Source: Stieleria varia (GTDB lineage: Bacteria; Planctomycetota; Planctomycetia; Pirellulales; Pirellulaceae). Taken from it: a DNA stretch of 64,000 bases. Positions 1 to 64,000 of the stretch are shown here, piece by piece. The translations under genes and the position numbers were made by a program. The notes beneath the pieces are model-generated. The model did not search any database. It was not told the origin of the DNA and was given only the letters and a program-made list of their open reading frames with translations. The first letter of the stretch is position 1. Each line of letters starts with the position of its first letter. The DNA is taken from NCBI RefSeq assembly GCF_038443385.1, contig NZ_CP151726.1, positions 3,348,001 to 3,412,000 of the forward strand, in the 5' to 3' direction.

Positions 1-134
1 ATGCCAATCCAATCCGCGTTCGGGTGCCCAAGAGAAACACGGGGTTTCATTTTTCGTCATCCGGCTACAATGGATGACTTGAGGGCTCGCGTGAGCCGGG
101 TATTTGTCAGAATTCAACAGTGGAGCGACAGGCA

Positions 135-767
135 ATGAGCGAGACAGGCGGCGATATCGCACCCGTTTACAACTCAGCCGTTGTCGGTGCCGAGAGCATC
201 TTGCTGGTCGACGATACGGTGATTTTGCGAGACCGATTGGCGTTGGCGCTCCAGCAGCGTGGGTTCACGGTCTCCACGGCGGGGAATTTTGACGAAGCCG
301 TTGAGGTGTTTCGTCGCAACCCGACCGATCTGGCGGTGTTGGACCTGCGCATGCCCGGCCGCAGCGGACTGGATTTGTTGCGAAAACTGCTGATGATCAA
401 ACCAGACACACGCGTGATCATTCTGTCTGGTTTTGGCAGCATTCCGGCCTCGATCGACGCGATTCGTGCCGGTGCCGTTAATTTTCTGTGCAAGCCGGCA
501 GATGCTGACGACATATTGTCAGCCTTTGTCCGTGGCGATGAGCCATCGGTGCCCAAGGGCGCGGTGTCCTTTCCCGCACCCTCGCTTGCTCGCAACGAGT
601 GGGAGCACATTCACCGGGTTTTGGCCGATTGTGGCAACAACATCAGCGAAGCCGCTCGCAGGCTGGGGATTCACCGCCGGTCGTTGCAACGCAAACTGCG
701 TAAGCGTGCTCCAGAGGATCCGGCAATCCCAAACGTGCCGGACGACGACGACGATATCGAGGAGTGA
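135..767 (+). CDS. RegA/PrrA/ActR-family response regulator
   Basis: Two-component response regulator of 210 residues. The receiver domain (about 21-135) has the acidic pair D26/D27, the phospho-acceptor D70 in VLDLRMPGRSGLD, S98 and the conserved K120 in FLCKPAD. A short proline-containing linker leads to a C-terminal Fis-type helix-turn-helix (about 165-191, SEAARRLGIHRRSLQRKLRK), the arrangement of the RegA/PrrA/ActR redox regulators. The protein ends in an acidic run of Asp/Glu. I chose the ATG at 135; an in-frame GTG at 120 would add five residues. No sensor kinase lies downstream, so its partner is either upstream of the window or elsewhere. The first 119 bases hold no gene I can support. 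The family call is firm; the redox role is an inference from the family. Confidence 0.88.
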   Translation: MSETGGDIAPVYNSAVVGAESILLVDDTVILRDRLALALQQRGFTVSTAGNFDEAVEVFRRNPTDLAVLDLRMPGRSGLDLLRKLLMIKPDTRVIILSGFGSIPASIDAIRAGAVNFLCKPADADDILSAFVRGDEPSVPKGAVSFPAPSLARNEWEHIHRVLADCGNNISEAARRLGIHRRSLQRKLRKRAPEDPAIPNVPDDDDDIEE

Positions 768-930
768 TCGGTAGGCTTTGCCAGCAACTCGGAAACTTTC
801 CGCTGAAGTGATGTTGGCTGAGCGGACGAGTGTTTGATACAGCAGGAGCTCCCAGTGGTCTCTGCGCGCCTTTATGCGTCGTTCACCGCTAGCCGCCGAT
901 CAACGTCCACGCGAATCCTCAGGAGCGTTT

Positions 931-1701
931 GTGACTATTCACACCGTCCGACATCGATCCGATCGCCCTCGTCATTCCCTACAGTCGCTGCTGCGTGGCC
1001 TGTTGCCGCTGGTCGCGTTGGCTGCGATGGTGCAATCGGGGTGTCATGACGGGCCGTTGTACGCGTTGAAATCCGTCAATCCGTATTTCACGATGAAAGA
1101 ATGGCGGAAAGACGCAGAGCTTGGTGTGACGGACCACGAACGTCGCGAACAACTCATGCAACTGGCCGATCAGATCGGCACCATGCCCATTGAAAGGCAG
1201 CGTTTCTGGGGCAAGCACCTCAGTCGGATCATGGCCAATGACCCGAGCGCGGAAATGCGGCACTTGTCGATGCTGGCCGCCAGTCGTCTGAAGACACCGC
1301 AGGCGATCGAGTTGCTGGAGCAGGGGTTGGATGATGAGAGCATGAAGGTCCGGATGTCGGCCTGTACCGGGCTGGGCAAGCGTCCCGAACCGCAAGCCGC
1401 TCAGTTGCTGGCGTCCGCGTTCGGCACCGAGACCGACCAGGACGTCAAGAACGCAGCGATCGCTGCGTTAGGAAAGCACAAGGGACAAATCCCAATGGAC
1501 TCGTTGCGTTTGGCGCTCAACGACCAAGACCCCGCGACGGTGAGCTTGGCCATGTCGTCGCTGCGAGGCGTGACCGGAAAGAACTACGGCACGACGCCTC
1601 AGCAATGGATTGCAGCCTTGGACAAAGCGACCCCGCCGACGCCGGACGGCGATGACGCCAAAGTTCGAATGGCATCGGGACAATTGCCGACCACGCGTTG
1701 A
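931..1701 (+). CDS. HEAT-repeat lipoprotein, function unknown
   Basis: A 256-residue protein. The N-terminus is basic, followed by a hydrophobic stretch (about 20-34) that ends in SGC at residue 38, which reads as a lipoprotein signal with a weak lipobox. The rest is helical and contains HEAT/PBS-type repeats, with units such as AIELLEQGLDDESMKVRMSA and the following degenerate units around residues 130-210. HEAT repeats are protein-binding scaffolds, so a structural or adaptor role in the periplasm or at the membrane is likely. I prefer the GTG at 931, which has AGGAGCG just upstream, over an ATG at 874 that would put 19 non-signal residues first. It is convergent with the Uma2-like gene, with a hairpin repeat between them. 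Confidence 0.72.
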   Translation: MTIHTVRHRSDRPRHSLQSLLRGLLPLVALAAMVQSGCHDGPLYALKSVNPYFTMKEWRKDAELGVTDHERREQLMQLADQIGTMPIERQRFWGKHLSRIMANDPSAEMRHLSMLAASRLKTPQAIELLEQGLDDESMKVRMSACTGLGKRPEPQAAQLLASAFGTETDQDVKNAAIAALGKHKGQIPMDSLRLALNDQDPATVSLAMSSLRGVTGKNYGTTPQQWIAALDKATPPTPDGDDAKVRMASGQLPTTR

Positions 1702-1724
1702 GCAACGAGCGATCATTTATGGGC

Positions 1725-1779
1725 GTAGTGGACGAGGTTACGAGTCCTGTCGCGCGGGACTCGTAGCCTCGTCCACTAC
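1725..1779. repeat. Long hairpin repeat between convergent genes
   Basis: Two 23-base arms (1725-1747 and 1757-1779) are inverted copies with one mismatch and enclose a 9-base loop, TGTCGCGCG. The arm begins GTAGTGGACGAGG. The hairpin lies in the gap between the ends of two convergent genes (1701 and 1818). It lacks a T-run, so it is not a classic intrinsic terminator, but it could block transcription from both sides. Confidence 0.8.
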
Positions 1780-1817
1780 GAATGCGTCGCTTGCTGATCG
1801 TGCGTCGGCATAATCAA

Positions 1818-2522
1818 TCACTGCTGGGCTGCGAGGGTGGCGACGAATTCCTGGTGGCTGGGATCGGCGAGTCCCTGTTGCAGAACTTGCAGCACGCGAG
1901 CCATGTCACCATTGAGCACTGCGGTTGAATCGAGCCACAGGCCGGGGAATACTTCACTGCGGTAAATGCCATCGTCGGACGCGGGATGTCGGTCGAAGCG
2001 GCCTTCCACAAGAATGAACCAGTCGATGGCTGAATCCTCGGTCCGCCACACCACGTATTCTTTCACGCCGTTGCGGCGATAAGCATTCAGTTTTTCATGC
2101 AGGTCATAACTGACCGTGCTGGCCGCGATTTCCACAATCAGTTCAGGAGCACCCTGGATGTATCCGTCCACCAAACGAGACTGCCCACCCGCCTGCTGCG
2201 TCAGCCGTAGATATCCATCCGGCTGAGGCGCGTTGTCAACGTCCATTTGTAATGTCGAATTGTCTCCGCCTACGACGCCTGGCGTCATGACTCGATAAAT
2301 CCCCAGCCACGTGATGAAGTCAAAATGAGGCTCGCCATGACGATCGGCAGAAACGGGTGATGGCATGTAAACGCGTCCTTCGATCAGTTCGGCGTGGCTG
2401 ACATGAGGCATAGACTGATACCGCCGCAGGAATTCCGCTTGCGTCATCCGATCTCCGTTGCGAAGCTGCGGCCTGACCTGGACTTCGGGTTTTTCTGTGA
2501 GTGAATCAAGTTCGGTAGCCAT
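1818..2522 (-). CDS. Uma2 (DUF820) family PD-(D/E)XK nuclease-like protein
   Basis: Protein of 234 residues with the Uma2/DUF820 restriction-endonuclease-like fold. The signature reads PELIVEIAASTVSYDLHEKL followed by a conserved Y/N-rich stretch and EYVVW; an upstream Asp in QPDGYLRL fits the first acidic position of the fold. The N-terminal LIEGRVYMPSP and HG segments are also typical. Family members are abundant in cyanobacteria and planctomycetes and their substrate is unknown. I chose the ATG at 2522; the reading frame extends to a TTG at 2555. The gene stands alone and reads towards the HEAT-repeat gene. Confidence 0.8.
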   Translation of the reverse strand: MATELDSLTEKPEVQVRPQLRNGDRMTQAEFLRRYQSMPHVSHAELIEGRVYMPSPVSADRHGEPHFDFITWLGIYRVMTPGVVGGDNSTLQMDVDNAPQPDGYLRLTQQAGGQSRLVDGYIQGAPELIVEIAASTVSYDLHEKLNAYRRNGVKEYVVWRTEDSAIDWFILVEGRFDRHPASDDGIYRSEVFPGLWLDSTAVLNGDMARVLQVLQQGLADPSHQEFVATLAAQQ

Positions 2523-2603
2523 AGCCAGACCTTCGACTTGTCGTGCGGATTTCAATGGGCATCAAACATGCAAACCTGATTCCATCATAGTGTCCGGAGT
2601 CCG

Positions 2604-2648
2604 AATTGTGTCCCCATGATTCCTCCCCAGACACAATTTCGCTCAACG
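2604..2648. other. Inverted repeat upstream of the Uma2-like gene
   Basis: Arms AATTGTGTC (2604-2612) and GACACAATT (2640-2648) are perfect 9-base complements with a 27-base spacer. The site lies between the end of the CCA-adding enzyme gene and the start of the Uma2-like gene, both on the minus strand. It could be a weak terminator stem or an operator. There is no T-run on either strand. Confidence 0.35.
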
Positions 2649-2706
2649 CACTGGTTCGCTCAGTAGACCGGTTCGCTTAACAAACTGGGGAAGTATGTGA
2701 CAGCGA

Positions 2707-4062
2707 TCACTGTGACGCGATTTGCTGCGCCATCTCGATCGCTTCCTGACGAGATGTGATCTGCTCATCCAGTTGCGCTGCGCGAACGGAGCTTAGGATC
2801 AACGCGAATTGTTTCCCGGGGCGAAATCCGAGGTCCACCAAGTCGTCGCCGGTCAATAGCATGGCCGGGTTGAGTCTTTCCTCTGGCCACTGCAATACCT
2901 GGGCAGCTCGCTGAACACCCGCCCATTTTAGATCGGTGGCAGACGCCACGGCGCGGGCGACGTTGACGGTGGAGCGAATGTCACGGTCCAACAAAATCGG
3001 TTGAGCTTGCGACCAAGGCAACTCGTCGAGCTGAACGACTCGCCGCCAATTGCGGCCCACCGCGGACAGGACACGCAGTTCTTCGTTGGTCAGTTTCCAA
3101 CGCTGCACCAAGTCTCGCCTCACGCGTTCGTCGGACTCCAGCCCCAAGGCGACTTGCACACACGCCAGGCAGTCGGCAAACGGACGGTCGATCAAGGCAT
3201 CCAGATACGGATCCAGCTCGGAGAGATCATGATCGGCAGCAGCAGGAAAGACGCGGCGCATCAGGTCGAGTTGCTGCATCAATCTCAAGCCCACCGCGGC
3301 AGCCGGGGCGCTGATGATCTTGCGCATTTCGGCACCGATGCGTTCGCCGCTGACCACGGTGATCTCGTGCGCGTGATCGCGGATCGAGCGTGCCGTCGAT
3401 TCTTCCATTTCGAATCCCAGCACGGTTGCAAAGCGGACGGCTCGCAGCATTCGCAGTTTATCTTCGTCGATTCGCTGATCGGGCTGCCCGATGGTGCGCA
3501 GCAGTCCTTGCTCCAGGTCGACTTGTCCGCCCACAAAATCGATGACTTCGTCGGCTTGTGGATCATAAAACAATCCGTTGATGGTGAAATCTCGCCGCAG
3601 AGCGTCTTGTTCTGCCGATCCGAAATGCACGCTGTCTGGTCGACGTCCGTCGCTGTACTCGCCGTCACTGCGAAACGTCGCGACCTCTGTTGGCATGACC
3701 ACTGGCGGCACGACCGACGAAGGGGCATCGCTGTGTGAATCACCCGCGTAGGAATGTCTTGGCGGCAGGACTCCGATCACGCCGAATGATGCGCCAAAGG
3801 CAAGCGTGTGTCGGTGTCCAAAGACCTCGCGGATCGTTTCCGGCGTGGCGTTGGTGGCGACATCAAAGTCTTTGGGGGCTCGGCCCAGAAGCGCGTCTCG
3901 TACGCACCCGCCGGCAAAGTAGGCAACGAAACCGGCGTCAGCCAACACTCGCGTGATCCTGACGGCTTCCTGGTAGCCGCGTGAGCATTCGGGGGCGGAT
4001 TGGAAAAGGTTTTCGTGAAACAAAGTTTGGCTTCCTCGCGTGGGTCGGTTTGCGATTGTCAA
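2707..4062 (-). CDS. CCA tRNA nucleotidyltransferase / poly(A) polymerase family
   Basis: Class II nucleotidyltransferase of up to 451 residues that adds or repairs the 3' CCA of tRNA (or adds A tails). The catalytic head shows GGCVRDALLGRAPKDFDVAT with the metal-binding DxD (D-F-D), then the TFRSDGEYSDGRRP motif, RRDFTINGLFYDP, and a helical neck/body with DEDKLRMLRAVRFA. A 25-residue insert (around HSYAGDSHSDAP) splits the head. The frame opens with TTG at 4062; a second TTG at 4023 has a good GAGGAAG ribosome-binding site and may be the true start. It is divergent from the Nudix gene with only 29 bases between. CCA addition and poly(A) polymerase activity cannot be told apart from sequence alone. 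Confidence 0.88.
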   Translation of the reverse strand: MTIANRPTRGSQTLFHENLFQSAPECSRGYQEAVRITRVLADAGFVAYFAGGCVRDALLGRAPKDFDVATNATPETIREVFGHRHTLAFGASFGVIGVLPPRHSYAGDSHSDAPSSVVPPVVMPTEVATFRSDGEYSDGRRPDSVHFGSAEQDALRRDFTINGLFYDPQADEVIDFVGGQVDLEQGLLRTIGQPDQRIDEDKLRMLRAVRFATVLGFEMEESTARSIRDHAHEITVVSGERIGAEMRKIISAPAAAVGLRLMQQLDLMRRVFPAAADHDLSELDPYLDALIDRPFADCLACVQVALGLESDERVRRDLVQRWKLTNEELRVLSAVGRNWRRVVQLDELPWSQAQPILLDRDIRSTVNVARAVASATDLKWAGVQRAAQVLQWPEERLNPAMLLTGDDLVDLGFRPGKQFALILSSVRAAQLDEQITSRQEAIEMAQQIASQ

Positions 4063-4091
4063 ACCCGTGATCGGTTCGTTAGAAAAACGTC

Positions 4092-4535
4092 ATGAACTCA
4101 TCCAAGGCAAGACCGACGACACGACGCAAGCGAGGGGTGGTGGGTGTGATCTTGCGTGACGAGCGAATGCTGGTCATTCGCCGGTCGCTCACGGTGACCG
4201 CTCCGGGAATGTTGTGTCTGCCAGGGGGAACCATTGAGGAAGGTGAGTCGGAGTGTGAGGCATTGGTTCGCGAAATGCAAGAAGAACTGCTGATCGATGT
4301 CGAGCCGATCGGGCTGTGCTATCGCAGTGTCACCGCGTGGGGGACGAACTTGGCGTGGTGGCAAGCAGAATTGTCACCGGCGCAGGTACCCAAGGCCAAT
4401 CCGGATGAAGTGGCGGAGTATTTTTGGTGCACCCGCGACGAGCTTCGTTCCGCAAGCGACGCGCTGCCCAGCTTGCCGGAGTTTGTGGCCGCGTGGGAGT
4501 CCGGGATGATCAAGATCGACGCATCGTGGCGTTGA
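4092..4535 (+). CDS. Nudix hydrolase (MutT-like)
   Basis: A 147-residue single-domain protein that should hydrolyse a nucleoside diphosphate derivative. The Nudix box runs from GTIEEGE to REMQEELLI and keeps the metal-binding glutamates (REUxEE), but the usual final glycine is Leu. The N-terminal GVVGVILRDERMLVIRRS strand and GMLCLPGG fit the MutT fold. The substrate cannot be inferred. The gene ends 22 bases before the convergent gene at 4558, with no obvious terminator in the gap. Confidence 0.85.
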   Translation: MNSSKARPTTRRKRGVVGVILRDERMLVIRRSLTVTAPGMLCLPGGTIEEGESECEALVREMQEELLIDVEPIGLCYRSVTAWGTNLAWWQAELSPAQVPKANPDEVAEYFWCTRDELRSASDALPSLPEFVAAWESGMIKIDASWR

Positions 4536-4557
4536 GCGGACGCGTTACAGCAGCAGC

Positions 4558-5052
4558 TCAAACTCGATTCTTGGCGGCGTATTGTTCGGCGTACTCGATC
4601 GCCCACGCGTCGATCAGTTTCTCGAAGTGATCGATATCGACGTCTTCGACCGGCGCGTAGTGGGATCGACTGAACATCTCACGGTTCATCACCGTGCCCT
4701 TGCCCTTGAGGTCCAGGACACGCAAGTCGCTGTAGGGACGGATCACCAGTTCCAATCGACTGTACAGATTGGTCCGCTTTCCGGACTCGATCCTCAGGTC
4801 ATCGCGGTAGCACGCAGCGCCCCAGCCGATTTCACCGAACAAGGATTCTTGGCGGAAACCGGGGAAGTGATCCGCGACCTTTTGGATGGTTTGCTCGATT
4901 CGTTCCGACAGTGAGAGTCGGAACGACGTGTGCATGCCGCGTAGTTCTTCTTCACTGAGCTTCTTCTGCATGGCTTCGGAAGCCGAGTGTTCACCACGTC
5001 GCTGGCCTCGCTCGATCGCCGACTCCAATCGTGACTCAAAATCATCGGTCAT
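4558..5052 (-). CDS. Conserved hypothetical protein, coupled to the Tex-like gene
   Basis: A 164-residue soluble protein with no family that I recognise. The N-terminal third is charged and helical (MTDDFESRLESAIERGQRRG), and the middle has an alternating strand pattern around SRLELVIRPYSDLRVLDLKG; there is no signal peptide or membrane segment. Its ATG overlaps the stop of the upstream tex-like gene by 4 bases, so the two are translated together and may act in the same RNA-related process. Function unknown. Confidence 0.7.
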   Translation of the reverse strand: MTDDFESRLESAIERGQRRGEHSASEAMQKKLSEEELRGMHTSFRLSLSERIEQTIQKVADHFPGFRQESLFGEIGWGAACYRDDLRIESGKRTNLYSRLELVIRPYSDLRVLDLKGKGTVMNREMFSRSHYAPVEDVDIDHFEKLIDAWAIEYAEQYAAKNRV

Positions 5053-8000
5053 TGATTCGCGGTGTCCGAGGAGTGGCTGGAGTCGGATTCGTTGGTGACG
5101 CTGTCGGTCGACGTGTTCGCCGGCGTGTGTTGTGGAGCGGGTTGCTCACTCACGTCCGGCTGGGAGGTGGCAACATCGGCCGGCTGGGAATCCGACTGTG
5201 TGTTGTCGCTTGACTTCGCGTCGGGCTTGTTTTCCGTTTTGTTTTCCGTTTTGTTTTCCGGTGCCGTTGGTGCCGCAGTTTCTTTTTCTTTGACTGCGGT
5301 TTCTTTGGGAGCCGACATGAACTGTAACAGATCGCCGAAGGAACGTAGGGGCTCGACGCCTTTCTGCATCGCATCGGTCAACGGTTTGGCTTCCGCTTTG
5401 GCGACCACGCGATACGATTCGGGCTTCTTGGGTCCACGACCGCGTGCATCGCGATCACGTCCTCCGCGGCCACCGCCGCTTTTACGGTCAGGCCGTCCAC
5501 CGCCGCCACCGGGGCCGGAGCGTCCGCCGCCACCGGATTTGGGAGGTCCGGAGCGTTGACCGCCGCCCTGTCCGGCACCCTGTCCGGCACCTTGTCCGCC
5601 GCTTTGTGCGGCACCTTGTCCGCCAGTTCGGCCGCCTGCAGCGGCGGGTTGACCACCGCGGCGCTGGCCGCCTTGTCGAGGTCCTCCCTGAGAACGTCCT
5701 CCGCGGCGTGGCGATTCGTTTTTGCGTTCTTGACGTTCGCGTTCCACTTCCGCTTCACGCTCGGGTGACATTGTGCTCAGCGCGACACGGCGTCGCTTTT
5801 CATCGATGCCGGTGACCCATGCGGTCAGCACATCGCCCACTTGAACCGCTTCATGCAGATCTTCGACGAATCCGTCGCTGATCCGGCTGACATGGATCAA
5901 TCCGCTGCAGTCGGGGGCCAATTCGACGAAGACGCCGAAGGGCATCACGCCGACAACGACGCCGACGACTTGATCACCTGGCTTCAAGGCTTTCAGTGCC
6001 GGCATGTTTTTCAGCACTGCGGGCGGGTCGGCGCTGACTGCGGAATCGCCGAAGGGATCACAGAGCCAGCGAACCAGTTGGTTCACCCGATGCGTGCCGA
6101 CTTGCCATTCCTTGATGCACTTGTCGATCCGAGCCTTCTCGGGCAATGGCGTTCGGAACGGTTTGGCTGCGGCTTCACTGTCAGCGGCTTCACTGTCTGA
6201 TGTAGCACTGTCTGATGTAGCACTGTCGGCGTTAGCACTTGCTGGCTGATCGGTGGTTTCGTCTGTCTCGGGCGACGATTCTGGTGCCGCAGCAGATTCG
6301 GTGTCGGTTGAATCAGCCCCGGGAGACGATGTGTTTTCGTCGGTGGTCACATCGGGATTCGATTCCGACGCTGGTTCGGACTCGGAGGTTTCGTTGCTCG
6401 TTGGCTCGGACGCGGTTTCGCTAGTCAATTCGGCGACCGATTCTGTCGCAGCGTCGGTTGTCGGAGTTGAACCTGTCTCTGGTGGCAAATCGACATTGAA
6501 CTCGGACGCTTGCGCGCCGGCTTCGCTGAAATCCTCGATCGCAGCAGGCTGTGGCGGCGTCGTTGCGTCGACCAAGCCCGGTTCAGCGGGAGACGGTGCG
6601 GTCTCGAAGCTTGGCGGCACGTAGCCGGGGGGGGAATCCGGAGGCAGCTCGACGTTGAGCGCAGAGGCCAGTTTCTTTGCGAGGGGATAATCGTCCGGAT
6701 GGATCAGCGTCCCATCGAGCACTTCGCTGCTGCCGAACACTCTCAAGAACGGTAGTGCTTGACGGCTATCGGCGGCGCTCGTCCATCCCTCCAGTTCCAG
6801 CAATTCGCTGCGACTGGCGATCGGTTGGTTGCGTCGACGTTTATCGAGAGCTTTGGCGGTCGTTTCGTTCATGCCGGGCAAGCGTTGCAGCCAGGGCGTC
6901 GGTGCGGCGTTGGCGTCCACTCCGCCTTGCGATGCGCCGCTGGTCATGACGCTTTCGAGAGCCAATGCGAGTGCATCGCTGGACAATTCGCTTTGGAACG
7001 AAGCCAAGCGAAGTTTCAGCGGATCGATCTTTGCGTACGCTTGCGCGGGATGCAGGATCGAGAACGCCAGCCAAGCTGCGGCGCGGAACCGTCGCGGGGT
7101 GGAACGCATTTCGGCGTTGGAAACATCGCTGCCCGCGTAGGCATCCGCACCACTGCGGTCGGCCAGTGTCCAGCGAATCGAGCTGTCAGGCGACTGTTTG
7201 ATCAAATCTCCCAAAGCGACGATACAAGCGCGGCGGCTGGGACCGTTGCTGATCACGACCAGGTCCACGTTGAACTTGTGGATCAGCTCACCCATCTTCG
7301 CCACGGCCTGGGAACGCAGGTTGGACTGCAACTGACAGGGCAGGTCTTCGCCGTGCAAGACACGTCCATCGGCGGAAACGATTGCGGTGGCGGCCGTGCG
7401 AGGTCCGACGGCGTCGATCGACATCACGATTTGTGCATCGACGCTGCCGCGATTGACTTGTCCACGCAACTGGTCGGCGGCCAGCATCACCAGTCGAGCC
7501 GAAGCCCGTTCGTGAAGCTCGTCCCACCACGCGCCCTCGGCGGCTTCCCGCAAGTTGGCTTCGTGGTTCAAAACGATCTCGCCAAGTTTTTCTTCGGCGT
7601 TACGATTGAGTCCGGCGACGGTGTGTTTGATTTCGGCGACGAGTTTTGCCGCATCGTATTCAAACGAGCACACCGCAACTTGGCTTCGCAATCCGCGGCC
7701 CAACATCACGACTTGGAAAGCGCTGAGCTTGCTGGCAGGAATTCGCTTGCCCGAGAGCGGTTGCAGCACGCTGACCAACCAGCGACGGCGTCGTTGGCGA
7801 GGCGAGATCTTTTTCTTCTTCGGCTGCGCGGCCTTCTTGGGCTTGGCGGGTTTCTTGGTTGCCGTCGGTTTGCTCGCCGCGGTCGGGTCGCTTGGTTCGC
7901 TCTGAGCTGTTGGGTCGCTCGCTTCGCTCTGGGCTGTTGGGTCGCTCGCTTCGCTCTGGGCTGTTGGTTCGCTCTGAGCTGTTGGGTCGCTTTGGGCCGG

Positions 8001-8981
8001 TTTGTCTTCGGATGTCGCTATTTCAGCGGTTGTCTCGGCCGGCGGTGCCGTTTGAACCTCAGGCTCGCTGCTGCCGGCTTCCGCAGGTGCGGCTTCCGTT
8101 TCGGGAGTCTCAGCAGCGGCTTCTGTTTCTGGAGTTTCCGCAGCGACAGCGGTCTCTGTACCCGGCTCAGGGGTACTTTCTGAAGCGTCCTCAGCAGAGG
8201 GTTGCTCTGGCGAAGCTGTTTCTGGCGAAGTTGTTTCTGGCGAAGTTTCCGCTGAGGCAGATGCTACTTCGTCGGCGTCACTGTGTGGCGTTTTCGCTTT
8301 TGCAGTGTCGGTTGCCTTGGTCGTTTGCGACGCGGGTGAGACTTGTAATTCGGACGACTCGTCGTCGTGGTTGGATTCATCGTCAGCGTGGTCGTCGTCG
8401 CTGCCGTGGGGATCGGAGACGCTGGAGACGTAGATCTTTGCGTTCTTGCTCAACCAGCGAACGGCGGCGCTGATCACTCTTGGGTCGCCCGCAAGACGTT
8501 CGGCGATAGCGTCATCCAGACCGTCGATGGCCGCATCGGTGTCTTTGATGCCGTCGATGGCACCGGCCAAGGCGGCGAAGTCTCCGCCGTCACCTTTTTG
8601 TGGATTGAGAACACGAACGGCCAAGCGGTTGGCGTCGCTTGCGGCCCCGTCACCGGATTCGCCTCGCAATCGGCGTCTCAGGCGATCGAGAGTGCGGCGT
8701 GAATTGCACTTGCGAATCGCGTTGCCGATGGAGGGATCCGCCAGCGGCGTTTGCTCCCATGCGCTCAATAGCTCATCGCGAAACTCCACCAAAGAGTTCT
8801 CAGCGTCGAGAGCCGTTTTGAGTGCCCAAAGTGTGGCTTCATCAATCCCGCCCAGCTCATCTCGCCGATAGCGAGCCAGGAATGGAGGCTGGTAGCCTTG
8901 TTCCAGGAGAGGTTGGGCGAGTTTCAGTCCGGCAACTTCGCAACGCCCACGACGGGCAATTGCATCTAGATCGACAGTCAT
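5049..8981 (-). CDS. Tex-like S1 RNA-binding protein with large disordered inserts and RGG tail
   Basis: A 1310-residue relative of the transcription accessory protein Tex (usually about 770 residues). Order: Tex N-terminal helical region (1-180); acidic, low-complexity insert (about 183-395) with repeats such as DPTAQSEAS and ETPETEAA ending in a Lys/Arg-rich stretch; Tex core with a YqgF/RNase-H-like domain (about 510-640); helix-hairpin-helix part (about 694-750, LQRLPGMNETTAKALDKRRR); second acidic insert (about 780-944); S1 domain (about 997-1074, GVMPFGVFVELAPDCSGLIH); Gly/Arg-rich RGG segment (about 1084-1190); charged tail. It should bind RNA or transcription complexes in the cytoplasm. 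The inserts roughly match the excess over normal Tex length. First gene of a two-gene operon. Confidence 0.85.
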   Translation of the reverse strand: MTVDLDAIARRGRCEVAGLKLAQPLLEQGYQPPFLARYRRDELGGIDEATLWALKTALDAENSLVEFRDELLSAWEQTPLADPSIGNAIRKCNSRRTLDRLRRRLRGESGDGAASDANRLAVRVLNPQKGDGGDFAALAGAIDGIKDTDAAIDGLDDAIAERLAGDPRVISAAVRWLSKNAKIYVSSVSDPHGSDDDHADDESNHDDESSELQVSPASQTTKATDTAKAKTPHSDADEVASASAETSPETTSPETASPEQPSAEDASESTPEPGTETAVAAETPETEAAAETPETEAAPAEAGSSEPEVQTAPPAETTAEIATSEDKPAQSDPTAQSEPTAQSEASDPTAQSEASDPTAQSEPSDPTAASKPTATKKPAKPKKAAQPKKKKISPRQRRRRWLVSVLQPLSGKRIPASKLSAFQVVMLGRGLRSQVAVCSFEYDAAKLVAEIKHTVAGLNRNAEEKLGEIVLNHEANLREAAEGAWWDELHERASARLVMLAADQLRGQVNRGSVDAQIVMSIDAVGPRTAATAIVSADGRVLHGEDLPCQLQSNLRSQAVAKMGELIHKFNVDLVVISNGPSRRACIVALGDLIKQSPDSSIRWTLADRSGADAYAGSDVSNAEMRSTPRRFRAAAWLAFSILHPAQAYAKIDPLKLRLASFQSELSSDALALALESVMTSGASQGGVDANAAPTPWLQRLPGMNETTAKALDKRRRNQPIASRSELLELEGWTSAADSRQALPFLRVFGSSEVLDGTLIHPDDYPLAKKLASALNVELPPDSPPGYVPPSFETAPSPAEPGLVDATTPPQPAAIEDFSEAGAQASEFNVDLPPETGSTPTTDAATESVAELTSETASEPTSNETSESEPASESNPDVTTDENTSSPGADSTDTESAAAPESSPETDETTDQPASANADSATSDSATSDSEAADSEAAAKPFRTPLPEKARIDKCIKEWQVGTHRVNQLVRWLCDPFGDSAVSADPPAVLKNMPALKALKPGDQVVGVVVGVMPFGVFVELAPDCSGLIHVSRISDGFVEDLHEAVQVGDVLTAWVTGIDEKRRRVALSTMSPEREAEVERERQERKNESPRRGGRSQGGPRQGGQRRGGQPAAAGGRTGGQGAAQSGGQGAGQGAGQGGGQRSGPPKSGGGGRSGPGGGGGRPDRKSGGGRGGRDRDARGRGPKKPESYRVVAKAEAKPLTDAMQKGVEPLRSFGDLLQFMSAPKETAVKEKETAAPTAPENKTENKTENKPDAKSSDNTQSDSQPADVATSQPDVSEQPAPQHTPANTSTDSVTNESDSSHSSDTANQ
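7885..7991. repeat. In-gene minisatellite, 27-base unit, in the tex-like gene
   Basis: Two full 27-base units (7904-7930 and 7931-7957), beginning GAGCTGTTGGGTCGCTCGC and GGGCTGTTGGGTCGCTCGC, are followed by an 18-base deletion derivative (7958-7975) and a partial copy (7976-7991). On the minus strand they encode the DPTAQSEAS repeats of the first acidic insert. Unit length is a multiple of three, so copy-number change would keep the frame. Confidence 0.8.
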
Positions 8982-9430
8982 GATCAGTCGGTCTCATTCC
9001 TAGACGCAGCCCGGCGGTGGACGCGTCGATGTTTTTGGGTGTCAAGCTACTCTTGATCGCGCGTATGGCCTGTCGCTAGTCGATAGCGGCCTACCGATTG
9101 CATTGGCGAACAGGCCAAGCGTCCGGCGTGGGGAACTCCGCAGTCCTTCCCCACGTGCGCGAAGCGCGAAGATAGCGCCGCGCGGCATGGATGTCAACCG
9201 ACGCACGGGCGGGAAGCGGCACCGAAAGCCGCCAAAATCTCGTGAAACTGTCTCGTCGGAACAATTTCCCGTTTCCGTTCAATTCCCCCAACCCGCAAAG
9301 TCGATACCTAGTTGGCCGGCGGGTCGTTCGTATCGTTCCTGGCACCCCCATGGATGGGTGTCGCCACGCGAAATACCCGCCAACGGCAGCAGAAACGGAA
9401 TCGACAACACCTTTCTCATAGCAAACCTCC
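8982..9430. other. Gene-free stretch of 449 bases
   Basis: I find no supported gene here. It must hold the promoter of the tex-like operon (reading left) and that of the small gene at 9431 (reading right). The only structure I noticed is a loose 8-base inverted pair, TGGCCTGT at 9066 and ACAGGCCA at 9110. Confidence 0.5.
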
Positions 9431-9712
9431 ATGCCCCGACGCGAATCGTTGCCTTCTGACTCCCAGCCCCAACTGTCCCTGTTTCGCGGCGATGATCCGC
9501 GACAGGAGCGTGAATTGGACCGCATCACGGGAATCGCGGAAAAACGGACACGCACGATGCCATTGCGAATTTTGGTGCCCCTGCTGATGGACGCCCACGA
9601 AAAAAATCGCTTTTGGCTGGAGGATTTCGCCGAGGACGTGGTCCACGTCGATGCGGATTTGCACGAGATCCTGATCGCCTACCAGAAAATCCGAATCAGT
9701 GACGCGGCCTAG
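9431..9712 (+). CDS. Small conserved-looking protein upstream of parA
   Basis: A 93-residue soluble protein, unrecognised. The N-terminal third is polar (QLSLFRGDDPRQERELDRIT); the rest is a compact helical segment with RILVPLLMDAHEKNRFWLED and DLHEILIAYQKIRIS. No signal or membrane segment. It reads in the same direction as the ParA gene, 97 bases upstream of that start, so the two may share a promoter. Because ParA ATPases usually work with a small cargo or DNA-binding partner, this protein is a candidate partner, but nothing in its sequence resembles ParB. Confidence 0.55.
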   Translation: MPRRESLPSDSQPQLSLFRGDDPRQERELDRITGIAEKRTRTMPLRILVPLLMDAHEKNRFWLEDFAEDVVHVDADLHEILIAYQKIRISDAA

Positions 9713-9809
9713 ACACTTGTGAAACCCTCGTCGCTCGATATTGCACCCTCCACGAATCTCCCTCACGGGTGATTCATTCGTCCGCCACACAGCGAAGCGA
9801 AACGTAACC

Positions 9810-10634
9810 ATGCGAACCATTGCAGTGATCAATCAGAAAGGCGGCGTGGGCAAGACCACCAGTTCGGTCAATCTGTCCGCCGCTCTCGCTGAATCAGGCC
9901 GCCGAGTCTGTCTGTTGGACTTGGATCCACAAGCCCACGCGTCCTTGCATCTCGGCATCACCGCCAACGATGGCGAGCCGAGCATGTACGAGATCTTGTG
10001 TGGCCAATGCACGGTCGCCGATGCACGCCAAAAGGTCAGCGATTACTTGAGCGTGGTCCCCTCGAATCTGGACTTGGCCGCATCCGAGTTGGAACTGGCC
10101 GGCGAAGTGGGCCGAGAGATGATCTTGCGAGACAAGCTGGCCGAGGACGATGAGCCGTTCGACTATATGATCCTCGATTGCCCTCCAAGCTTGGGCGTGT
10201 TGACGATCAACGCGTTGGTGGCCGTCAACGAAGTCTTCTTGCCACTGCAACCCCACTTCCTGGCGCTCCACGGTCTGAGCAAGTTGCTGCGAACGGTGGA
10301 AGTCGTCTCGCGACGTCTGAACAACAGCTTGCGTCTCTCCGGCGTGATGCTGTGCATGTACGATTCCAACACACGTTTGGCGGCCGAAGTCAGCACGGAC
10401 ATCGACGAGTTTTTCGGCGCCACCCGTGACGCTCAAGACTTCTTCAACCAAGCCCGGTTCTTTGACACACGCATTCGACGCAACATTCGATTGGCGGAAG
10501 CACCAAGTTTCGGACAGTCGATCTTTCAGTACGCCCCACAAAGCAACGGCGCGGTGGATTACCAATCGCTGGCAGAAGAAGTGATTGCCCAGGAGTCGGC
10601 CAAAGCACGCGACTCGCAACGCATGGCCGCGTAG
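9810..10634 (+). CDS. ParA/Soj-family partition ATPase
   Basis: A 274-residue ParA-type ATPase. The deviant Walker A is [10 protein letters not shown] near the N-terminus ([17 protein letters not shown]), Walker A' is [11 protein letters not shown], and Walker B is [11 protein letters not shown]. The C-terminal [20 protein letters not shown] is typical of Soj/ParA. These enzymes move DNA or protein cargo along the nucleoid. The usual parB gene does not follow; the next gene is the convergent peroxidase. I chose the ATG at 9810, where homology begins; the frame is open to 9741. Chromosome segregation or positioning of another structure are both possible. Confidence 0.9.
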
Positions 10635-10660
10635 TGGGGCGGTTTGTGTGCGTCGGGTAT

Positions 10661-10756
10661 GTACGTCAGGCTTTCTAGCCTGACAGTTGCGCGTAGGTCA
10701 GGCTGGAAAGCCTGACGTACAGTTGCGCGTAGGTCAGGCTGGAAAGCCTGACGTAC
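10661..10756. repeat. Three-unit palindromic repeat array, family A
   Basis: Three palindromic units (10661-10684, 10695-10720, 10731-10756) built on TCAGGCTTTCTAGCCTGA or TCAGGCTGGAAAGCCTGA, flanked by GTAC and separated by the identical spacer AGTTGCGCGT. The same family recurs at 48890-48951 and 62944-63051. It lies between the convergent parA and peroxidase genes and runs into the last codons of the peroxidase frame. Confidence 0.9.
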
Positions 10757-12812
10757 GTTCGGCTTGGCCGAGCTGCGTGAATAGCATGTCGAAGACTTGT
10801 TCGCGAGTTTGCCTGTCACGTGGCCGATCTGGAGGTTGATTCATGCGTGGCTTTTCGGTCACCACAAACGCGTTGTCTTGAATCGACGTCAGTTCGGTAT
10901 TCCGCTCGATCACGTCCGACAAGCGGGTGCGAGAGATCTCACGCAATTGCTCGCCCTGAAACACATTCTGGTACCAGAATCGGTCGCCGTCGCGGATTGC
11001 GGCGAATTGATCCCCGATGACTCGTTGTAACATCGGGCCGACACTCGCGCCCTCGACATGGTCTTCTGACAAGGCGCCGACCCAGAGATCGATATCGTCC
11101 ACTGAATCATAAACCGACGCCAATTGTGCTTGCAGTTCGGTATCCGATGTGATGTCGGCGAACGATCGGGCGCGGTCCATTCCCAGCGATTCACGCACAG
11201 TGTTGTAATCGGGCAGTCCGTGATCGCGGCCGCGTTGAATGTTCAGCGATGCCAAGTCAAATCCGCCCGACCCGGGAGGGCCGAACAGGAAATTGCGGAC
11301 GTCATCGACCAACTGCGTGTCGACTTCTTGTGAGACTTGGGTGGAGACACCTTTCAGGATCGAATCGATCCCATGTTCGATGATCTCATCGGGCGCGAAG
11401 AACGCGTCACGCAGCGCGAGACTGCCGGCCGCGATCTCATTTCCGTCATCGTCCAAACGCGGGACCGTCGATGTCAGCGTCGTGTGGCCGTAACGGTAGG
11501 CGGCGGTGGCGAACAAGTTGCTGATGCTGGGGTCAACGGTCGCGTCGTAGCCGCTGTAGGGCGAGATCGCGCCGCGTCCCAGCAGGGCGGGCAAGTATTC
11601 GTTGAACGTGATGGCTTGAATCTCGCCGATCACGATCGCACGTGCGGCTTGATAGATTTCTTCGTCGCTCAGTGAGTCGTCCGACGCGGCGATCTCAACG
11701 GCGATCCGATTATGCTCGCGGACCCACAGGGTGTGCATGGAAGTCAACGCGACGTTCTCGTTGGCGCGGACATCGCCGGCCATGAAGAAGCCCCTTTCAT
11801 CGACCGGCAACAGGTCTCCTTCGCTGGTCGCCAAACGGCCGTCGGAGAATTCTCGCAACCCCGCAGCGACTGCTTCACTGGATCCGTACACCATCGAACC
11901 GTCCAGGTACGATGTGATCAAATTGGTTTGTTCGCGGGGGCTGTCGACGCCGGTCCCGTCTGCGGCCCCAGATCGCGTCAAAGTGATTTCAGCGGTGCCG
12001 GTTCCCTGTGGATCAAAGAACGGATCGTTTTGGGGGACCGCGATGTTGAACGATTCGCCATCGCCGCCGGCGGTCAAATCGATGTCGTGATCGACGAACT
12101 GCCCCCAGACCCAAATCAAACTGCTCAGGCCGCGATCGTTTTCGATGGACTCTGTTTGGGTCGACACCGCGTTGCTGATTTCACGGGCCGATGCGCGATC
12201 AGTTCCCGATGGCTCGGAGATTCCGTCGGCGTAGTCGGAATCGACCAAGCGAATGTACTCGGTGCCGGTTGCTCCCCATTGGGGATGCTCCACATTGTTT
12301 CCGGTACCGTCGATTGAGCGAATTTCGGCATCCGTCTGCGGATCAACGGGGCCAGGCATGTCTCGTGGCGGTGGACTGTTGGGTCGATCTTGGTTGGGCC
12401 TTTCTTGGTTGGGGCCATCGTCACGCGTGCCGCGGTCGCGTCGCATGCGATTGAGCACTTGCAAGGCGTCCAGGGACGTCACGTTGCCGTCACGGTTGAT
12501 GTCCATGTCGACCGCATTACCCGCATCGTTGCCACCGGTGGCATTGCCATTGTTTGCGGGGCCGTTTCTGCGCCGTCGAGCGACTTCGTTGATGACCATC
12601 AGTGCGTCGATCGACGAAACGGAACCGTCTCCGTTGACGTCTTCGGTCTCGATGGCAACCTGGACTTGCTCCTGGGTGACTTGATCCGTCGTTGGCGGGC
12701 GCAACGTGGGCGGCCCAATGTCTGCGGCCAGCAGTTGTCGTTTTTCCAAGGACTGCAGATTCAACGGACGTTTGCGTTGCGTAGGGCGACGATGGTTTCG
12801 AGCGCTGGACAT
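10734..12812 (-). CDS. Animal-type haem peroxidase with dockerin repeats
   Basis: A 692-residue secreted protein. The N-terminus has the planctomycete export/sorting pattern LNLQSLEKRQLLAAD. Two dockerin-type calcium-binding repeats follow (DVNGDGSVSSIDALMVINEV and DINRDGNVTSLDALQVLNRM). The remainder is a peroxidase-cyclooxygenase superfamily domain: WGQFVDHDIDLT carries the distal His, then TLWVREHNRIA, the proximal-His motif YRYGHT, and LASLNIQRGRDHGLPDYN. This architecture matches the bacterial group called peroxidockerins. It should oxidise halides or phenolic substrates outside the cytoplasm. I chose the ATG at 12812, preceded by CAGGAGATCGCT; the frame is open further upstream. The last residues (about RTSGFPA) and the stop are encoded by the family A repeat. 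Confidence 0.9.
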   Translation of the reverse strand: MSSARNHRRPTQRKRPLNLQSLEKRQLLAADIGPPTLRPPTTDQVTQEQVQVAIETEDVNGDGSVSSIDALMVINEVARRRRNGPANNGNATGGNDAGNAVDMDINRDGNVTSLDALQVLNRMRRDRGTRDDGPNQERPNQDRPNSPPPRDMPGPVDPQTDAEIRSIDGTGNNVEHPQWGATGTEYIRLVDSDYADGISEPSGTDRASAREISNAVSTQTESIENDRGLSSLIWVWGQFVDHDIDLTAGGDGESFNIAVPQNDPFFDPQGTGTAEITLTRSGAADGTGVDSPREQTNLITSYLDGSMVYGSSEAVAAGLREFSDGRLATSEGDLLPVDERGFFMAGDVRANENVALTSMHTLWVREHNRIAVEIAASDDSLSDEEIYQAARAIVIGEIQAITFNEYLPALLGRGAISPYSGYDATVDPSISNLFATAAYRYGHTTLTSTVPRLDDDGNEIAAGSLALRDAFFAPDEIIEHGIDSILKGVSTQVSQEVDTQLVDDVRNFLFGPPGSGGFDLASLNIQRGRDHGLPDYNTVRESLGMDRARSFADITSDTELQAQLASVYDSVDDIDLWVGALSEDHVEGASVGPMLQRVIGDQFAAIRDGDRFWYQNVFQGEQLREISRTRLSDVIERNTELTSIQDNAFVVTEKPRMNQPPDRPRDRQTREQVFDMLFTQLGQAERTSGFPA

Positions 12813-13076
12813 AGCGATCTCCTGGGACAGGTCAGTGCGTCTGAGGGACGCGCTGGCGGAGCGTGGGAAAAGATGATGAGAGCCCAGCGCTGGCGGCCGA
12901 GGAGGCGACACCAGCAACTGGGCGGTGTCGAGAAAAGGAGGGGGCAAACTCGATCGCTCGACCTTATGTGGAACGCAGCGAGTTTTCAGAGTCCACAAAA
13001 AAAACGGCAGGAAGTTCTGCTGAGATGAATTGCAACGAACAGCTGTTCAGGAATTTTTGTTCACGCAATACCGGTT

Positions 13077-13194
13077 TGCGCAAGTTTGCGTCACGTCGTC
13101 CAGCGCAGCTGTTGGCCCCAGTGAGCCTCAGACGCTAGCCGTGGGCATGAAGCGGATTGTGGCGTCGGCCCGCGGCTAGCGCCTTGCGGCTCAC
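13077..13194. repeat. Palindromic repeat, family B, copy 1
   Basis: The copy has a leader (CGCAAGTTTG then a GTTGGCCCCA segment) and a palindrome whose arms start GTGAGCCTCAGACGCTAGCC and end GGCTAGCGCCTTGCGGCTCA. It is related to copies at 21487-21665 and 39654-39928. The arms of this copy have diverged more than those of the others. The whole gap 12813-13230, between the peroxidase start and the end of the ABC gene, has no gene. Confidence 0.8.
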
Positions 13195-13230
13195 TAAATC
13201 AGCAGTCTCGTTCCTTGGGGGAGGTGACAT

Positions 13231-14328
13231 TCAGGAGCAAACGTGTTGTGTTTCGAATCGCATCAGGTCCTGTGGGCGGATGTGCCATCGGCATCGCACT
13301 CTTGGATCACGCAAGGAGTGTTCGGCTTGGGCGATCAAGTGCGGAGGTACGAGTGCGAACAGCCGTTGGTCTCCGGCGTCCAGCGTTGCATAGTGAAACG
13401 AGTCGACGCTTCTCAGGGCTTCCACCGGCGCGCTGAGCAGCAAACCGTTTTGAAGACTATCGGCGTCGGTCATCATTTGGCAATCGGTTGCGCGAAATCC
13501 GACCGCGTCCGGCAGACTTTTTTCCATCCATTGGATCTGAACGGTTTTCAATGTGATCGCTTGAGCGTGAGGTTCACGACTGAAGTGGACCACGTTGCAG
13601 GGCGAGGTTGATACTGCGTGAGCCACGGCGGGCGTGGCTGGTTGTGCGTACAGCGTTTGTGGCGTCGCGACTTGGACGATCCGTCCGTCGTCGATGACCG
13701 CGATTCGATCGGCCATCCTCATCGCTTCGATCCCGTCATGAGTGACGTGAATGGTCACGCCGGGATGACATTGATGCCAGCGGACCAAGTCATCTTGGAT
13801 TTGAAATCGCAGATGTGCATCGACGGCGGAGAGGGGTTCATCCAGCAAGCGAACCGCGGCCCGCCGTGCGATCGCTTTGGCCAAGGCCACTCGGCGACGC
13901 TCGCCACCACTGAGTCGATCGGGGCTGCGGTCGAGCAACGGATGGATGCCCACCATCTCAGCGGCTTCCTCGACCCGGTCATCCTTTGCGGTCGACGAAG
14001 TGTCCATCGCAAGGGCGCCCAGCTCGATGTTCCGTCGCACATTCATGTGGGGATATAACGCGTCCGATTGAAACAGCAGCGACACATTTCGCTTGCGAGG
14101 TGACACTTGGGTGATGTCGCGTCCGCCGATCCAAACCGTGCCGGCATCCGGCGGTACCAATCCGGCGATGATTTCCAACAGAGTGGTCTTGCCGCAGCCG
14201 CTGACGCCCAAAACGGCCAAATACTCGTCCGGATCGATGACGAGCGTCAGCTGACGCAGCACGTCGCGACGCGAATATTGCTTTGAAATCCCACGCAACT
14301 CGACGGCGGGTGGCGGAGAGTTTGTCAT
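13231..14328 (-). CDS. ABC transporter ATP-binding protein, MalK/UgpC-like
   Basis: A 365-residue ATPase of an import-type ABC transporter. Walker A GVSGCGKTT, Q-loop LLFQSDALYPHMNV, signature LSGGERRRVALAKAIARR, Walker B AVRLLDEPLSAVDAHLR and H-loop IHVTHD are all intact, followed by a C-terminal regulatory region of about 130 residues that would correspond to the OB/TOBE fold of MalK-type subunits. The LYPHMNV segment is typical of sugar-class (CUT1) ATPases. I chose ATG 14328, where homology begins. No permease or binding protein gene is adjacent, so this may be a shared ATPase serving transporters encoded elsewhere. Confidence 0.85.
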   Translation of the reverse strand: MTNSPPPAVELRGISKQYSRRDVLRQLTLVIDPDEYLAVLGVSGCGKTTLLEIIAGLVPPDAGTVWIGGRDITQVSPRKRNVSLLFQSDALYPHMNVRRNIELGALAMDTSSTAKDDRVEEAAEMVGIHPLLDRSPDRLSGGERRRVALAKAIARRAAVRLLDEPLSAVDAHLRFQIQDDLVRWHQCHPGVTIHVTHDGIEAMRMADRIAVIDDGRIVQVATPQTLYAQPATPAVAHAVSTSPCNVVHFSREPHAQAITLKTVQIQWMEKSLPDAVGFRATDCQMMTDADSLQNGLLLSAPVEALRSVDSFHYATLDAGDQRLFALVPPHLIAQAEHSLRDPRVRCRWHIRPQDLMRFETQHVCS

Positions 14329-14488
14329 CACGGTTATTTCTTCTTTACAGGTGGGGCGTGATTGGGAGTATGATGAAGGAACAAGGAATTCTCCACCTGG
14401 GGGCTTTTCCCGTCGCGAAGAATAGCTGGAAAGAAGTAATCCAATCGCTCCATTTTTTGTTTGATCCAACCGACTCTGGGAGACCGCC

Positions 14489-15175
14489 GTGAAATCATTT
14501 CATGCCGTTCGATCGGCCTACACCCTCGTGTGCATCACACTGACCGCTGTCTTTCTGCTTGGGGTCACTTGGCTGCAAGCTCATGCGGACGACAGGGCCA
14601 ATGGCGCGGGCAACTCGGCAACTGCCAAGGCTGCGTCCGATGCTGCTGCATCGGCGGAGGGCCAATCGGATGACGAGGAATATTCCCAACCGTATCAGCC
14701 CAAGAGCAAGACGCAGTTGCGACGAGAGTTGACCAGCATTCAGTATCGCGTCACACAAAACGAAGAGACCGAGCCGGCGTTTCGAAATGCATTTTGGAAT
14801 AACAAACGCGAAGGCGTTTACCGTTGCGTCGTTTGTGATCTGCCGTTGTTTGAGAGTGGGACGAAGTACAAATCGGGAACCGGATGGCCAAGTTTTTGGG
14901 CGCCGAAAAATCCCAAAGCCGTCGCGACGCGGACCGACTATGTGTTGTTTTATCCTCGCACGGAAGTCCACTGCAGCCGATGCGGTGCCCACTTGGGACA
15001 CGTGTTCGACGACGGCCCGGCCGACAAAACGGGCAAACGCTATTGCATGAACAGCGCTTCGTTGTCGTTCAATACGACCGAGGAGGAAGAAGTATTGGCG
15101 GCCAAGCGTGCTGCGGAGAAAAAATCCGACGACGCTATCAAATCCAAGCCGACCGATGCGGCTTCGAAAGACTGA
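14489..15175 (+). CDS. msrB: Exported peptide-methionine (R)-S-oxide reductase
   Basis: A 228-residue MsrB that reduces methionine-R-sulfoxide in damaged proteins. An N-terminal hydrophobic segment (about 12-30, ending LQAHAD) should act as a signal peptide, placing the enzyme in the periplasm. The MsrB domain shows RRELTSIQYRVTQNEETEPAF, the two CxxC zinc pairs (CVVC and CSRC), GTGWPSFWAP, and RYCMNSASL with the catalytic Cys. A linker rich in Ala, Ser, Asp and Glu separates signal and domain, and the C-terminus is a charged Ala/Lys/Asp tail. Start is GTG at 14489. The nearby secreted peroxidase could be one source of the oxidative damage it repairs; that link is only an inference. Confidence 0.92.
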   Translation: MKSFHAVRSAYTLVCITLTAVFLLGVTWLQAHADDRANGAGNSATAKAASDAAASAEGQSDDEEYSQPYQPKSKTQLRRELTSIQYRVTQNEETEPAFRNAFWNNKREGVYRCVVCDLPLFESGTKYKSGTGWPSFWAPKNPKAVATRTDYVLFYPRTEVHCSRCGAHLGHVFDDGPADKTGKRYCMNSASLSFNTTEEEEVLAAKRAAEKKSDDAIKSKPTDAASKD

Positions 15176-15287
15176 CCGTCGTTCCGGTTATAGGGGCCAA
15201 TCGGCTTTGATCGATTCACGCAGGTCAAACCGGTCGAAACGATATCACTGAAAGACGTTGTTTCGAGGTTTATCGGTGGAGTGCGTG

Positions 15288-16193
15288 ATGATGCGAAAGT
15301 TGACCGGTGGTGGCTCACAAAGACGAGCGACCTACGCCAAGAAGTTTCACGCCCTTGTGGTCGCTGCGGCTTTGCTATCAGCGCCCACCCTCGTCGCCGA
15401 TGACGCCATTGACGACGTGGTGCAACCACAAGCTTCGGATTATGATTCGCTGCATGCCTCGTTGGCGACGGAGTTTCTCGTCGCGTTGCCGCTGCAAGAT
15501 GCGGACGATACCGAGACCACCACCGATGGTGGCGAGGCCGCCTTGGACGACGCGTTGAATACGCTTCGCAAAGAACGACCCGAGGATGGTGGTGAGGAAA
15601 ATGGTGGTGACGAAGCCGGTACATTAGAAGGCTTGATGGATTCGGACGACGAATCCGAAGACGCCAGTATTGGTAACGGCATCGACAATGCCATGACGAC
15701 ATCGGCGCGGGTGCCCAAGTCTGCCGGTGGTCGGTTTGTCTTGCCCGAGTTGCAGGCTCCCTCGATTGCAACGGACTCGATCGGAACCGGTCGGTTGCCA
15801 CGCGGTTTTCGTCAGGACGCGATGGCGGTCCAGATCCCGTTGCCCGAAAGCGGCGATCAGCGGGGAATTCCCTGGGAATGGCAGGTCAAGCATTGGGCAG
15901 CCGCAAATACCTTCCATCATCCGCTTTATTTCGAAGATCGGATGCTGGAGCGGCACGGTCACGAGCGATTCGGATGCATGCAACCGGTCGCCAGCGGCAT
16001 CCGTTTTTTCGGCACGACGGCGATTTTGCCCTACATGATGACGGTCAGCCGACCCTGGGATTGCGAGTATTCCCTCGGCTATTTCCGCTCGGGTGACTGT
16101 GTGCCGACCTACCTGCAACGGCCCCCGTGTGAGCGAAAAGCGGCCATTGTCCAGGGTTTGACGCTCGGGGCTGCGGTTTGGGTGCTGCCCTGA
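15288..16193 (+). CDS. Secreted planctomycete conserved protein, function unknown
   Basis: A 301-residue protein. The N-terminus (MMRKLTGGGSQRRATYAKKF then a hydrophobic stretch ending LVADDA) is a probable signal peptide. An acidic low-complexity middle (residues about 60-140, rich in Glu, Asp and Gly) precedes a conserved-looking C-terminal domain of about 110 residues with NTFHHPLYFEDRMLERHGH, FFGTTAILPYMM and a Cys/Tyr/Gly-rich CEYSLGYFRSGDCVPTYLQR. I have seen this C-terminal pattern only in planctomycetes and know no function. The ATG pair at 15288/15291 follows GGTGGAG; a TTG at 15258 is the alternative start. Confidence 0.7.
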   Translation: MMRKLTGGGSQRRATYAKKFHALVVAAALLSAPTLVADDAIDDVVQPQASDYDSLHASLATEFLVALPLQDADDTETTTDGGEAALDDALNTLRKERPEDGGEENGGDEAGTLEGLMDSDDESEDASIGNGIDNAMTTSARVPKSAGGRFVLPELQAPSIATDSIGTGRLPRGFRQDAMAVQIPLPESGDQRGIPWEWQVKHWAAANTFHHPLYFEDRMLERHGHERFGCMQPVASGIRFFGTTAILPYMMTVSRPWDCEYSLGYFRSGDCVPTYLQRPPCERKAAIVQGLTLGAAVWVLP

Positions 16194-16284
16194 TCCAGAG
16201 AACTTCTGATCCTGGCAGGCTCTTTCACTGTGTTGGACGTCTGGGTACAACTTAGATTCGGCGACGCACGTGCACCGGACCGCG

Positions 16285-16385
16285 ATGGGACGTGCGGAAA
16301 ATAAGTGTCGCGAAATCCACGTAGCAATCATCGCTCCGCGTGATTTTCGCAAAGAGACAGGACACGTATTTTCCGCACATCCCTC
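16285..16385. repeat. Inverted-repeat element of about 100 bases
   Basis: Arms 16285-16309 (core GTGCGGAAAATAAGTGTC) and 16361-16385 (core GACACGTATTTTCCGCAC) are inverted copies with a few mismatches; inside them CGCGAAATC and GATTTTCGC form a second near-pair. No copy of this family is seen elsewhere in the window. Gene-free otherwise. Confidence 0.7.
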
Positions 16386-16463
16386 AGCGGTGGTTGCTAG
16401 AAGTTTGATGTGTGCGTCGGCGTTTCATTGAATTGCCCCCGGAAAACACGCACGCAGCTCGCC

Positions 16464-16979
16464 ATGATTTATTTGCTGACCCTGATCGTCGCCGCAAGCC
16501 GCTTTTTGCCGCACCCGCCCAACGTCGCATGTCTTGGCGCCTTGGGGCTCTTTGCTGGCTGTTACGTCGCGGGCAAACGAGCGTATCTGATCCCGTTGGC
16601 CGCTCTGCTGGTCAGTGACATCATCGGTCATGTTGCCGGGATTCCGGGGATGGGCTTCTATAACCTCGTCACCATGTTTGCAGTTTACGCGGGCATGTTG
16701 CTGACGGTCCCGTTGGGGCGATGCTTGGCCAGCGGCAATCGTTGGGCGCGTGTGCCTGCGGGTTCGCTTGCCGCATCCACGGTGTTCTTCTTGCTCAGCA
16801 ATTTCGGTGTCTGGCTTGGCCCATGGTATCCCAGCACCTTGGCGGGGCTCGCAGCCTGTTTCGGCAACGCGATCCCATTCTTCGGCTACACGCTGGTCGG
16901 CGACGCGTTTTTCGTTGCATTGATGTTCGGTGCCTACGAAGCGTCTCGCGTGCGTGCGTTTCGCTTCGCGACGGCCTGA
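16464..16979 (+). CDS. DUF6580-like integral membrane protein
   Basis: A 171-residue membrane protein with about five hydrophobic segments (around residues 1-14, 24-42, 45-65, 70-90 and 105-160). Features such as SRFLPHPPN near the N-terminus, a short segment NAIPFFGYTLVGDAFF near the C-terminus, and overall size fit the DUF6580 family, which resembles the substrate-binding (S) components of ECF transporters. No ECF ATPase or T-component is adjacent. I chose ATG 16464 rather than the frame opening at 16410. Substrate unknown. Confidence 0.65.
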   Translation: MIYLLTLIVAASRFLPHPPNVACLGALGLFAGCYVAGKRAYLIPLAALLVSDIIGHVAGIPGMGFYNLVTMFAVYAGMLLTVPLGRCLASGNRWARVPAGSLAASTVFFLLSNFGVWLGPWYPSTLAGLAACFGNAIPFFGYTLVGDAFFVALMFGAYEASRVRAFRFATA

Positions 16980-17043
16980 GCTGACAGCATCGCCCAATCG
17001 TCAGGGTTTAACACGCGCTGTTAGACTATGACGTTTGCTCGGG

Positions 17044-17058
17044 TTGTCCGACGGACAA
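17044..17058. promoter_or_regulatory. Perfect short inverted repeat, possible operator
   Basis: TTGTCCG-A-CGGACAA is a perfect 7-1-7 palindrome about 150 bases upstream of the TolC-like gene in an otherwise featureless gap. It has the size of a dimeric regulator site. Chance occurrence is possible. Confidence 0.3.
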
Positions 17059-17206
17059 TCTGTTGGGGTTCTTCGAGTGTTGCCGGTTGATCGGTCGATA
17101 AGCACTAGGACAGTGTGATCTGATTTTACGGTGCGGCGTACGTTGCGCGAATCAATGGATGATTCCGTGCGTGGCATCTGGATCACTTATCAAAAGTGAA
17201 CGATCG

Positions 17207-19291
17207 ATGCCCAAACGCACGCCAAAGCTGACATCCGTCCGAGCCCAACGCAAAAAATCGCGTCGTCTGACTTTATTGGGAATGATCCTGGGTGTCGCAG
17301 CGATGACGTCGACCGGGTGTGGGCTGTTGGATCGCGCGTGCAAGCCCGGTCCGCATGACACGACGACGTCTTACCACGATAACGTGGGACTCTCGATCGA
17401 GTATCCTCAGGTCCATGAATGCGCGACTCCGGTCAGCAACGCGGCGTTGGCAGCGAGCCAGCCGATGGCATTGCAAGATCCGGCGTCGTTGCCCACGCTG
17501 GAAATGACACTGCCCGATGCGATCGCAATGGCGATGCGTCAGAGCCCGATCATTCGCAGCTTGGGCGGATCGGTGGTCTCCGCACCACAGGTCGTCGAAT
17601 CCACCTACGGCCCGGCATTGACGTCATCCAGCGCGGTCGGTACTGAAGCGGCATTGTCTGCCTTTGATGCTCAGTACGCTCAGTCGCTGACGTTCGGCAC
17701 GGTGGACCAGCCATCCAACATTCAGACCGGCGGTTTGGGAGCACAGTTCACGCCGGCGGTTTCCATCGCCAACACGGCTCAATTCTCCGGTGAAATCTCC
17801 AAACGTACCGCGACAGGTGCCCAGTTCGCTTTACGTCACATCGTCAACTACAGCAACAACAACCGGCCGTTCCGACAGTTCAGCAGCGATTTCGTCGGTT
17901 GGATCGAAGCCGAATGGCGTCAGCCATTGATGAAAGGTTCGGGGACGCAGTACAACCGCATCGCGGGCACCAGCGGCCAAGCCTTTCAGTACAACGGCGT
18001 GCTGATCGCGAGAATCAACGAAGACGTCGCGTTGGCTGATTTCGAAAACGCCATCGTCGGCTTGGCGGCCGATGTCGAGCAAGCCTACTGGAATCTCGCG
18101 ACCGCCTATCGATTGTTGGAAGCAAGTGTGAAAGCACGTGAGTCGGCGCTACGCACGTTCCAGTACCAGCAGGTTCGACTGGAGGTCGGCGCGGGGCGGC
18201 AAGACGAGGAAGCCCAGGCGCAATCGCAGTTCTATCAATTCCAAGCCCAGGTCGAAAACCAACTCGGCGGCGAACAAGGCCTGTACGCGTTGGAGCAGAA
18301 TCTGCGCTACCTGCTCGGCATGCCGGCCACCGATGGCCAATTGATTCGTCCCATCACTCCGCTCAATGATGCCAAGGTACTGTTCGATTGGGACAGTTCG
18401 CTCGGTCAAGCTCTGGATCGACGAGTCGAACTTCGCCGCCAACGTTACAATCTCAAACGGCGCGAGCTGGAACTGTACGCCGCACGTCTGAATCGACGCC
18501 CCCAAGTCGACTTCGTCGGCCAGTACCGCTGGCGAGGTTTAGGAGACAACTTGATCGGCGACACGGATGCCGGACCGCTCAATGGGCTCTATTCATCGAT
18601 CACCGACGGAGACTTTCAGGAGTGGAACGCCGGCGTCGAAATGCTGTTCCCGATCGGGCTTCGTCAAGCCAGCGCGGCGGTGGCCAATGCAAAGCTGAAC
18701 CTGCAACGCGAGCGGGCGCTGTTGTCCGAAACGGAGTTGCGGATCAGCCACGATTTGTCCCAAGCCGCTCGGAGCATTGAGTTGATGTATCGTCTGTTGG
18801 AGACGAATTTCAATCGCTTCCAAAGCGATCTGCGACAAGTGGAAGTCTTGGAGCGTCGCTATGTCGACGGAATCGACAACATCAACTTTTTGTTGCAAGC
18901 TCAGAATCGGTTGAATACGAGTGAAAGCGATTTTTATCTTTCACTGGCCAACTACAACTTGGCGATCCGCGATTTCCACCGCCAAAAAGGCTCCCTGTTG
19001 GCGTACAACCAAATCCAGTTGGCCGAAGATTCTTGGGAGGGCGATGCCTACCAAGACGCTTACCGAACAGGCCGTTTCTTGACACCGCGTTCGCGAGGTG
19101 ACAAGGTTTCCGTGCCCGCGCCAGTGTCCAGAGGCTCGTTCAATCCGTCCGCGGTGCAAGCACAACAGAACGTGCCGATGAGCTTCGGTGCGATGCTGGA
19201 ATCGGCTGCACCGGAGGGTGAAGTCGTTGACTCGCCACAACCAGAGGTCGAGCCCACTTTGTCGGACTTGATCGATTCGGAATCCGAGTGA
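17207..19291 (+). CDS. TolC/OEP-family outer-membrane efflux lipoprotein
   Basis: A 694-residue protein with a basic N-terminus and hydrophobic stretch ending TSTGC, so a probable lipoprotein signal with Cys 38. The body is the TolC-like outer-membrane factor: long amphipathic coiled-coil helices with the duplicated OEP arrangement, for example WNLATAYRLLEASVKARES and LYRLLETNFNRFQ-type segments, and the conserved LLQAQNRLNTSESDFYLS near the C-terminal end. Such proteins form the outer-membrane channel of efflux pumps or type I secretion. No membrane-fusion or pump gene is adjacent. ATG 17207 was chosen; ATG 17159 is an alternative. Its stop lies two bases from that of the convergent HAD gene. 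Confidence 0.85.
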   Translation: MPKRTPKLTSVRAQRKKSRRLTLLGMILGVAAMTSTGCGLLDRACKPGPHDTTTSYHDNVGLSIEYPQVHECATPVSNAALAASQPMALQDPASLPTLEMTLPDAIAMAMRQSPIIRSLGGSVVSAPQVVESTYGPALTSSSAVGTEAALSAFDAQYAQSLTFGTVDQPSNIQTGGLGAQFTPAVSIANTAQFSGEISKRTATGAQFALRHIVNYSNNNRPFRQFSSDFVGWIEAEWRQPLMKGSGTQYNRIAGTSGQAFQYNGVLIARINEDVALADFENAIVGLAADVEQAYWNLATAYRLLEASVKARESALRTFQYQQVRLEVGAGRQDEEAQAQSQFYQFQAQVENQLGGEQGLYALEQNLRYLLGMPATDGQLIRPITPLNDAKVLFDWDSSLGQALDRRVELRRQRYNLKRRELELYAARLNRRPQVDFVGQYRWRGLGDNLIGDTDAGPLNGLYSSITDGDFQEWNAGVEMLFPIGLRQASAAVANAKLNLQRERALLSETELRISHDLSQAARSIELMYRLLETNFNRFQSDLRQVEVLERRYVDGIDNINFLLQAQNRLNTSESDFYLSLANYNLAIRDFHRQKGSLLAYNQIQLAEDSWEGDAYQDAYRTGRFLTPRSRGDKVSVPAPVSRGSFNPSAVQAQQNVPMSFGAMLESAAPEGEVVDSPQPEVEPTLSDLIDSESE

Positions 19292-19293
19292 AG

Positions 19294-20022
19294 TCACTCA
19301 AGCCAATCGTTGACGATTTCCAGTAGCCCGCGGCCGCTTGAGCGATCGATCAATTCGGCATGCCATCCAGCGGTCCTTGCGGAATCAACATCGTTGAGCT
19401 GTGTGTCGCCGATCATCAAGATTTCGTGGGCCGCAGCTCCGTCGGCGAATTTTGCCGCGGCGTGAAAGAAGTCAGGGTTTGGCTTGGACCAACCCAGCCG
19501 ACTGCTGACCAGCACGTCGTCAAAGAGCGACCGCAAGCCGACGCCATCGAGTACCGGTATCAGTCGATCGTCAAAATTTGACGCGACCATTCGACGCACG
19601 CCTTTGTCAGCCAGTTGCTGCAAGGCACTCGTGACATCGTCAAAAACCGACCAGTGGTTGGGGTTGGCGAAGTGGTTCCAGAGGCGGTCAAACGCCAAGT
19701 CGACCGCTTCGGTCGACAGGTCGCTCAAGGTGTCCGAGACGATCCAACGCCAGCGACATCGTTCGTAGTCAGGATCGGTCGCTCGCATCGCGACGTCACC
19801 CAGGAATCTGCGACGCATCGCAGCGGAGAGCTCTACGCGAATCTCGCCGAGCGATCGATGGCTGCCGAGCTCGGTGCCCACGGCGTGATAGACATCGGCG
19901 GGGTGCGGATCGGGATAAACGATCGTCCCGGTCGAATCAAACGCGACGCATCGGATCGGAGGTTTCGAAAACGCTCGGCTCACTCGGGATGAGCTGGGCT
20001 CACTCGGGGATGGTTTCGCCAC
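19294..20022 (-). CDS. HAD-superfamily hydrolase with DxT nucleophile motif
   Basis: A 242-residue haloacid-dehalogenase-fold protein with an alpha-helical cap (HAD-IA/HDHD3-like). Motif I reads VAFDSTGTIVYPD: the nucleophilic Asp is present, but the usual second Asp (general acid/base) is Thr, as in P-type ATPases. Motif II is MVASNFDDR, the motif III lysine is in GWSKPNPDFF, and motif IV is MIGDTQLNDVDSARTAGW. Start is GTG at 20022, inside the end of lysA (23-base overlap), so the two are probably co-transcribed and coupled. Substrate unknown; loss of the acid/base suggests slow or altered chemistry. Confidence 0.82.
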   Translation of the reverse strand: MAKPSPSEPSSSRVSRAFSKPPIRCVAFDSTGTIVYPDPHPADVYHAVGTELGSHRSLGEIRVELSAAMRRRFLGDVAMRATDPDYERCRWRWIVSDTLSDLSTEAVDLAFDRLWNHFANPNHWSVFDDVTSALQQLADKGVRRMVASNFDDRLIPVLDGVGLRSLFDDVLVSSRLGWSKPNPDFFHAAAKFADGAAAHEILMIGDTQLNDVDSARTAGWHAELIDRSSGRGLLEIVNDWLE

Positions 20023-21277
20023 GGATCAAGTCCTGGAAAGTTTCCCGTTGGCGAATCAACTTGGCTTCGCCGCCCTCCAGCATCACTTCGGCAGGCCGGC
20101 ATTTGCTGTTGTAGTTGCTGGCCATCACAAAACCATAGGCGCCTGCATTCTCGATGACGACGAAGTCACCGACGCGGCAGATCGGGAGTGATCGACTGTC
20201 GACAAAACCGCCTTCGCGTTGAGTGAAAATGTCGCCTGACTCACATAGGGGGCCGCCGATGATGGCATCGACGTGTTCGCGGTCTGCCGCATCACCTTCG
20301 GCAGCGCAAACCGAGATCGGATGGTAGGCGCCGTACATCACGGGGCGGGCCAAATCGTTGAATCCCGCGTCGAGCAACACGAACAGGTTGTCGCCGACTT
20401 TCTTGACGCTGCGGACTTCCGCGATCAGAGAACCGCTTTCGGCCGAAAGGTAACGTCCCGGTTCGATCTCCAACTGAACCCGGTGCCCAAATTTCTCGCT
20501 CAGTCGATTCCGCGTCGCATCCCAAAGCTCAAAATATTTGGCCAAGTCGACATAGGTTTCATCGGATTTGTAGGGGACAGGCAGTCCACCGCCGGCGCTG
20601 ATCGAGCGGATCGTTCGCCCGACTTCACCGGCCACGCGTTCCATTGCCTCGCAGACTTGGCTGAGGTGTTCCAGGTCGGTGCCCGAGCCGATGTGCATAT
20701 GCAGTCCGGTGACGGTGACGCCGTGCTGGTCTGCACGACGTAAACATTCGTCAATTTGCGAATGCCAAATCCCATGCTTGCTCTGCTGGCCCCCGGTATT
20801 GGTCTTTTGGCTGTGTCCATGACCAAATCCGGGATTGATCCTCAGCGTCACGTCGGCACCGGGCCGTCGCTCGCCCAATTGGCTGATCATGTCGGGTGAG
20901 CCACAGTTCACCGCAATCCCATGCTCGACGACCAAGTCCAATGCGGCGCGGTCAAAGATGTCCGCTGTATAGACGATCTCGTGCGAGTCGCCACCGGGCG
21001 TGTAGCCAGCGGCGATCGCGCGTTGGATCTCACCGACACTGACGGCATCGACCACGACGCCTTTGCGACGCATCCGGTCCAGGATCGCGATGTTGCTGCA
21101 CGCTTTTTGGGCGTAGCGAATGACGTCAAACGCCGCGAGGTCGGCGATCCTTTGCTGGATGACAGCAATGTCGTAGACGTACAGCGGGGTGCCAAACTTC
21201 GACGCCAAGTCCTTGATCGGATGGCCGGCGATGTCGTTGCGGTGGGTGGCAAAATCGGGGACGGAGAGCGTTGTCAT
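20000..21277 (-). CDS. lysA: Diaminopimelate decarboxylase
   Basis: A 425-residue PLP enzyme converting meso-diaminopimelate to lysine, the last step of lysine synthesis. The PLP lysine is K58 in RYAQKACSN; other fold-III decarboxylase motifs are LRINPGFGHGHSQKTNTGG, HMHIGSGTD, SAGGGLPVPY, LEIEPGRY and GGPLCESGD. These segments resemble the E. coli-type LysA closely rather than the form with a YAVKAN-type motif common in many bacteria. It overlaps the HAD gene downstream. Start is the ATG at 21277. Confidence 0.94.
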   Translation of the reverse strand: MTTLSVPDFATHRNDIAGHPIKDLASKFGTPLYVYDIAVIQQRIADLAAFDVIRYAQKACSNIAILDRMRRKGVVVDAVSVGEIQRAIAAGYTPGGDSHEIVYTADIFDRAALDLVVEHGIAVNCGSPDMISQLGERRPGADVTLRINPGFGHGHSQKTNTGGQQSKHGIWHSQIDECLRRADQHGVTVTGLHMHIGSGTDLEHLSQVCEAMERVAGEVGRTIRSISAGGGLPVPYKSDETYVDLAKYFELWDATRNRLSEKFGHRVQLEIEPGRYLSAESGSLIAEVRSVKKVGDNLFVLLDAGFNDLARPVMYGAYHPISVCAAEGDAADREHVDAIIGGPLCESGDIFTQREGGFVDSRSLPICRVGDFVVIENAGAYGFVMASNYNSKCRPAEVMLEGGEAKLIRQRETFQDLIRGETIPE

Positions 21278-21447
21278 TGGATTGGGTTCAGAGATCCGGT
21301 CGCGAGATGAAGCGTCAGTTCAACGGACGGACATCAGAACCCAGGTAAAAGGTTCTGTCCAGAGTTGCCTGGCGAGAGAAAAAATTGGCAGCGACGCGGC
21401 TGGAATGGTTACCAGCCGCACCAAGAACACAATACTCTCGGGCCTAG

Positions 21448-21665
21448 CCCGGACTGCTCAAAGTTTGGTGTTGTGTGTATCGGGGTTTGCGCAAGTTTAT
21501 GTCCCTACTGGCGGCCCCAGTGAGCCTCAGGCGCTAGCCGTGGGCCTGAGGCGGATTGTGGTGCCGGCCCACGGCTATCGCCTGAGGCTCACTTTGATTG
21601 CGATGCATGGAACGAAAACACGGACTGAAAAAACAATGTCAACACCAAACCTTGAGCAGTCCAGG
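21448..21665. mobile_element. MITE-like element with terminal inverted repeats (family B, copy 2)
   Basis: About 218 bases bounded by 27-base terminal inverted repeats: 21448-21474 (starts CCCGGACTGCTCAAAG) and 21639-21665 (ends TTGAGCAGTCCAGG), matching at 24 of 27 positions. Inside is a family B palindrome with 27-base arms (21520-21546 and 21566-21592, one mismatch; arm starts GTGAGCCTCAGGCGCTAGCC). It encodes nothing convincing. The gap 21278-21934 around it has no gene; it should hold the lysA promoter on its left. Confidence 0.75.
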
Positions 21666-21934
21666 GGGACTCGGTGAATCCCTCGCTTACGCATCGGGTT
21701 ATGAAAAACAATCTGCATTTCCCAACGGTGTCACAACTCAATGTCAAGAATCTGTTTGCGCTAAAATCAATCATCCACATGAATAATCCGGCCTAGAATC
21801 CAGAGATTGGCAATGGAGAATCATCTTCCCTTCGCCGATTTTCCCAAACGATGGGGCGTGCGGGCTGCAGAGCATCAAATCGGCCAGGTCACCTTGCCGC
21901 ACAGACACCCCCTCGTTTGGAGAATCAGCTCGCG

Positions 21935-22591
21935 TTACTGCTCGCTGCGAAGGATCGGGCCGCTGCCGGAGGACTGCGGAGCGGCAGGCGAGGAAGTCGT
22001 CTCGCTGGTGCTCTGTGTCGCTTCGGGCTTGCCGTCAATGATGACCTTGTCCGACACCACGCGTGGACCTTGGGGGCCGGGGCGGCGGCCCCGGCGGCGA
22101 CCGCGTTGGACGGGGACAAAGCGGCTTTCGACCGACTGGATCAGCTTCGTGATGCAGAGCTTGTTGATGCTCAATTTGACTTCCTCGGACTCGTTGGCCA
22201 AGGCTTCGTGCAGGCTCTTGGGCAGTCGGATGGTGATCATCCGCTCGGGTTCGCTGGCGTCTCCCTTGGAGTTGTCTTGGCTGCGAATGGCAGCGAGCAT
22301 TTCCTGCAGTTGGCGATAGGGCTCCGTGCTCTGGAATTTTTCCCGCTCGGTGATGTCGGAAAAGAGCTGACGAACGACGCCTTCTGGGCCAAAGATTTCG
22401 CGGAAGAAAACGACCCAACTGCCCGTCTGTGCGAACGCTTGTTCCGCCAGATGGAGGGTCTGTTGGCTGCGTCCGTGGAAGTCCTGGGTGGGGTCCACGG
22501 GGCTCAGTTTTAATTTAACCTCGCCCGGCGTTTTCTCTGGGCTTGGGTCGCTAGCATATCGAAGCTGTTCGGAGGGGGTGACTGGCGTCAT
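21935..22591 (-). CDS. Ribbon-helix-helix domain protein
   Basis: A 218-residue protein. Around residues 118-155 is a ribbon-helix-helix pattern: the strand ERMITIRLPKSLHEAL followed by two helices (LANESEEVKLSINKLCITKL), like HicB/Arc-type DNA-binding domains. A helical region with WVVFFREIFGPEGVVRQLF precedes it. After the domain come a very basic stretch (RGRRRGRRPGP) and a Ser/Thr-rich tail. Likely a DNA-binding regulator; the basic patch may add nonspecific nucleic-acid binding. No toxin gene is adjacent, so an antitoxin role is unlikely. ATG 22591 has AAGGA upstream. Confidence 0.7.
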   Translation of the reverse strand: MTPVTPSEQLRYASDPSPEKTPGEVKLKLSPVDPTQDFHGRSQQTLHLAEQAFAQTGSWVVFFREIFGPEGVVRQLFSDITEREKFQSTEPYRQLQEMLAAIRSQDNSKGDASEPERMITIRLPKSLHEALANESEEVKLSINKLCITKLIQSVESRFVPVQRGRRRGRRPGPQGPRVVSDKVIIDGKPEATQSTSETTSSPAAPQSSGSGPILRSEQ

Positions 22592-23132
22592 TGGTTCGTG
22601 ATTCCTTCTTCTGTTCGTGTCCGTGGCGGAGGTGCCAGTGGCTGATTGAGCCGATCCTCGCCAGGGGTCAAACGCTCCTTTGCAAATAGTTGCTGTCAAA
22701 AGGACTTACGCTCGCAAATCAGATGTGCACAAGCTTTGGGCAAGCCTGCCTCGAGCCGCACCTCGCCGGGCTGCGTAAAAACAAGGCACTGCCTTGTTGT
22801 GCAAAAACTAGGTGTCCACTCCGGATATTCTTTGCAAGCCTTCCAGGTGAAGTCTGTTGGTGTCAAGAAAGTCAACGAAAATCACACTTTTTGCCTGGTG
22901 CTATTTGATGGCAATTTTTCTGTGATTTTCTCGGATCCGCTCAAGAAGGTGCGGGTCCTCGCTGGGGAGACGTGATCAGGCGGCGACGTACCCGGCGTTA
23001 ACCATGAGAGGGGTTTCTGCGTCCGTGTGCGTTTCGGCGTGGAGAGCCGAGGCAAGTCAACCCCTTCGAGTTGAGAATTCGTAGAAAGCTTGGTGTTCCA
23101 AGTTTTCCGCAGTGACGAAGCCAAGCAGCAAA
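22592..23132. other. Gene-free stretch of 541 bases
   Basis: No supported gene. It must include the promoter of the ribbon-helix-helix gene (reading left). Short frames here have no recognisable domain and lack consistent coding character. Confidence 0.5.
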
Positions 23133-23176
23133 CAGGCCCGGCGGCGGGGAGCCGCTCGGCAGTTCTCCCCGGCCTG
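23133..23176 (-). terminator. Possible terminator of the cysteine-desulfurase-like gene
   Basis: Immediately after the stop codon, CAGGCC plus GGGGAG (23133-23138, 23146-23151) pair with CTCCCCGGCCTG (23165-23176), with a 7-base bulge on one side. On the minus strand the stem is followed by only a short TTTG, so termination would be weak or Rho-assisted. Confidence 0.45.
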
Positions 23177-23177
23177 C

Positions 23178-24296
23178 TCAGCGTCCGTCGTAGGCCGCTG
23201 CGATGAGTTTCACCGCGCGAGAAAGTTGCTCAGAACTGGTGGTCCATCCGAGCGAGATTCGCATGGTCCTGCAGGCCTGCTGCTCGCTTCGGCCGATAGA
23301 ACGCAGTACCCGAGTCATCTCATCCGGGGGGGAGCTGGACTGGGGGGTCGAGATGGCCAGTTGGCGGGCGGATTCCTGCAGTCGGCTGGTGTCGGCGGGC
23401 AGTTCGATCGCGAGGGTGTTGGGCAAGCGTTCGGCAGCTTCGCAAAGCACGGTGATCCCGCCGGGGACCTGCTGACGCAGGTCTTCGATCATCTTGTCTC
23501 GCATTTCAGCGAGCTTGTCCGCTGCGTCGACGCAGCAGCGTTGGGCCAGCATCGCGGCCGCCCCCAGTCCGACGCAGCCGGGAATGTTTTCTGCTCCAGG
23601 CCGCAGTCCCATTTCTCGCGGCTCGCCATAAGTGATCGCGGCCAACTTCAGGCCTCGCCGCACGTACAACGCCCCGCTGCCTTTGGGGCCATAAAACTTG
23701 TGTCCGCTGATCGAGACGGTGTCCGCTCTCAGCTGGGTCACATCGATCGGCATCTTGCCGAAAACCTGTGTCGCATCGCTGTGCAAGACGACCCCCCGGC
23801 TGTGGCAGATGTCGGCGACTTGGCGGACCGGCTGGATGGTCCCGACCACCGCGTTGGCCGCCTGCAGGCACATCAAGCGAGTGTCCGGGCGGATCATCTG
23901 GTCGACTTTAACGGTGTCGATGATTCCATTAGCGCCGCATGGAACGGGTTCGATTTCCCAGCCCAAACGGGTCAAGCGCTCCAGGGGGCCGAGGACGGAT
24001 TCATGTTCCAGGCAACTGTACAGCACATGCCCGACAGGCTGGTCGGACAGCACGCCGAGGATGGCCAAGTTGTTGGCTTCCGTTCCGCCACCGGTGAACA
24101 CGACTTCGAACGACTCGCATCCGGCCAACTCCGCGATTCCTTCACGCGCGTGCTCAAGAGCTTCGCTGACCGCCTGAGCTTGGGCGTGTTGCTGCCCGGG
24201 GAGCATGAAGTGGGTGGACCAATAGGGCTGCATCGCTTCCAGGACAGAGGGCGCGAGCGGCGTGGTTCGGTTGAAGTCGAGGTAGATAACAGACAA
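23178..24296 (-). CDS. Cysteine-desulfurase-like class V aminotransferase, catalytic Cys missing
   Basis: A 372-residue PLP protein of the NifS/IscS family. PLP-binding features are intact: GGTEANN, H98 in CLEHESVLG, D174 in HSDATQVFGK and K200 in SISGHKFYGPKG. At the mobile catalytic loop, where the family has a serine-rich stretch with the persulfide Cys, this protein reads AISTPQSSSPPDEMTRV (about 314-330) with no Cys, and the NNE motif before VGTIQP is replaced by ANAV. It may be a lyase of another kind or a structural relative. Other cysteines exist (C253/C254, C342) but not at the active-site position. An upstream in-frame stop forces a TTG start at 24296. Stands alone; no scaffold or tRNA-thiolation gene adjacent. 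Confidence 0.85.
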   Translation of the reverse strand: MSVIYLDFNRTTPLAPSVLEAMQPYWSTHFMLPGQQHAQAQAVSEALEHAREGIAELAGCESFEVVFTGGGTEANNLAILGVLSDQPVGHVLYSCLEHESVLGPLERLTRLGWEIEPVPCGANGIIDTVKVDQMIRPDTRLMCLQAANAVVGTIQPVRQVADICHSRGVVLHSDATQVFGKMPIDVTQLRADTVSISGHKFYGPKGSGALYVRRGLKLAAITYGEPREMGLRPGAENIPGCVGLGAAAMLAQRCCVDAADKLAEMRDKMIEDLRQQVPGGITVLCEAAERLPNTLAIELPADTSRLQESARQLAISTPQSSSPPDEMTRVLRSIGRSEQQACRTMRISLGWTTSSEQLSRAVKLIAAAYDGR

Positions 24297-24681
24297 ACTT
24301 GTTCAGGCACCGCGGCATCTCCCCGTCAAAACGCGGGTTGATCAGCCGCCGGGCATTTCCTTTGGGCGGGGGAATGACTTGGATTTGAAAGAGAAGCGAG
24401 GGTAGGAAATCGGCGTGCATCGAGCTTAATTCGATTTTTTCTTTCCGGTAGTGCTCCGCCGGCATGGGGCCTCATTGCGGGCGGGTCTCGCATGCCCCTT
24501 GTTTATGAAATTCGGAGGATGGCATTTGCATCAAACACCGATCACGGTGATAATTCAAGGCATTGTCGATCGGAAGCCGACAAGACATTGGAGACTGGTA
24601 TCGTTTGTAGCACCCGATGAATGGGTGACTAGGCTCCGCTGACTCTTCTCTCAATAGCCTTTTCTCACGGAGTGCGGTGCA
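24297..24681. other. Divergent intergenic region of 385 bases
   Basis: No supported gene. Promoters for the cysteine-desulfurase-like gene (left) and the DUF1559 gene (right) must lie here. I saw no strong repeat or riboswitch. Confidence 0.5.
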
Positions 24682-25974
24682 ATGAAACGAAACAATACCG
24701 GGTTCACACTCGTCGAGCTGCTGGTCGTGATTGCGATCATCGGCATCCTGGTCGGCTTGCTCGTTCCCGCCGTGCAGGCTGTTCGCGAGGCGGCCCGATT
24801 GACACAGTGTCAAAACAACATTCGTCAGTTGGCGGTCGCCACTCAAACGTATGCGAACCAGCGTGGTCAACTACCTGGATACGTTCAACGTTACGGCGGG
24901 TACATTCCGCCCGCGTCAGGGCCTGGGGATCCGACCGACCCATCCAACGCGGGCACTTTCGTTGCACATGCCAAAGTGGGCGGTTTCGGTGTTGCCTTGT
25001 TGCCCCACATCGAACAGCAAGCGATCTTTGAGCATTGGAGCGAGAGCAAGTACCCGGTGCTCAAACCGGTGGGAGGGATCCATGAGGAGTCGTCTGAGTT
25101 GGCAGGGGCAGGATTTCACGCGATCGCTGCTGCGAGCATTGCAACTTTTCAGTGTCCGAGCAGTCCTGTCATCAATTCTAACTTGGGTCGGAATACCTAT
25201 GCTCCCAACACCGGCATGTCGCATCTAGGGGACAATCCGGCCAACGGAGCGGTTCGTGTTTTGACGACAGGTTTGTCGAGAACCTACAACACCAAAAACT
25301 CGCTGTTCAATCCGAAGTACGTAGGGGTGTTCTCCGGCGCGCCTCCCGCGAATTTTGCGGTCGGCCAGAAGATCACGCTTGAGGACGTAGCTGATGGATT
25401 GAGCACCACGATGTTGTACAGTGAAAATGTTCAGGCGTACCCGTGGTTCCGCCCCGGTTTCTTGAACGCAGCCGATCTCGCCAACGCCACGATGGTCAAT
25501 GGCCAAGTCGAGTTGGTGGCAGATGGTGCGACCGTTAGCGGCGGAGGGTTGTACTCCGAGTCCGGTGGCGCGCCCATTTGGGAAGCGTTGATTAACGGGC
25601 GATTTTCTGCAGGGATCAATTGGCACTACGAAAGCGATGAGCAGCTGCTCAGTTCGAACGATAAGATCAACGCTGCTTATGTAGCAGTGGGAGCGCCCGT
25701 GCCAGCGGTTCAGCGTTTCCACAAGATCAATGGCGATGGTAGAGATATCGATTCGATCACCGAACGTATTCCGAATTTTGCGGACGCCTACCACTTTGGT
25801 CGTCCCTCTTCAACTCACCCGGGTGGCGTGGTGGTGGCGTTTTGTGACACGAACATTCAGTTCGTCACGGACACCATCGACTACCGCGTGTATCAAGCGA
25901 TGCTGACTCCCCACGGCAAGAAGAGCGACGTTCCTAATCCAGAGTTTGTGCTAACGGATGAACTTGCTGAGTGA
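24682..25974 (+). CDS. DUF1559 protein with type IV pilin-like N-terminus
   Basis: A 430-residue member of the large planctomycete DUF1559 family. It starts with a prepilin signal, [19 protein letters not shown], with Gly at -1, Phe at +1 and Glu at +5, then a hydrophobic helix. The C-terminal hallmark near [16 protein letters not shown] is present. These proteins are processed by prepilin peptidase and presumably form or decorate cell-surface fibres; individual roles are unknown. The gene is monocistronic and convergent with the ABC importer operon, with a small hairpin repeat between. Confidence 0.9.
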
Positions 25975-26008
25975 TTTGGCAATAGACAGGCACAAAGAGC
26001 AAACGTAG

Positions 26009-26025
26009 GTCATGCTGTGCATGAC
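26009..26025. repeat. Short hairpin, family D, between convergent genes
   Basis: GTCATGC-TGT-GCATGAC is a perfect 7-base stem, preceded by ACGTAG. A longer related copy, TAGGTCATGC-TCT-GCATGACCTA, lies at 39961-39983. Both sit between convergent genes. Confidence 0.65.
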
Positions 26026-26048
26026 AGAATACGAACACCGAGCGGCGA

Positions 26049-27077
26049 TCATTCACCGGAAAGGAACTCGTTGGTAAAGCAACTTTCCGGTGTTACTGTT
26101 TTCGGATCGACCAATCCGAGTTCCGCCATTTGGTTGACCAGCGTTTGCCAACGCTGGGCCGACATTTGACCAACCTCCGTGGGCGACATTCCGTTGGGCA
26201 TTGCCAGTGGTTTCATCTGCTCAGCACCAAACGCTAACGCTTCCGCCGTCATTCCGTGATCGTTTGCGGCCAGGATTGCTTCATTACCTCGCTCTGGAGA
26301 CTCCAGGTAGTTTTGCCAGCCTTGTCGGGTCGCGGTCACAAACGACCTGACGAGTTCCGGTTGTTCGCGGATCAGTTTCCCCGTGGTCACCAAGACGCTG
26401 GAGTACGGGTTGAACCCCAGATCGCTGACCATCAGCGTGCGAACATCCACACCTTGTTGTTGAGCGAGCAATGGTTCGGCGAATGAGTAGGCTTGAACGA
26501 CGATGTTGGGGTCGGCGATCAGTGAAGCGACGCTGCCGTGATAGGGCACTTCGTTCACACCCTCTAGCAGCCCTTTGCTGCGCATGAACTCGACATATGC
26601 ACGCCCGTTCTGTCGTTGAAAGGTCTTGCCTACGAGGTCCTTGAATTCGTTCACGCCGCTGTCGGCACGGACCAGGATGCACCGAGGATGATCTTGCAAA
26701 GCCGCCAGCACGGCGACGACGTCCATGCCCTGTTGTCGAAACAGCACGACATCATCCGCGTTGGCAAATGCGAACTGACAGCGTTCCAGTTCCAGCTCGG
26801 GGCCGATCGGAGTGGCGCGGCCGCCGGGGCGAATCTCGACATTCAGCTCCGCTTTGTCGTAGGTGCCGTCCGATTTGGCTTGATAAACGCCGCCGTGCTC
26901 GGATTCGGGAAACCAATTCAACTGAACCGCCACAGCAGCTCGTGAACCGCCGGACCCGGAATTCGCACCGCCATCCCCCGAGGGCGCTGTTGATCGACCG
27001 CATCCGATGCAGCCAACGGCGACGCATGCGGTAACAAAGGAAAGCAGGGACACGCGGAGGAACTGCAAAGCCGTCAT
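26049..27077 (-). CDS. NMT1/THI5-like ABC substrate-binding lipoprotein
   Basis: A 342-residue periplasmic binding protein. The signal (MTALQFLRVSLLSFVTACVAV) ends in GC within VGCIGC, a plausible lipobox. The mature part starts with VQLNWFPESEHGGVYQAKSDG, the hallmark of the NMT1/THI5/SsuA group that binds thiamine precursors, riboflavin, sulfonates or nitrate-type ligands; further features are GPELELERCQFAFANADDV and VASLIADPNIVVQAYSFAEP. It is the last gene of the operon, 146 bases after the permease gene. I chose ATG 27077; the frame is open to 27185. The ligand cannot be decided from sequence. Confidence 0.85.
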   Translation of the reverse strand: MTALQFLRVSLLSFVTACVAVGCIGCGRSTAPSGDGGANSGSGGSRAAVAVQLNWFPESEHGGVYQAKSDGTYDKAELNVEIRPGGRATPIGPELELERCQFAFANADDVVLFRQQGMDVVAVLAALQDHPRCILVRADSGVNEFKDLVGKTFQRQNGRAYVEFMRSKGLLEGVNEVPYHGSVASLIADPNIVVQAYSFAEPLLAQQQGVDVRTLMVSDLGFNPYSSVLVTTGKLIREQPELVRSFVTATRQGWQNYLESPERGNEAILAANDHGMTAEALAFGAEQMKPLAMPNGMSPTEVGQMSAQRWQTLVNQMAELGLVDPKTVTPESCFTNEFLSGE

Positions 27078-27223
27078 GACTACAGACACAATAAAAGGAA
27101 ACAGAGTCAGGGAAACAGAGTCAGCGACAGATGCCATCATCATCCCTTGGTCGTGATACCATCGTCGTGGCATCGTAGTGTCCAAGCAAGCCGTCGGTCA
27201 AACCAAATGCCCGGGCTGGGAAA

Positions 27224-28024
27224 TCAAACGTTTCGCGTCCAGCGTCTCAGAACGGTGCTGCTGAGCAGATGCACGATCCCGAACAGGGTCAATCCGATCA
27301 GCGTGGAAGCAAAGAGGGCGGCGATCAACGCGTCGGTCATGTTGAACCCTTGCCAACCGGTCATCAAGGTTCCCAGGCCTGCACTGGATGACGAACCATT
27401 GCCGACAAAGAATTCCGCCACGATGGCTCCGATCACCGCCAAACCGCTGCTCGTCTTGGCTCCCAGCATCAGATAGCTGATCGCTGATGGGATTTGCAGA
27501 CGCAGCAGTCGTTGCAGCTTGCCGGCGCCGTAGAGTCGAAACATATCCGATTGCTGTTTGTCGATCGCCAGCAGTCCAGCGGTGACATTGTTGATGATGG
27601 GAAACAGGCACACGATGACGGTCACGATGAGCACCGTACGAAAACGATAGCCGCTCCAGATGATCAGCAATGGCGCGATGGCGACGATCGGAACCGTTTG
27701 CAAGAACACGATGTAGGGAAACAAAGCCAGACGCAGTTTGCTGGAAAGACTGAAGACGATCGCCAGCATCGAACCCACCAGCACCGCAAGCAACAAGCCC
27801 AAGCCGGCCGCGGCGCCGGTGGCGATCGTTCCCTTGGCCAACTCCAGTCGGTACTTGTACGCTGCGGCCACCACAGCCCGTGGTGATGGCAGGAGAGCCG
27901 GTGGCAAGTCCAGTCCCCAGACCAGCAGCTCCCAGATCGCAATACCGATCCACGCCACAGCGGCGACGGCAATTGCTTTGGCCAGCCATGATGCCGTCGG
28001 TTCATCATCGCGTCGAGCACTCAT
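27224..28024 (-). CDS. ABC transporter permease, SsuC/ThiX/TauC-like
   Basis: A 266-residue inner-membrane permease with about six membrane segments and the cytoplasmic EAA-type loop LQIPSAISYLMLGAKTSSGL that docks on the ATPase. PPALLPSPRAV near the start and FLQTVPIVAIAPLLIIW are typical of the nitrate/sulfonate/thiamine-precursor class. The ATG at 28024 overlaps the ATPase stop (ATGA), so the two are translationally coupled. Confidence 0.9.
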   Translation of the reverse strand: MSARRDDEPTASWLAKAIAVAAVAWIGIAIWELLVWGLDLPPALLPSPRAVVAAAYKYRLELAKGTIATGAAAGLGLLLAVLVGSMLAIVFSLSSKLRLALFPYIVFLQTVPIVAIAPLLIIWSGYRFRTVLIVTVIVCLFPIINNVTAGLLAIDKQQSDMFRLYGAGKLQRLLRLQIPSAISYLMLGAKTSSGLAVIGAIVAEFFVGNGSSSSAGLGTLMTGWQGFNMTDALIAALFASTLIGLTLFGIVHLLSSTVLRRWTRNV

Positions 28025-28842
28025 CGGAACGTCTCCTCGCTCGTCACACGCTGATCGTTGCTGGGTTTCGTTAGGGTATTCAGGTTTGTCTCGCATTCGG
28101 CCGCGCGGCGCATCGCGTCACTGACATGTCCATAAAAGTCAGCGAACTGCGGTGTCCTGAGCAGGTCGACGTTCCGGGGATAGGGCATCGGATTGTCGAT
28201 GATTTCAGAGACGACACCGTTTCCCATGACCACGATGCGGTGGGACAGCAGGATCGACTCGGCGATGTTGTGAGTGACCATCACTGCCGTGAACCCGTAT
28301 TGCTGCCAGAGATCCAGCAAGAGTTGCCCGAGTTCGTTTCGGAGCATCTCGTCGAGCGCTGCAAAGGGCTCGTCGAGCAACAGCACGCGAGGGCGTGTGA
28401 CCAGGGCGCGGGCGATGGAGACTCGCATCTGCATGCCACCAGAGAGCTGATGCGGAAATCGGTCCACTGCATCGTCCAATCGAACCGCTCGCAATGCATC
28501 CAGCGCCGCCGTGGGATCATCGGTCCGGGAAGACGTCAGTTGCAGGGGCAGGCTGGCGTTTTGAAGCGAGGTTCGCCAGGGCAGCAACGCGGGTTGTTGG
28601 AAGACAAAGGCGATCTCGCCACGGCGTGCAATTGCTGCTGGCTCCAGAGTGACCGTTCCGGCGGTTGCGGATTGCAATCCCGCCATCGTGCGTAGCAACG
28701 TCGTTTTGCCGCAACCGCTGGGGCCAATGAGGGAAACAATCTCACCAGCGGCGGCGGTGAACGTGACATCGCGAACCGCGGTCACGGCGTCGTCAAAAAC
28801 CACGGAAACATCGCGGCACTGGATCTGTGATGCAGCCGACAT
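28021..28842 (-). CDS. ABC transporter ATP-binding protein, NitT/TauT class
   Basis: A 273-residue ATPase that powers the importer encoded by the next two genes. Walker A GPSGCGKTT, Q-loop VFQQPALLPWRTSLQN, signature LSGGMQMRVSIARAL, Walker B VLLLDEPFAALDEMLR and H-loop VMVTHNIAES are all present. The LLPWRTSLQNASLPL region is typical of the SsuB/TauB class. First gene of the operon; its promoter region is crowded by repeat DNA at 28879-29059. Confidence 0.92.
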   Translation of the reverse strand: MSAASQIQCRDVSVVFDDAVTAVRDVTFTAAAGEIVSLIGPSGCGKTTLLRTMAGLQSATAGTVTLEPAAIARRGEIAFVFQQPALLPWRTSLQNASLPLQLTSSRTDDPTAALDALRAVRLDDAVDRFPHQLSGGMQMRVSIARALVTRPRVLLLDEPFAALDEMLRNELGQLLLDLWQQYGFTAVMVTHNIAESILLSHRIVVMGNGVVSEIIDNPMPYPRNVDLLRTPQFADFYGHVSDAMRRAAECETNLNTLTKPSNDQRVTSEETFR

Positions 28843-28878
28843 GTGTCCCCGTTTCCTGTCTGTTCATCGTATTCTAAC

Positions 28879-29059
28879 CACGTAGCCGAGCCTCTCGGGA
28901 CGTGGTAAACAATTGTCGCTCGACTTTCCAAGTCGATAGCGTTCTCCGCTGTACGTTGTCGACCCGGAGAGTCGAACGACAATCCGCAAGCGGCAACTTA
29001 TTAATCACACGTCCCCCGAGGCTCGGGGATTTCGCGTCTCGGAGAGACGCGGCTACGCG
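28879..29059. repeat. Nested palindromic repeats, family C
   Basis: A core palindrome with arms 28913-28929 (TTGTCGCTCGACTTTCC) and 28966-28982 (GGAGAGTCGAACGACAA), 15 of 17 matching, is bracketed by an outer pair: CGTAGCCGAGCCTCTCGGG on the left (about 28881) and CGTCTCGGAGAGACGCGGCT on the right (about 29034). The left half of the core, CTCGACTTTCCAAGTCGATA, recurs at about 39630. The element fills most of the gap between the pilO-like and ABC ATPase genes. Confidence 0.7.
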
Positions 29060-29063
29060 AGTT

Positions 29064-30242
29064 TCAGTCTTCCATTGCTGCTTTAGCGGCGTCTTTGAGT
29101 GCGCCGTCGGGTGTCAACTTGAACTTACGATCACCGACTTCGATCTCCACGTCGTTTGCGGTGATTGCCGTCACGGTACCTTTGACGGTGCCAATTTCAA
29201 AGCCGTCGCCCACACGCAGTTTCAGCGTCTTGCCTTTGGTGCGAACATTCATCCATGCGACCCAGTCCTCGTCGCCTTGCACCAACGCGGTCAAGAACGT
29301 CTGGGTGGCGTCGTCGAATGCTGGCGGAGTGACCGGTGGTTCCGGTGGCGGAGGTGGATCGACCACGGCGACGGACAGGGTTTGCTCAACGGATTGATGA
29401 GGGTAACCACTGTCGGTTGCACGCACTCGAACTTGGATCTCGCCTTTTTCTTTCGAGTCGACTTGCAAGGTCCCGCTGCGAGAATCAAGCGTCACGCGTG
29501 GATCTGGTTCGCCGATCAATTCCAAATCAACTCTGTGCGACTCGGGGTCTTTGAAGGTCAACGTGATCGGAGTTCTACGTCCCACGATCGCTTCGACCTT
29601 TTGGTTGCCCGTGTATTGAGGCGATTGGTTGGGCGGTTCGAACAAATTGCGATTCAAGATCGGTTCGCTGTAGTGGGCGACGTCATTGGTGATATGCCAA
29701 GATTCCGAAGTCGGCTCGGCCGCATCCTCGGCTGCTGCTGTCAGGGCGAGGGCATCGACGGACATTTTGAGAGTGAAGCCGCCGATCTTGCTGGGCCGCA
29801 AATCCAGGTCACTGATGCGGTGCAAGTAGTCTTTGGAATAGAAATCATGAAGCAATTTCAAGACATTCGGCAAAGGCGCTTCGCCGGAAATCCGGAAGCC
29901 GAGTTTGTGGTACAGCGCACCGGACATCGTCGTCGTGGGGTCCACCGACGGGTTGCGGATTCCGTTGGCCTTGATGACGTCGCGCAACCAATTCTGGTAG
30001 TCGCTCGCCGCACGGACTTTGTCGCTCGGCAGTGAACGCGTCAGGTACTCGCCCATCCGTCCATCAGCCAGTGCGCCTTGCAAGACGGTTTCTTCCAGAG
30101 TGATGCTGGAATTGGTCAGCGACTCGATCTGGCCTTGTCGATAATCGATCGCGTCTTTGTATTTGCTCCATCCCCACTGGCCTGCACCCAAGACGAGTAA
30201 GCTGCCAACGGCGATCAGTAGGATTCGTTCTCGTTGAGTCAT
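29064..30242 (-). CDS. PilO/GspM-like assembly protein with cadherin-like insert
   Basis: A 392-residue protein. A short cytoplasmic end and one membrane segment (about 7-23) precede a coiled coil and a PilO/GspM-like ferredoxin-fold region (to about 165) containing VLKLLHDFYSKDYLHRISDL. Then comes a strand-rich module (about 215-290) with TPITLTFKDPESHRVDLELI and GTLQVDSKEKGEIQVRVRAT, which resembles a cadherin-like/Ig-like fold, and a proline-rich hinge. The C-terminal part (about 320-392) is a small beta domain. Last gene of the pseudopilin operon, with its ATG overlapping the stop of the PilM-PilN gene. The PilO assignment rests on position, topology and pattern. Confidence 0.6.
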   Translation of the reverse strand: MTQRERILLIAVGSLLVLGAGQWGWSKYKDAIDYRQGQIESLTNSSITLEETVLQGALADGRMGEYLTRSLPSDKVRAASDYQNWLRDVIKANGIRNPSVDPTTTMSGALYHKLGFRISGEAPLPNVLKLLHDFYSKDYLHRISDLDLRPSKIGGFTLKMSVDALALTAAAEDAAEPTSESWHITNDVAHYSEPILNRNLFEPPNQSPQYTGNQKVEAIVGRRTPITLTFKDPESHRVDLELIGEPDPRVTLDSRSGTLQVDSKEKGEIQVRVRATDSGYPHQSVEQTLSVAVVDPPPPPEPPVTPPAFDDATQTFLTALVQGDEDWVAWMNVRTKGKTLKLRVGDGFEIGTVKGTVTAITANDVEIEVGDRKFKLTPDGALKDAAKAAMED

Positions 30243-31975
30243 GCTTCCACCTCCTGCGTCACGTTGCCTGAGTCAGGAGACGTTTCACTAGCGGGGGATT
30301 TTGGTTCGGGAGAGGTTTCCGGATTCGAATTCGTTTCGGTTTCCGATGCGGTCTCTGGTTGGGTGTTTTCTGCGGGGCTGGTCGTCTCGGGCTCCGACGG
30401 TTTGTTTGTGGTTGCGGACTCCGCTTCGCCGGCGCCCGATGAATCGGTTGTCTCTTTGGCTGATTCTTGGGGGGATAGCGTTGCTGTTGCAACTGGTTTT
30501 TCAACCGTCATTTCCGTCGAGTCTTTTGTTCCCAGGCCCATCAGTTGTTCGTAGCGTTGATTTCGAACGAATGTCGGGTCGATGAGGACTGATTCGTCGA
30601 ATCGCCATGAGTACTTGTCTTCCGCCTTCTCATCCTTCTGTGTGCCTTTGCCGACCACGGTGTGGGAATCATCCCGGAGGCTCGTTTCGATGTCTTCGAT
30701 CACAGCGGAGTCCGTGACTCCACCGACCACGGTCAGCTCACCGCCACTTTTTCGGATGTCCGTCTTTGCGCTGATGGAGCGGACGATCAGTTTATCAGAG
30801 GGAGGCAGGTTTTCCGCGACGCGTTTCATTTCGTTGAGCCAGTTGACGCTACCGTCGAGATAGTTGTCGATCGATTCGGTCTGTGCAATGCTCTGCAGTG
30901 CACCTTTTTCCTGCGATTGAAAATCCGATCGTTGTTTTTCCAACACTGCGATCTTTTGATTGAGTTGGCTGATGTTGCGATAGCCAAAGAATGCGAGCAG
31001 CAGAGCGATGGCGATCGGTCCTCCGATCAACAGGGCGTGTCGAAGTCGGTCCGGTTCGACTTCCACTCGTTTACGCGGGTTGAGGAAGTCGATCAAACGA
31101 TCCGAGTTCATTTCATCGCACGCCAACAAACCGACCAGCGGTGCCAAGCGACCGACGTGTTTGGGCATCGTGGCCTTGGCAGCCTCTGTGACTTCGACCA
31201 ACTCGAATGGATCGACGACATCGACGTTGGTGCCTTGGATCGCTTGCGAAATCTTGTCGACTTCTTCTTTGTGCACATCACTGAGCCCCCACAAGATCAC
31301 GCGATCAGGAGCACCGTTGATGCCGCATGCCAGCAGGCTGCGTCGCAGTTCGCCGGCCAAGCCGACGGATCGTTGTTTTGGATCGGCGGGCAAGCGTACC
31401 GTTCGGACAAAGATCACTTTGCCGTCTCGGGCGATCGCGATCTCCGCGTCCAGTGGCAGCAGGTCGATCAAAATGACATCGCCGGAGACGGTTTTTTTGG
31501 TCAAGTACAGTGCGGCGGCTGACAGCGGCCGCAGCGCGATCCGTTTGGGGACCAAATCCGACGCTTTGCACTGCTCGCGGATTTCGTCCAGTTGGGTCGG
31601 GCCGATCGCCGCAGCGATCAACGAGGTGCCTTCGCTGGTTTGGTTGGTGATCAGGTAGTCGACCGTCGCGCGATCGCTAGCCGAAGCAAAATTTCGGATG
31701 GCTTGGAACCGCACCATGTCGGGCAGTTCGTCTTCCGGGACCGGAGGCAGATCCAGTTGTCGCAGTTCTGCTTGGCCGCGACCGATCGCGATCAGCGTTT
31801 CCGTTTTCTGCAGATCATGTTCGACGACAAACCGTTTCAGCGTCTGGGAGACGTTTTCGTTTTCGGCGATTGGAATGACTGCCGCATCGGTCACTTTGAC
31901 TTGATCGCCGCTGCATTGCGCAGCGACCAGTCGTAGTTCCGATTCGTCCCAGTCGATGGCTATTTTTCGTGGCAT
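30239..31975 (-). CDS. GspL/PilM-PilN-like fusion protein of the pseudopilin assembly
   Basis: A 578-residue protein. Residues 1-290 have the actin-like PilM/GspL cytoplasmic fold (MPRKIAIDWDESELRLVAAQ, QLDLPPVPEDELPDMVRFQA). A membrane helix (about 303-325) is followed by a coiled coil and a PilN-like periplasmic domain (to about 480). The tail (about 490-578) is a low-complexity Glu/Thr/Ser/Pro stretch. GspL of type II secretion has the same PilM-plus-PilN order. It should recruit the assembly ATPase in the cytoplasm. It starts 62 bases after gspK-like and overlaps the pilO-like gene by 4 bases. Confidence 0.8.
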   Translation of the reverse strand: MPRKIAIDWDESELRLVAAQCSGDQVKVTDAAVIPIAENENVSQTLKRFVVEHDLQKTETLIAIGRGQAELRQLDLPPVPEDELPDMVRFQAIRNFASASDRATVDYLITNQTSEGTSLIAAAIGPTQLDEIREQCKASDLVPKRIALRPLSAAALYLTKKTVSGDVILIDLLPLDAEIAIARDGKVIFVRTVRLPADPKQRSVGLAGELRRSLLACGINGAPDRVILWGLSDVHKEEVDKISQAIQGTNVDVVDPFELVEVTEAAKATMPKHVGRLAPLVGLLACDEMNSDRLIDFLNPRKRVEVEPDRLRHALLIGGPIAIALLLAFFGYRNISQLNQKIAVLEKQRSDFQSQEKGALQSIAQTESIDNYLDGSVNWLNEMKRVAENLPPSDKLIVRSISAKTDIRKSGGELTVVGGVTDSAVIEDIETSLRDDSHTVVGKGTQKDEKAEDKYSWRFDESVLIDPTFVRNQRYEQLMGLGTKDSTEMTVEKPVATATLSPQESAKETTDSSGAGEAESATTNKPSEPETTSPAENTQPETASETETNSNPETSPEPKSPASETSPDSGNVTQEVEA

Positions 31976-32037
31976 GGTTTCAGTTTAGTCCAAGGATTCC
32001 AGATGGCAGCACAGATGTGCCAATTTGGGTCGGTGGT

Positions 32038-33705
32038 TCATTGATTGGGCAAGTTGACGGTGGAGCGAATCCCGAGCACGGAGACATCAAAACCGCGTCC
32101 CAAGTGGCTCAGGTCACGCCACATCACGATCTTGGGGTTCACCGTGGTGGCATCGATGATGATTTCGTGTCGTTGTGAGATGCCCTTGGCCTCGTAGTAG
32201 CCCACGATCTGCGCCCGGTAGATGTCTCCACCGGCGGTCAACAGTGGTGTCAATTGACGCATTTGATCCAGGGTCACGATGCCTTCGACCATCGGCCAGG
32301 TCTCGTGGAATCGGTTGGGATCGTCGGACTGCCCCATCCGCGCTTCCAAGATCGCTTGGACTTGTTCCTCGGTCAGCATCGGGATGCCATAGAGGAGTTC
32401 CGCGGGGCACTCGTTGATGTTGATCCGGCCGGGCATCGTCTCCGAATCTTGGGTCGTCAACGCGTCCATGATGATGGGGAGGTAGTTGCCCATCGTCAGC
32501 AGATCAAAGGGGGATTGGTAGCTACGGGCATTGTCCCCATTGCCGACGGTGACCGTGGCGTCGATCAAATCCAGGACTTGCGTGAAATCGGTGCCGCCAC
32601 CGGCGCTGAGATCCAGTTCACCCAGCAAGTCAGACGTCCAAACGCCGCCCGAGGGAGCCGAGCTGTCCTGGTTGTTGTTTCCCTGATCTGAGTTCCCTCC
32701 CCCTGAGTCTTGAGAAACAACTCCGGACAAAGCGGATGGCTGACCCGCCATTCGATACGCACAGATGAAACTGGCGTAGGTTTCGTCGCCCAGTGCGTCG
32801 ACGAGTTCGTCGTACAACGCTTCCAGATCGTCTTGGTTGATGTTCACGCGGAAGGAGCCGTCACGACGCTTGCTGGCTTCGCTGCCGTGGACGGTGAAGT
32901 AGGCTGCCAGGCCGAGTGCGCCCGGAGTGTCCACGGTGGCGTTGAATCGTTGTTGTTCGTCGGGGTCCAGCATTCCGTTGCGATTGGTGTCGGCACCGAA
33001 CAGAAGGTTCGGGGTCATTCCGCGAACCAACAGCAGTTCCTCGACACTGAGGACGGGACCGTTGGTGGGTTCGTAGGGAGTCGAGAGGCCGGCGTAGTAA
33101 TCAAACTCGGCGCCGTAGGGTCGCGGCTCATCGTCTTCATCCAGCCAGTCCAGGATCGCATCGGAGAGATCTTCCGTCATACCGGGCAACGCCAGCAGGA
33201 TTGCCGACGCGAGGTTGTCCGAAGCAAGTGCGTCTTCTGCGCTGGCGTCTTCTGCCGCGCCAAGCGACGCGACGACCATCAACGCGTCTGAATTTTTTTC
33301 CAAGATCGGCAACGTGTTCAGGTTCAGCTTGGCCGATTCGTTGACCAATCCGAAACGCAGTCCGCCCAACATGCCGGTATCGGTCAGGTCAGGTGCGACG
33401 ATGGAAAAGTTGCACGCGGTGACTCCGTCGGCTCCGGTCGACGCGGTCACGGCTTGGAACATGTTGGGGTTGTTGTACAGGCCACCTTGCTCGGTTCTCA
33501 GGTCCGGCGGCTGTGACAAAATCATCCGTACTGCTTCTGCACCGGACTCCACCGTCACGCGTGCTTGTACCAGATCACCGGATAGATAGGCGGACTCGTC
33601 AAAAGCGAGCATCACACCAGAGAAACTGAACACCGCCATCGTTGCCACAACGATCACGATCAAGACCAGCACCAAAAAGAATCCGCGAGGCGTGTGTTTT
33701 CTCAT
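32038..33705 (-). CDS. GspK-like minor pseudopilin
   Basis: A 555-residue protein. The N-terminus MRKHTPRG/FFLVLVLIVIVV has a prepilin-type Gly-Phe junction; position +5 is Leu, not Glu, which is a known trait of GspK. The globular part contains FGLVNESAKLNLNTLP and PGRININECPAELLYGIPML, typical GspK helix-hairpin-helix segments. An EF-hand-like loop DTNRNGMLDPDE and low-complexity Asn/Gln/Gly/Ser stretches are inserted. GspK caps the tip of the pseudopilus. Start overlaps the stop of gspJ-like by 4 bases. Longer than most GspK proteins. Confidence 0.82.
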   Translation of the reverse strand: MRKHTPRGFFLVLVLIVIVVATMAVFSFSGVMLAFDESAYLSGDLVQARVTVESGAEAVRMILSQPPDLRTEQGGLYNNPNMFQAVTASTGADGVTACNFSIVAPDLTDTGMLGGLRFGLVNESAKLNLNTLPILEKNSDALMVVASLGAAEDASAEDALASDNLASAILLALPGMTEDLSDAILDWLDEDDEPRPYGAEFDYYAGLSTPYEPTNGPVLSVEELLLVRGMTPNLLFGADTNRNGMLDPDEQQRFNATVDTPGALGLAAYFTVHGSEASKRRDGSFRVNINQDDLEALYDELVDALGDETYASFICAYRMAGQPSALSGVVSQDSGGGNSDQGNNNQDSSAPSGGVWTSDLLGELDLSAGGGTDFTQVLDLIDATVTVGNGDNARSYQSPFDLLTMGNYLPIIMDALTTQDSETMPGRININECPAELLYGIPMLTEEQVQAILEARMGQSDDPNRFHETWPMVEGIVTLDQMRQLTPLLTAGGDIYRAQIVGYYEAKGISQRHEIIIDATTVNPKIVMWRDLSHLGRGFDVSVLGIRSTVNLPNQ

Positions 33706-34724
33706 GTCTCTGTCCCCGCCGCGTCTGTTGTTGCTGTTTCTTCTTCCTCGATTTCGATCACTTTGGCCATCGGCAACCGCACGATGTGCTGAAACACACG
33801 GACCGTGTCGGTGTCCGTAACGCTCACACTGTCTCGGTCGACTCCCGGTTTGATCATGGAAAGCTGGACGCGGATCGCCAGTGGCAACTCGCCCAGTTCA
33901 TCACTGTTCCACTGGTAGAGCCAAGTGGTTCCGTCCCAGTAGGAAAACTCGATCGCCGCGACTTCCGGCGCCAACAGTTCTCCGGTCGCGGTGAGTTGCG
34001 GCAGGTTTCCACTGGAGGCAGCGTAGACCGTTGCATTGCGATCCAAGGATCGACGTACCAAGCCGCCGCTGTCCGTGTTGGAGATCGCGGTACCATCACC
34101 CGCCAGTTCGTCCAACGGGTCGGTCACTCCGCCGAGAAATCCTGCGGACTGAACGAAGTAACTGACGGTCTTGAGGTCGCTGGGGATGTCTTGCAAATCC
34201 GTCACGTTCTCATCGAGCATCACGATGTACTCTTCCAGACGAGGCAGTTTGCTGATGTCCATTTGGATTTGATACTGGTTGCCGATCAGCCCCGGCGTTT
34301 GCAGGATCGCGGTACCCGAGTCCAGGGTCGCCGCTTCGGTTGCTGTTTCCTCGGGTAGTTCTTCTTCGGATTCGATTCCGGCCGCTGACAGGTCTTCACC
34401 GGTGGATTGGCCCGTGATCTGACCTCCCATCGACGCAGCCGAACTGGCCAGTAGAGCTTCCAAGGCACTCGTGTCTGTTGGCTCGGGGTGCAAGGTCGAT
34501 CTCAAGTCGTCTTCGATCATCTGCATCACCGCAGCAGCCAGCATCGTTTGCCGAATATCGGTGTCAGCCACATCCATGTCGCTGACATAGAACTGGAACG
34601 CGGCATTGATCAGCGACATCAGGACCACCGACATGGCCAGCGTCAGAATCAACTCCAGCAATGTGAACGCTCTGCGGTTGTGAGCGGTGCGGACGATTGT
34701 TTGTCGCGATTGATCGCTGTTCAT
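33702..34724 (-). CDS. GspJ-like minor pseudopilin
   Basis: A 340-residue pseudopilin with the prepilin signal HNRRA/FTLLELILTLAMS. The -1 residue is Ala rather than the usual Gly, while Glu +5 is kept. The globular part is beta-rich (VAAIEFSYWDGTTWLYQWNS is characteristic of GspJ), with a disordered acidic insert (about 100-140). It should form the tip complex with the I and K proteins. I chose the ATG at 34724, which shares one base with the stop of gspI-like; the open frame beyond it runs through that gene and is not used. Confidence 0.82.
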   Translation of the reverse strand: MNSDQSRQTIVRTAHNRRAFTLLELILTLAMSVVLMSLINAAFQFYVSDMDVADTDIRQTMLAAAVMQMIEDDLRSTLHPEPTDTSALEALLASSAASMGGQITGQSTGEDLSAAGIESEEELPEETATEAATLDSGTAILQTPGLIGNQYQIQMDISKLPRLEEYIVMLDENVTDLQDIPSDLKTVSYFVQSAGFLGGVTDPLDELAGDGTAISNTDSGGLVRRSLDRNATVYAASSGNLPQLTATGELLAPEVAAIEFSYWDGTTWLYQWNSDELGELPLAIRVQLSMIKPGVDRDSVSVTDTDTVRVFQHIVRLPMAKVIEIEEEETATTDAAGTET

Positions 34725-35230
34725 CAGATCGCTTCTCCCGACGCGGCAGCTGCGATTTCTTCTCGTGCGGCCTTCTCTTCCATTTCGGCTTCGACCAAGC
34801 CCAAGGCAGGATCGATCATCCAGCGGTCCAACACGTAAGTCGCCAGCGGTAGGTCTTCGTTGGGAACTGATGCCCGAACGGTGACGCGTATCGCCAGCAT
34901 TCCCGCAAGCGGCGCTTGTGCGATGTCGACCGAGTAGGTGTACGTCGTCAGGCTTTCGGAATCGAACGCTTCCACCGGCGAGTCGACCACGGGCGTCGGC
35001 GTCTGGCCGGCTTCTGAATTGAGCAACAGCTCGGACAATTTGGTTTGGCACAGAACACGTGACATCGCCAAGGCGCGTGCTTCCCGTGCGGCTTCCGTTC
35101 CCGTGTCAGCCAATTGAGCCAGCAGTGCAAGAGAAGTTCCCAGGATGGCTAGCGCCAACAGCATCTCCAGCATCGAAAACCCACTGCGATGGCTGATGGT
35201 TGATCGGTTGTTTCGTGGGGTTGCTTTCAT
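34724..35230 (-). CDS. GspI-like minor pseudopilin
   Basis: A 168-residue pseudopilin. Prepilin signal HRSG/FSMLEMLLALAILG has Gly -1 and Glu +5, then a hydrophobic helix and a small domain with TYTYSVDIAQ and AIRVTVRASV strands. The C-terminus is a charged Ala/Glu-rich helix. Overlaps the stop of gspH-like by 4 bases. Confidence 0.82.
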   Translation of the reverse strand: MKATPRNNRSTISHRSGFSMLEMLLALAILGTSLALLAQLADTGTEAAREARALAMSRVLCQTKLSELLLNSEAGQTPTPVVDSPVEAFDSESLTTYTYSVDIAQAPLAGMLAIRVTVRASVPNEDLPLATYVLDRWMIDPALGLVEAEMEEKAAREEIAAAASGEAI

Positions 35231-35862
35231 GGTGCGGGCGCCTGGACGGTACCGACTGTGACATCGCCGGTGATTCCACGCATCTTGATCGTGATGGTTC
35301 CGTCCGTCGCATGCTTGAGTGTCAAGGCTGCCGTGCTCGTGGTGCCATCGGGATAAAACAAAATGGGTCGGGAGAATCCGCCCGTCTGATCGGAAACGGT
35401 TTGCTGTTCGATTGCTGCGGCGCGAGCAGCCGATACCACCGCAATGTTTTGCAAGACGACTTCATCGGGCAACTGAATCTCTCGGTCGGCCACCGCGTCA
35501 GGTTGCAACGCCGTGACGGTGGCTTGATCGGCACCGGTCAGCATCGCGGATTGAGAACCGGTTTGATCATAGGCTTCGATGGAATCCGCCAGCGACTGAA
35601 AGGGACGGATTCGGATCACGCCTTGTTCCAGTTCCCCGTCCAAAATCATGGTGCGTCCCTCACGCATCGCGCGAAGTCGCAGACGCATCATTTCTTCGCT
35701 CATCTCATTGGCAGCGCGGACCAGTCTCCGATCCCCCAGCAACATCGCGAAGGTCGGGATAGCGATCGATCCGAGCACGGCGATCAACGAAATCACCAGC
35801 AACAGTTCCAGCAGTGTGAAACCAGCAGACGACTTTGCGGCGGTGGGGCGGGTGATGGACAC
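35227..35862 (-). CDS. GspH-like minor pseudopilin
   Basis: A 211-residue pseudopilin with prepilin signal SSAG/FTLLELLLVISLIAV and a beta-rich globular domain; the C-terminal ILFYPDGTTSTAALTLKH segment is the classic GspH/FimT pattern. Start is GTG at 35862. It begins 141 bases after gspG-like; that gap may hold a secondary promoter or processing site. Confidence 0.85.
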   Translation of the reverse strand: MSITRPTAAKSSAGFTLLELLLVISLIAVLGSIAIPTFAMLLGDRRLVRAANEMSEEMMRLRLRAMREGRTMILDGELEQGVIRIRPFQSLADSIEAYDQTGSQSAMLTGADQATVTALQPDAVADREIQLPDEVVLQNIAVVSAARAAAIEQQTVSDQTGGFSRPILFYPDGTTSTAALTLKHATDGTITIKMRGITGDVTVGTVQAPAP

Positions 35863-36003
35863 GGCAGATAAGTCACGGCGATGAGGATCGCCGGATGAGA
35901 GAGTGGAACCTTACAAACAAGTCTTCGAATCGTTTCGCAGCCGGGTCGCGCCACCCGCAGTTCATGCCACCCGGCTGCCAAAACCATTCGCTGATTCGCG
36001 AGA

Positions 36004-36492
36004 TCAGCCGGTGACGACGATGTCGTCGTCGTTATTCATTTGGCCGTCGATCCCGCCGCTACGCAGTTCGTAGGTGTTGCCATTGACCGAGTAAATGATC
36101 TCCTTGCCCCACGCATCGGTTGGGACACGTTCGATGATCGGCTTCACCCATTTTGCCTTTAGCGACGCATCACTGGGGCCGTCTTTGAGTTCTTCCAAGG
36201 TCTCCGGTAGCGTGTTCATACGAAGTTTGTACTGCGTGATGAACGATTGAACCATTTTCAACTGTGACTGGGTCGCGTCCGCCTTGGCTGCTTCGCCCGT
36301 GCCGACGACGTTGACGACCACAATCCCACCCAAGACGACCAAAATCGCCAACACCAACAACAGCTCCAACAACGTAAAACCACCGCGACGGCACGAACGC
36401 GAGCGGGTGGACGAATGGCCGCGATGTCGGCGGCGTTGCTGACAACGATCTTCGGGGGCGTGGCATTCGGAATTTGGAAGCGAATGTTTCAT
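36004..36492 (-). CDS. GspG-like major pseudopilin
   Basis: A 162-residue major pseudopilin of type II secretion. An unusually long, basic leader of 38 residues (rich in Arg/His/Ser) precedes RRGG/FTLLELLLVLAILVV with Glu at +5. The mature part has the GspG fold: QSQLKMVQSFITQYKLRMNT, LPETLEELKDGP and DAWGKEIIYSV. Near the end, DGQMNNDDDIV keeps the calcium-binding Asp positions of GspG. First gene of the operon. I chose ATG 36492. Confidence 0.9.
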   Translation of the reverse strand: MKHSLPNSECHAPEDRCQQRRRHRGHSSTRSRSCRRGGFTLLELLLVLAILVVLGGIVVVNVVGTGEAAKADATQSQLKMVQSFITQYKLRMNTLPETLEELKDGPSDASLKAKWVKPIIERVPTDAWGKEIIYSVNGNTYELRSGGIDGQMNNDDDIVVTG

Positions 36493-37107
36493 TGGTTCAG
36501 TGGGGTAAAGCTGAAAAAGGTGAGGGAGAGGCAAAACCCGTCGAGACGCCCGATGGTCTCGGGTGGCCGTCTCACGCGGTGGTCTCGAAATGGAGTGGTC
36601 CGTTCTGAGTGACCCAGCTCGCCTTGGCGTGAAAGCTGAAATTCGTTTTCCACCGCCTTTGGTCACTGTGTCACACAAGGATTCTAACCACTGGTCAAAA
36701 AAAAAGTTCCGGCAATCATTCGGATCGGAACGCCATTTCTTTGTCCACTTGAGCGGTTTTTCCAACAAAGCGTGTTCGCCGGTCCATTGCTGGAACGACT
36801 ATCCCAATGATCGGAGTCAAACGTCCTCGATAGCAAAAAAGCTCGCGAAATTGGAGGGCGGGCGGATCGCAAAAGCGAACGACATGCCCAGTGGTATACC
36901 CCGGCAGGGGGTGCTGCGCTCCGGTTTATCCCGCCCAATCGCAGCCTGATTGGGAAGTGATTGGGTGACATTGTGACGATTTGGGACGCTCTCAAGGCGA
37001 CCGCAAACAGCCAAATCGTAACGATGGTGGTAGAATACAGGGAATTAGTAAATACGCTGTTTCCCATCTTCACTCCTTTTCTGAACCATCTGCTGGAACG
37101 CTGAACC
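36493..37107. other. Divergent intergenic region of 615 bases
   Basis: No supported gene. Promoters for the pseudopilin operon (left) and the coiled-coil gene (right) must lie here. A TAGAAT hexamer at 37031, about 75 bases before the ATG at 37108, could be a -10 box, but I see no convincing -35. Confidence 0.5.
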
Positions 37108-38592
37108 ATGGCGGCACGCGACGATTCTGTAATCCGTGGCAGTCTGATTACCTGCTTGATCTTCCTCGTCCTCTCCCTCGCGCTGAACTTTATCCTCTGG
37201 CGTTGGGGTGACACACAGGCGACGACAGCGAGCAACGACAAGACTGCGCTGCGAAATGCACAGGACGAAATCCGAAATCTGGAAGAACGCGCCATCACCT
37301 ACAAGGCGATGCTCGGACAGGGACAACTGAGTCAGGATCAGTTCAATGCGCTGAAAACCTCTCAGGACACCGATCAGGACATGAACGAAATCGCAAAGCG
37401 ATTCGTGGATCACATGACCGTGTTCGGACCTGACGTCGAAGTACAAGACAAGAATTATGCCAAGCTGCCCGACTATCTGTTGACCACGATCCGCAGCCGC
37501 AACGAGCAATACGGTGACGCCATCGAACAGGTGGCCCAGATTCGCAAACAAGCGGACGCTGATGTCGATATCGCTAATAAGGCGCAACAGCAAGCGGAGA
37601 CGGAGCGTGACACGGCGCAAAAGAGTCTTGAGACAGAACGCGATGCTTATGCAAAGGATCGGGCCCGCATCAACACGGAACGGGAAAAGGATCGCGACAA
37701 AGTGACGTCGATCACACGCGATTTCGACCAATTCCGTCGTAAGAAATTGGACGAAACACGCAAACTGTCCCAAAAGCTGGACCAGTACACGTTGACGATC
37801 GAGACGCAGCGAATCCAGTTGAACGAACTGCAATCGGATCGTTTCGAGTCGGTGCAGGGCGAGATTCGCAGCGTTCGCCGTGGCGGCGAGGTTTGCTCGA
37901 TCAACCTCGGGTCGGCCGACGCACTTCGCCCCGGCATCACCTTTGGCGTTGTTGACCGCAATGACCGCTTGGAGGACGCCGAAGTCAAGGCAACATTGCA
38001 GGTCACCAAGATCCTCGGTCAGCATTTGGCCGAAGCACGTGTGATCGCACGTCCTCGTATGGAAACTCCGATCATCGAAGGCGACTACGTGTACTCGCCG
38101 TTCTGGGCTCCAGGACGCGAGGTCAAGATCGCTTTGGCGGGCGACATCGACATCGACGGAGACAGCAAACCAGACAACAGTGCGTTGGTCGGCATGATCC
38201 AAGCCGCTGGTGCGAAAGTCAGCGCGGCCTTCTTGCCCAACGGGCAAGTCGAAGGAAAGCTGGACTCCAGCATCCGATTCATGGTTACCGGCGAAGCTCC
38301 CGATTTGGACGGCCCCAACGCGGATGAGAACGCAGCGCAGATCGCCATCGTCGGTAAGGCCCGCGAGAAAGCTCGTGAGCTGGGGATCACCATCATCCCG
38401 GCTTGGAAGCTGCAAGCTTACCTGCGTCGTTTGGATGACTCGCTGACAACGCCGCTGGGTTCGGCGGCACGCGGCGAAGATTTCCCGCCCATCCGGGCAT
38501 CGGACACCACGAGTCGATTGCCGACCGTGCTGCCCGAATTGTACACCCGTCAGCTCGAAGGCATGCAGAAGGGCAACGAGATCAAGCCCTGA
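37108..38592 (+). CDS. Membrane-anchored coiled-coil protein, possible BRCT-like C-terminus
   Basis: A 494-residue protein. One membrane helix (about 12-31, SLITCLIFLVLSLALNFILW) is followed by a long coiled coil (about 40-250) rich in Gln, Glu, Arg and Lys, for example KAQQQAETERDTAQKSLETE. The C-terminal half is globular: RRGGEVCSINLGSADALRPG, then EVKIALAGDIDIDGDSKPDN and a helix/strand pattern with IQAAGAKVSAAFLPNGQVEG that resembles a BRCT fold, though I cannot prove it. The family looks planctomycete-specific and may have a structural envelope role. It stands alone and ends in a strong terminator. Confidence 0.7.
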   Translation: MAARDDSVIRGSLITCLIFLVLSLALNFILWRWGDTQATTASNDKTALRNAQDEIRNLEERAITYKAMLGQGQLSQDQFNALKTSQDTDQDMNEIAKRFVDHMTVFGPDVEVQDKNYAKLPDYLLTTIRSRNEQYGDAIEQVAQIRKQADADVDIANKAQQQAETERDTAQKSLETERDAYAKDRARINTEREKDRDKVTSITRDFDQFRRKKLDETRKLSQKLDQYTLTIETQRIQLNELQSDRFESVQGEIRSVRRGGEVCSINLGSADALRPGITFGVVDRNDRLEDAEVKATLQVTKILGQHLAEARVIARPRMETPIIEGDYVYSPFWAPGREVKIALAGDIDIDGDSKPDNSALVGMIQAAGAKVSAAFLPNGQVEGKLDSSIRFMVTGEAPDLDGPNADENAAQIAIVGKAREKARELGITIIPAWKLQAYLRRLDDSLTTPLGSAARGEDFPPIRASDTTSRLPTVLPELYTRQLEGMQKGNEIKP

Positions 38593-38658
38593 TCGAGCAC
38601 CGGAAATCGTTCGAGATTCGGTAGCTGAGCCACCGTTGAACGAGCGTTAAACCATCGC

Positions 38659-38690
38659 AGAGCCGCAGTCCACACGACTGCGGCTCTTTT
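38659..38690 (+). terminator. Intrinsic terminator after the coiled-coil gene
   Basis: A perfect 12-base stem AGAGCCGCAGTC / GACTGCGGCTCT with loop CACAC, followed by a run of four T. It is the best intrinsic terminator in the window, 67 bases after the stop at 38592. The gap 38593-38936 has no gene. Confidence 0.9.
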
Positions 38691-38936
38691 CGTTCGATGG
38701 CAGTGTGGAATTCGGTCGCCAGCAACCCAGTGCGGGTTTTGGTTGCCAATAACGCATAGTGAGATGGAAGCAGGACGTCTCGTCGAGAAGGCCGCCTGGA
38801 TCGCTTTTCTGATCTCAGCTCGAAGCGCAGGCGTGGTCGCATTTCGCGTCGTGAGTACTTGGCGGCGTCCCAGGAGTCCAACAGCGAACGGAGGCATTTC
38901 TACATATCACTCTTGCAATTCACACCAGAATAGAAA

Positions 38937-39611
38937 ATGGAATCAGCAATCGATCTGCCCAGGGTTCTTGACTTTTTGGAACCTTGTTTCTTTTTCGCCA
39001 AACGGGGACTCAGCCAAGTGACCCTCGTGAGTCCGTCGGTGAGAGACGTGCTGGGATACGAGCCCAAGCAAGTCATTGGCGGTAGCTACTTGGATTTTGT
39101 CATCCACGATGACCCCATCAACGCGGACTTGATGGAATGTCAAACGATGGATCTCAGCAATGGTGGTCGCATTCAAGCCTTACGCGCCGTCCGCGCGTGG
39201 GACGGTTCCCGCAGAGTGCTGTCGATTCAAACCGTCGGTGCGAGTGACACAGAAGAAAAGCCTGTCCTTACGCGGCACAATGTGGCCTTGGATGTGACAC
39301 AAAGTGTGGACCGGTATCAAAAGATGTCGAAGCGTTTGACCGAACTGACTCAGTGCCTCGGTAAAATGAATGCGAGCGAGCACGCGATTGCTTATCGATT
39401 GTTGGACGGCAAGCTGAACCGTGAGATCGCGAAAGAGTTGAATCTCTCCGACCGTACGGTGGAGCGTCGACGTGCCTCGATTCTGAAACGCTTGGGCACC
39501 AACAGCCATGCCAAAGTCGTCCAGTTGATGGTCGAACGCGATCTGCTGACACAAATGCTCGAACACAACGAGCCATGGCATCTTGCACGCAACGCAAACT
39601 TGGTCTGCTGA
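38937..39611 (+). CDS. PAS domain plus LuxR-type regulator
   Basis: A 224-residue transcriptional regulator. The N-terminal half is a PAS-like sensor (about 10-125) with LVSPSVRDVLGYEPKQVIGG and YLDFVIHDDP. The C-terminal part is a LuxR/FixJ helix-turn-helix (about 145-205): GKLNREIAKELNLSDRTVER followed by RRASILKRLGTNSHAK. There is no receiver domain, so the signal is likely sensed directly by the PAS module. It is monocistronic and the target genes are unknown. Confidence 0.85.
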   Translation: MESAIDLPRVLDFLEPCFFFAKRGLSQVTLVSPSVRDVLGYEPKQVIGGSYLDFVIHDDPINADLMECQTMDLSNGGRIQALRAVRAWDGSRRVLSIQTVGASDTEEKPVLTRHNVALDVTQSVDRYQKMSKRLTELTQCLGKMNASEHAIAYRLLDGKLNREIAKELNLSDRTVERRRASILKRLGTNSHAKVVQLMVERDLLTQMLEHNEPWHLARNANLVC

Positions 39612-39626
39612 ACCGTCGCTAAGCAG

Positions 39627-39928
39627 TCGCTCGACTTTCCAAGTCGATAGCGTGCTCCGCAAGTTTCTGTCACCTCTCCTGTCGCAGCTGGTGGCCCCCA
39701 GTGAGCCTCAGTCGCTAGCCGTGGGCCTGAGGCTCCGCAAGTTTCTGTCACCTCTCCTGTCGCAGCTGGTGGCCCCCAGTGAGCCTCAGGCGCTAGCCGT
39801 GGGCCTGAGGCGGATTGTGGTGCCGACCCACGGCTAGCGCCTGAGGCTCACTCTGATTGCGATGCACGGGACAAAAACATGGACTGAAAAAACAATGTCA
39901 ACGCCAATCTTTGAACAGCCCGGGCAAG
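39627..39928. repeat. Composite repeat: family C half plus duplicated family B
   Basis: A fragment of family C (CTCGACTTTCCAAGTCGATA) runs straight into family B. The first 78 bases of family B are then repeated in tandem (39654-39731 and 39732-39809, differing at one base in the CAGTCGCTAG/CAGGCGCTAG segment). The second unit continues into the full palindrome (through about 39852) and the 3' flank that ends in a TTTGAACAGCCCGGG segment, the same end as the element at 21448-21665 but without its left terminal repeat. No gene in this gap. Confidence 0.75.
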
Positions 39929-39960
39929 CCCGACGGAAATCTGCGTTGGCTCACCGTATG

Positions 39961-39983
39961 TAGGTCATGCTCTGCATGACCTA
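39961..39983. repeat. Short hairpin, family D, between convergent genes
   Basis: TAGGTCATGC-TCT-GCATGACCTA is a perfect 10-base stem; its core matches the hairpin at 26009-26025. It ends 9 bases before the last codon of waaA, and could stop transcription from both sides. Confidence 0.75.
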
Positions 39984-39992
39984 TGAGTGTTG

Positions 39993-41327
39993 CTAGGCTG
40001 CTGGTCGATACAGTCGGGGTTGTTTCCATTGTTCATCGCTCACGAACGATGCGAGCGCATCGATGGTTCTGGCGGTCGCTCCGCGGTGTTGCTCGACGAC
40101 TTCTTGCGCGGCTCGCCCCAACGCGTCGGCGGCAGGGACGTTGGTCAGACAACGGACAACAAATGCGTTCAACTCGGCTTGATCGTTGACGCGGACAGCG
40201 GCGTCGGCATCGATCAATCGTTGAGCGATGTCGGCAAAGTTCTTTGTGTTGGGGCCGAAGGATACGGCGCAACCGTAACCGGCCGGTTCCAACATGTTTT
40301 GCCCGCCTCGGTTGCCGAAGCTGCCACCGACGGTGGCGATCTGACAGACGCCCCACCAATGCCGAAGCTCGCCAATGGTGTCCAGCAGGATCACTCGGTC
40401 GTTGGTCCATTCGGCATCGATCAACGATCCAGCGCTGGAACGTCGGTGAACTTTCAAACCGCTGCAACGCACCAGTTCCGCGACGTCGTCAAACCGTTCG
40501 GGATGCCGAGGTACCAGGATCAGCCGCAGTTCTCGAAACTGATCTTGCAGCTGCCGATAGATCTCCAGAGCCATCCGTTCTTCGCCTTCTTGGGTGCTGC
40601 CGACCATCCAGACGACCTGCCAGGGATCGATCCCCGCCCACTGAACTCGTGCTTGAACTTCGTCGGTGTCGCGAGTGGAGGGCGCATCATCGAATTTCAA
40701 TGACCCGGTAATCTGCAGACGCTCCTTCGGCGTACCGCACCCGGCGAAGCGTTCTTTGGTCGCGGCGTCCTGGCACCCGACCCAGTTGAGCCGGCCAAAG
40801 GTTCCCTGAGTTAGTCTCGCAAAACGTCCGTAGCCGGCGGCGCTTCGTTCACTCAAACGACCGTTGATGACTGAAACGGGACAAGCGTTTTGGGAGGCGA
40901 TACGAATCAAGTTGGGCCAAAGCTCCAGCTCGGCCAGGCAGAGCATCTTGGGACGTAGGTGACGGATCGTTCGACGCACCGCCCAAGTGAAGTCCAAGGG
41001 GCAGAAGAACACATTGCCGGCGCCGAATTTGGCCACGGCCAGATCGTAGCCCGTGTCGGTGCTTGTGCTGACAACGATCCTTTGCTCGGGAAATCGCTCC
41101 GAGAACGCTTTGATGAAACCGCCCAACAAGTTGACTTCGCCGACACTGACGGCGTGCAACCAAATGCAATCGGCGTGATCCCCGCGAAGTTCAGCGGCGT
41201 GGTCACGGGAAAGCCCCCAAAATTTTTGCCCGATCCCGCGACGATAGCGACCGTGCCGAAACATCCGAAAGGCGATCCAGGGCGAAGCGGCAAAGAGCGC
41301 GAGGAAGTAGAGGGCGTTGGCGATCAT
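39993..41327 (-). CDS. waaA: 3-deoxy-D-manno-octulosonic acid transferase
   Basis: A 444-residue GT-B glycosyltransferase that adds Kdo to lipid A. A single N-terminal membrane segment anchors it (about 3-20). The N-terminal lobe has WLHAVSVGEV with the catalytic Glu E64, VVSTSTDTGYDLA and AELELWPNL; the C-terminal lobe has GSTQEGEE, LVPRHPERFDDV and the nucleotide-binding TVGGSFGNRGGQNMLEPAGY. Its presence implies that this organism makes lipopolysaccharide with a Kdo core, consistent with a Gram-negative-type envelope. Confidence 0.92.
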   Translation of the reverse strand: MIANALYFLALFAASPWIAFRMFRHGRYRRGIGQKFWGLSRDHAAELRGDHADCIWLHAVSVGEVNLLGGFIKAFSERFPEQRIVVSTSTDTGYDLAVAKFGAGNVFFCPLDFTWAVRRTIRHLRPKMLCLAELELWPNLIRIASQNACPVSVINGRLSERSAAGYGRFARLTQGTFGRLNWVGCQDAATKERFAGCGTPKERLQITGSLKFDDAPSTRDTDEVQARVQWAGIDPWQVVWMVGSTQEGEERMALEIYRQLQDQFRELRLILVPRHPERFDDVAELVRCSGLKVHRRSSAGSLIDAEWTNDRVILLDTIGELRHWWGVCQIATVGGSFGNRGGQNMLEPAGYGCAVSFGPNTKNFADIAQRLIDADAAVRVNDQAELNAFVVRCLTNVPAADALGRAAQEVVEQHRGATARTIDALASFVSDEQWKQPRLYRPAA

Positions 41328-41482
41328 CGGAATCCTTTCCGGATGAATGGGGGAACTATCTGGTGCTGTGATCTTAAGTTGGACTTGATTGGAAACGATT
41401 AGCCGTAGGCGACGTTCAATGCAGCTCGACCTACCCTACGGGCACGCGTTAAACGAAAAATGATTGAAATCGCGGTTAGGCG

Positions 41483-45202
<3,720 letters not shown>

Positions 45203-45841
45203 TGTAGAATCGTATGTAAATGAAAAAACGACAGCGCCGATTCCTCAAACCCGCCATCGTTTCGATGGCGAATTGCGGCGGTCGGCGGATGACGCTTCGG
45301 ATTGTGAATGGGTATGCAGGCAGTGGATGATTCCTTCACCGTCTCTGCCCAAGGGTCATGCGGAAGTTCGCATCACCAAGTTGGTTCTTGCCAGTTTTCT
45401 CCTGCGAGTTTTCTGTTACCTGATCGGTTCGTGCTAGGTCCGGCGAATTGAATGCATACACGAAAGTCGATTTGGCAGACCAGCGAAGATCCGGCACTCG
45501 CTGCGATTTTTGGACCAATTTCAGACAAGTTACCGTCAATCGCCGACTCTTCACGGGACTCCCATGCACCTTCCTGTGATGCTCGGTCCAGCCGATTCGC
45601 CGTCCGATTGCCTGAATTCGAACCTAAACGCTTTGGGCGCTTTAGGTTAGGTTTTAAGGGTTATGAGGTCAACGGGAATTGATTCTGCGAACCGCTTGAA
45701 CAATCGCAGGTTGGGGGGAATGCGGGCGATGGGTATCTTTCTGGAGTTAGATGGCCGGATTTATGGCAGGAGAATTCGACGCTTGGGCGCCCGCACCCTA
45801 ATATGGCAGTGCAACCGCTACTCTCGATCGGAACCCTTTCC
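45203..45841. other. Divergent intergenic region of 639 bases with one hairpin
   Basis: No supported gene. It must carry the secA promoter (left) and that of the CHAT gene (right). At 45621-45648, AACCTAAACGC and GCGCTTTAGGTT form a near-perfect stem with one bulged base. The frame of the CHAT gene opens at 45803, but I start it at 45842. Confidence 0.45.
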
Positions 45842-48800
45842 ATGTCCGCTGCTTTGTTCCCCACCCGCGATTCTGGCCCATCCCGCTCTTCTGACCGGTA
45901 CCGACGAAGCCTGCGAGTCGCTGCTGTCGGCTGGCTGGTCGGATGCCTGGTAGGGGCGAGCATTCTGGCCAGCGGGGTGAGGGCACAGAACCCTGTCACC
46001 AACGGGACCGTTCGTGGGCAACTCGGGGGCGTCGAAGTTTTGGGGACGTATCCGCCGGACCAGTATTACCAGGCGTTGGAGGTCTATCGAGACGGCGACC
46101 TGGACCGCGCGGTCGATGCCTTTGATTTTGCGTTGGGCAGCACGCGTCGCGATATCAATGGACGCTGGCTCGACTCGATTCCCGTGCTGGCGATGCTGGG
46201 CGAGTGTTATTACCAAGGCGGGGACCTGGAGTCCGCCAACCAAGCAGTCGAACAGGCGATCAATGTCGCGATCCGCTATCGAGGCTGGCTGTCCAACCCG
46301 ATTTGGCAAGACGTCATCAATCCGGGAATCGTCACACCAAACTCGAGCACCTTGTGGCCGCAAGCGATGGCGGTCAAGCGAGCACCCATCGCCCGTCGGC
46401 TGCAGTATCGGTCCGGTCGCGTTTTGACGGAGCAGGAATTGGCGCGAGGCGGCGTGTTCGAGGAAGCCAACATCAAGACGATCGACGTCGTGGAAATCAT
46501 GCGGGGCTTGGCGTTGGCATCGTACCGTCGGCGTGTGATCCAAGGTGAGTTGGCGGCCAACGATGTCATGGCCAATCAACTGATCGATAGCACGCGGTAC
46601 CCCGCCGGACTGCAAGTTCCGGTCGCCCTCAATCTGATCGGCGCGATGCGTGCCGTTGTCAAAGCAGGCGCATCGCAAGACCAGGACGCACTGAAAGACG
46701 CATTGGAGAACCGAGTTTCGGCGGCCGGCGCTCATCCTTTGTCGCCGATCGTGGGACTGACGCAAGCCTACTTGATGGCGGGGAGCAAGCAGCCCCAAGC
46801 AGCCGTCCCGATTGCCATCGCCACAGCGAACCAAGCCGCGGCGTACGAGCAGTATGAATTCATCGGCGAAGCGTTGCAGCTTGCCGCTGGATGTGTGGAT
46901 GAAACGACTGCGCCAGCGGTCCAGTCGGCGGCCGAAACGGTGGCGACATCGCTGTTCCGAAAATCACGTTTCGCAACGTTGCACTGTTTGATCGTCGCAG
47001 CCGATGCCGCCGCCACCTCCGGTCAACTTGGGGCGGCCAACAACTATCTCACTCAAGCTCGTGCGTTGTTGACGCGACGCGATGTGATCCAGCCCCGCAT
47101 GCAGGCCTACGCAAACTACGTGGCCGCTCGCGTGGCGGCCCTTCAGAATGCGACGACCCCGAGCCCCGGGTTTCGTGATGCGGTCAGCCAACCCTTCACC
47201 CAGATGAACCAGTTTGCGTTCAAACATCAGATTCGAAATCAATCCAAAATCTCGATGCCGCGTCTGTTTCAGATCGCGCGGGTTTCCAACGCGATCGCGC
47301 GCAATCAAGCGGGTCAAGCGAGCGATGCGGTATTGATGGCTTTCTCGTCCGAACCGTCGATCGAAACTTGGCGTCGTGATCCCGTCGATGCGCTGGCCGC
47401 GTTGCAGTTCGACCGAGAACCGATGCAACTGGCTCGACTTCGTATCGCGGCCTCACGAACCGCCGGCGACGATGTGCTGACATTGCAAGACGAGTTGCTG
47501 GCAAGCCGTGCCCGCAAAGTCGATGCGTTGGGCGGCCGTTTGCTGCAAGTTCGAACGCTTGCCAGAAGTGACGATGCGGTGCTGGGCAAAGAAGTCGTTG
47601 CGATGCGAAACAAGGCACCCAAGAGCTTGAGAAATCTCCGCGATGCCGCAGCGCTGCCTTTGCCCGGCTCGGCCGATGCCGCGATGGCAAAGATCGAGCA
47701 GATGGAAGCCACCGCGTGGTCGATCGCGTTGGATCGCCAAGAATTACCCAAGGTGATGCCGCCTCAAATGCCCGCCAAAGCTCCCAGTGGAATCGTTCCC
47801 GAACACGTGGGAGTGATGACGTTTCTCAGCGACGGAAATGTGGTCCACGTGACCTTCGCTTCGGCCGGCAAGACCGCGTACTGGACCGTCCCCGGCGGCG
47901 CTCGTTTGGGAACAGAGGTGAGTCGATTGTTGAGAAGCGTGGGAGTTGGTAAACCGCGTGGCAAGCGATTGCCGGAAGACGACAGTTGGCGAGGCGAAGG
48001 ACTGAAACTGTGGCGACAATTGTTGCCCGACCCGGCACTGCTGTCGTCGCGCAAGATCTCGCATTTGGTGATCGTTCCCGATTCGGTGTTGTGGTACGTG
48101 CCCTTTGAAATCTTGCAAGCGTCCGAGGATTCCGACCAATTGCTTGGTGAACAGTTTCAGATTCACTACGCCGCAACACCGGGACTGGCGATGAACGTGA
48201 CATCGATGCCGCACCCCAACAACAAGATCGCGATGGCAGCCGGCAAATTCTTTGCCCCTCGTGATCTGGAACTCAATGCCGTCATCGTGCAGTCGGTCCA
48301 AGATGCCGCAGCAGACACGGTGATGTTGGGCGGCCCCGGTTCCGCCGGAACGGCGTGGTTGGCCGACAGCGTCGGACACTTGATGGTCGGCGATCAGACG
48401 GTGCCCAATCTGGATCAGCCCGCTGCGACGAGCTTGGCGCCCTACGAAAAAACGATGTCGATGGGAACGCTCGAATCCTGGTTGCGTTTTCCCGGCAAGG
48501 TCGTCGAGTCGGTGGCGTTGTTCGGATTCAGGACGCCGGTCGATTTGGGACAAGTCGGTAACGGACGCGAGCTGTTTCATTGCGTTGCGTCATTGCAGTG
48601 CGCCGGAGTTCGCAGCGTCTTGCTGAGTCGATGGATCGTCGGCGGTGAGTCCACTGCACTGGTGATGCGAGAGTACGCACAGGAGTTACCGTTCATCGGT
48701 CCATCGGATGCTTGGACACGAGCCCGTGGTTTGCTGCGTCGCAGCGAATTGGATCCCAGCGCGGAACCCACGCTGATGCAATCAGAGTACGATCGCGAAG

Positions 48801-48883
48801 GACTGACGGGAGACGAGCCTTTCTTTTGGTCCGGGTACCTGCTGGCCTCGCCGCTGACAAGCGAGCAACTGCAAGCACCGTAG
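45842..48883 (+). CDS. Secreted TPR protein with degenerate CHAT domain
   Basis: A 1013-residue protein. After a signal peptide (hydrophobic VAAVGWLVGCLVGASILASG, ending VRAQNP) come helical TPR-like repeats (DQYYQALEVYRDGDLDRAVD and following, to about 600), then a CHAT domain at the C-terminus (about 700-1010): HLVIVPDSVLWYVPFEIL, VRSVLLSRWIVGGEST and PFFWSGYLLAS. CHAT domains belong to the caspase-like clan, but here the usual LSACETG is LFGFRTP and the HLATHG motif is HLMVGD, so both catalytic residues appear lost. A scaffold or sensor role is more likely than proteolysis. The signal peptide supports export, unusual for CHAT. ATG 45803 is an alternative start. Confidence 0.75.
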   Translation: MSAALFPTRDSGPSRSSDRYRRSLRVAAVGWLVGCLVGASILASGVRAQNPVTNGTVRGQLGGVEVLGTYPPDQYYQALEVYRDGDLDRAVDAFDFALGSTRRDINGRWLDSIPVLAMLGECYYQGGDLESANQAVEQAINVAIRYRGWLSNPIWQDVINPGIVTPNSSTLWPQAMAVKRAPIARRLQYRSGRVLTEQELARGGVFEEANIKTIDVVEIMRGLALASYRRRVIQGELAANDVMANQLIDSTRYPAGLQVPVALNLIGAMRAVVKAGASQDQDALKDALENRVSAAGAHPLSPIVGLTQAYLMAGSKQPQAAVPIAIATANQAAAYEQYEFIGEALQLAAGCVDETTAPAVQSAAETVATSLFRKSRFATLHCLIVAADAAATSGQLGAANNYLTQARALLTRRDVIQPRMQAYANYVAARVAALQNATTPSPGFRDAVSQPFTQMNQFAFKHQIRNQSKISMPRLFQIARVSNAIARNQAGQASDAVLMAFSSEPSIETWRRDPVDALAALQFDREPMQLARLRIAASRTAGDDVLTLQDELLASRARKVDALGGRLLQVRTLARSDDAVLGKEVVAMRNKAPKSLRNLRDAAALPLPGSADAAMAKIEQMEATAWSIALDRQELPKVMPPQMPAKAPSGIVPEHVGVMTFLSDGNVVHVTFASAGKTAYWTVPGGARLGTEVSRLLRSVGVGKPRGKRLPEDDSWRGEGLKLWRQLLPDPALLSSRKISHLVIVPDSVLWYVPFEILQASEDSDQLLGEQFQIHYAATPGLAMNVTSMPHPNNKIAMAAGKFFAPRDLELNAVIVQSVQDAAADTVMLGGPGSAGTAWLADSVGHLMVGDQTVPNLDQPAATSLAPYEKTMSMGTLESWLRFPGKVVESVALFGFRTPVDLGQVGNGRELFHCVASLQCAGVRSVLLSRWIVGGESTALVMREYAQELPFIGPSDAWTRARGLLRRSELDPSAEPTLMQSEYDREGLTGDEPFFWSGYLLASPLTSEQLQAP

Positions 48884-48889
48884 TGATAT

Positions 48890-48951
48890 GTACGTCAGGC
48901 TTTCTAGCCTGACATACACAGGAGCATGTCAGGCTAGAAAGCCTGACGTAC
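48890..48951. repeat. Two-unit palindromic repeat, family A
   Basis: Units 48890-48913 and 48928-48951 are built on TCAGGCTTTCTAGCCTGA and TCAGGCTAGAAAGCCTGA, each carrying a flanking GTAC. The two units are also inverted copies of each other. They occupy nearly the whole 70-base gap between the convergent CHAT and PSD1 genes, ending two bases before the PSD1 stop codon. Confidence 0.9.
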
Positions 48952-48953
48952 CA

Positions 48954-51900
48954 CTAGCGTTTGAGGAACAACTCGTCCAGGTTCAGCATCACGTTGGCCA
49001 CGAGGGTCCATGCGGCGTACTCGATCGGGTCTTGACCTGGCTCCAGCGGTCCCAACGGATCAGCGGACATCTTGATCGCTTGCACTGGATCAGCCAAGTA
49101 ACGCTCCATCGCTTGGTCGACCAACTCCTTCAATCGCTCCATCTCCGCGTCACTGGGCTGGCGGATCAAGCAGGTTTGGAAAGCGAAGCGGATTCGTTCA
49201 TCCGGTGTTTCTCCTGCCTGGACCATTCGACGTGCCAATGCCTGGGCGGCTTCGATGTAAACCGGATCGTTCAGCGTCACCAAAGCCTGCAGCGGTGTAT
49301 TGGTGCGGATCCGCCGAACAGTACAGACTTCGCGGTTCGGCGCGTCGAACTGTGCCATCGACGGATACGGACTACTACGTCGCCACGTGGTGTAGATCCC
49401 ACGTCGGAACTTGTCTTCGCCTCGACTGGTTTTCCAGTCCGTTCCCGAGCCAAAGGCGGCTTTCAATCCCAGTTCTGGCTGAGGCGGATTGACCGGCGGA
49501 CCGAACATCTTTGCGCTCAACAAGCCGCTGACCGCCAAGGCTTGGTCACGCACCATCTCGGCCGAGACGCGGAAACGTGGGCCACGTGACAGCAAGCGGT
49601 TGGAGGGATCCATGGCTTGTCGCTCCGGACTTGTCACCGAGCTTTGCCGATAGGTCGCGGACGTCACCATCAGTCGCAGCATGTGTTTCAGATCCCAGCC
49701 GCTTTCTTGCAACTCGACGGCCAGCCAGTCCAGCAGCTCGGGATGCGTAGGCAGCTCGCCCTGCGAACCGAATTCTTCGCTGGTCTCGACGATTCCGATG
49801 CCAAAAAGTTGCTCCCAGTGACGATTGACGATCACGCGAGCGGTCAGCGGATTGGCCGGATCGACCAACCAGCGAGCCAGATCCAGTCGGCTGGGGTTGT
49901 CTGCATGATCGAGCGGATGAAATGCTGCCGGGGTGCCTTCACTGACTTCGTCTCCCGTGCTTTGGTAGTTGCCGCGAAGTTGAATGTTGGTCACGCGATG
50001 TTTTTCGGGCGGCAGTTGCTCCATCACGGGAACGCTCGTGTAGGGTTTCATCTCCGACAATTGTTTCCGCGTTTTCGCAAGTTCCGCTCGCTGAGGAGCC
50101 AACAGCTCGGTGACACTACGAAAGTGTTTTTCCACGGTGGCGTGTTGTTCATCGGTCCATGCTGTCCGATCGGCGCGAACCAATTGCCGGACGCTCTCCG
50201 GCATGGCTGCCCAATGGGTCACGTTTGCATCATCGGTCCACTCGATGCGGAAATGATCCAACGTGTGTTCTGTGTGCACGGATGCTTGATTCAGCTTTAA
50301 CGTCAGGGTACCGTCAGCCAACTGGATCGGCTGACGGAGCAGCAACGTCAATTCGTGCGGTTGATCGGGTTGCGGCGCGACGGCCCAGCCGGCCTTGGTG
50401 TTCGGCTTGGCATCCAAAACGCTTTCGGCAGGAAAACCGTCTTGACTGAAGTCCGCGTGTGCGGTGGCGAAGACCAACTGACGCGCGCCGTCGAGCGAGA
50501 ACTCGTGTTTTTCCTTGGCCTTTTTCACCGGCTCCGATTGCCAGAGGACGCCACGATCCTCGCCGAGCAATTGGATCTGAAAACCGTTGAGACGTTCGAA
50601 CATCGAGCCGGCATTGTCGCTGCGGTTCCATACCACGATTTGATCCAGTGGTAACGTGCTGCCCAAATCGATCTCGATCCACGGATTCGCTTCGGTCTTG
50701 CTGTGTGTCACGGAGTTCTTTTGGAAATCCCCGTCCGTGTTCCCGTCATTCGCACGATTCGCTGGCGCGTTGTAGTCGGTGGAACTCTGAGTGGCTTTGC
50801 CTTTGGTAGCGACGTTCTCGCCGTTCTGAAAGGCTTGAATCTCGGCGACGTGCAAAATGCGATCTTTGCCTGGCAACTCCAAACGGACAAACCGGGCTTC
50901 GACCGCTTGAGCTTTCGCGGGTTTCCAACTCGCGGTGACTTGGGACAGCACAAAGTTTTGTTTGCTGGCCTGATCCACGCTCAGCTTGATCGCCGACAAC
51001 GACGATTCGGTTGTCTCGGTTTGAATCGTGTACGTATCGTTATTGGGCTCTTCGCCCACAGCCATGATCCATCCGTTCTCACCGATCTCCAGTTGACGGT
51101 GTTGAGATTGAGCCGACGTGGGAGTGGCGACTCGCCAATCGGGTTGGACCGAGAGTTGGGCGAGCCACTGGTTCAACGCTTGTGTGAGGGTTTCGTTGGG
51201 CGAGGAGATCTCTGTTTCCAGCTCAGCGATGCGTTGTTCCCAGTCCGATTTTTGTTGAATCTGTTCGTCGGACCACAATTGCAACAGGGGGCTTTCGTCA
51301 CGGCGGTCGGCATCGGCGGTGCTGTTAAAGAACGCGTAGAATCGAAAATACTCTTCTTGCGTGATCGGGTCGTACTTGTGCGTGTGGCATTGGGCGCACG
51401 CCATCGTCGTGCCCATCCAAGTCGCCATGGTCGTATTGACTCGGTCGACGACGGCAACGTTGCGAAACTCTTCGTCGTTCGTTCCGCCTTCGTTATTGGT
51501 CAGCGTATTGCGATGAAATGCGGTGGCGATGATTTGATCGTTGGTCGGCTCGGGCAACAAGTCGCCGGCGATCTGTTCGATCGTGAATTGATCAAACGGC
51601 TTGTTCTCGTTGAGCGATCGGATCACGTAGTCTCGGTACGACCAAATGGTTCGCGCGGGGTCGTCTGCGTATCCAGCCGAGTCGGCATAGCGTGCCAAAT
51701 CCAACCAGACGCGTGCCCAGCGTTCGCCGAACGCGGGTTTGCGGAGCAAGGCGTCGACGTAGCGTTCATAGGCGCCAGGCTCTTCGTCCTGGACAAAGGC
51801 TTGAGCCTCTGTCCAAGTTGGCGGTAGTCCCGTCAAGTCGATTGCGACTCGACGGGCGAGGGTCAGTCGATCGGCCGTCGGCTCGGGGTGCAAGCCTTCG

Positions 51901-52388
51901 GATTCGAGTTTGGCCAAGACAAAGTGGTCGATCGGGTTGATGATCCACTCGGTCTGCTTTACTTCTGGCAAAGCCGCACGGGTCGGAGGTTCATACGACC
52001 AATGCTTTGCAAACTTTGCTCCTTGTCGGATCCAATCGGCGAGCAATTGAATCTCGTCGGGATCGAGCGGTTTGCCTTTCTCGCCAGGCGGCATGACGAC
52101 ATCGGGATCATCGGACGTGATCCGCGCCATCAGCTCACTGGCGTCTGGATCTCCGGCGACGATCGCGGCGTATCCGCCCAAGTCTTCGGTGGCCCCGTCG
52201 GCAGTGTCTAAACGCAGTCCCGCCGCCCGCTCGGCTTCATCCGGTCCGTGACATGTGATGCAATTGCTGAAAAGAATCGGTCGGATGTCTCGATTGAAAT
52301 CGATGCTGGATTGGTCAGCGAACGTGGTTTGGCCGGAAAGGGCAGATGTGATGATGCAAGCGATCGCGAGCGTCGTGAATCGTTTCAT
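48954..52388 (-). CDS. PSCyt1-DUF1549-DUF1553 (PSD1) planctomycete protein
   Basis: A 1144-residue exported protein of a family largely found in planctomycetes. The signal peptide (about 1-24, ending TTFA) is followed by a cytochrome-like PSCyt1 domain with the haem motif NCITCHG, then DUF1549 ([33 protein letters not shown]) and a C-terminal DUF1553 ([20 protein letters not shown]). An F5/8 type C (discoidin-like) module lies between (about 540-680, around [20 protein letters not shown]), which suggests binding to polysaccharide. The usual DUF1501 partner gene does not follow. The physiological role of the family is unknown, though a link to polysaccharide use has been proposed. I chose ATG 52388. 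Confidence 0.9.
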
Positions 52389-52503
52389 GGGGGGGACGCG
52401 GGGTGACTCGATGAGAGGCGGTCGGTGGGTAGCCGTCCATTGTAGCTCATCGAGCTGCCGCAAGCGGCTTGTTGATCGAATCGGGGATCGGAATTTGACG
52501 CGT

Positions 52504-54705
52504 CTATCGCATGTCGATGTGGTAGCGGTGGCAGGTCACGCAGTGGTCGCCGGCGGCGGTGGGGAGGTGACACGCCGTACAGGCTTGCTTGGTCAGCGGG
52601 TGGAAATCGACCAGCGCCTGTGGCTGTGTGTTGATGACGTGGCAATGCTGACAATCCCCCAGTTGAGAAACATTCAAGTGCGGGCGATGGGAAAACTTTG
52701 TGAACTCGCTTTTTCGTCCCACCAACGAGGCTGCCCGCCATTGTCCAGGCATCGAAAGCGAGTTCGGATGGCAAGCGATGCAGGCGGCGACGGACGGGTG
52801 CTCGGCGGCCTGCACGCGGATCGGGTCCGTTTTTGCAAGTTGCGCCAGCGTATCGATCCAAGCCACCAAGACAGGATCCGCGTGCCCTGATCCTCGATAG
52901 ACGATCGCCATGCGCAAGTCGTCATGATACCAGCCGCCTGCGGAAACCAAATCGTGAGGTTGACGGACCTGTGGCGTTTTGTCCGACAATGTCGAGTCGG
53001 CTGCGAGCGGGTCCTCCAACAACGCATCTTCAATCAACGCATCGCCCAAGGGTTCGCCCAGCAAGCCATCCTCGTTCAGCAAGCCGTCGCCGCCAACCAG
53101 CACGTCATCAGCCAGCACGTCATCAGCCAGCACGTCGCCAGCCAGCACGTCGTCAGCCAAGAGAGCGTCACCGCCGAGTGAATCACTGCTGGGGGAATCA
53201 TCCAACAGCAGGTCGTCCGGCTGCCAGTTGACCCTGAGGATCGTTCGCGAGGGAAATCGCTCGTGCGGCGCAAGGCTGGCTGCGTCCGTGCTCAACGGCT
53301 GAGGATCATCGAGGAACCATTTGTCATAGATCGCTTGGATGAACTGTGGAGGCAACGAGCGTAGGATCGGCAGCGTTGACGCCGGCGCGGCACCACCGCT
53401 GCGGACCCGCTGAGTCCAGTCGGCTTGACCTTCACTGGCAAAGGACAGCATCATTGCTTGCAACTGCGTCGCGATCGTCAGGGCGGCCGAGTCCGAGACG
53501 CTGGAGTCGGGACGTAACTTGGAGAAATCGCCATCGGGGACATTGCGGATCGCGCGTGCGGCAGATTCATCACCACGCAGCAAGAGCTGAGCGAGCGGTG
53601 AAAGTCGACCGTCGTAAAACCCCGTCGCGTTCTCCGGCCACCCAGCCACTTTTTTGGAAACCCGCTGAGGCACGATCGGCAGCGATGCCAATTCGATTCC
53701 GCTGGCGACTTGGATGTCCAGAGATTGATCGTGGCAACTCGCGCAGGCTTGTTCGTAGCTGGCCGTTCTCAGCAGTTCGCCGCCGAGCGAACGAGCGTTG
53801 GCCAAGGTTGCCGTATTGGAATCGTTTTGTGACGGGTGGCACTTGCCACAGGCAAAAACCGTTGCGGTGCCATCAACCAATGTAGCAGGAAAGTGTTTTC
53901 CGGCGTGTGTTGCGTGATTGAAAGCGATCTCCCCACCGCGTCCGTACGGCCAGCTTTTCCAATCGGGGTGCGATGCGGCAAAGCCGCCGAAATCGCGTGA
54001 GTGACAGGTTTGGCATTGCGCATCAGACAACGCCATCATGTCGGCCTCAGCGCCCCGGTGTTCTTTGTGGCACGTCGCACATTGAATGTTGTCTTGATCC
54101 AGTGAAGTCTTTGTCCAGCGAGAATCGTTGACGGGATTACCGGATTCCAAGGAAGTCAGCCGGATTCGTTCGCTGCGGTTTTGGCGTTCGACCGATGGCA
54201 GATTGTGTGCCATCGTAGCCAGGTCACGATCCATCGTGGAGTGATGGCAATCCATACAACGATCGGTCTGCAGCACGTTTTCGTGCCCGGAGCCGGCGGC
54301 GGACGAGAACCAAGCTGAGATCGACAGCGCATCGGGTTCATGGCACGCGGCACAACGCTGACTGGTGAGCGTGCCGGAAAGGATTTGCGCGTGCGGTTGG
54401 GTCAACTCACCGGGTTTCATCACCGAGGGCAGCAACCAATGTTGGTTTGCCACAATCAAAACCATGCAGAACGTGGCCAGGCAGACCACAGCGATCCGAC
54501 GACGCCAACCCGCCCAGCTTCGCCGTGGTTTGCATGCCGGGAAGACAGGGCATCGGCCGTCTCGACTCGGGCCGTGAGCGCATTGTGGCAGTTCACGCTT
54601 CGCGTCTTTGCCGCATTTCTGATCGCAGACACGCCCGCACGTCCAGCGATCGTTGGGACGATCCCGTTTGGGGTTTTGCGGCAGGCTCAGTTCTTCGCGT
54701 CTCAT
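52504..54705 (-). CDS. Membrane-anchored deca-haem c-type cytochrome
   Basis: A 733-residue protein with ten CxxCH haem motifs: CAACH, CMDCH, CATCH, CQTCH, CGKCH, CASCH, CIACH, CQHCH, CTACH and CVTCH. A membrane segment (about 70-87) anchors it, with the haem part outside the cytoplasm. The cytoplasmic first 60 residues contain six Cys (C23, C27, C31, C42, C52, C58), a possible metal site. Between haems six and seven lies an acidic repeat region (about 497-572, LADDVLAGDVLADD). It is the third gene of the operon, 7 bases after the cytochrome b-like gene. Role: electron acceptor or donor outside the cytoplasmic membrane. Confidence 0.88.
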   Translation of the reverse strand: MRREELSLPQNPKRDRPNDRWTCGRVCDQKCGKDAKRELPQCAHGPSRDGRCPVFPACKPRRSWAGWRRRIAVVCLATFCMVLIVANQHWLLPSVMKPGELTQPHAQILSGTLTSQRCAACHEPDALSISAWFSSAAGSGHENVLQTDRCMDCHHSTMDRDLATMAHNLPSVERQNRSERIRLTSLESGNPVNDSRWTKTSLDQDNIQCATCHKEHRGAEADMMALSDAQCQTCHSRDFGGFAASHPDWKSWPYGRGGEIAFNHATHAGKHFPATLVDGTATVFACGKCHPSQNDSNTATLANARSLGGELLRTASYEQACASCHDQSLDIQVASGIELASLPIVPQRVSKKVAGWPENATGFYDGRLSPLAQLLLRGDESAARAIRNVPDGDFSKLRPDSSVSDSAALTIATQLQAMMLSFASEGQADWTQRVRSGGAAPASTLPILRSLPPQFIQAIYDKWFLDDPQPLSTDAASLAPHERFPSRTILRVNWQPDDLLLDDSPSSDSLGGDALLADDVLAGDVLADDVLADDVLVGGDGLLNEDGLLGEPLGDALIEDALLEDPLAADSTLSDKTPQVRQPHDLVSAGGWYHDDLRMAIVYRGSGHADPVLVAWIDTLAQLAKTDPIRVQAAEHPSVAACIACHPNSLSMPGQWRAASLVGRKSEFTKFSHRPHLNVSQLGDCQHCHVINTQPQALVDFHPLTKQACTACHLPTAAGDHCVTCHRYHIDMR
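53098..53157. repeat. 15-base tandem repeat inside the deca-haem cytochrome gene
   Basis: Four consecutive 15-base units, CAGCACGTCATCAGC (twice), CAGCACGTCGCCAGC and CAGCACGTCGTCAGC, encode the LADDV-type acidic repeats on the minus strand. The frame is preserved, so length variation between strains is possible. Confidence 0.85.
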
Positions 54706-54712
54706 CGCTGGT

Positions 54713-55534
54713 CTATTGAATGAATCGGAATGCCATTACGGCATGGACGACGGATGCGGCGATCAAGGCAACCGAGAACACACCGTGGATGACCAGCCAG
54801 AGACGCAATCGCAGTTGCAGTGCGAACTGGTAATCGAGATCGTCGCGTTGACGGATCAGCGCAGCCAGTTTGCCGGCGGTGCGTCGGCCGTCGTCTTCCA
54901 AGTAACGATCCAGTTCTTTCAGATCGCCCAACAGCCGACGTCGTCGAATTCCATTTGGAAACAGCACGTAGCTGATCGATGGGCGTCGCCCAAAGAAAGA
55001 CGTCAAATAGGTTTTGTAAAACAGGGGCAAGACGTCGCCGGCGATCATCGACTCGTCGGCAGAAAGCGTCGACGCGGCGGTCTCGGCGATCTGACAACGA
55101 TGCCAACCCATTTGATCAAACCGATGCTGTCCTTCCACCGCCGTCAGGCGTCTGGGCAGGGTGCGACTGGCGTACAAACCGTAAAAGCCACTTGCCGAAA
55201 CCAGCAAGAACAGCAGTGACAAACCACACTCAAACACGCCTCCGGCAACAAACGCCGGAACATGCATGATGTAGACCGCCGAGCAAAAGATGCCGACGTA
55301 AATATGGACCTGAGTCCAAGTGCTGACGCTGCCCAGCGGCAGGATCGGCAATCGACGGCGAAATCCGATCAACATCAACAAGAACAGACAGGCCAGGATC
55401 GTCGAACCGGTCATCACCGAAGCGTTGAACAGCCGATCGTTGAGCCAACGATAGATGATGTAGCAAACGGCGATGGCAGCCAGCGTGATCGACAGTCCGA
55501 TCACGCGTCGTGTCCTGAGATGAAGCTGATTCAT
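54713..55534 (-). CDS. Five-helix membrane protein, probable dihaem cytochrome b
   Basis: A 273-residue integral membrane protein with hydrophobic segments at about 11-29, 43-58, 72-95, 103-122 and 246-268. H77 and H91 lie in the third helix and H250 and H264 in the fifth, both pairs 14 residues apart. This is the bis-histidine spacing of the two haems in cytochrome b of the bc1 complex. A soluble loop of about 125 residues (122-245) separates helices four and five. It probably carries electrons across the membrane between the iron-sulfur protein encoded just upstream (4-base gap) and the deca-haem cytochrome downstream (7-base gap). I know no named family for it; the haem prediction is an inference. 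Confidence 0.7.
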   Translation of the reverse strand: MNQLHLRTRRVIGLSITLAAIAVCYIIYRWLNDRLFNASVMTGSTILACLFLLMLIGFRRRLPILPLGSVSTWTQVHIYVGIFCSAVYIMHVPAFVAGGVFECGLSLLFLLVSASGFYGLYASRTLPRRLTAVEGQHRFDQMGWHRCQIAETAASTLSADESMIAGDVLPLFYKTYLTSFFGRRPSISYVLFPNGIRRRRLLGDLKELDRYLEDDGRRTAGKLAALIRQRDDLDYQFALQLRLRLWLVIHGVFSVALIAASVVHAVMAFRFIQ

Positions 55535-55537
55535 TCT

Positions 55538-57352
55538 TTAGCTCCGACGCTCCAACCAAGTCGTCAACGGCGGGGATTCCGACAAGTCGATTCGCACCAG
55601 CGCGTCGTGCGGGCAAGCGGCGGCGCATGCCGGGCCACTTGGCGAACTTTCGCACATGTCACACTTCGTCGCCTTGCGAATCGCCTTGCCACTGTCGGTG
55701 TCGGTGTAAGCGCGGCCGCTGGCATCAAAGACGTCCGCCATCTTGATGTTCTCGTAGGGGCATGCCGCAGCGCAAACACCACAGCCGACACAGATGGGTT
55801 CGTGGATCGAAACGACGCCCGTCGTCTTGCTGCGACTGATCGCTCCGGTGGGGCATCCGATCATGCAAACCGGATCGGTACAGTGCATGCACGACTGTAC
55901 GAACTGCAATCGATCGTACTTGACGCCCTGACGTGCGAATCGCGGATTGCCGTCGTGCACGCTCGCACAGGCTTTCACGCAATCATCACATCGCGTACAG
56001 CGGTGCAAATCAACCACCATTGCTTGACGACCGTTGTTGAGGCGATTCTGAACAATGAACTCCAGCAATCCTGTGGATTCGAACGTTGCACCGGACGCAT
56101 GCTGGACGTCTTCATCGATCGGTGAGTTCTGGTTTCGTCGCTCGCTGCGCCGACGCTCGGTGCGTTTCTCGGTGAACCGAGTCATGATTTCTGCCGCGGA
56201 CTCCGGCAATTCGCTCTTGCGGACGTGCGGCAGGATATCGTGCGCAAACGTCTCGACCGGGATGGTGATGGCGTCCAAGAAACCGACGGCGCGTAGCGAG
56301 TTCTCAAGCCGACGGGGCGGCAAGGATTGATCCCGCAGCGAGTTGTACGCGATCTCATCGAGACCAAAGATATGTCCGGCGCCCAAGTAGGCCGTTGTTC
56401 GGTGTCCTGCACCGTGCTGCTGAGACATTCGAGCAAAGCCGCTGCGAACGATCACCAGCTCCGTCGGCATGTTGCCTTCCGTGGCAACCAATGGTTCGGA
56501 TTCGATCTGTGCAGCGGCGGGCAGAGTACGAGTCTTTTTGTAGTCGGCATTCCACTCCATACGTCCGTAGGATCGCAATTGGGTGGCCGCAATCACGTTC
56601 TGCAGGTTCTGTTCGGGCAGGTGACGCAGCAGGGGCAGCTCTTTCAAGTGCACGGGCAGCCAGTGCGTTCGGTAGTGCGATTCCAATGTATCGGCAAAGC
56701 CTTTGTCTCTCCGCATCACCCTCAAGCCTTGCCAACGGATCTCCAGCAAAGTGGCTTCGGTGGTCGCGATCACGGTGGCGGTTCGAGGCGAACGGTACAT
56801 CGCAGCGACTTCGCCGAACAACTCGCCGGGTCCCAAGGACACCGTATCGTTTGCACGCAGGACGGCGTCAAAATCCTGCAAGAACACCGCTGGGCGATCA
56901 TCGACCTGACGGATCGTTTGCTCCGTTGTTTCCTTGCCCCCGGGGGATCGAGGTGTGATTTGCGAGACAGAGCGTGTTTCGGGGAAGGGCGACGGCCATA
57001 GAAAACGTTTCAACGCGTCACCCCAGCTCATCGGCGGCTCGGGCGTGCGTCCAAGTTGCTCGGGTGACAATGCGTGAGCAACCACGGAGACTTCGCCCGC
57101 TATCACCAAGAACGCGCTGTTGCCGTAGTCTCCCTCGCGAACAATGATCTCACCCGGCTCGCAACGGTTCAGCCGACAGTCGTACTTGAGCACTCCGTCC
57201 AGCGGGATGGAACGCGGAAATGACGCCGGATCCATGCGGTTGAACGGTCCACGCGAGCGCAGCCACGAGACGTCGGCATCGGTCATCGACGCGTCCAGCG
57301 GTTCGTCCCAGCGACTGGGACGCTGCACGGGTATGGTTTGCAATCGTTCCAT
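55538..57352 (-). CDS. Cyclic-nucleotide-binding-domain / 4x[4Fe-4S] ferredoxin fusion
   Basis: A 604-residue soluble protein. The first cNMP-binding domain (about 50-230) has EPGEIIVREGDYGNSAFLVI and the phosphate-binding cassette GELFGEVAAMYRSPRTATVI, with a 70-residue insert. A second CRP-like fold (about 270-395) lacks the cassette Arg and looks degenerate. The C-terminal 160 residues carry sixteen Cys in four ferredoxin sets: CTRCDDCVKAC, CMHCTDPVCMIGCP, CVGCGVCAAACP and CDMC/CAAACP, as in HybA/DmsB-type electron-transfer subunits. No signal peptide, so probably cytoplasmic. First gene of a three-gene redox operon. I chose ATG 57352. Confidence 0.88.
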   Translation of the reverse strand: MERLQTIPVQRPSRWDEPLDASMTDADVSWLRSRGPFNRMDPASFPRSIPLDGVLKYDCRLNRCEPGEIIVREGDYGNSAFLVIAGEVSVVAHALSPEQLGRTPEPPMSWGDALKRFLWPSPFPETRSVSQITPRSPGGKETTEQTIRQVDDRPAVFLQDFDAVLRANDTVSLGPGELFGEVAAMYRSPRTATVIATTEATLLEIRWQGLRVMRRDKGFADTLESHYRTHWLPVHLKELPLLRHLPEQNLQNVIAATQLRSYGRMEWNADYKKTRTLPAAAQIESEPLVATEGNMPTELVIVRSGFARMSQQHGAGHRTTAYLGAGHIFGLDEIAYNSLRDQSLPPRRLENSLRAVGFLDAITIPVETFAHDILPHVRKSELPESAAEIMTRFTEKRTERRRSERRNQNSPIDEDVQHASGATFESTGLLEFIVQNRLNNGRQAMVVDLHRCTRCDDCVKACASVHDGNPRFARQGVKYDRLQFVQSCMHCTDPVCMIGCPTGAISRSKTTGVVSIHEPICVGCGVCAAACPYENIKMADVFDASGRAYTDTDSGKAIRKATKCDMCESSPSGPACAAACPHDALVRIDLSESPPLTTWLERRS

Positions 57353-57552
57353 CAAACCGGGTCGTACACGTGCCGAGCCTCGAAAGTCAATAGAATCTCG
57401 GCATCCTATTGCTCCCAGGTTGCCCTAATTCGCTCCTCTTGGTCGTGAACTTTGTGGGGTTGCCCACCTCCGATCAAACTGCTGTGATTTGCCTCAGCAA
57501 GACGCCTCGGTGCTCTGAAACAGACCTCTCAATCACAACGAAAGCCCGCTTG

Positions 57553-58068
57553 ATGATCGACTTGAAAAGCTTTGTACGAGACATTCCGGATTACCCCAAG
57601 CCGGGGATCTTGTTTCGCGACATCACACCCTTGCTAGCGAGCCCGGAAGCGTTGTCAGCGGCGACCGACGCGTTGGCCGAGCCGTTTCTAGGACAAGACA
57701 TTGATGTGATCGCGGCTGCCGAAGCACGCGGATTCATCTTCGCCACCCCCTTGGCGATGAAGCTCAATGCGGGATTCGTTCCGATTCGCAAACCGGGCAA
57801 ACTGCCATTTGAATTTCACACCCATCAGTACGACCTGGAGTATGGCAGCGACGAGTTGCAAGTGCACACCGACTCAGTGCAGCCCGGACAGCGGGTCGTG
57901 ATCGTCGACGACTTGTTAGCCACAGGGGGAACGATGGAAGCCTGTTGCCGGTTGCTGGAAAAGTGCGGTGCCGAGATCGTCGGCTGTTCGTTCCTGATCC
58001 ACCTGACGGACTTGGTCGGCGAAGCAAGACTGGCACCCTATCGCGTCGAATCGGTGATGAAGTATTGA
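57553..58068 (+). CDS. apt: Adenine phosphoribosyltransferase
   Basis: A 171-residue purine-salvage enzyme converting adenine and PRPP to AMP. It opens with MIDLKSFVRDIPDYPKPGIL and FRDITPLL, has AAEARGFIF and the PRPP motif VVIVDDLLATGGT. I chose ATG 57553, where homology starts; the frame is open to 57409. A strong hairpin terminator follows. Confidence 0.95.
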   Translation: MIDLKSFVRDIPDYPKPGILFRDITPLLASPEALSAATDALAEPFLGQDIDVIAAAEARGFIFATPLAMKLNAGFVPIRKPGKLPFEFHTHQYDLEYGSDELQVHTDSVQPGQRVVIVDDLLATGGTMEACCRLLEKCGAEIVGCSFLIHLTDLVGEARLAPYRVESVMKY

Positions 58069-58146
58069 TAACGTCCTCCAATCAATGACAGCCCGCCGTA
58101 AGCCGATCCGAGTCCTATCGGATACAATGTCAGGAAAAGATTCCCC

Positions 58147-58194
58147 AGCGAGGGTGCTCAATTGAAAACAAACAATGGAGCATCCTCGCTTTTT
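58147..58194 (+). terminator. Intrinsic terminator after apt
   Basis: Arms 58147-58164 (AGCGAGGGTGCTCAATTG) and 58173-58190 (CAATGGAGCATCCTCGCT) pair at 16 of 18 positions around an 8-base A-rich loop, followed by a T-run. It lies 78 bases after the apt stop and just before the next gene. Confidence 0.88.
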
Positions 58195-58208
58195 CCTTTA
58201 CATTGCCC

Positions 58209-61200
58209 ATGACATCACCGTTCCGCTCGTCGTCCTCGACTTTCGCGTCATCCGTTTCAGGCAAGGCTTGGCTGCGGGCAAAGCCTTGCCGATCTTGCAT
58301 CGTTCTGCTTGCTTGCTTGGTTCTGTCAATCGGTTGCAACTCCGGCACCAAACAAGAGACCGCGCAGCCCGACGTGCCCGCGAACCCGCTGGGGACGATG
58401 AAACTGTCGATCAAGACCGGGGACTGGCAACGCGCCAGCGAAATGGTCTCGCTGGTCAAAGAACAAAACAGCGACGATCCCGATGCAATGGCGTTGGTCG
58501 CACGCGTGGTTCACCACGGGGGAGACGCCAATCAAGCCGCCGAGTTGCTGAGAAAATCTTGCCAGCTGGAAGGCTACCGCTCCGAAGCTCGTGTGCGTCA
58601 AGCCATGATTGCGATGGTCGAAGTCGGCCGCTTGTACGACGGTATGGAGTTGCTGAGGGCCGCCGTCGACAAGCATCCCGAGCAGCACGAAACCAAACGC
58701 TGGCTTTATGACTTCTACGTCGGCACAGAGAACCACTCGCCCGCCGAATCGCTCGGTGAGCAACTGATCCGAGATCGCAAGTTCGACGAAGAACTATTGT
58801 TGTCGTTCACGGCGCCGGGCAAACGATCGCTCGATGAAAAACCATTGGACGCCATGGTGGAGCGGTACCCCGACGATCGGCGTCCGTTGTTGGGCACCGC
58901 CAAAGCATTCTTTGACGACAGTGATTATGAACAAAGCATCGAGCTGCTGCGTTCGATCCTGGAACAGTTTCCCCAGCACCTGCCGAGCTACGCATTGTTG
59001 GGACGTGCCTATGCGGCCAAAGGCATGTGGTCCGAATTGGAAGCCTGGGAGGAGAACGCTCCCGACGGAATCTCGCAGTTTGCCGCCTACTGGATCGCCC
59101 GTGGCGATCTGGCTCGATCCCGTGACGATGCTGCCGCTGCGGTTGCGATGTATTGGCAAGCAACACGTAGCGGACGATTCTATGAAAGTCTCGCGTGGTC
59201 ACGTTTGGCAACCACCGCTGAACAGTTGAGTCAATCCGACGAGCGAGTCACGGACGAAATGGTCGACGCAATCCGTTCACATTCGGTCGCGATTGCGAGA
59301 TTGGAACAGTTGAAGGATCGTTTCGTTCGCACCGGACGCGTATCGCGGTCGATGGTGTCGGAGATTGTCGATGCGATTGACGCTCTGGGCCGGCCTTGGG
59401 AAGCCGAAGCGTGGGCGGCATTCGGCATGACATTGCCCGAAGACGACTCGGTGGACTTGGATGCTCAACGTGCCAAAATCGTCAACTCACTTGCTGGATC
59501 AACACCATGGCAACTGCCACAGCCGATCGACGAGTTCCAACAGAATGAGGTTCTGGCGATTTCAACCCACGACATGACGGCAGCGAAACAACCGGCGCTG
59601 CCAACCGATCAGAGTACCACCACCGACGAGAGTCTGACGCTCGCCGGGGCATTGAAGAACGAGGCCGCTGAACGTGGTTTGATCGTGGATCTGCACACCA
59701 GCGAAACTCTGGATACCCCAGGGATCTCGTTGCATGAGACACTCGGTTGCGGCGGCGGAACGATCGATTTTGATTTGGACGGATGGAGTGATCTCTATTT
59801 CGTCGGCGCCGGAGGTATGCCTGCGAAAAAAGACTCCCAGGCGAATCAACTGATGCGAAACTTGTCAGGACACTTTGCCGATGTCTCGCAAGTATCTCGG
59901 ACTGATGATCGCGGCTTTGGACAAGGCGTTGCGGTCGGCGATGTCAACGCGGACGGTTTCCCTGATCTGTTGGTTTTGAATTACGGACAGAACGCGTTGC
60001 TGATCAACCGGGGCGACGGCACGTTTGCCGACCACGGCAACACCATCAACGCACCGGATGATATCTCCTGGTCGACCAGTGGAGCGATCGCGGATTTGAA
60101 CGGCGACGCATTACCAGAGTTGATCGTGGTCAACTACTGCGCCGGACTTGGGCCGGTGACCGATGGATGCCCGATGGCGGGAACGACGACTGAGAGGTCT
60201 TGCACGCCGACAAAATTCCCCGCGTTGCGTGACCAGTTTTTTGAAGCCCAACCCGACGGAGGCTTTGTTGATTCAACGGAGCAATGGAATGCAAATCCAA
60301 GTGTGCCCGGCCGCGGACTTGGGATCGTCGTGGGTAGCCTGGACGATCAGCCGGGTAACGAAGTTCTCGTTGCCAACGACATGACAGAGAATCATTTTTG
60401 GCAACGGTCGGGGGCGGAGTCCTTTTCACTGGCGGAATCGGGAATCCTGAGAGGCCTCGGCGTGGACGATCGCTCCGTCGCGCAAGGTTCCATGGGGATC
60501 GCGACCGGCGACCTGGATGGCGATGGCGATATCGATTTCTACGTCACCAACTTTGACGGCGAGTACAACACGTTTCACCAGAACTGGGGCGGTGGCATTT
60601 GGCAAGACGACACCGCGCGACGAAACCTCGTCGCGGACACCGTGCCCCTGGTCGGGTTCGGCAGCGAAGCGATGGACTTGAACAACGATGGCAGCTTGGA
60701 GCTGGTGGTCACCAACGGTCATGTCGATCTCTTTTCACGAGGTGAAGAAAAGGCGATGTACGCCCAACCGATGCAAGTCTTTTCGCGAAACGGTTCCCAA
60801 TGGCGTCAAGCCGACGGTGTGATCGCGGGCAGCTATGGTCAGAATCCGCATGTCGGTCGCGCTTTGTGGACCATCGATGCCAATCATGATGGGGCATTGG
60901 ATGCCGTCGTCACGCATCAGACAGAGGCCGCCGCGTTACTGATGGGACAACCCAGCGGTTCTCACTGGATCTCCATACGTTTGGTGGGTGTCACGGACGA
61001 GCGTGATGCGATCGGCGCCGTGGTGACGCTGCGGTATGCTGACCGCACGCAGACGCAGTTTGTTCTCTCAGGCGACGGATACTTGTGTAGTAATGAACGG
61101 TCCGTCCGTTTCGGGCTGGGTGAATACTCCGGTGATTGTACGGTTAGCGTCACATGGCCCGGTGGCGACATCCAAACCTGGCAAAACCTATCGCCCAACC

Positions 61201-61247
61201 AACCCTGGATTTTGACTCAAGGGCAAGCTGACGCGAGTGACGGTTGA
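58209..61247 (+). CDS. CRTAC1-like lipoprotein: TPR, FG-GAP/VCBS repeats, ASPIC/UnbV domain
   Basis: A 1012-residue protein. A signal with lipobox LSIGC is followed by a TPR-like helical half (to about 470; SYALLGRAYAAKGMWSELEA), then FG-GAP/VCBS beta-propeller repeats with calcium-type loops (DVNADGFPDLLV, DLDGDGDIDFYV, DLNNDGSLELVV, DANHDGALDAVV). The C-terminus is an ASPIC/UnbV domain (SHWISIRLVGVTDERDAIGA, RSVRFGLGEYSGDCTVSV, WPGGD). CRTAC1-like proteins are extracellular; the propeller suggests adhesion or ligand binding. I chose ATG 58209, two codons after a TTG. It probably forms an operon with the next gene, 43 bases downstream. Confidence 0.85.
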   Translation: MTSPFRSSSSTFASSVSGKAWLRAKPCRSCIVLLACLVLSIGCNSGTKQETAQPDVPANPLGTMKLSIKTGDWQRASEMVSLVKEQNSDDPDAMALVARVVHHGGDANQAAELLRKSCQLEGYRSEARVRQAMIAMVEVGRLYDGMELLRAAVDKHPEQHETKRWLYDFYVGTENHSPAESLGEQLIRDRKFDEELLLSFTAPGKRSLDEKPLDAMVERYPDDRRPLLGTAKAFFDDSDYEQSIELLRSILEQFPQHLPSYALLGRAYAAKGMWSELEAWEENAPDGISQFAAYWIARGDLARSRDDAAAAVAMYWQATRSGRFYESLAWSRLATTAEQLSQSDERVTDEMVDAIRSHSVAIARLEQLKDRFVRTGRVSRSMVSEIVDAIDALGRPWEAEAWAAFGMTLPEDDSVDLDAQRAKIVNSLAGSTPWQLPQPIDEFQQNEVLAISTHDMTAAKQPALPTDQSTTTDESLTLAGALKNEAAERGLIVDLHTSETLDTPGISLHETLGCGGGTIDFDLDGWSDLYFVGAGGMPAKKDSQANQLMRNLSGHFADVSQVSRTDDRGFGQGVAVGDVNADGFPDLLVLNYGQNALLINRGDGTFADHGNTINAPDDISWSTSGAIADLNGDALPELIVVNYCAGLGPVTDGCPMAGTTTERSCTPTKFPALRDQFFEAQPDGGFVDSTEQWNANPSVPGRGLGIVVGSLDDQPGNEVLVANDMTENHFWQRSGAESFSLAESGILRGLGVDDRSVAQGSMGIATGDLDGDGDIDFYVTNFDGEYNTFHQNWGGGIWQDDTARRNLVADTVPLVGFGSEAMDLNNDGSLELVVTNGHVDLFSRGEEKAMYAQPMQVFSRNGSQWRQADGVIAGSYGQNPHVGRALWTIDANHDGALDAVVTHQTEAAALLMGQPSGSHWISIRLVGVTDERDAIGAVVTLRYADRTQTQFVLSGDGYLCSNERSVRFGLGEYSGDCTVSVTWPGGDIQTWQNLSPNQPWILTQGQADASDG

Positions 61248-61290
61248 AATCGCCGAGCATCAAACACAAACCATTCAAGCCTAGGCACAG

Positions 61291-62937
61291 ATGAAGTTTC
61301 CTTTGTTCAACAAACCCTGGTTCACTGGCGTGGCGATTGGCCTGTTTTCAGTCGCCATGTTCTCAGTCGGCTGCGGACGCTCCACAAACGACCGCGACTT
61401 GCCGTCCAGCATCGCCGGCACTGAATCCAGCACGAACAACTCCGACGCACAGAACGCTGCGTTTCTGACTTCTGTGCAAACGGACGTGGAACGCTTTTGC
61501 AGCGACTGTCATATGATGCCCCGACCGGGCAGCGCGGCGCGCGATGAGTGGCCCGATGAAGTCGCCCAGGGATTTCGGCTGTACCAGGAATCCGGACGAA
61601 CGGACTTGACGCCACCGGAACAAGAGATCGTGTTGAAGTATTTTCAATTGCAAGCGCCCGAGAAACTGGAGATCGACCCTGCGATTGATGACTATCCGAC
61701 CTGCTCACTCAAGTTTCGCCAAACGGTGGTGAACTTTTCAAGCGCGGACTCCGCCATCACTCGACCAGCGGCGGTCACCAACGTCCGCTGGCTCGATTTG
61801 GGATTCGGAGGCGGGCGGGCACTTGTGTACTGTGACGTCGGCTCGGGCGCTGTCAAAGCTTACTGGCCGTCGCCTGCCGCGAAGGACTCGGGCGAACCGG
61901 CAGCAACCAACACGTCGACGCGGATCGCAACGTTGCTGCAACCGGTACACGTCGAGACGTGCGATTTGGATTCCGACGGAGTGCAAGAACTGGTGGTCGC
62001 TGACATCGGAGAATTCAACGCCAATGACAGCGACTTGGGGCAAGTGATTTGGTTGCGCCGCGCGGCCGACTCGGACAGATTTGAGAAGACCGTCCTACTG
62101 CAGAACATCAGCCGAGTTGCCGACGTGCAACCCGGAGATTTCGACGGCGATGGAGATCAAGATCTGTTGGTGGGGATCTTTGGTTGGCGACGCACCGGAC
62201 GAATCGTGCTGCTGCGCAATCGTTTGAACGAACTGACCGGCAACGAGCCCACGACAGGAGACTTGCATCCAGGGTTCGAGTTGTCGCTGATCGACAAACG
62301 CCACGGAGCCGTTCATGTACCGACGATCGATTTGAACGGCGATGGGCATCTCGATTTCGTCGCATTGATCAGCCAAGACCAGGAGGCGGTGGAGGGATTC
62401 ATCAACGACGGGACCGGCAAGTTCAGTCGCCAGATCATCTATCAAGCGCCGGACCCGGCATACGGTTCCAGCGGCATCGAGTTGGTGGATTTGGATCAAG
62501 ACGGCGACACCGACGTGCTGTTCACCAACGGAGACTCGTTTGACCGCGGACCCAAACCGCATCACAGCGTTCAGTGGTTGGAGAACAAGGGCGAGTATCC
62601 GTACACCCACCACCATCTGTTGAACATGCCGGGCGTATTGAATGCCAAGGCGGCTGACTTCGACGGTGACGGCGATTTGGATATTGCGGCTTGTTCGCTC
62701 CTGAGCGATTCCATCGGCGACAGCATCGCAGGTCGAAACACATCCTCGATCGTTTTGTTGGTGCAAAACGAGCCTGGCAAGTTCGTTCCCACTCAGCTTG
62801 AGGCTCGGGACCACCATCACATTTCGTTGGAGATCGGCGACTTTGACTCAAACGGCAAAGTCGACTTGGCGGTCGGAACCTTTCATCGTTCCCGTGCCGG
62901 GCAACCCGATCTGAAAATCTGGTTCAACGAAAACTGA
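61291..62937 (+). CDS. Mono-haem c lipoprotein with FG-GAP/VCBS repeats
   Basis: A 548-residue protein. A lipoprotein signal (hydrophobic stretch ending FSVGC) is followed by a short cytochrome-like region with one haem motif FCSDCHMMPRP, then a beta-propeller of FG-GAP/VCBS repeats (DLDSDGVQELVV, DFDGDGDQDLLV, DLNGDGHLDFVA, DLDQDGDTDVLF, DFDGDGDLDIAA, DFDSNGKVDLAV). One c-type haem plus a propeller suggests an extracytoplasmic redox or electron-carrying role. It follows the CRTAC1-like gene by 43 bases, so the two products may work together. Confidence 0.82.
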   Translation: MKFPLFNKPWFTGVAIGLFSVAMFSVGCGRSTNDRDLPSSIAGTESSTNNSDAQNAAFLTSVQTDVERFCSDCHMMPRPGSAARDEWPDEVAQGFRLYQESGRTDLTPPEQEIVLKYFQLQAPEKLEIDPAIDDYPTCSLKFRQTVVNFSSADSAITRPAAVTNVRWLDLGFGGGRALVYCDVGSGAVKAYWPSPAAKDSGEPAATNTSTRIATLLQPVHVETCDLDSDGVQELVVADIGEFNANDSDLGQVIWLRRAADSDRFEKTVLLQNISRVADVQPGDFDGDGDQDLLVGIFGWRRTGRIVLLRNRLNELTGNEPTTGDLHPGFELSLIDKRHGAVHVPTIDLNGDGHLDFVALISQDQEAVEGFINDGTGKFSRQIIYQAPDPAYGSSGIELVDLDQDGDTDVLFTNGDSFDRGPKPHHSVQWLENKGEYPYTHHHLLNMPGVLNAKAADFDGDGDLDIAACSLLSDSIGDSIAGRNTSSIVLLVQNEPGKFVPTQLEARDHHHISLEIGDFDSNGKVDLAVGTFHRSRAGQPDLKIWFNEN

Positions 62938-62943
62938 CCCCAA

Positions 62944-63051
62944 GTACGTCAGCCTTTCCAGGCTGACATTGCGCTGAGGTCAGGCTAAACAAGTACGTCA
63001 GCCTTTCTAGGCTGACATTGCGCTGAGGTCAGGCTAGAAAGCCTGACGTAC
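62944..63051. repeat. Tandem palindromic repeat, family A (variant)
   Basis: Units carry the variant core TCAGCCTTTCTAGGCTGA (with TTTCCAGG in the first) followed by ATTGCGCTGAGG and TCAGGCTA. The block is duplicated in tandem; the second copy continues into a full TCAGGCTAGAAAGCCTGA palindrome. The gap 62938-63249 contains only this array and the upstream region of the ammonium transporter. Confidence 0.85.
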
Positions 63052-63249
63052 ATTCTGTGCGACCGTTGTAACCGGAATTCGCATTCTGGGGCCGCTGTGT
63101 TGCTTTTTGGCAACCTATCTTTGCACGGACCGACGGAAAACAGTCATTAGGACTTCGCTGGTCTGCGTGTTGGATCGCAGCGTTGATGACGCACGATTGC
63201 CGACACGGGGGACAACTTTCGATTCATCCAACACTCACGACGATTAGCT

Positions 63250-64000
63250 ATGCTCGATTCGCCGGTCGATTTGGCCTGGGTTCTGATCTCGGCTGCGATG
63301 GTCATGCTGATGCAAGCAGGATTCTGTTTGCTGGAAAGCGGGCTGGTGCGCAGTAAGAATACGATCAATGTCGCCATGAAGAACCTGGCGAACTTGTGCG
63401 TCTCTGGCTGTGTGTTTTGGGCCGTCGGTTTCGGTTTCATGTATGGCTCCAGCCAGTTCGGACTGCTGGGCACCAGTGACTTTTTTCCAGGAGCGAGCTT
63501 TGCGCCTCAGCAAGTCGCATTGATCGTATTTCAAACAGCGTTTTGTGGCATTGCCGCGACGATCGTCGCCGGTGCCGTTGCGGAGCGAATGCGTTTCGTC
63601 GGCTACTTGGCGCTGACCGTCGTGATCGCGGGCGCCCTGTATCCGATCTTTGGCCACTGGGCATGGGGCGGGTTGCTGGAGGGCAGTGGGGTCGGGTTTC
63701 TGAGGCGTTTGGGGTTCATCGATTTTGCCGGTTCGACCGTCGTGCACAGCGTGGGCGGTTGGGCAGCCTTGGCCACGGCGATTTGGATCGGTCCTCGACT
63801 GGGTCGATTCGGACGTCGCTCTGATCGGATTCGTGGAAACAGTTTGCCGATGGCCGCGGTGGGAACCTTGATCCTGTGGTTCGGCTGGTTCGGTTTGACC
63901 GCCGGCAGCACTTTGGCGGTAACCGGTCAAGCCTCCTCGATCATGCTCAACACAAACTTGGGAGCGATGTTCGGCGGTTTGACGTCCATGATTTTCTCGT
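63250..64000 (+). CDS. Ammonium transporter (Amt family), cut by window end
   Basis: The first 250 residues of an Amt-type channel; the frame is open at position 64000, so the gene continues beyond the window. It starts at ATG 63250. Features are the first helix WVLISAAMVMLMQAGFCLLE, the segment SGLVRSKNTINVAMKNLAN, the conserved FGHWAWGG, and DFAGSTVVHSVGGWAALATA with the pore His. Amt proteins take up ammonium; some carry C-terminal sensor-kinase or cyclase domains. The part visible here cannot tell which form this is. No GlnK gene is visible upstream. Confidence 0.9.
   Translation, partial: MLDSPVDLAWVLISAAMVMLMQAGFCLLESGLVRSKNTINVAMKNLANLCVSGCVFWAVGFGFMYGSSQFGLLGTSDFFPGASFAPQQVALIVFQTAFCGIAATIVAGAVAERMRFVGYLALTVVIAGALYPIFGHWAWGGLLEGSGVGFLRRLGFIDFAGSTVVHSVGGWAALATAIWIGPRLGRFGRRSDRIRGNSLPMAAVGTLILWFGWFGLTAGSTLAVTGQASSIMLNTNLGAMFGGLTSMIFS

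Follow-up and report, generated by a model that had tools for sequence, protein, structure and literature searches.

Conserved planctomycete genes for a candidate transmembrane electron conduit under possible cyclic-nucleotide control

What might a cell do with a ferredoxin that carries cyclic-nucleotide-binding domains and is encoded beside a membrane protein and a ten-haem cytochrome? Three such genes lie at positions 52504-57352, on the minus strand, of a 64,000-nucleotide stretch of the Stieleria varia genome (hereafter the window; contig NZ_CP151726.1, positions 3,348,001 to 3,412,000). A preliminary description of this DNA had read them as a transmembrane electron conduit switched by cAMP or a similar molecule, and we found all three where it had placed them, with the same domain make-up. 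The intergenic gaps are 3 and 7 bases; the description had the second right and had given 4 for the first. Gene 1 (55538..57352, minus strand) encodes a pair of cNMP-binding domains followed, in the same protein, by a ferredoxin module for four [4Fe-4S] clusters. It starts with an ATG at 57352 and its stop codon ends at 55538; a TTG lies one codon upstream, and the residue numbers of the product (P0001) run from there. Gene 2 (54713..55534, minus strand) encodes a membrane protein of 273 amino acids, a probable di-haem b subunit, and gene 3 (52504..54705, minus strand) an N-terminally anchored c cytochrome of 733 amino acids with ten CXXCH motifs.

Protein 1 matches the Pfam model cNMP_binding (PF00027) with 73 bits, well above the cut-off of 27.5. 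Both of the cNMP-binding domains described earlier are present, but the phosphate-binding cassette is intact in the first only. There it reads FGEVAAMYRSPRTATV (56771..56818, minus strand, from the alignment), while the corresponding stretch of the second domain, FGLDEIAYNSL (56336..56368, minus strand, likewise aligned), is degenerate in the window's clade. In the alignment, window included, the cassette Glu of the first domain (Glu182 in protein 1) is conserved in 86 of 87 rows and the Arg (Arg191) in 82, the five exceptions being three His, one Ser and one gap. We take these two to be the phosphate-binding residues of cNMP domains. Such conservation rules out that the first domain is a decayed relic. 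The second site, judged by sequence pattern, is intact in 27 of the 87 rows and degenerate in 60. The first domain thus has an intact-looking site for what may be a cAMP-like messenger.

The ferredoxin region of protein 1 extends from Cys453 to Cys581 (55586..56023, minus strand). It contains 16 cysteines, all of which are kept in 87/87 rows (window included), and several Fer4-type Pfam models score above their cut-offs. The protein is soluble, with no membrane segment expected, and its Fe-S part is most similar to proteins of the HycB/HydN/NrfC/DsrO type. The predicted structures of proteins 1 and 2 (mean pLDDT 55.5 and 71.0, respectively) are too weak for cofactor spacing.

The membrane subunit, protein 2, has four histidines, His77, His91, His250 and His264, with spacings of 14 and 14, and all four are present in 76/76 rows. 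Its model contains helices, and the relatives' proteins have hydrophobic segments. Matches to Pfam DUF4405, Ferric_reduct and Ni_hydr_CYTB were all sub-threshold, and no curated Pfam b-cytochrome model was passed: the cytochrome b561/Ni-hydrogenase cytochrome b model (PF01292) gave 13.1 bits (cut-off 30.1), and it reached E≤0.01 in one of 20 family members. A fold search returned 281 matches at E≤10, none at E≤0.001 among the 50 matches listed, and a PDB profile search gave 18 weak matches, the strongest at E 0.036 and a large share of them to coiled coils. The four His are spaced as they would be for two b haems, which they may bind from facing helices; protein 2 is a probable di-haem b subunit. 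Since reaction with quinones is common for such subunits in other complexes, protein 2 could instead exchange electrons with the quinone pool, with the ten-haem or the Fe-S protein as one of two substrates and the cNMP domain as regulator; the weak similarity to Ni_hydr_CYTB and Ferric_reduct fits such a complex. A parallel exists in CbcL, a proposed quinol oxidase in which nine c-haem motifs accompany a b part that resembles HydC/FdnI and has two putative haems, but the portion of its description cited here includes neither a separate four-cluster cytoplasmic Fe-S protein nor linked NAD(P)H modules (PMC6295460). We regard the quinone-linked alternative as doubtful.

Protein 3 scored above the cut-off of Pfam Cytochrome_C7 (40.5 against 24.8 bits) and below that of the CymA/NapC family PF03264 (16.2 against 24.1 bits). 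The motif positions define a haem-binding region of six CXXCH, a long linker and four further CXXCH (52528..54354, minus strand), and ten motifs are found in 71 of 76 rows. The haem part is preceded by a hydrophobic stretch, the predicted membrane anchor (54436..54501, minus strand), and in most relatives one hydrophobic segment was counted. Upstream of the anchor we observed a Cys-rich stretch, absent from the preliminary description, that ends in C.HGP...GRC......C.P (54532..54639, minus strand). This pattern recurs in 34/76 rows, with variants seen by eye in some further rows, and is covered by no Pfam match.

Are the three genes together by chance? We surveyed planctomycete genomes at the level of the phylum and of the family. 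Of 294 genomes from the phylum, 44 have a relative of gene 1 at E≤1e-30; at E≤1e-40, 83 of 149 genomes from the family have one, the own genome counted in both. Among 87 loci (window included; the own-genome stretches L110-L112 excluded), 76 have all three genes on the same strand within 9 kb, which rules out a chance neighbourhood; conserved gene order was what the preliminary description had offered as a test of its reading, which withstood it. In the other 11 loci genes 2 and 3 are absent nearby, and in three of these NuoEF adjoins gene 1, suggesting that protein 1 may serve other partners as well. One non-planctomycete locus (L013), on a contig of 4.5 kb, comes from a Methylococcaceae MAG, a bin that may be contaminated. 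A search of a plasmid collection gave no match.

The neighbours of the relatives suggest where electrons might enter. The tree of protein 1 (rows of more than 350 residues, 86 of 87; L071, where the protein is split over two frames, was left out) has two clades, each with SH-aLRT 100. Genes with NuoE and NuoF domains (identified with Pfam) are linked in one clade only (15/28 rows), and an FAD/NAD/Fer2 ([2Fe-2S]) reductase in the other only (18/58 rows). That one NAD(P)H module replaces the other between the clades argues for a partner on the NAD(P)H side. A NuoG-like N-terminus is common on protein 1 itself in the NuoEF clade: of 27 proteins scanned there, 13 have Fer2_4 and 10 have Fer4_Nqo3. 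In 54 of the 87 loci both flavoproteins are lacking, and in none of the 30 Pirellulaceae rows that form the window's clade is a reductase or NuoEF linked. The window's genome does contain relatives of the reductase, and of the tetrahaem, pentahaem, barrel and cyclase genes considered below, all of them unlinked; the reductase homologue lies at G000:C1:2555031-2556098.

Nothing in the sequence fixes the direction of flow, and NuoEF- and FNR-type flavoproteins can work both ways. The same conduit might thus run inwards, with periplasmic or extracellular donors reducing a cytoplasmic ferredoxin or NAD(P)+ and the cyclic nucleotide serving as an on-switch. Uphill transfer, however, would need energy coupling or a low-potential donor, and no ion-pump subunit was seen among the Pfam-scanned neighbours, which represent the lesser part of the neighbour families. 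We consider inward flow decidedly unlikely.

Modulation by a cyclic nucleotide raises the question of the nucleotide's source. A class III cyclase is encoded in 16 of the 87 loci, and PF00211 was seen for 15 of these 16; weak matches in L048, L049 and L082 were not counted, being confined to the C-terminal portion of the L079 model. For 51 loci, which come from 45 genomes, chance would give 0.64 cyclase genes, whereas one was observed in 10 loci, spanning 6 genera (Poisson P 1.7e-9, a value that overstates the evidence because the loci are related by descent). None of the 16 loci belongs to the window's own clade; the unlinked cyclase homologue of the window's genome was found with E 7e-69. 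The conserved order, the conserved ligand residues and the flavoproteins and cyclases beside relatives thus bear out part of the preliminary reading, and its cAMP gating is a possibility suggested by sequence and gene linkage.

Signalling domains are abundant around these genes. FHA domains score above the cut-off in 6 of 13 cyclases scanned and are also carried by some of the reductases and of the protein 1 relatives, and a kinase-like family, recognized by eye, is present in 9 of 46 loci, with a Pfam Pkinase match for one L079 gene. The trio might then be a redox sensor and not a wire, the redox state of haems and clusters being read out through cNMP, FHA and cyclase signalling. This seems to us quite improbable: ten haems, together with tetrahaem, pentahaem and barrel genes, seem far beyond the needs of a sensor, and no DNA-binding, kinase or GGDEF domain was matched by Pfam on the three window proteins.

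Beyond protein 3, linked genes of relatives point to further carriers. A c554-type tetrahaem cytochrome is often linked; it resembles Nitrosomonas c554 CycA with 40.7 bits, far under the 400-bit cut-off. A pentahaem cytochrome is found in 12 of 87 loci, and its neighbour always (12/12) comes from one protein family. Two members of that family have Phe at the C-terminal end and, by eye, resemble barrels; this points to the outer membrane and makes the neighbour a putative outer-membrane barrel. For the two pentahaems searched, the sole PDB match under E 0.01 was cytochrome c552 5ze8 (E 5e-8 and 2e-4, partial). This match and the resemblance of the tetrahaem to CycA would suit a trio that feeds a periplasmic reductase of nitrogen oxides or similar compounds, with the pentahaem as terminal enzyme and not part of an outer-membrane conduit. 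Yet the two pentahaems scanned did not reach NCBIfam cut-offs, and the gene occurs in a minority of the loci and there always adjoins the barrel-like family; we judge this role unlikely.

We therefore favour, with moderate confidence, an electron conduit that is linked to NAD(P)H and modulated by a cyclic nucleotide, and of which the trio would be the core in the inner membrane. In such a complex of the three proteins, protein 1 would take up electrons in the cytoplasm, on its four [4Fe-4S] clusters, from a flavoprotein of the kind linked in many relatives and encoded elsewhere in the window's own genome, and would pass them to the two b haems of protein 2 and on to the ten haems of protein 3 at the outer face of the inner membrane. 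Protein 3 could hand them to other multihaem carriers: the c554-type tetrahaem and, in some species, the pentahaem with the putative outer-membrane barrel. The first cNMP domain would bind a cyclic nucleotide, probably the product of the linked class III cyclase, and docking or transfer would change as a result. We hold only tentatively the more extended possibility of a full route that exports electrons from NAD(P)H as far as the cell surface, its first step gated by the nucleotide of a dedicated cyclase, with FHA control in some species and with the genes present but scattered in the window's genome.

Most of the known effects of second messengers on respiration run through transcription or phosphorylation. 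Here the inner end of the putative wire has what looks like an intact docking site for a cAMP-like molecule, so that a cell might switch the wire directly by a signal molecule. If so, the cNMP site inside the entry protein would switch a transmembrane electron path directly and allosterically, and a second messenger would itself gate a respiratory wire. Such a conduit would be conserved and widely distributed, with a cyclase gene adjoining above chance in some relatives, and planctomycetes would gain a candidate path by which electrons from NAD(P)H reach the periplasm or travel further, each of its steps named and testable.

How does the trio compare with known systems? The earlier statement that it fits no named complex holds for the NCBIfam models: no cut-off was reached among the matches listed (25 of 77 for protein 1, 2 for protein 2 and 5 for protein 3). 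QrcC of the Qrc menaquinone reductase gave 35.7 bits (cut-off 400), NrfC 58.8 (377.6), DsrO 56.8 (200) and HmcB of the Hmc complex 35.7 (420). Pfam and NCBIfam scores under the cut-offs rule out membership of Qrc, Nrf, Dsr, Hmc and CymA/NapC. The HycB/HydN/NrfC/DsrO-type ferredoxins are nearest to the Fe-S part of protein 1, yet their curated cut-offs were missed by far and, unlike in those systems, no catalytic subunit adjoining the trio was seen in the window. In the open-licence literature we found no paper on cyclic nucleotides or cNMP domains combined with Fe-S proteins, ferredoxins or cytochromes.

The NADH diaphorase, the NuoEFG N-terminal part of complex I, NAD-linked hydrogenases and formate dehydrogenases, shares with the NuoEF clade the NuoE-NuoF fusion and, in many members, the NuoG-like N-terminus. 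Unlike those modules, the ones described here are fused and linked to cNMP domains and often to a multihaem conduit, and NuoEF is absent from the window. In sulfate reducers, the complexes Tmc, Hmc, Nhc and Ohc combine cytoplasmic Fe-S, membrane b-type and periplasmic multihaem c subunits, and the trio would resemble them in its three-part transmembrane path from Fe-S through b-type to multihaem c. In those complexes the b subunits are of the NarI type and the Fe-S subunits of the HdrD or another type; no Pfam family of cysteine-rich HdrD-like or of NarI-like proteins was listed at E≤1 for the three proteins, in a search whose HMMER filters drop most weak matches. We know of none with a cNMP domain. 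Finally, the probable two-haem b-type membrane part and the multihaem c part recall CbcL, MtrH and MtoC, which the cited portion of the literature links to extracellular electron transfer (PMC6295460). CbcL, as described there, is one fused protein with six transmembrane helices, whereas in the trio the b and c parts are on separate genes and a four-cluster cNMP-ferredoxin is added.

The trio occupies 57352 to 52504 of the window, on the minus strand, with intergenic gaps of 3 and 7 bases; the window covers 64 kb of a genome of 9.72 Mb in a single contig. Protein 1 (604 aa counted from the ATG) matched the Pfam cyclic nucleotide-binding domain model at 73 bits (cut-off 27.5) and several 4Fe-4S models above cut-off. 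Among the 60 listed of the 75 solved sequences matching it at E<=0.01, the best were four-cluster ferredoxin subunits (e.g. HycB3) and nucleotide-binding parts of cyclic-nucleotide-dependent kinases. Protein 2 is a membrane protein of 273 aa with histidine pairs 77/91 and 250/264; protein 3 (733 aa) combines a hydrophobic anchor with ten CXXCH motifs, grouped as six, a long linker and four. The linker between the sixth and seventh motifs (52981-53217, minus strand) is acidic and leucine-rich and contains near-tandem repeats (ADDVLAGDVLADDVLADDVL...). Ahead of the anchor, a sequence pattern marks a Cys-rich stretch of gene 3 (54532-54639, minus strand), which may hold a metal or an additional Fe-S cluster in the cytoplasm. 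The pattern occurs in 34 of 76 aligned rows and is absent from the closest ones (L008-L010 and L113; L numbers denote loci with a protein 1 relative); in several relatives the stretch is apparently doubled. A divergent phosphoribosyltransferase gene lies upstream of the trio. Downstream, a gene (48954-52463, minus strand) whose PSCyt1/PSCyt2/PSD1 product also carries an F5/8 type C domain starts ~40 bases past gene 3, if its TTG start is right, and may be co-transcribed with the trio.

Of 294 genomes sampled from the phylum, 44 encode a relative of protein 1 at E<=1e-30; for the family the figure is 83 of 149 at E<=1e-40, with the window's own genome counted in both. We collected wider DNA for 40 listed places from the phylum survey, 6 further loci and 40 of the ~100 places listed in the family survey, picked mostly for long contigs. 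With the window this gave 87 loci, which are not all independent: protein 1 is identical in L011 and L115, some genomes supplied two loci and some genera several. Genes 2 and 3 shared the strand of gene 1 and lay within 9 kb of it in 76 of the 87, the remaining 11 being L047, L070, L074, L075, L077, L079, L081, L139, L140, L141 and L145. The most frequent order was 1-2-3 alone (n=30), followed by reductase-tetrahaem-1-2-3 (n=8) and 2-3-tetrahaem-NuoEF-1 (n=6); pentahaem-barrel-reductase-tetrahaem-1-2-3 was found five times, plus variants. L013 is the only locus seen outside the planctomycetes; this contig, from a Methylococcaceae MAG, bears the trio, which would reflect either transfer or bin contamination.

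In the alignments, the 16 cysteines of protein 1 were retained in 87 of 87 rows and the four histidines of protein 2 in 76 of 76. Ten CXXCH motifs of protein 3 were found in 71 of 76 rows; the other five carry 9, 9, 8, 6 and 2, and among these L056 stops at a contig end, L013 contains a run of N, and in L120 gene 3 appears split into several reading frames (L120:5438-7326). The first cNMP domain kept its Glu in 86 of 87 rows and its Arg in 82 (the exceptions being three His, one Ser and one gap). By a simple pattern, the cassette of the second domain was intact in 27 rows and degenerate in 60, including the window. Decay of the second site and strict retention of the first would be expected if one nucleotide site is in use.

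A quick protein 1 tree of 86 rows (no bootstrap, midpoint root) resolved two groups, of 28 and 58 rows, both with SH-aLRT of 100, and placed the window beside Stieleria and other Pirellulaceae rows. NuoEF fusions were confined to the 28-row clade (15 rows), where the fusion gene immediately precedes gene 1, in the same orientation, in 15 of 15 cases, and gene 1 N-termini in this clade were often NuoG-like (Fer2_4 in 13 and Fer4_Nqo3 in 10 of 27 scanned). A FAD_binding_6/NAD_binding_1/Fer2 reductase was confined to the 58-row clade (18 rows). In L070, L074 and L077 the protein 1 relative adjoins NuoEF, with genes 2 and 3 not nearby; these relatives are perhaps soluble, cNMP-bearing NADH diaphorases. 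L077:13251-15419 encodes an HbpS-like protein (PF03928), the sole member of its family scanned; the family is represented in many loci, the majority in the NuoEF clade (e.g. L060, L075, L076, L080, L082, L137 and L140).

The sequence itself shows the succession of cofactor ligands as well as the partner genes, and the simplest model using the conserved parts would be an NAD(P)H-to-multihaem electron chain, whose flow, direction, complex formation and gating we infer. Electrons from NAD(P)H would pass to a flavoprotein, then to the four clusters of protein 1, the two b haems, the ten c haems and, finally, other multihaem carriers; binding of a cyclic nucleotide to the first cNMP domain of protein 1 would adjust docking or electron transfer. 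None of the 30 Pirellulaceae rows of the window's subclade had a linked reductase; the window's genome encodes a relative elsewhere (2555031-2556098; 36% identity, E 2e-51). That the trio is instead a quinone-linked complex seems to us possible, if rather unlikely.

Candidate onward carriers for the NAD(P)H-to-multihaem chain accompany many loci. A c554-type tetrahaem was encoded within 9 kb on the same strand in 34 of 87, and the window's genome has a relative elsewhere (46% identity). A pentahaem protein was found in 12 of 87, every time paired with a second protein, and the pair also occurs, with overlapping genes, in the window's genome. The one relative copy of this partner scanned matched no Pfam or NCBIfam model; it ends in a C-terminal Phe and looks beta-barrel-like by eye. 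The pentahaem partly resembles the solved cytochrome c552 5ze8 and thus could act as an enzyme instead of a conduit. That the trio feeds a periplasmic reductase appears improbable, and we regard a conduit working inward through the same haems as quite improbable.

Class III cyclase genes were found in 16 of 87 loci, PF00211 being detected in 15 and the L053 cyclase assigned by homology alone. The L079 cyclase shares its strand with gene 1, its reading frame stopping 33 bases ahead of the gene 1 frame, and in L012, L045, L114, L117, L125 and L128 the cyclase is divergent and adjoins the reductase. As a chance control we searched 45 of these genomes for PF00211, with 195 matches over ~303 Mb: for their 51 loci, 0.64 genes were expected and 10 loci have one (Poisson P 1.7e-9), the true strength of linkage being lower because the 10 loci come from 6 genera. 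Two PF00211 proteins are encoded in the window's genome. The first, homologous to the linked cyclases (E 7e-69), shows an FHA-like N-terminus by eye and is not near the trio. Of the linked cyclases, 6 of the 13 scanned directly with Pfam had an FHA domain above cut-off. Certain protein 1 relatives and linked reductases also carry fused FHA domains (L048:8783-10816, L060:10803-14882, L048:12078-13631 and L049:7477-9012), which suggests phosphothreonine control as well. A trio acting as a redox sensor, alongside these signalling domains, is distinctly unlikely.

Every module of the trio system is already known, and complexes of cytoplasmic Fe-S, membrane b and outside multihaem c are known in sulfate reducers. 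Our searches of an open-licence library turned up no account of cNMP domains fused to a four-cluster ferredoxin, or of a cyclase tied to a conduit of the trio's kind. CbcL is a partial precedent for this Fe-S, membrane b and outside multihaem c type of complex (PMC6295460), and two CbcL-type homologues are tabulated in that paper for Planctomycetes.
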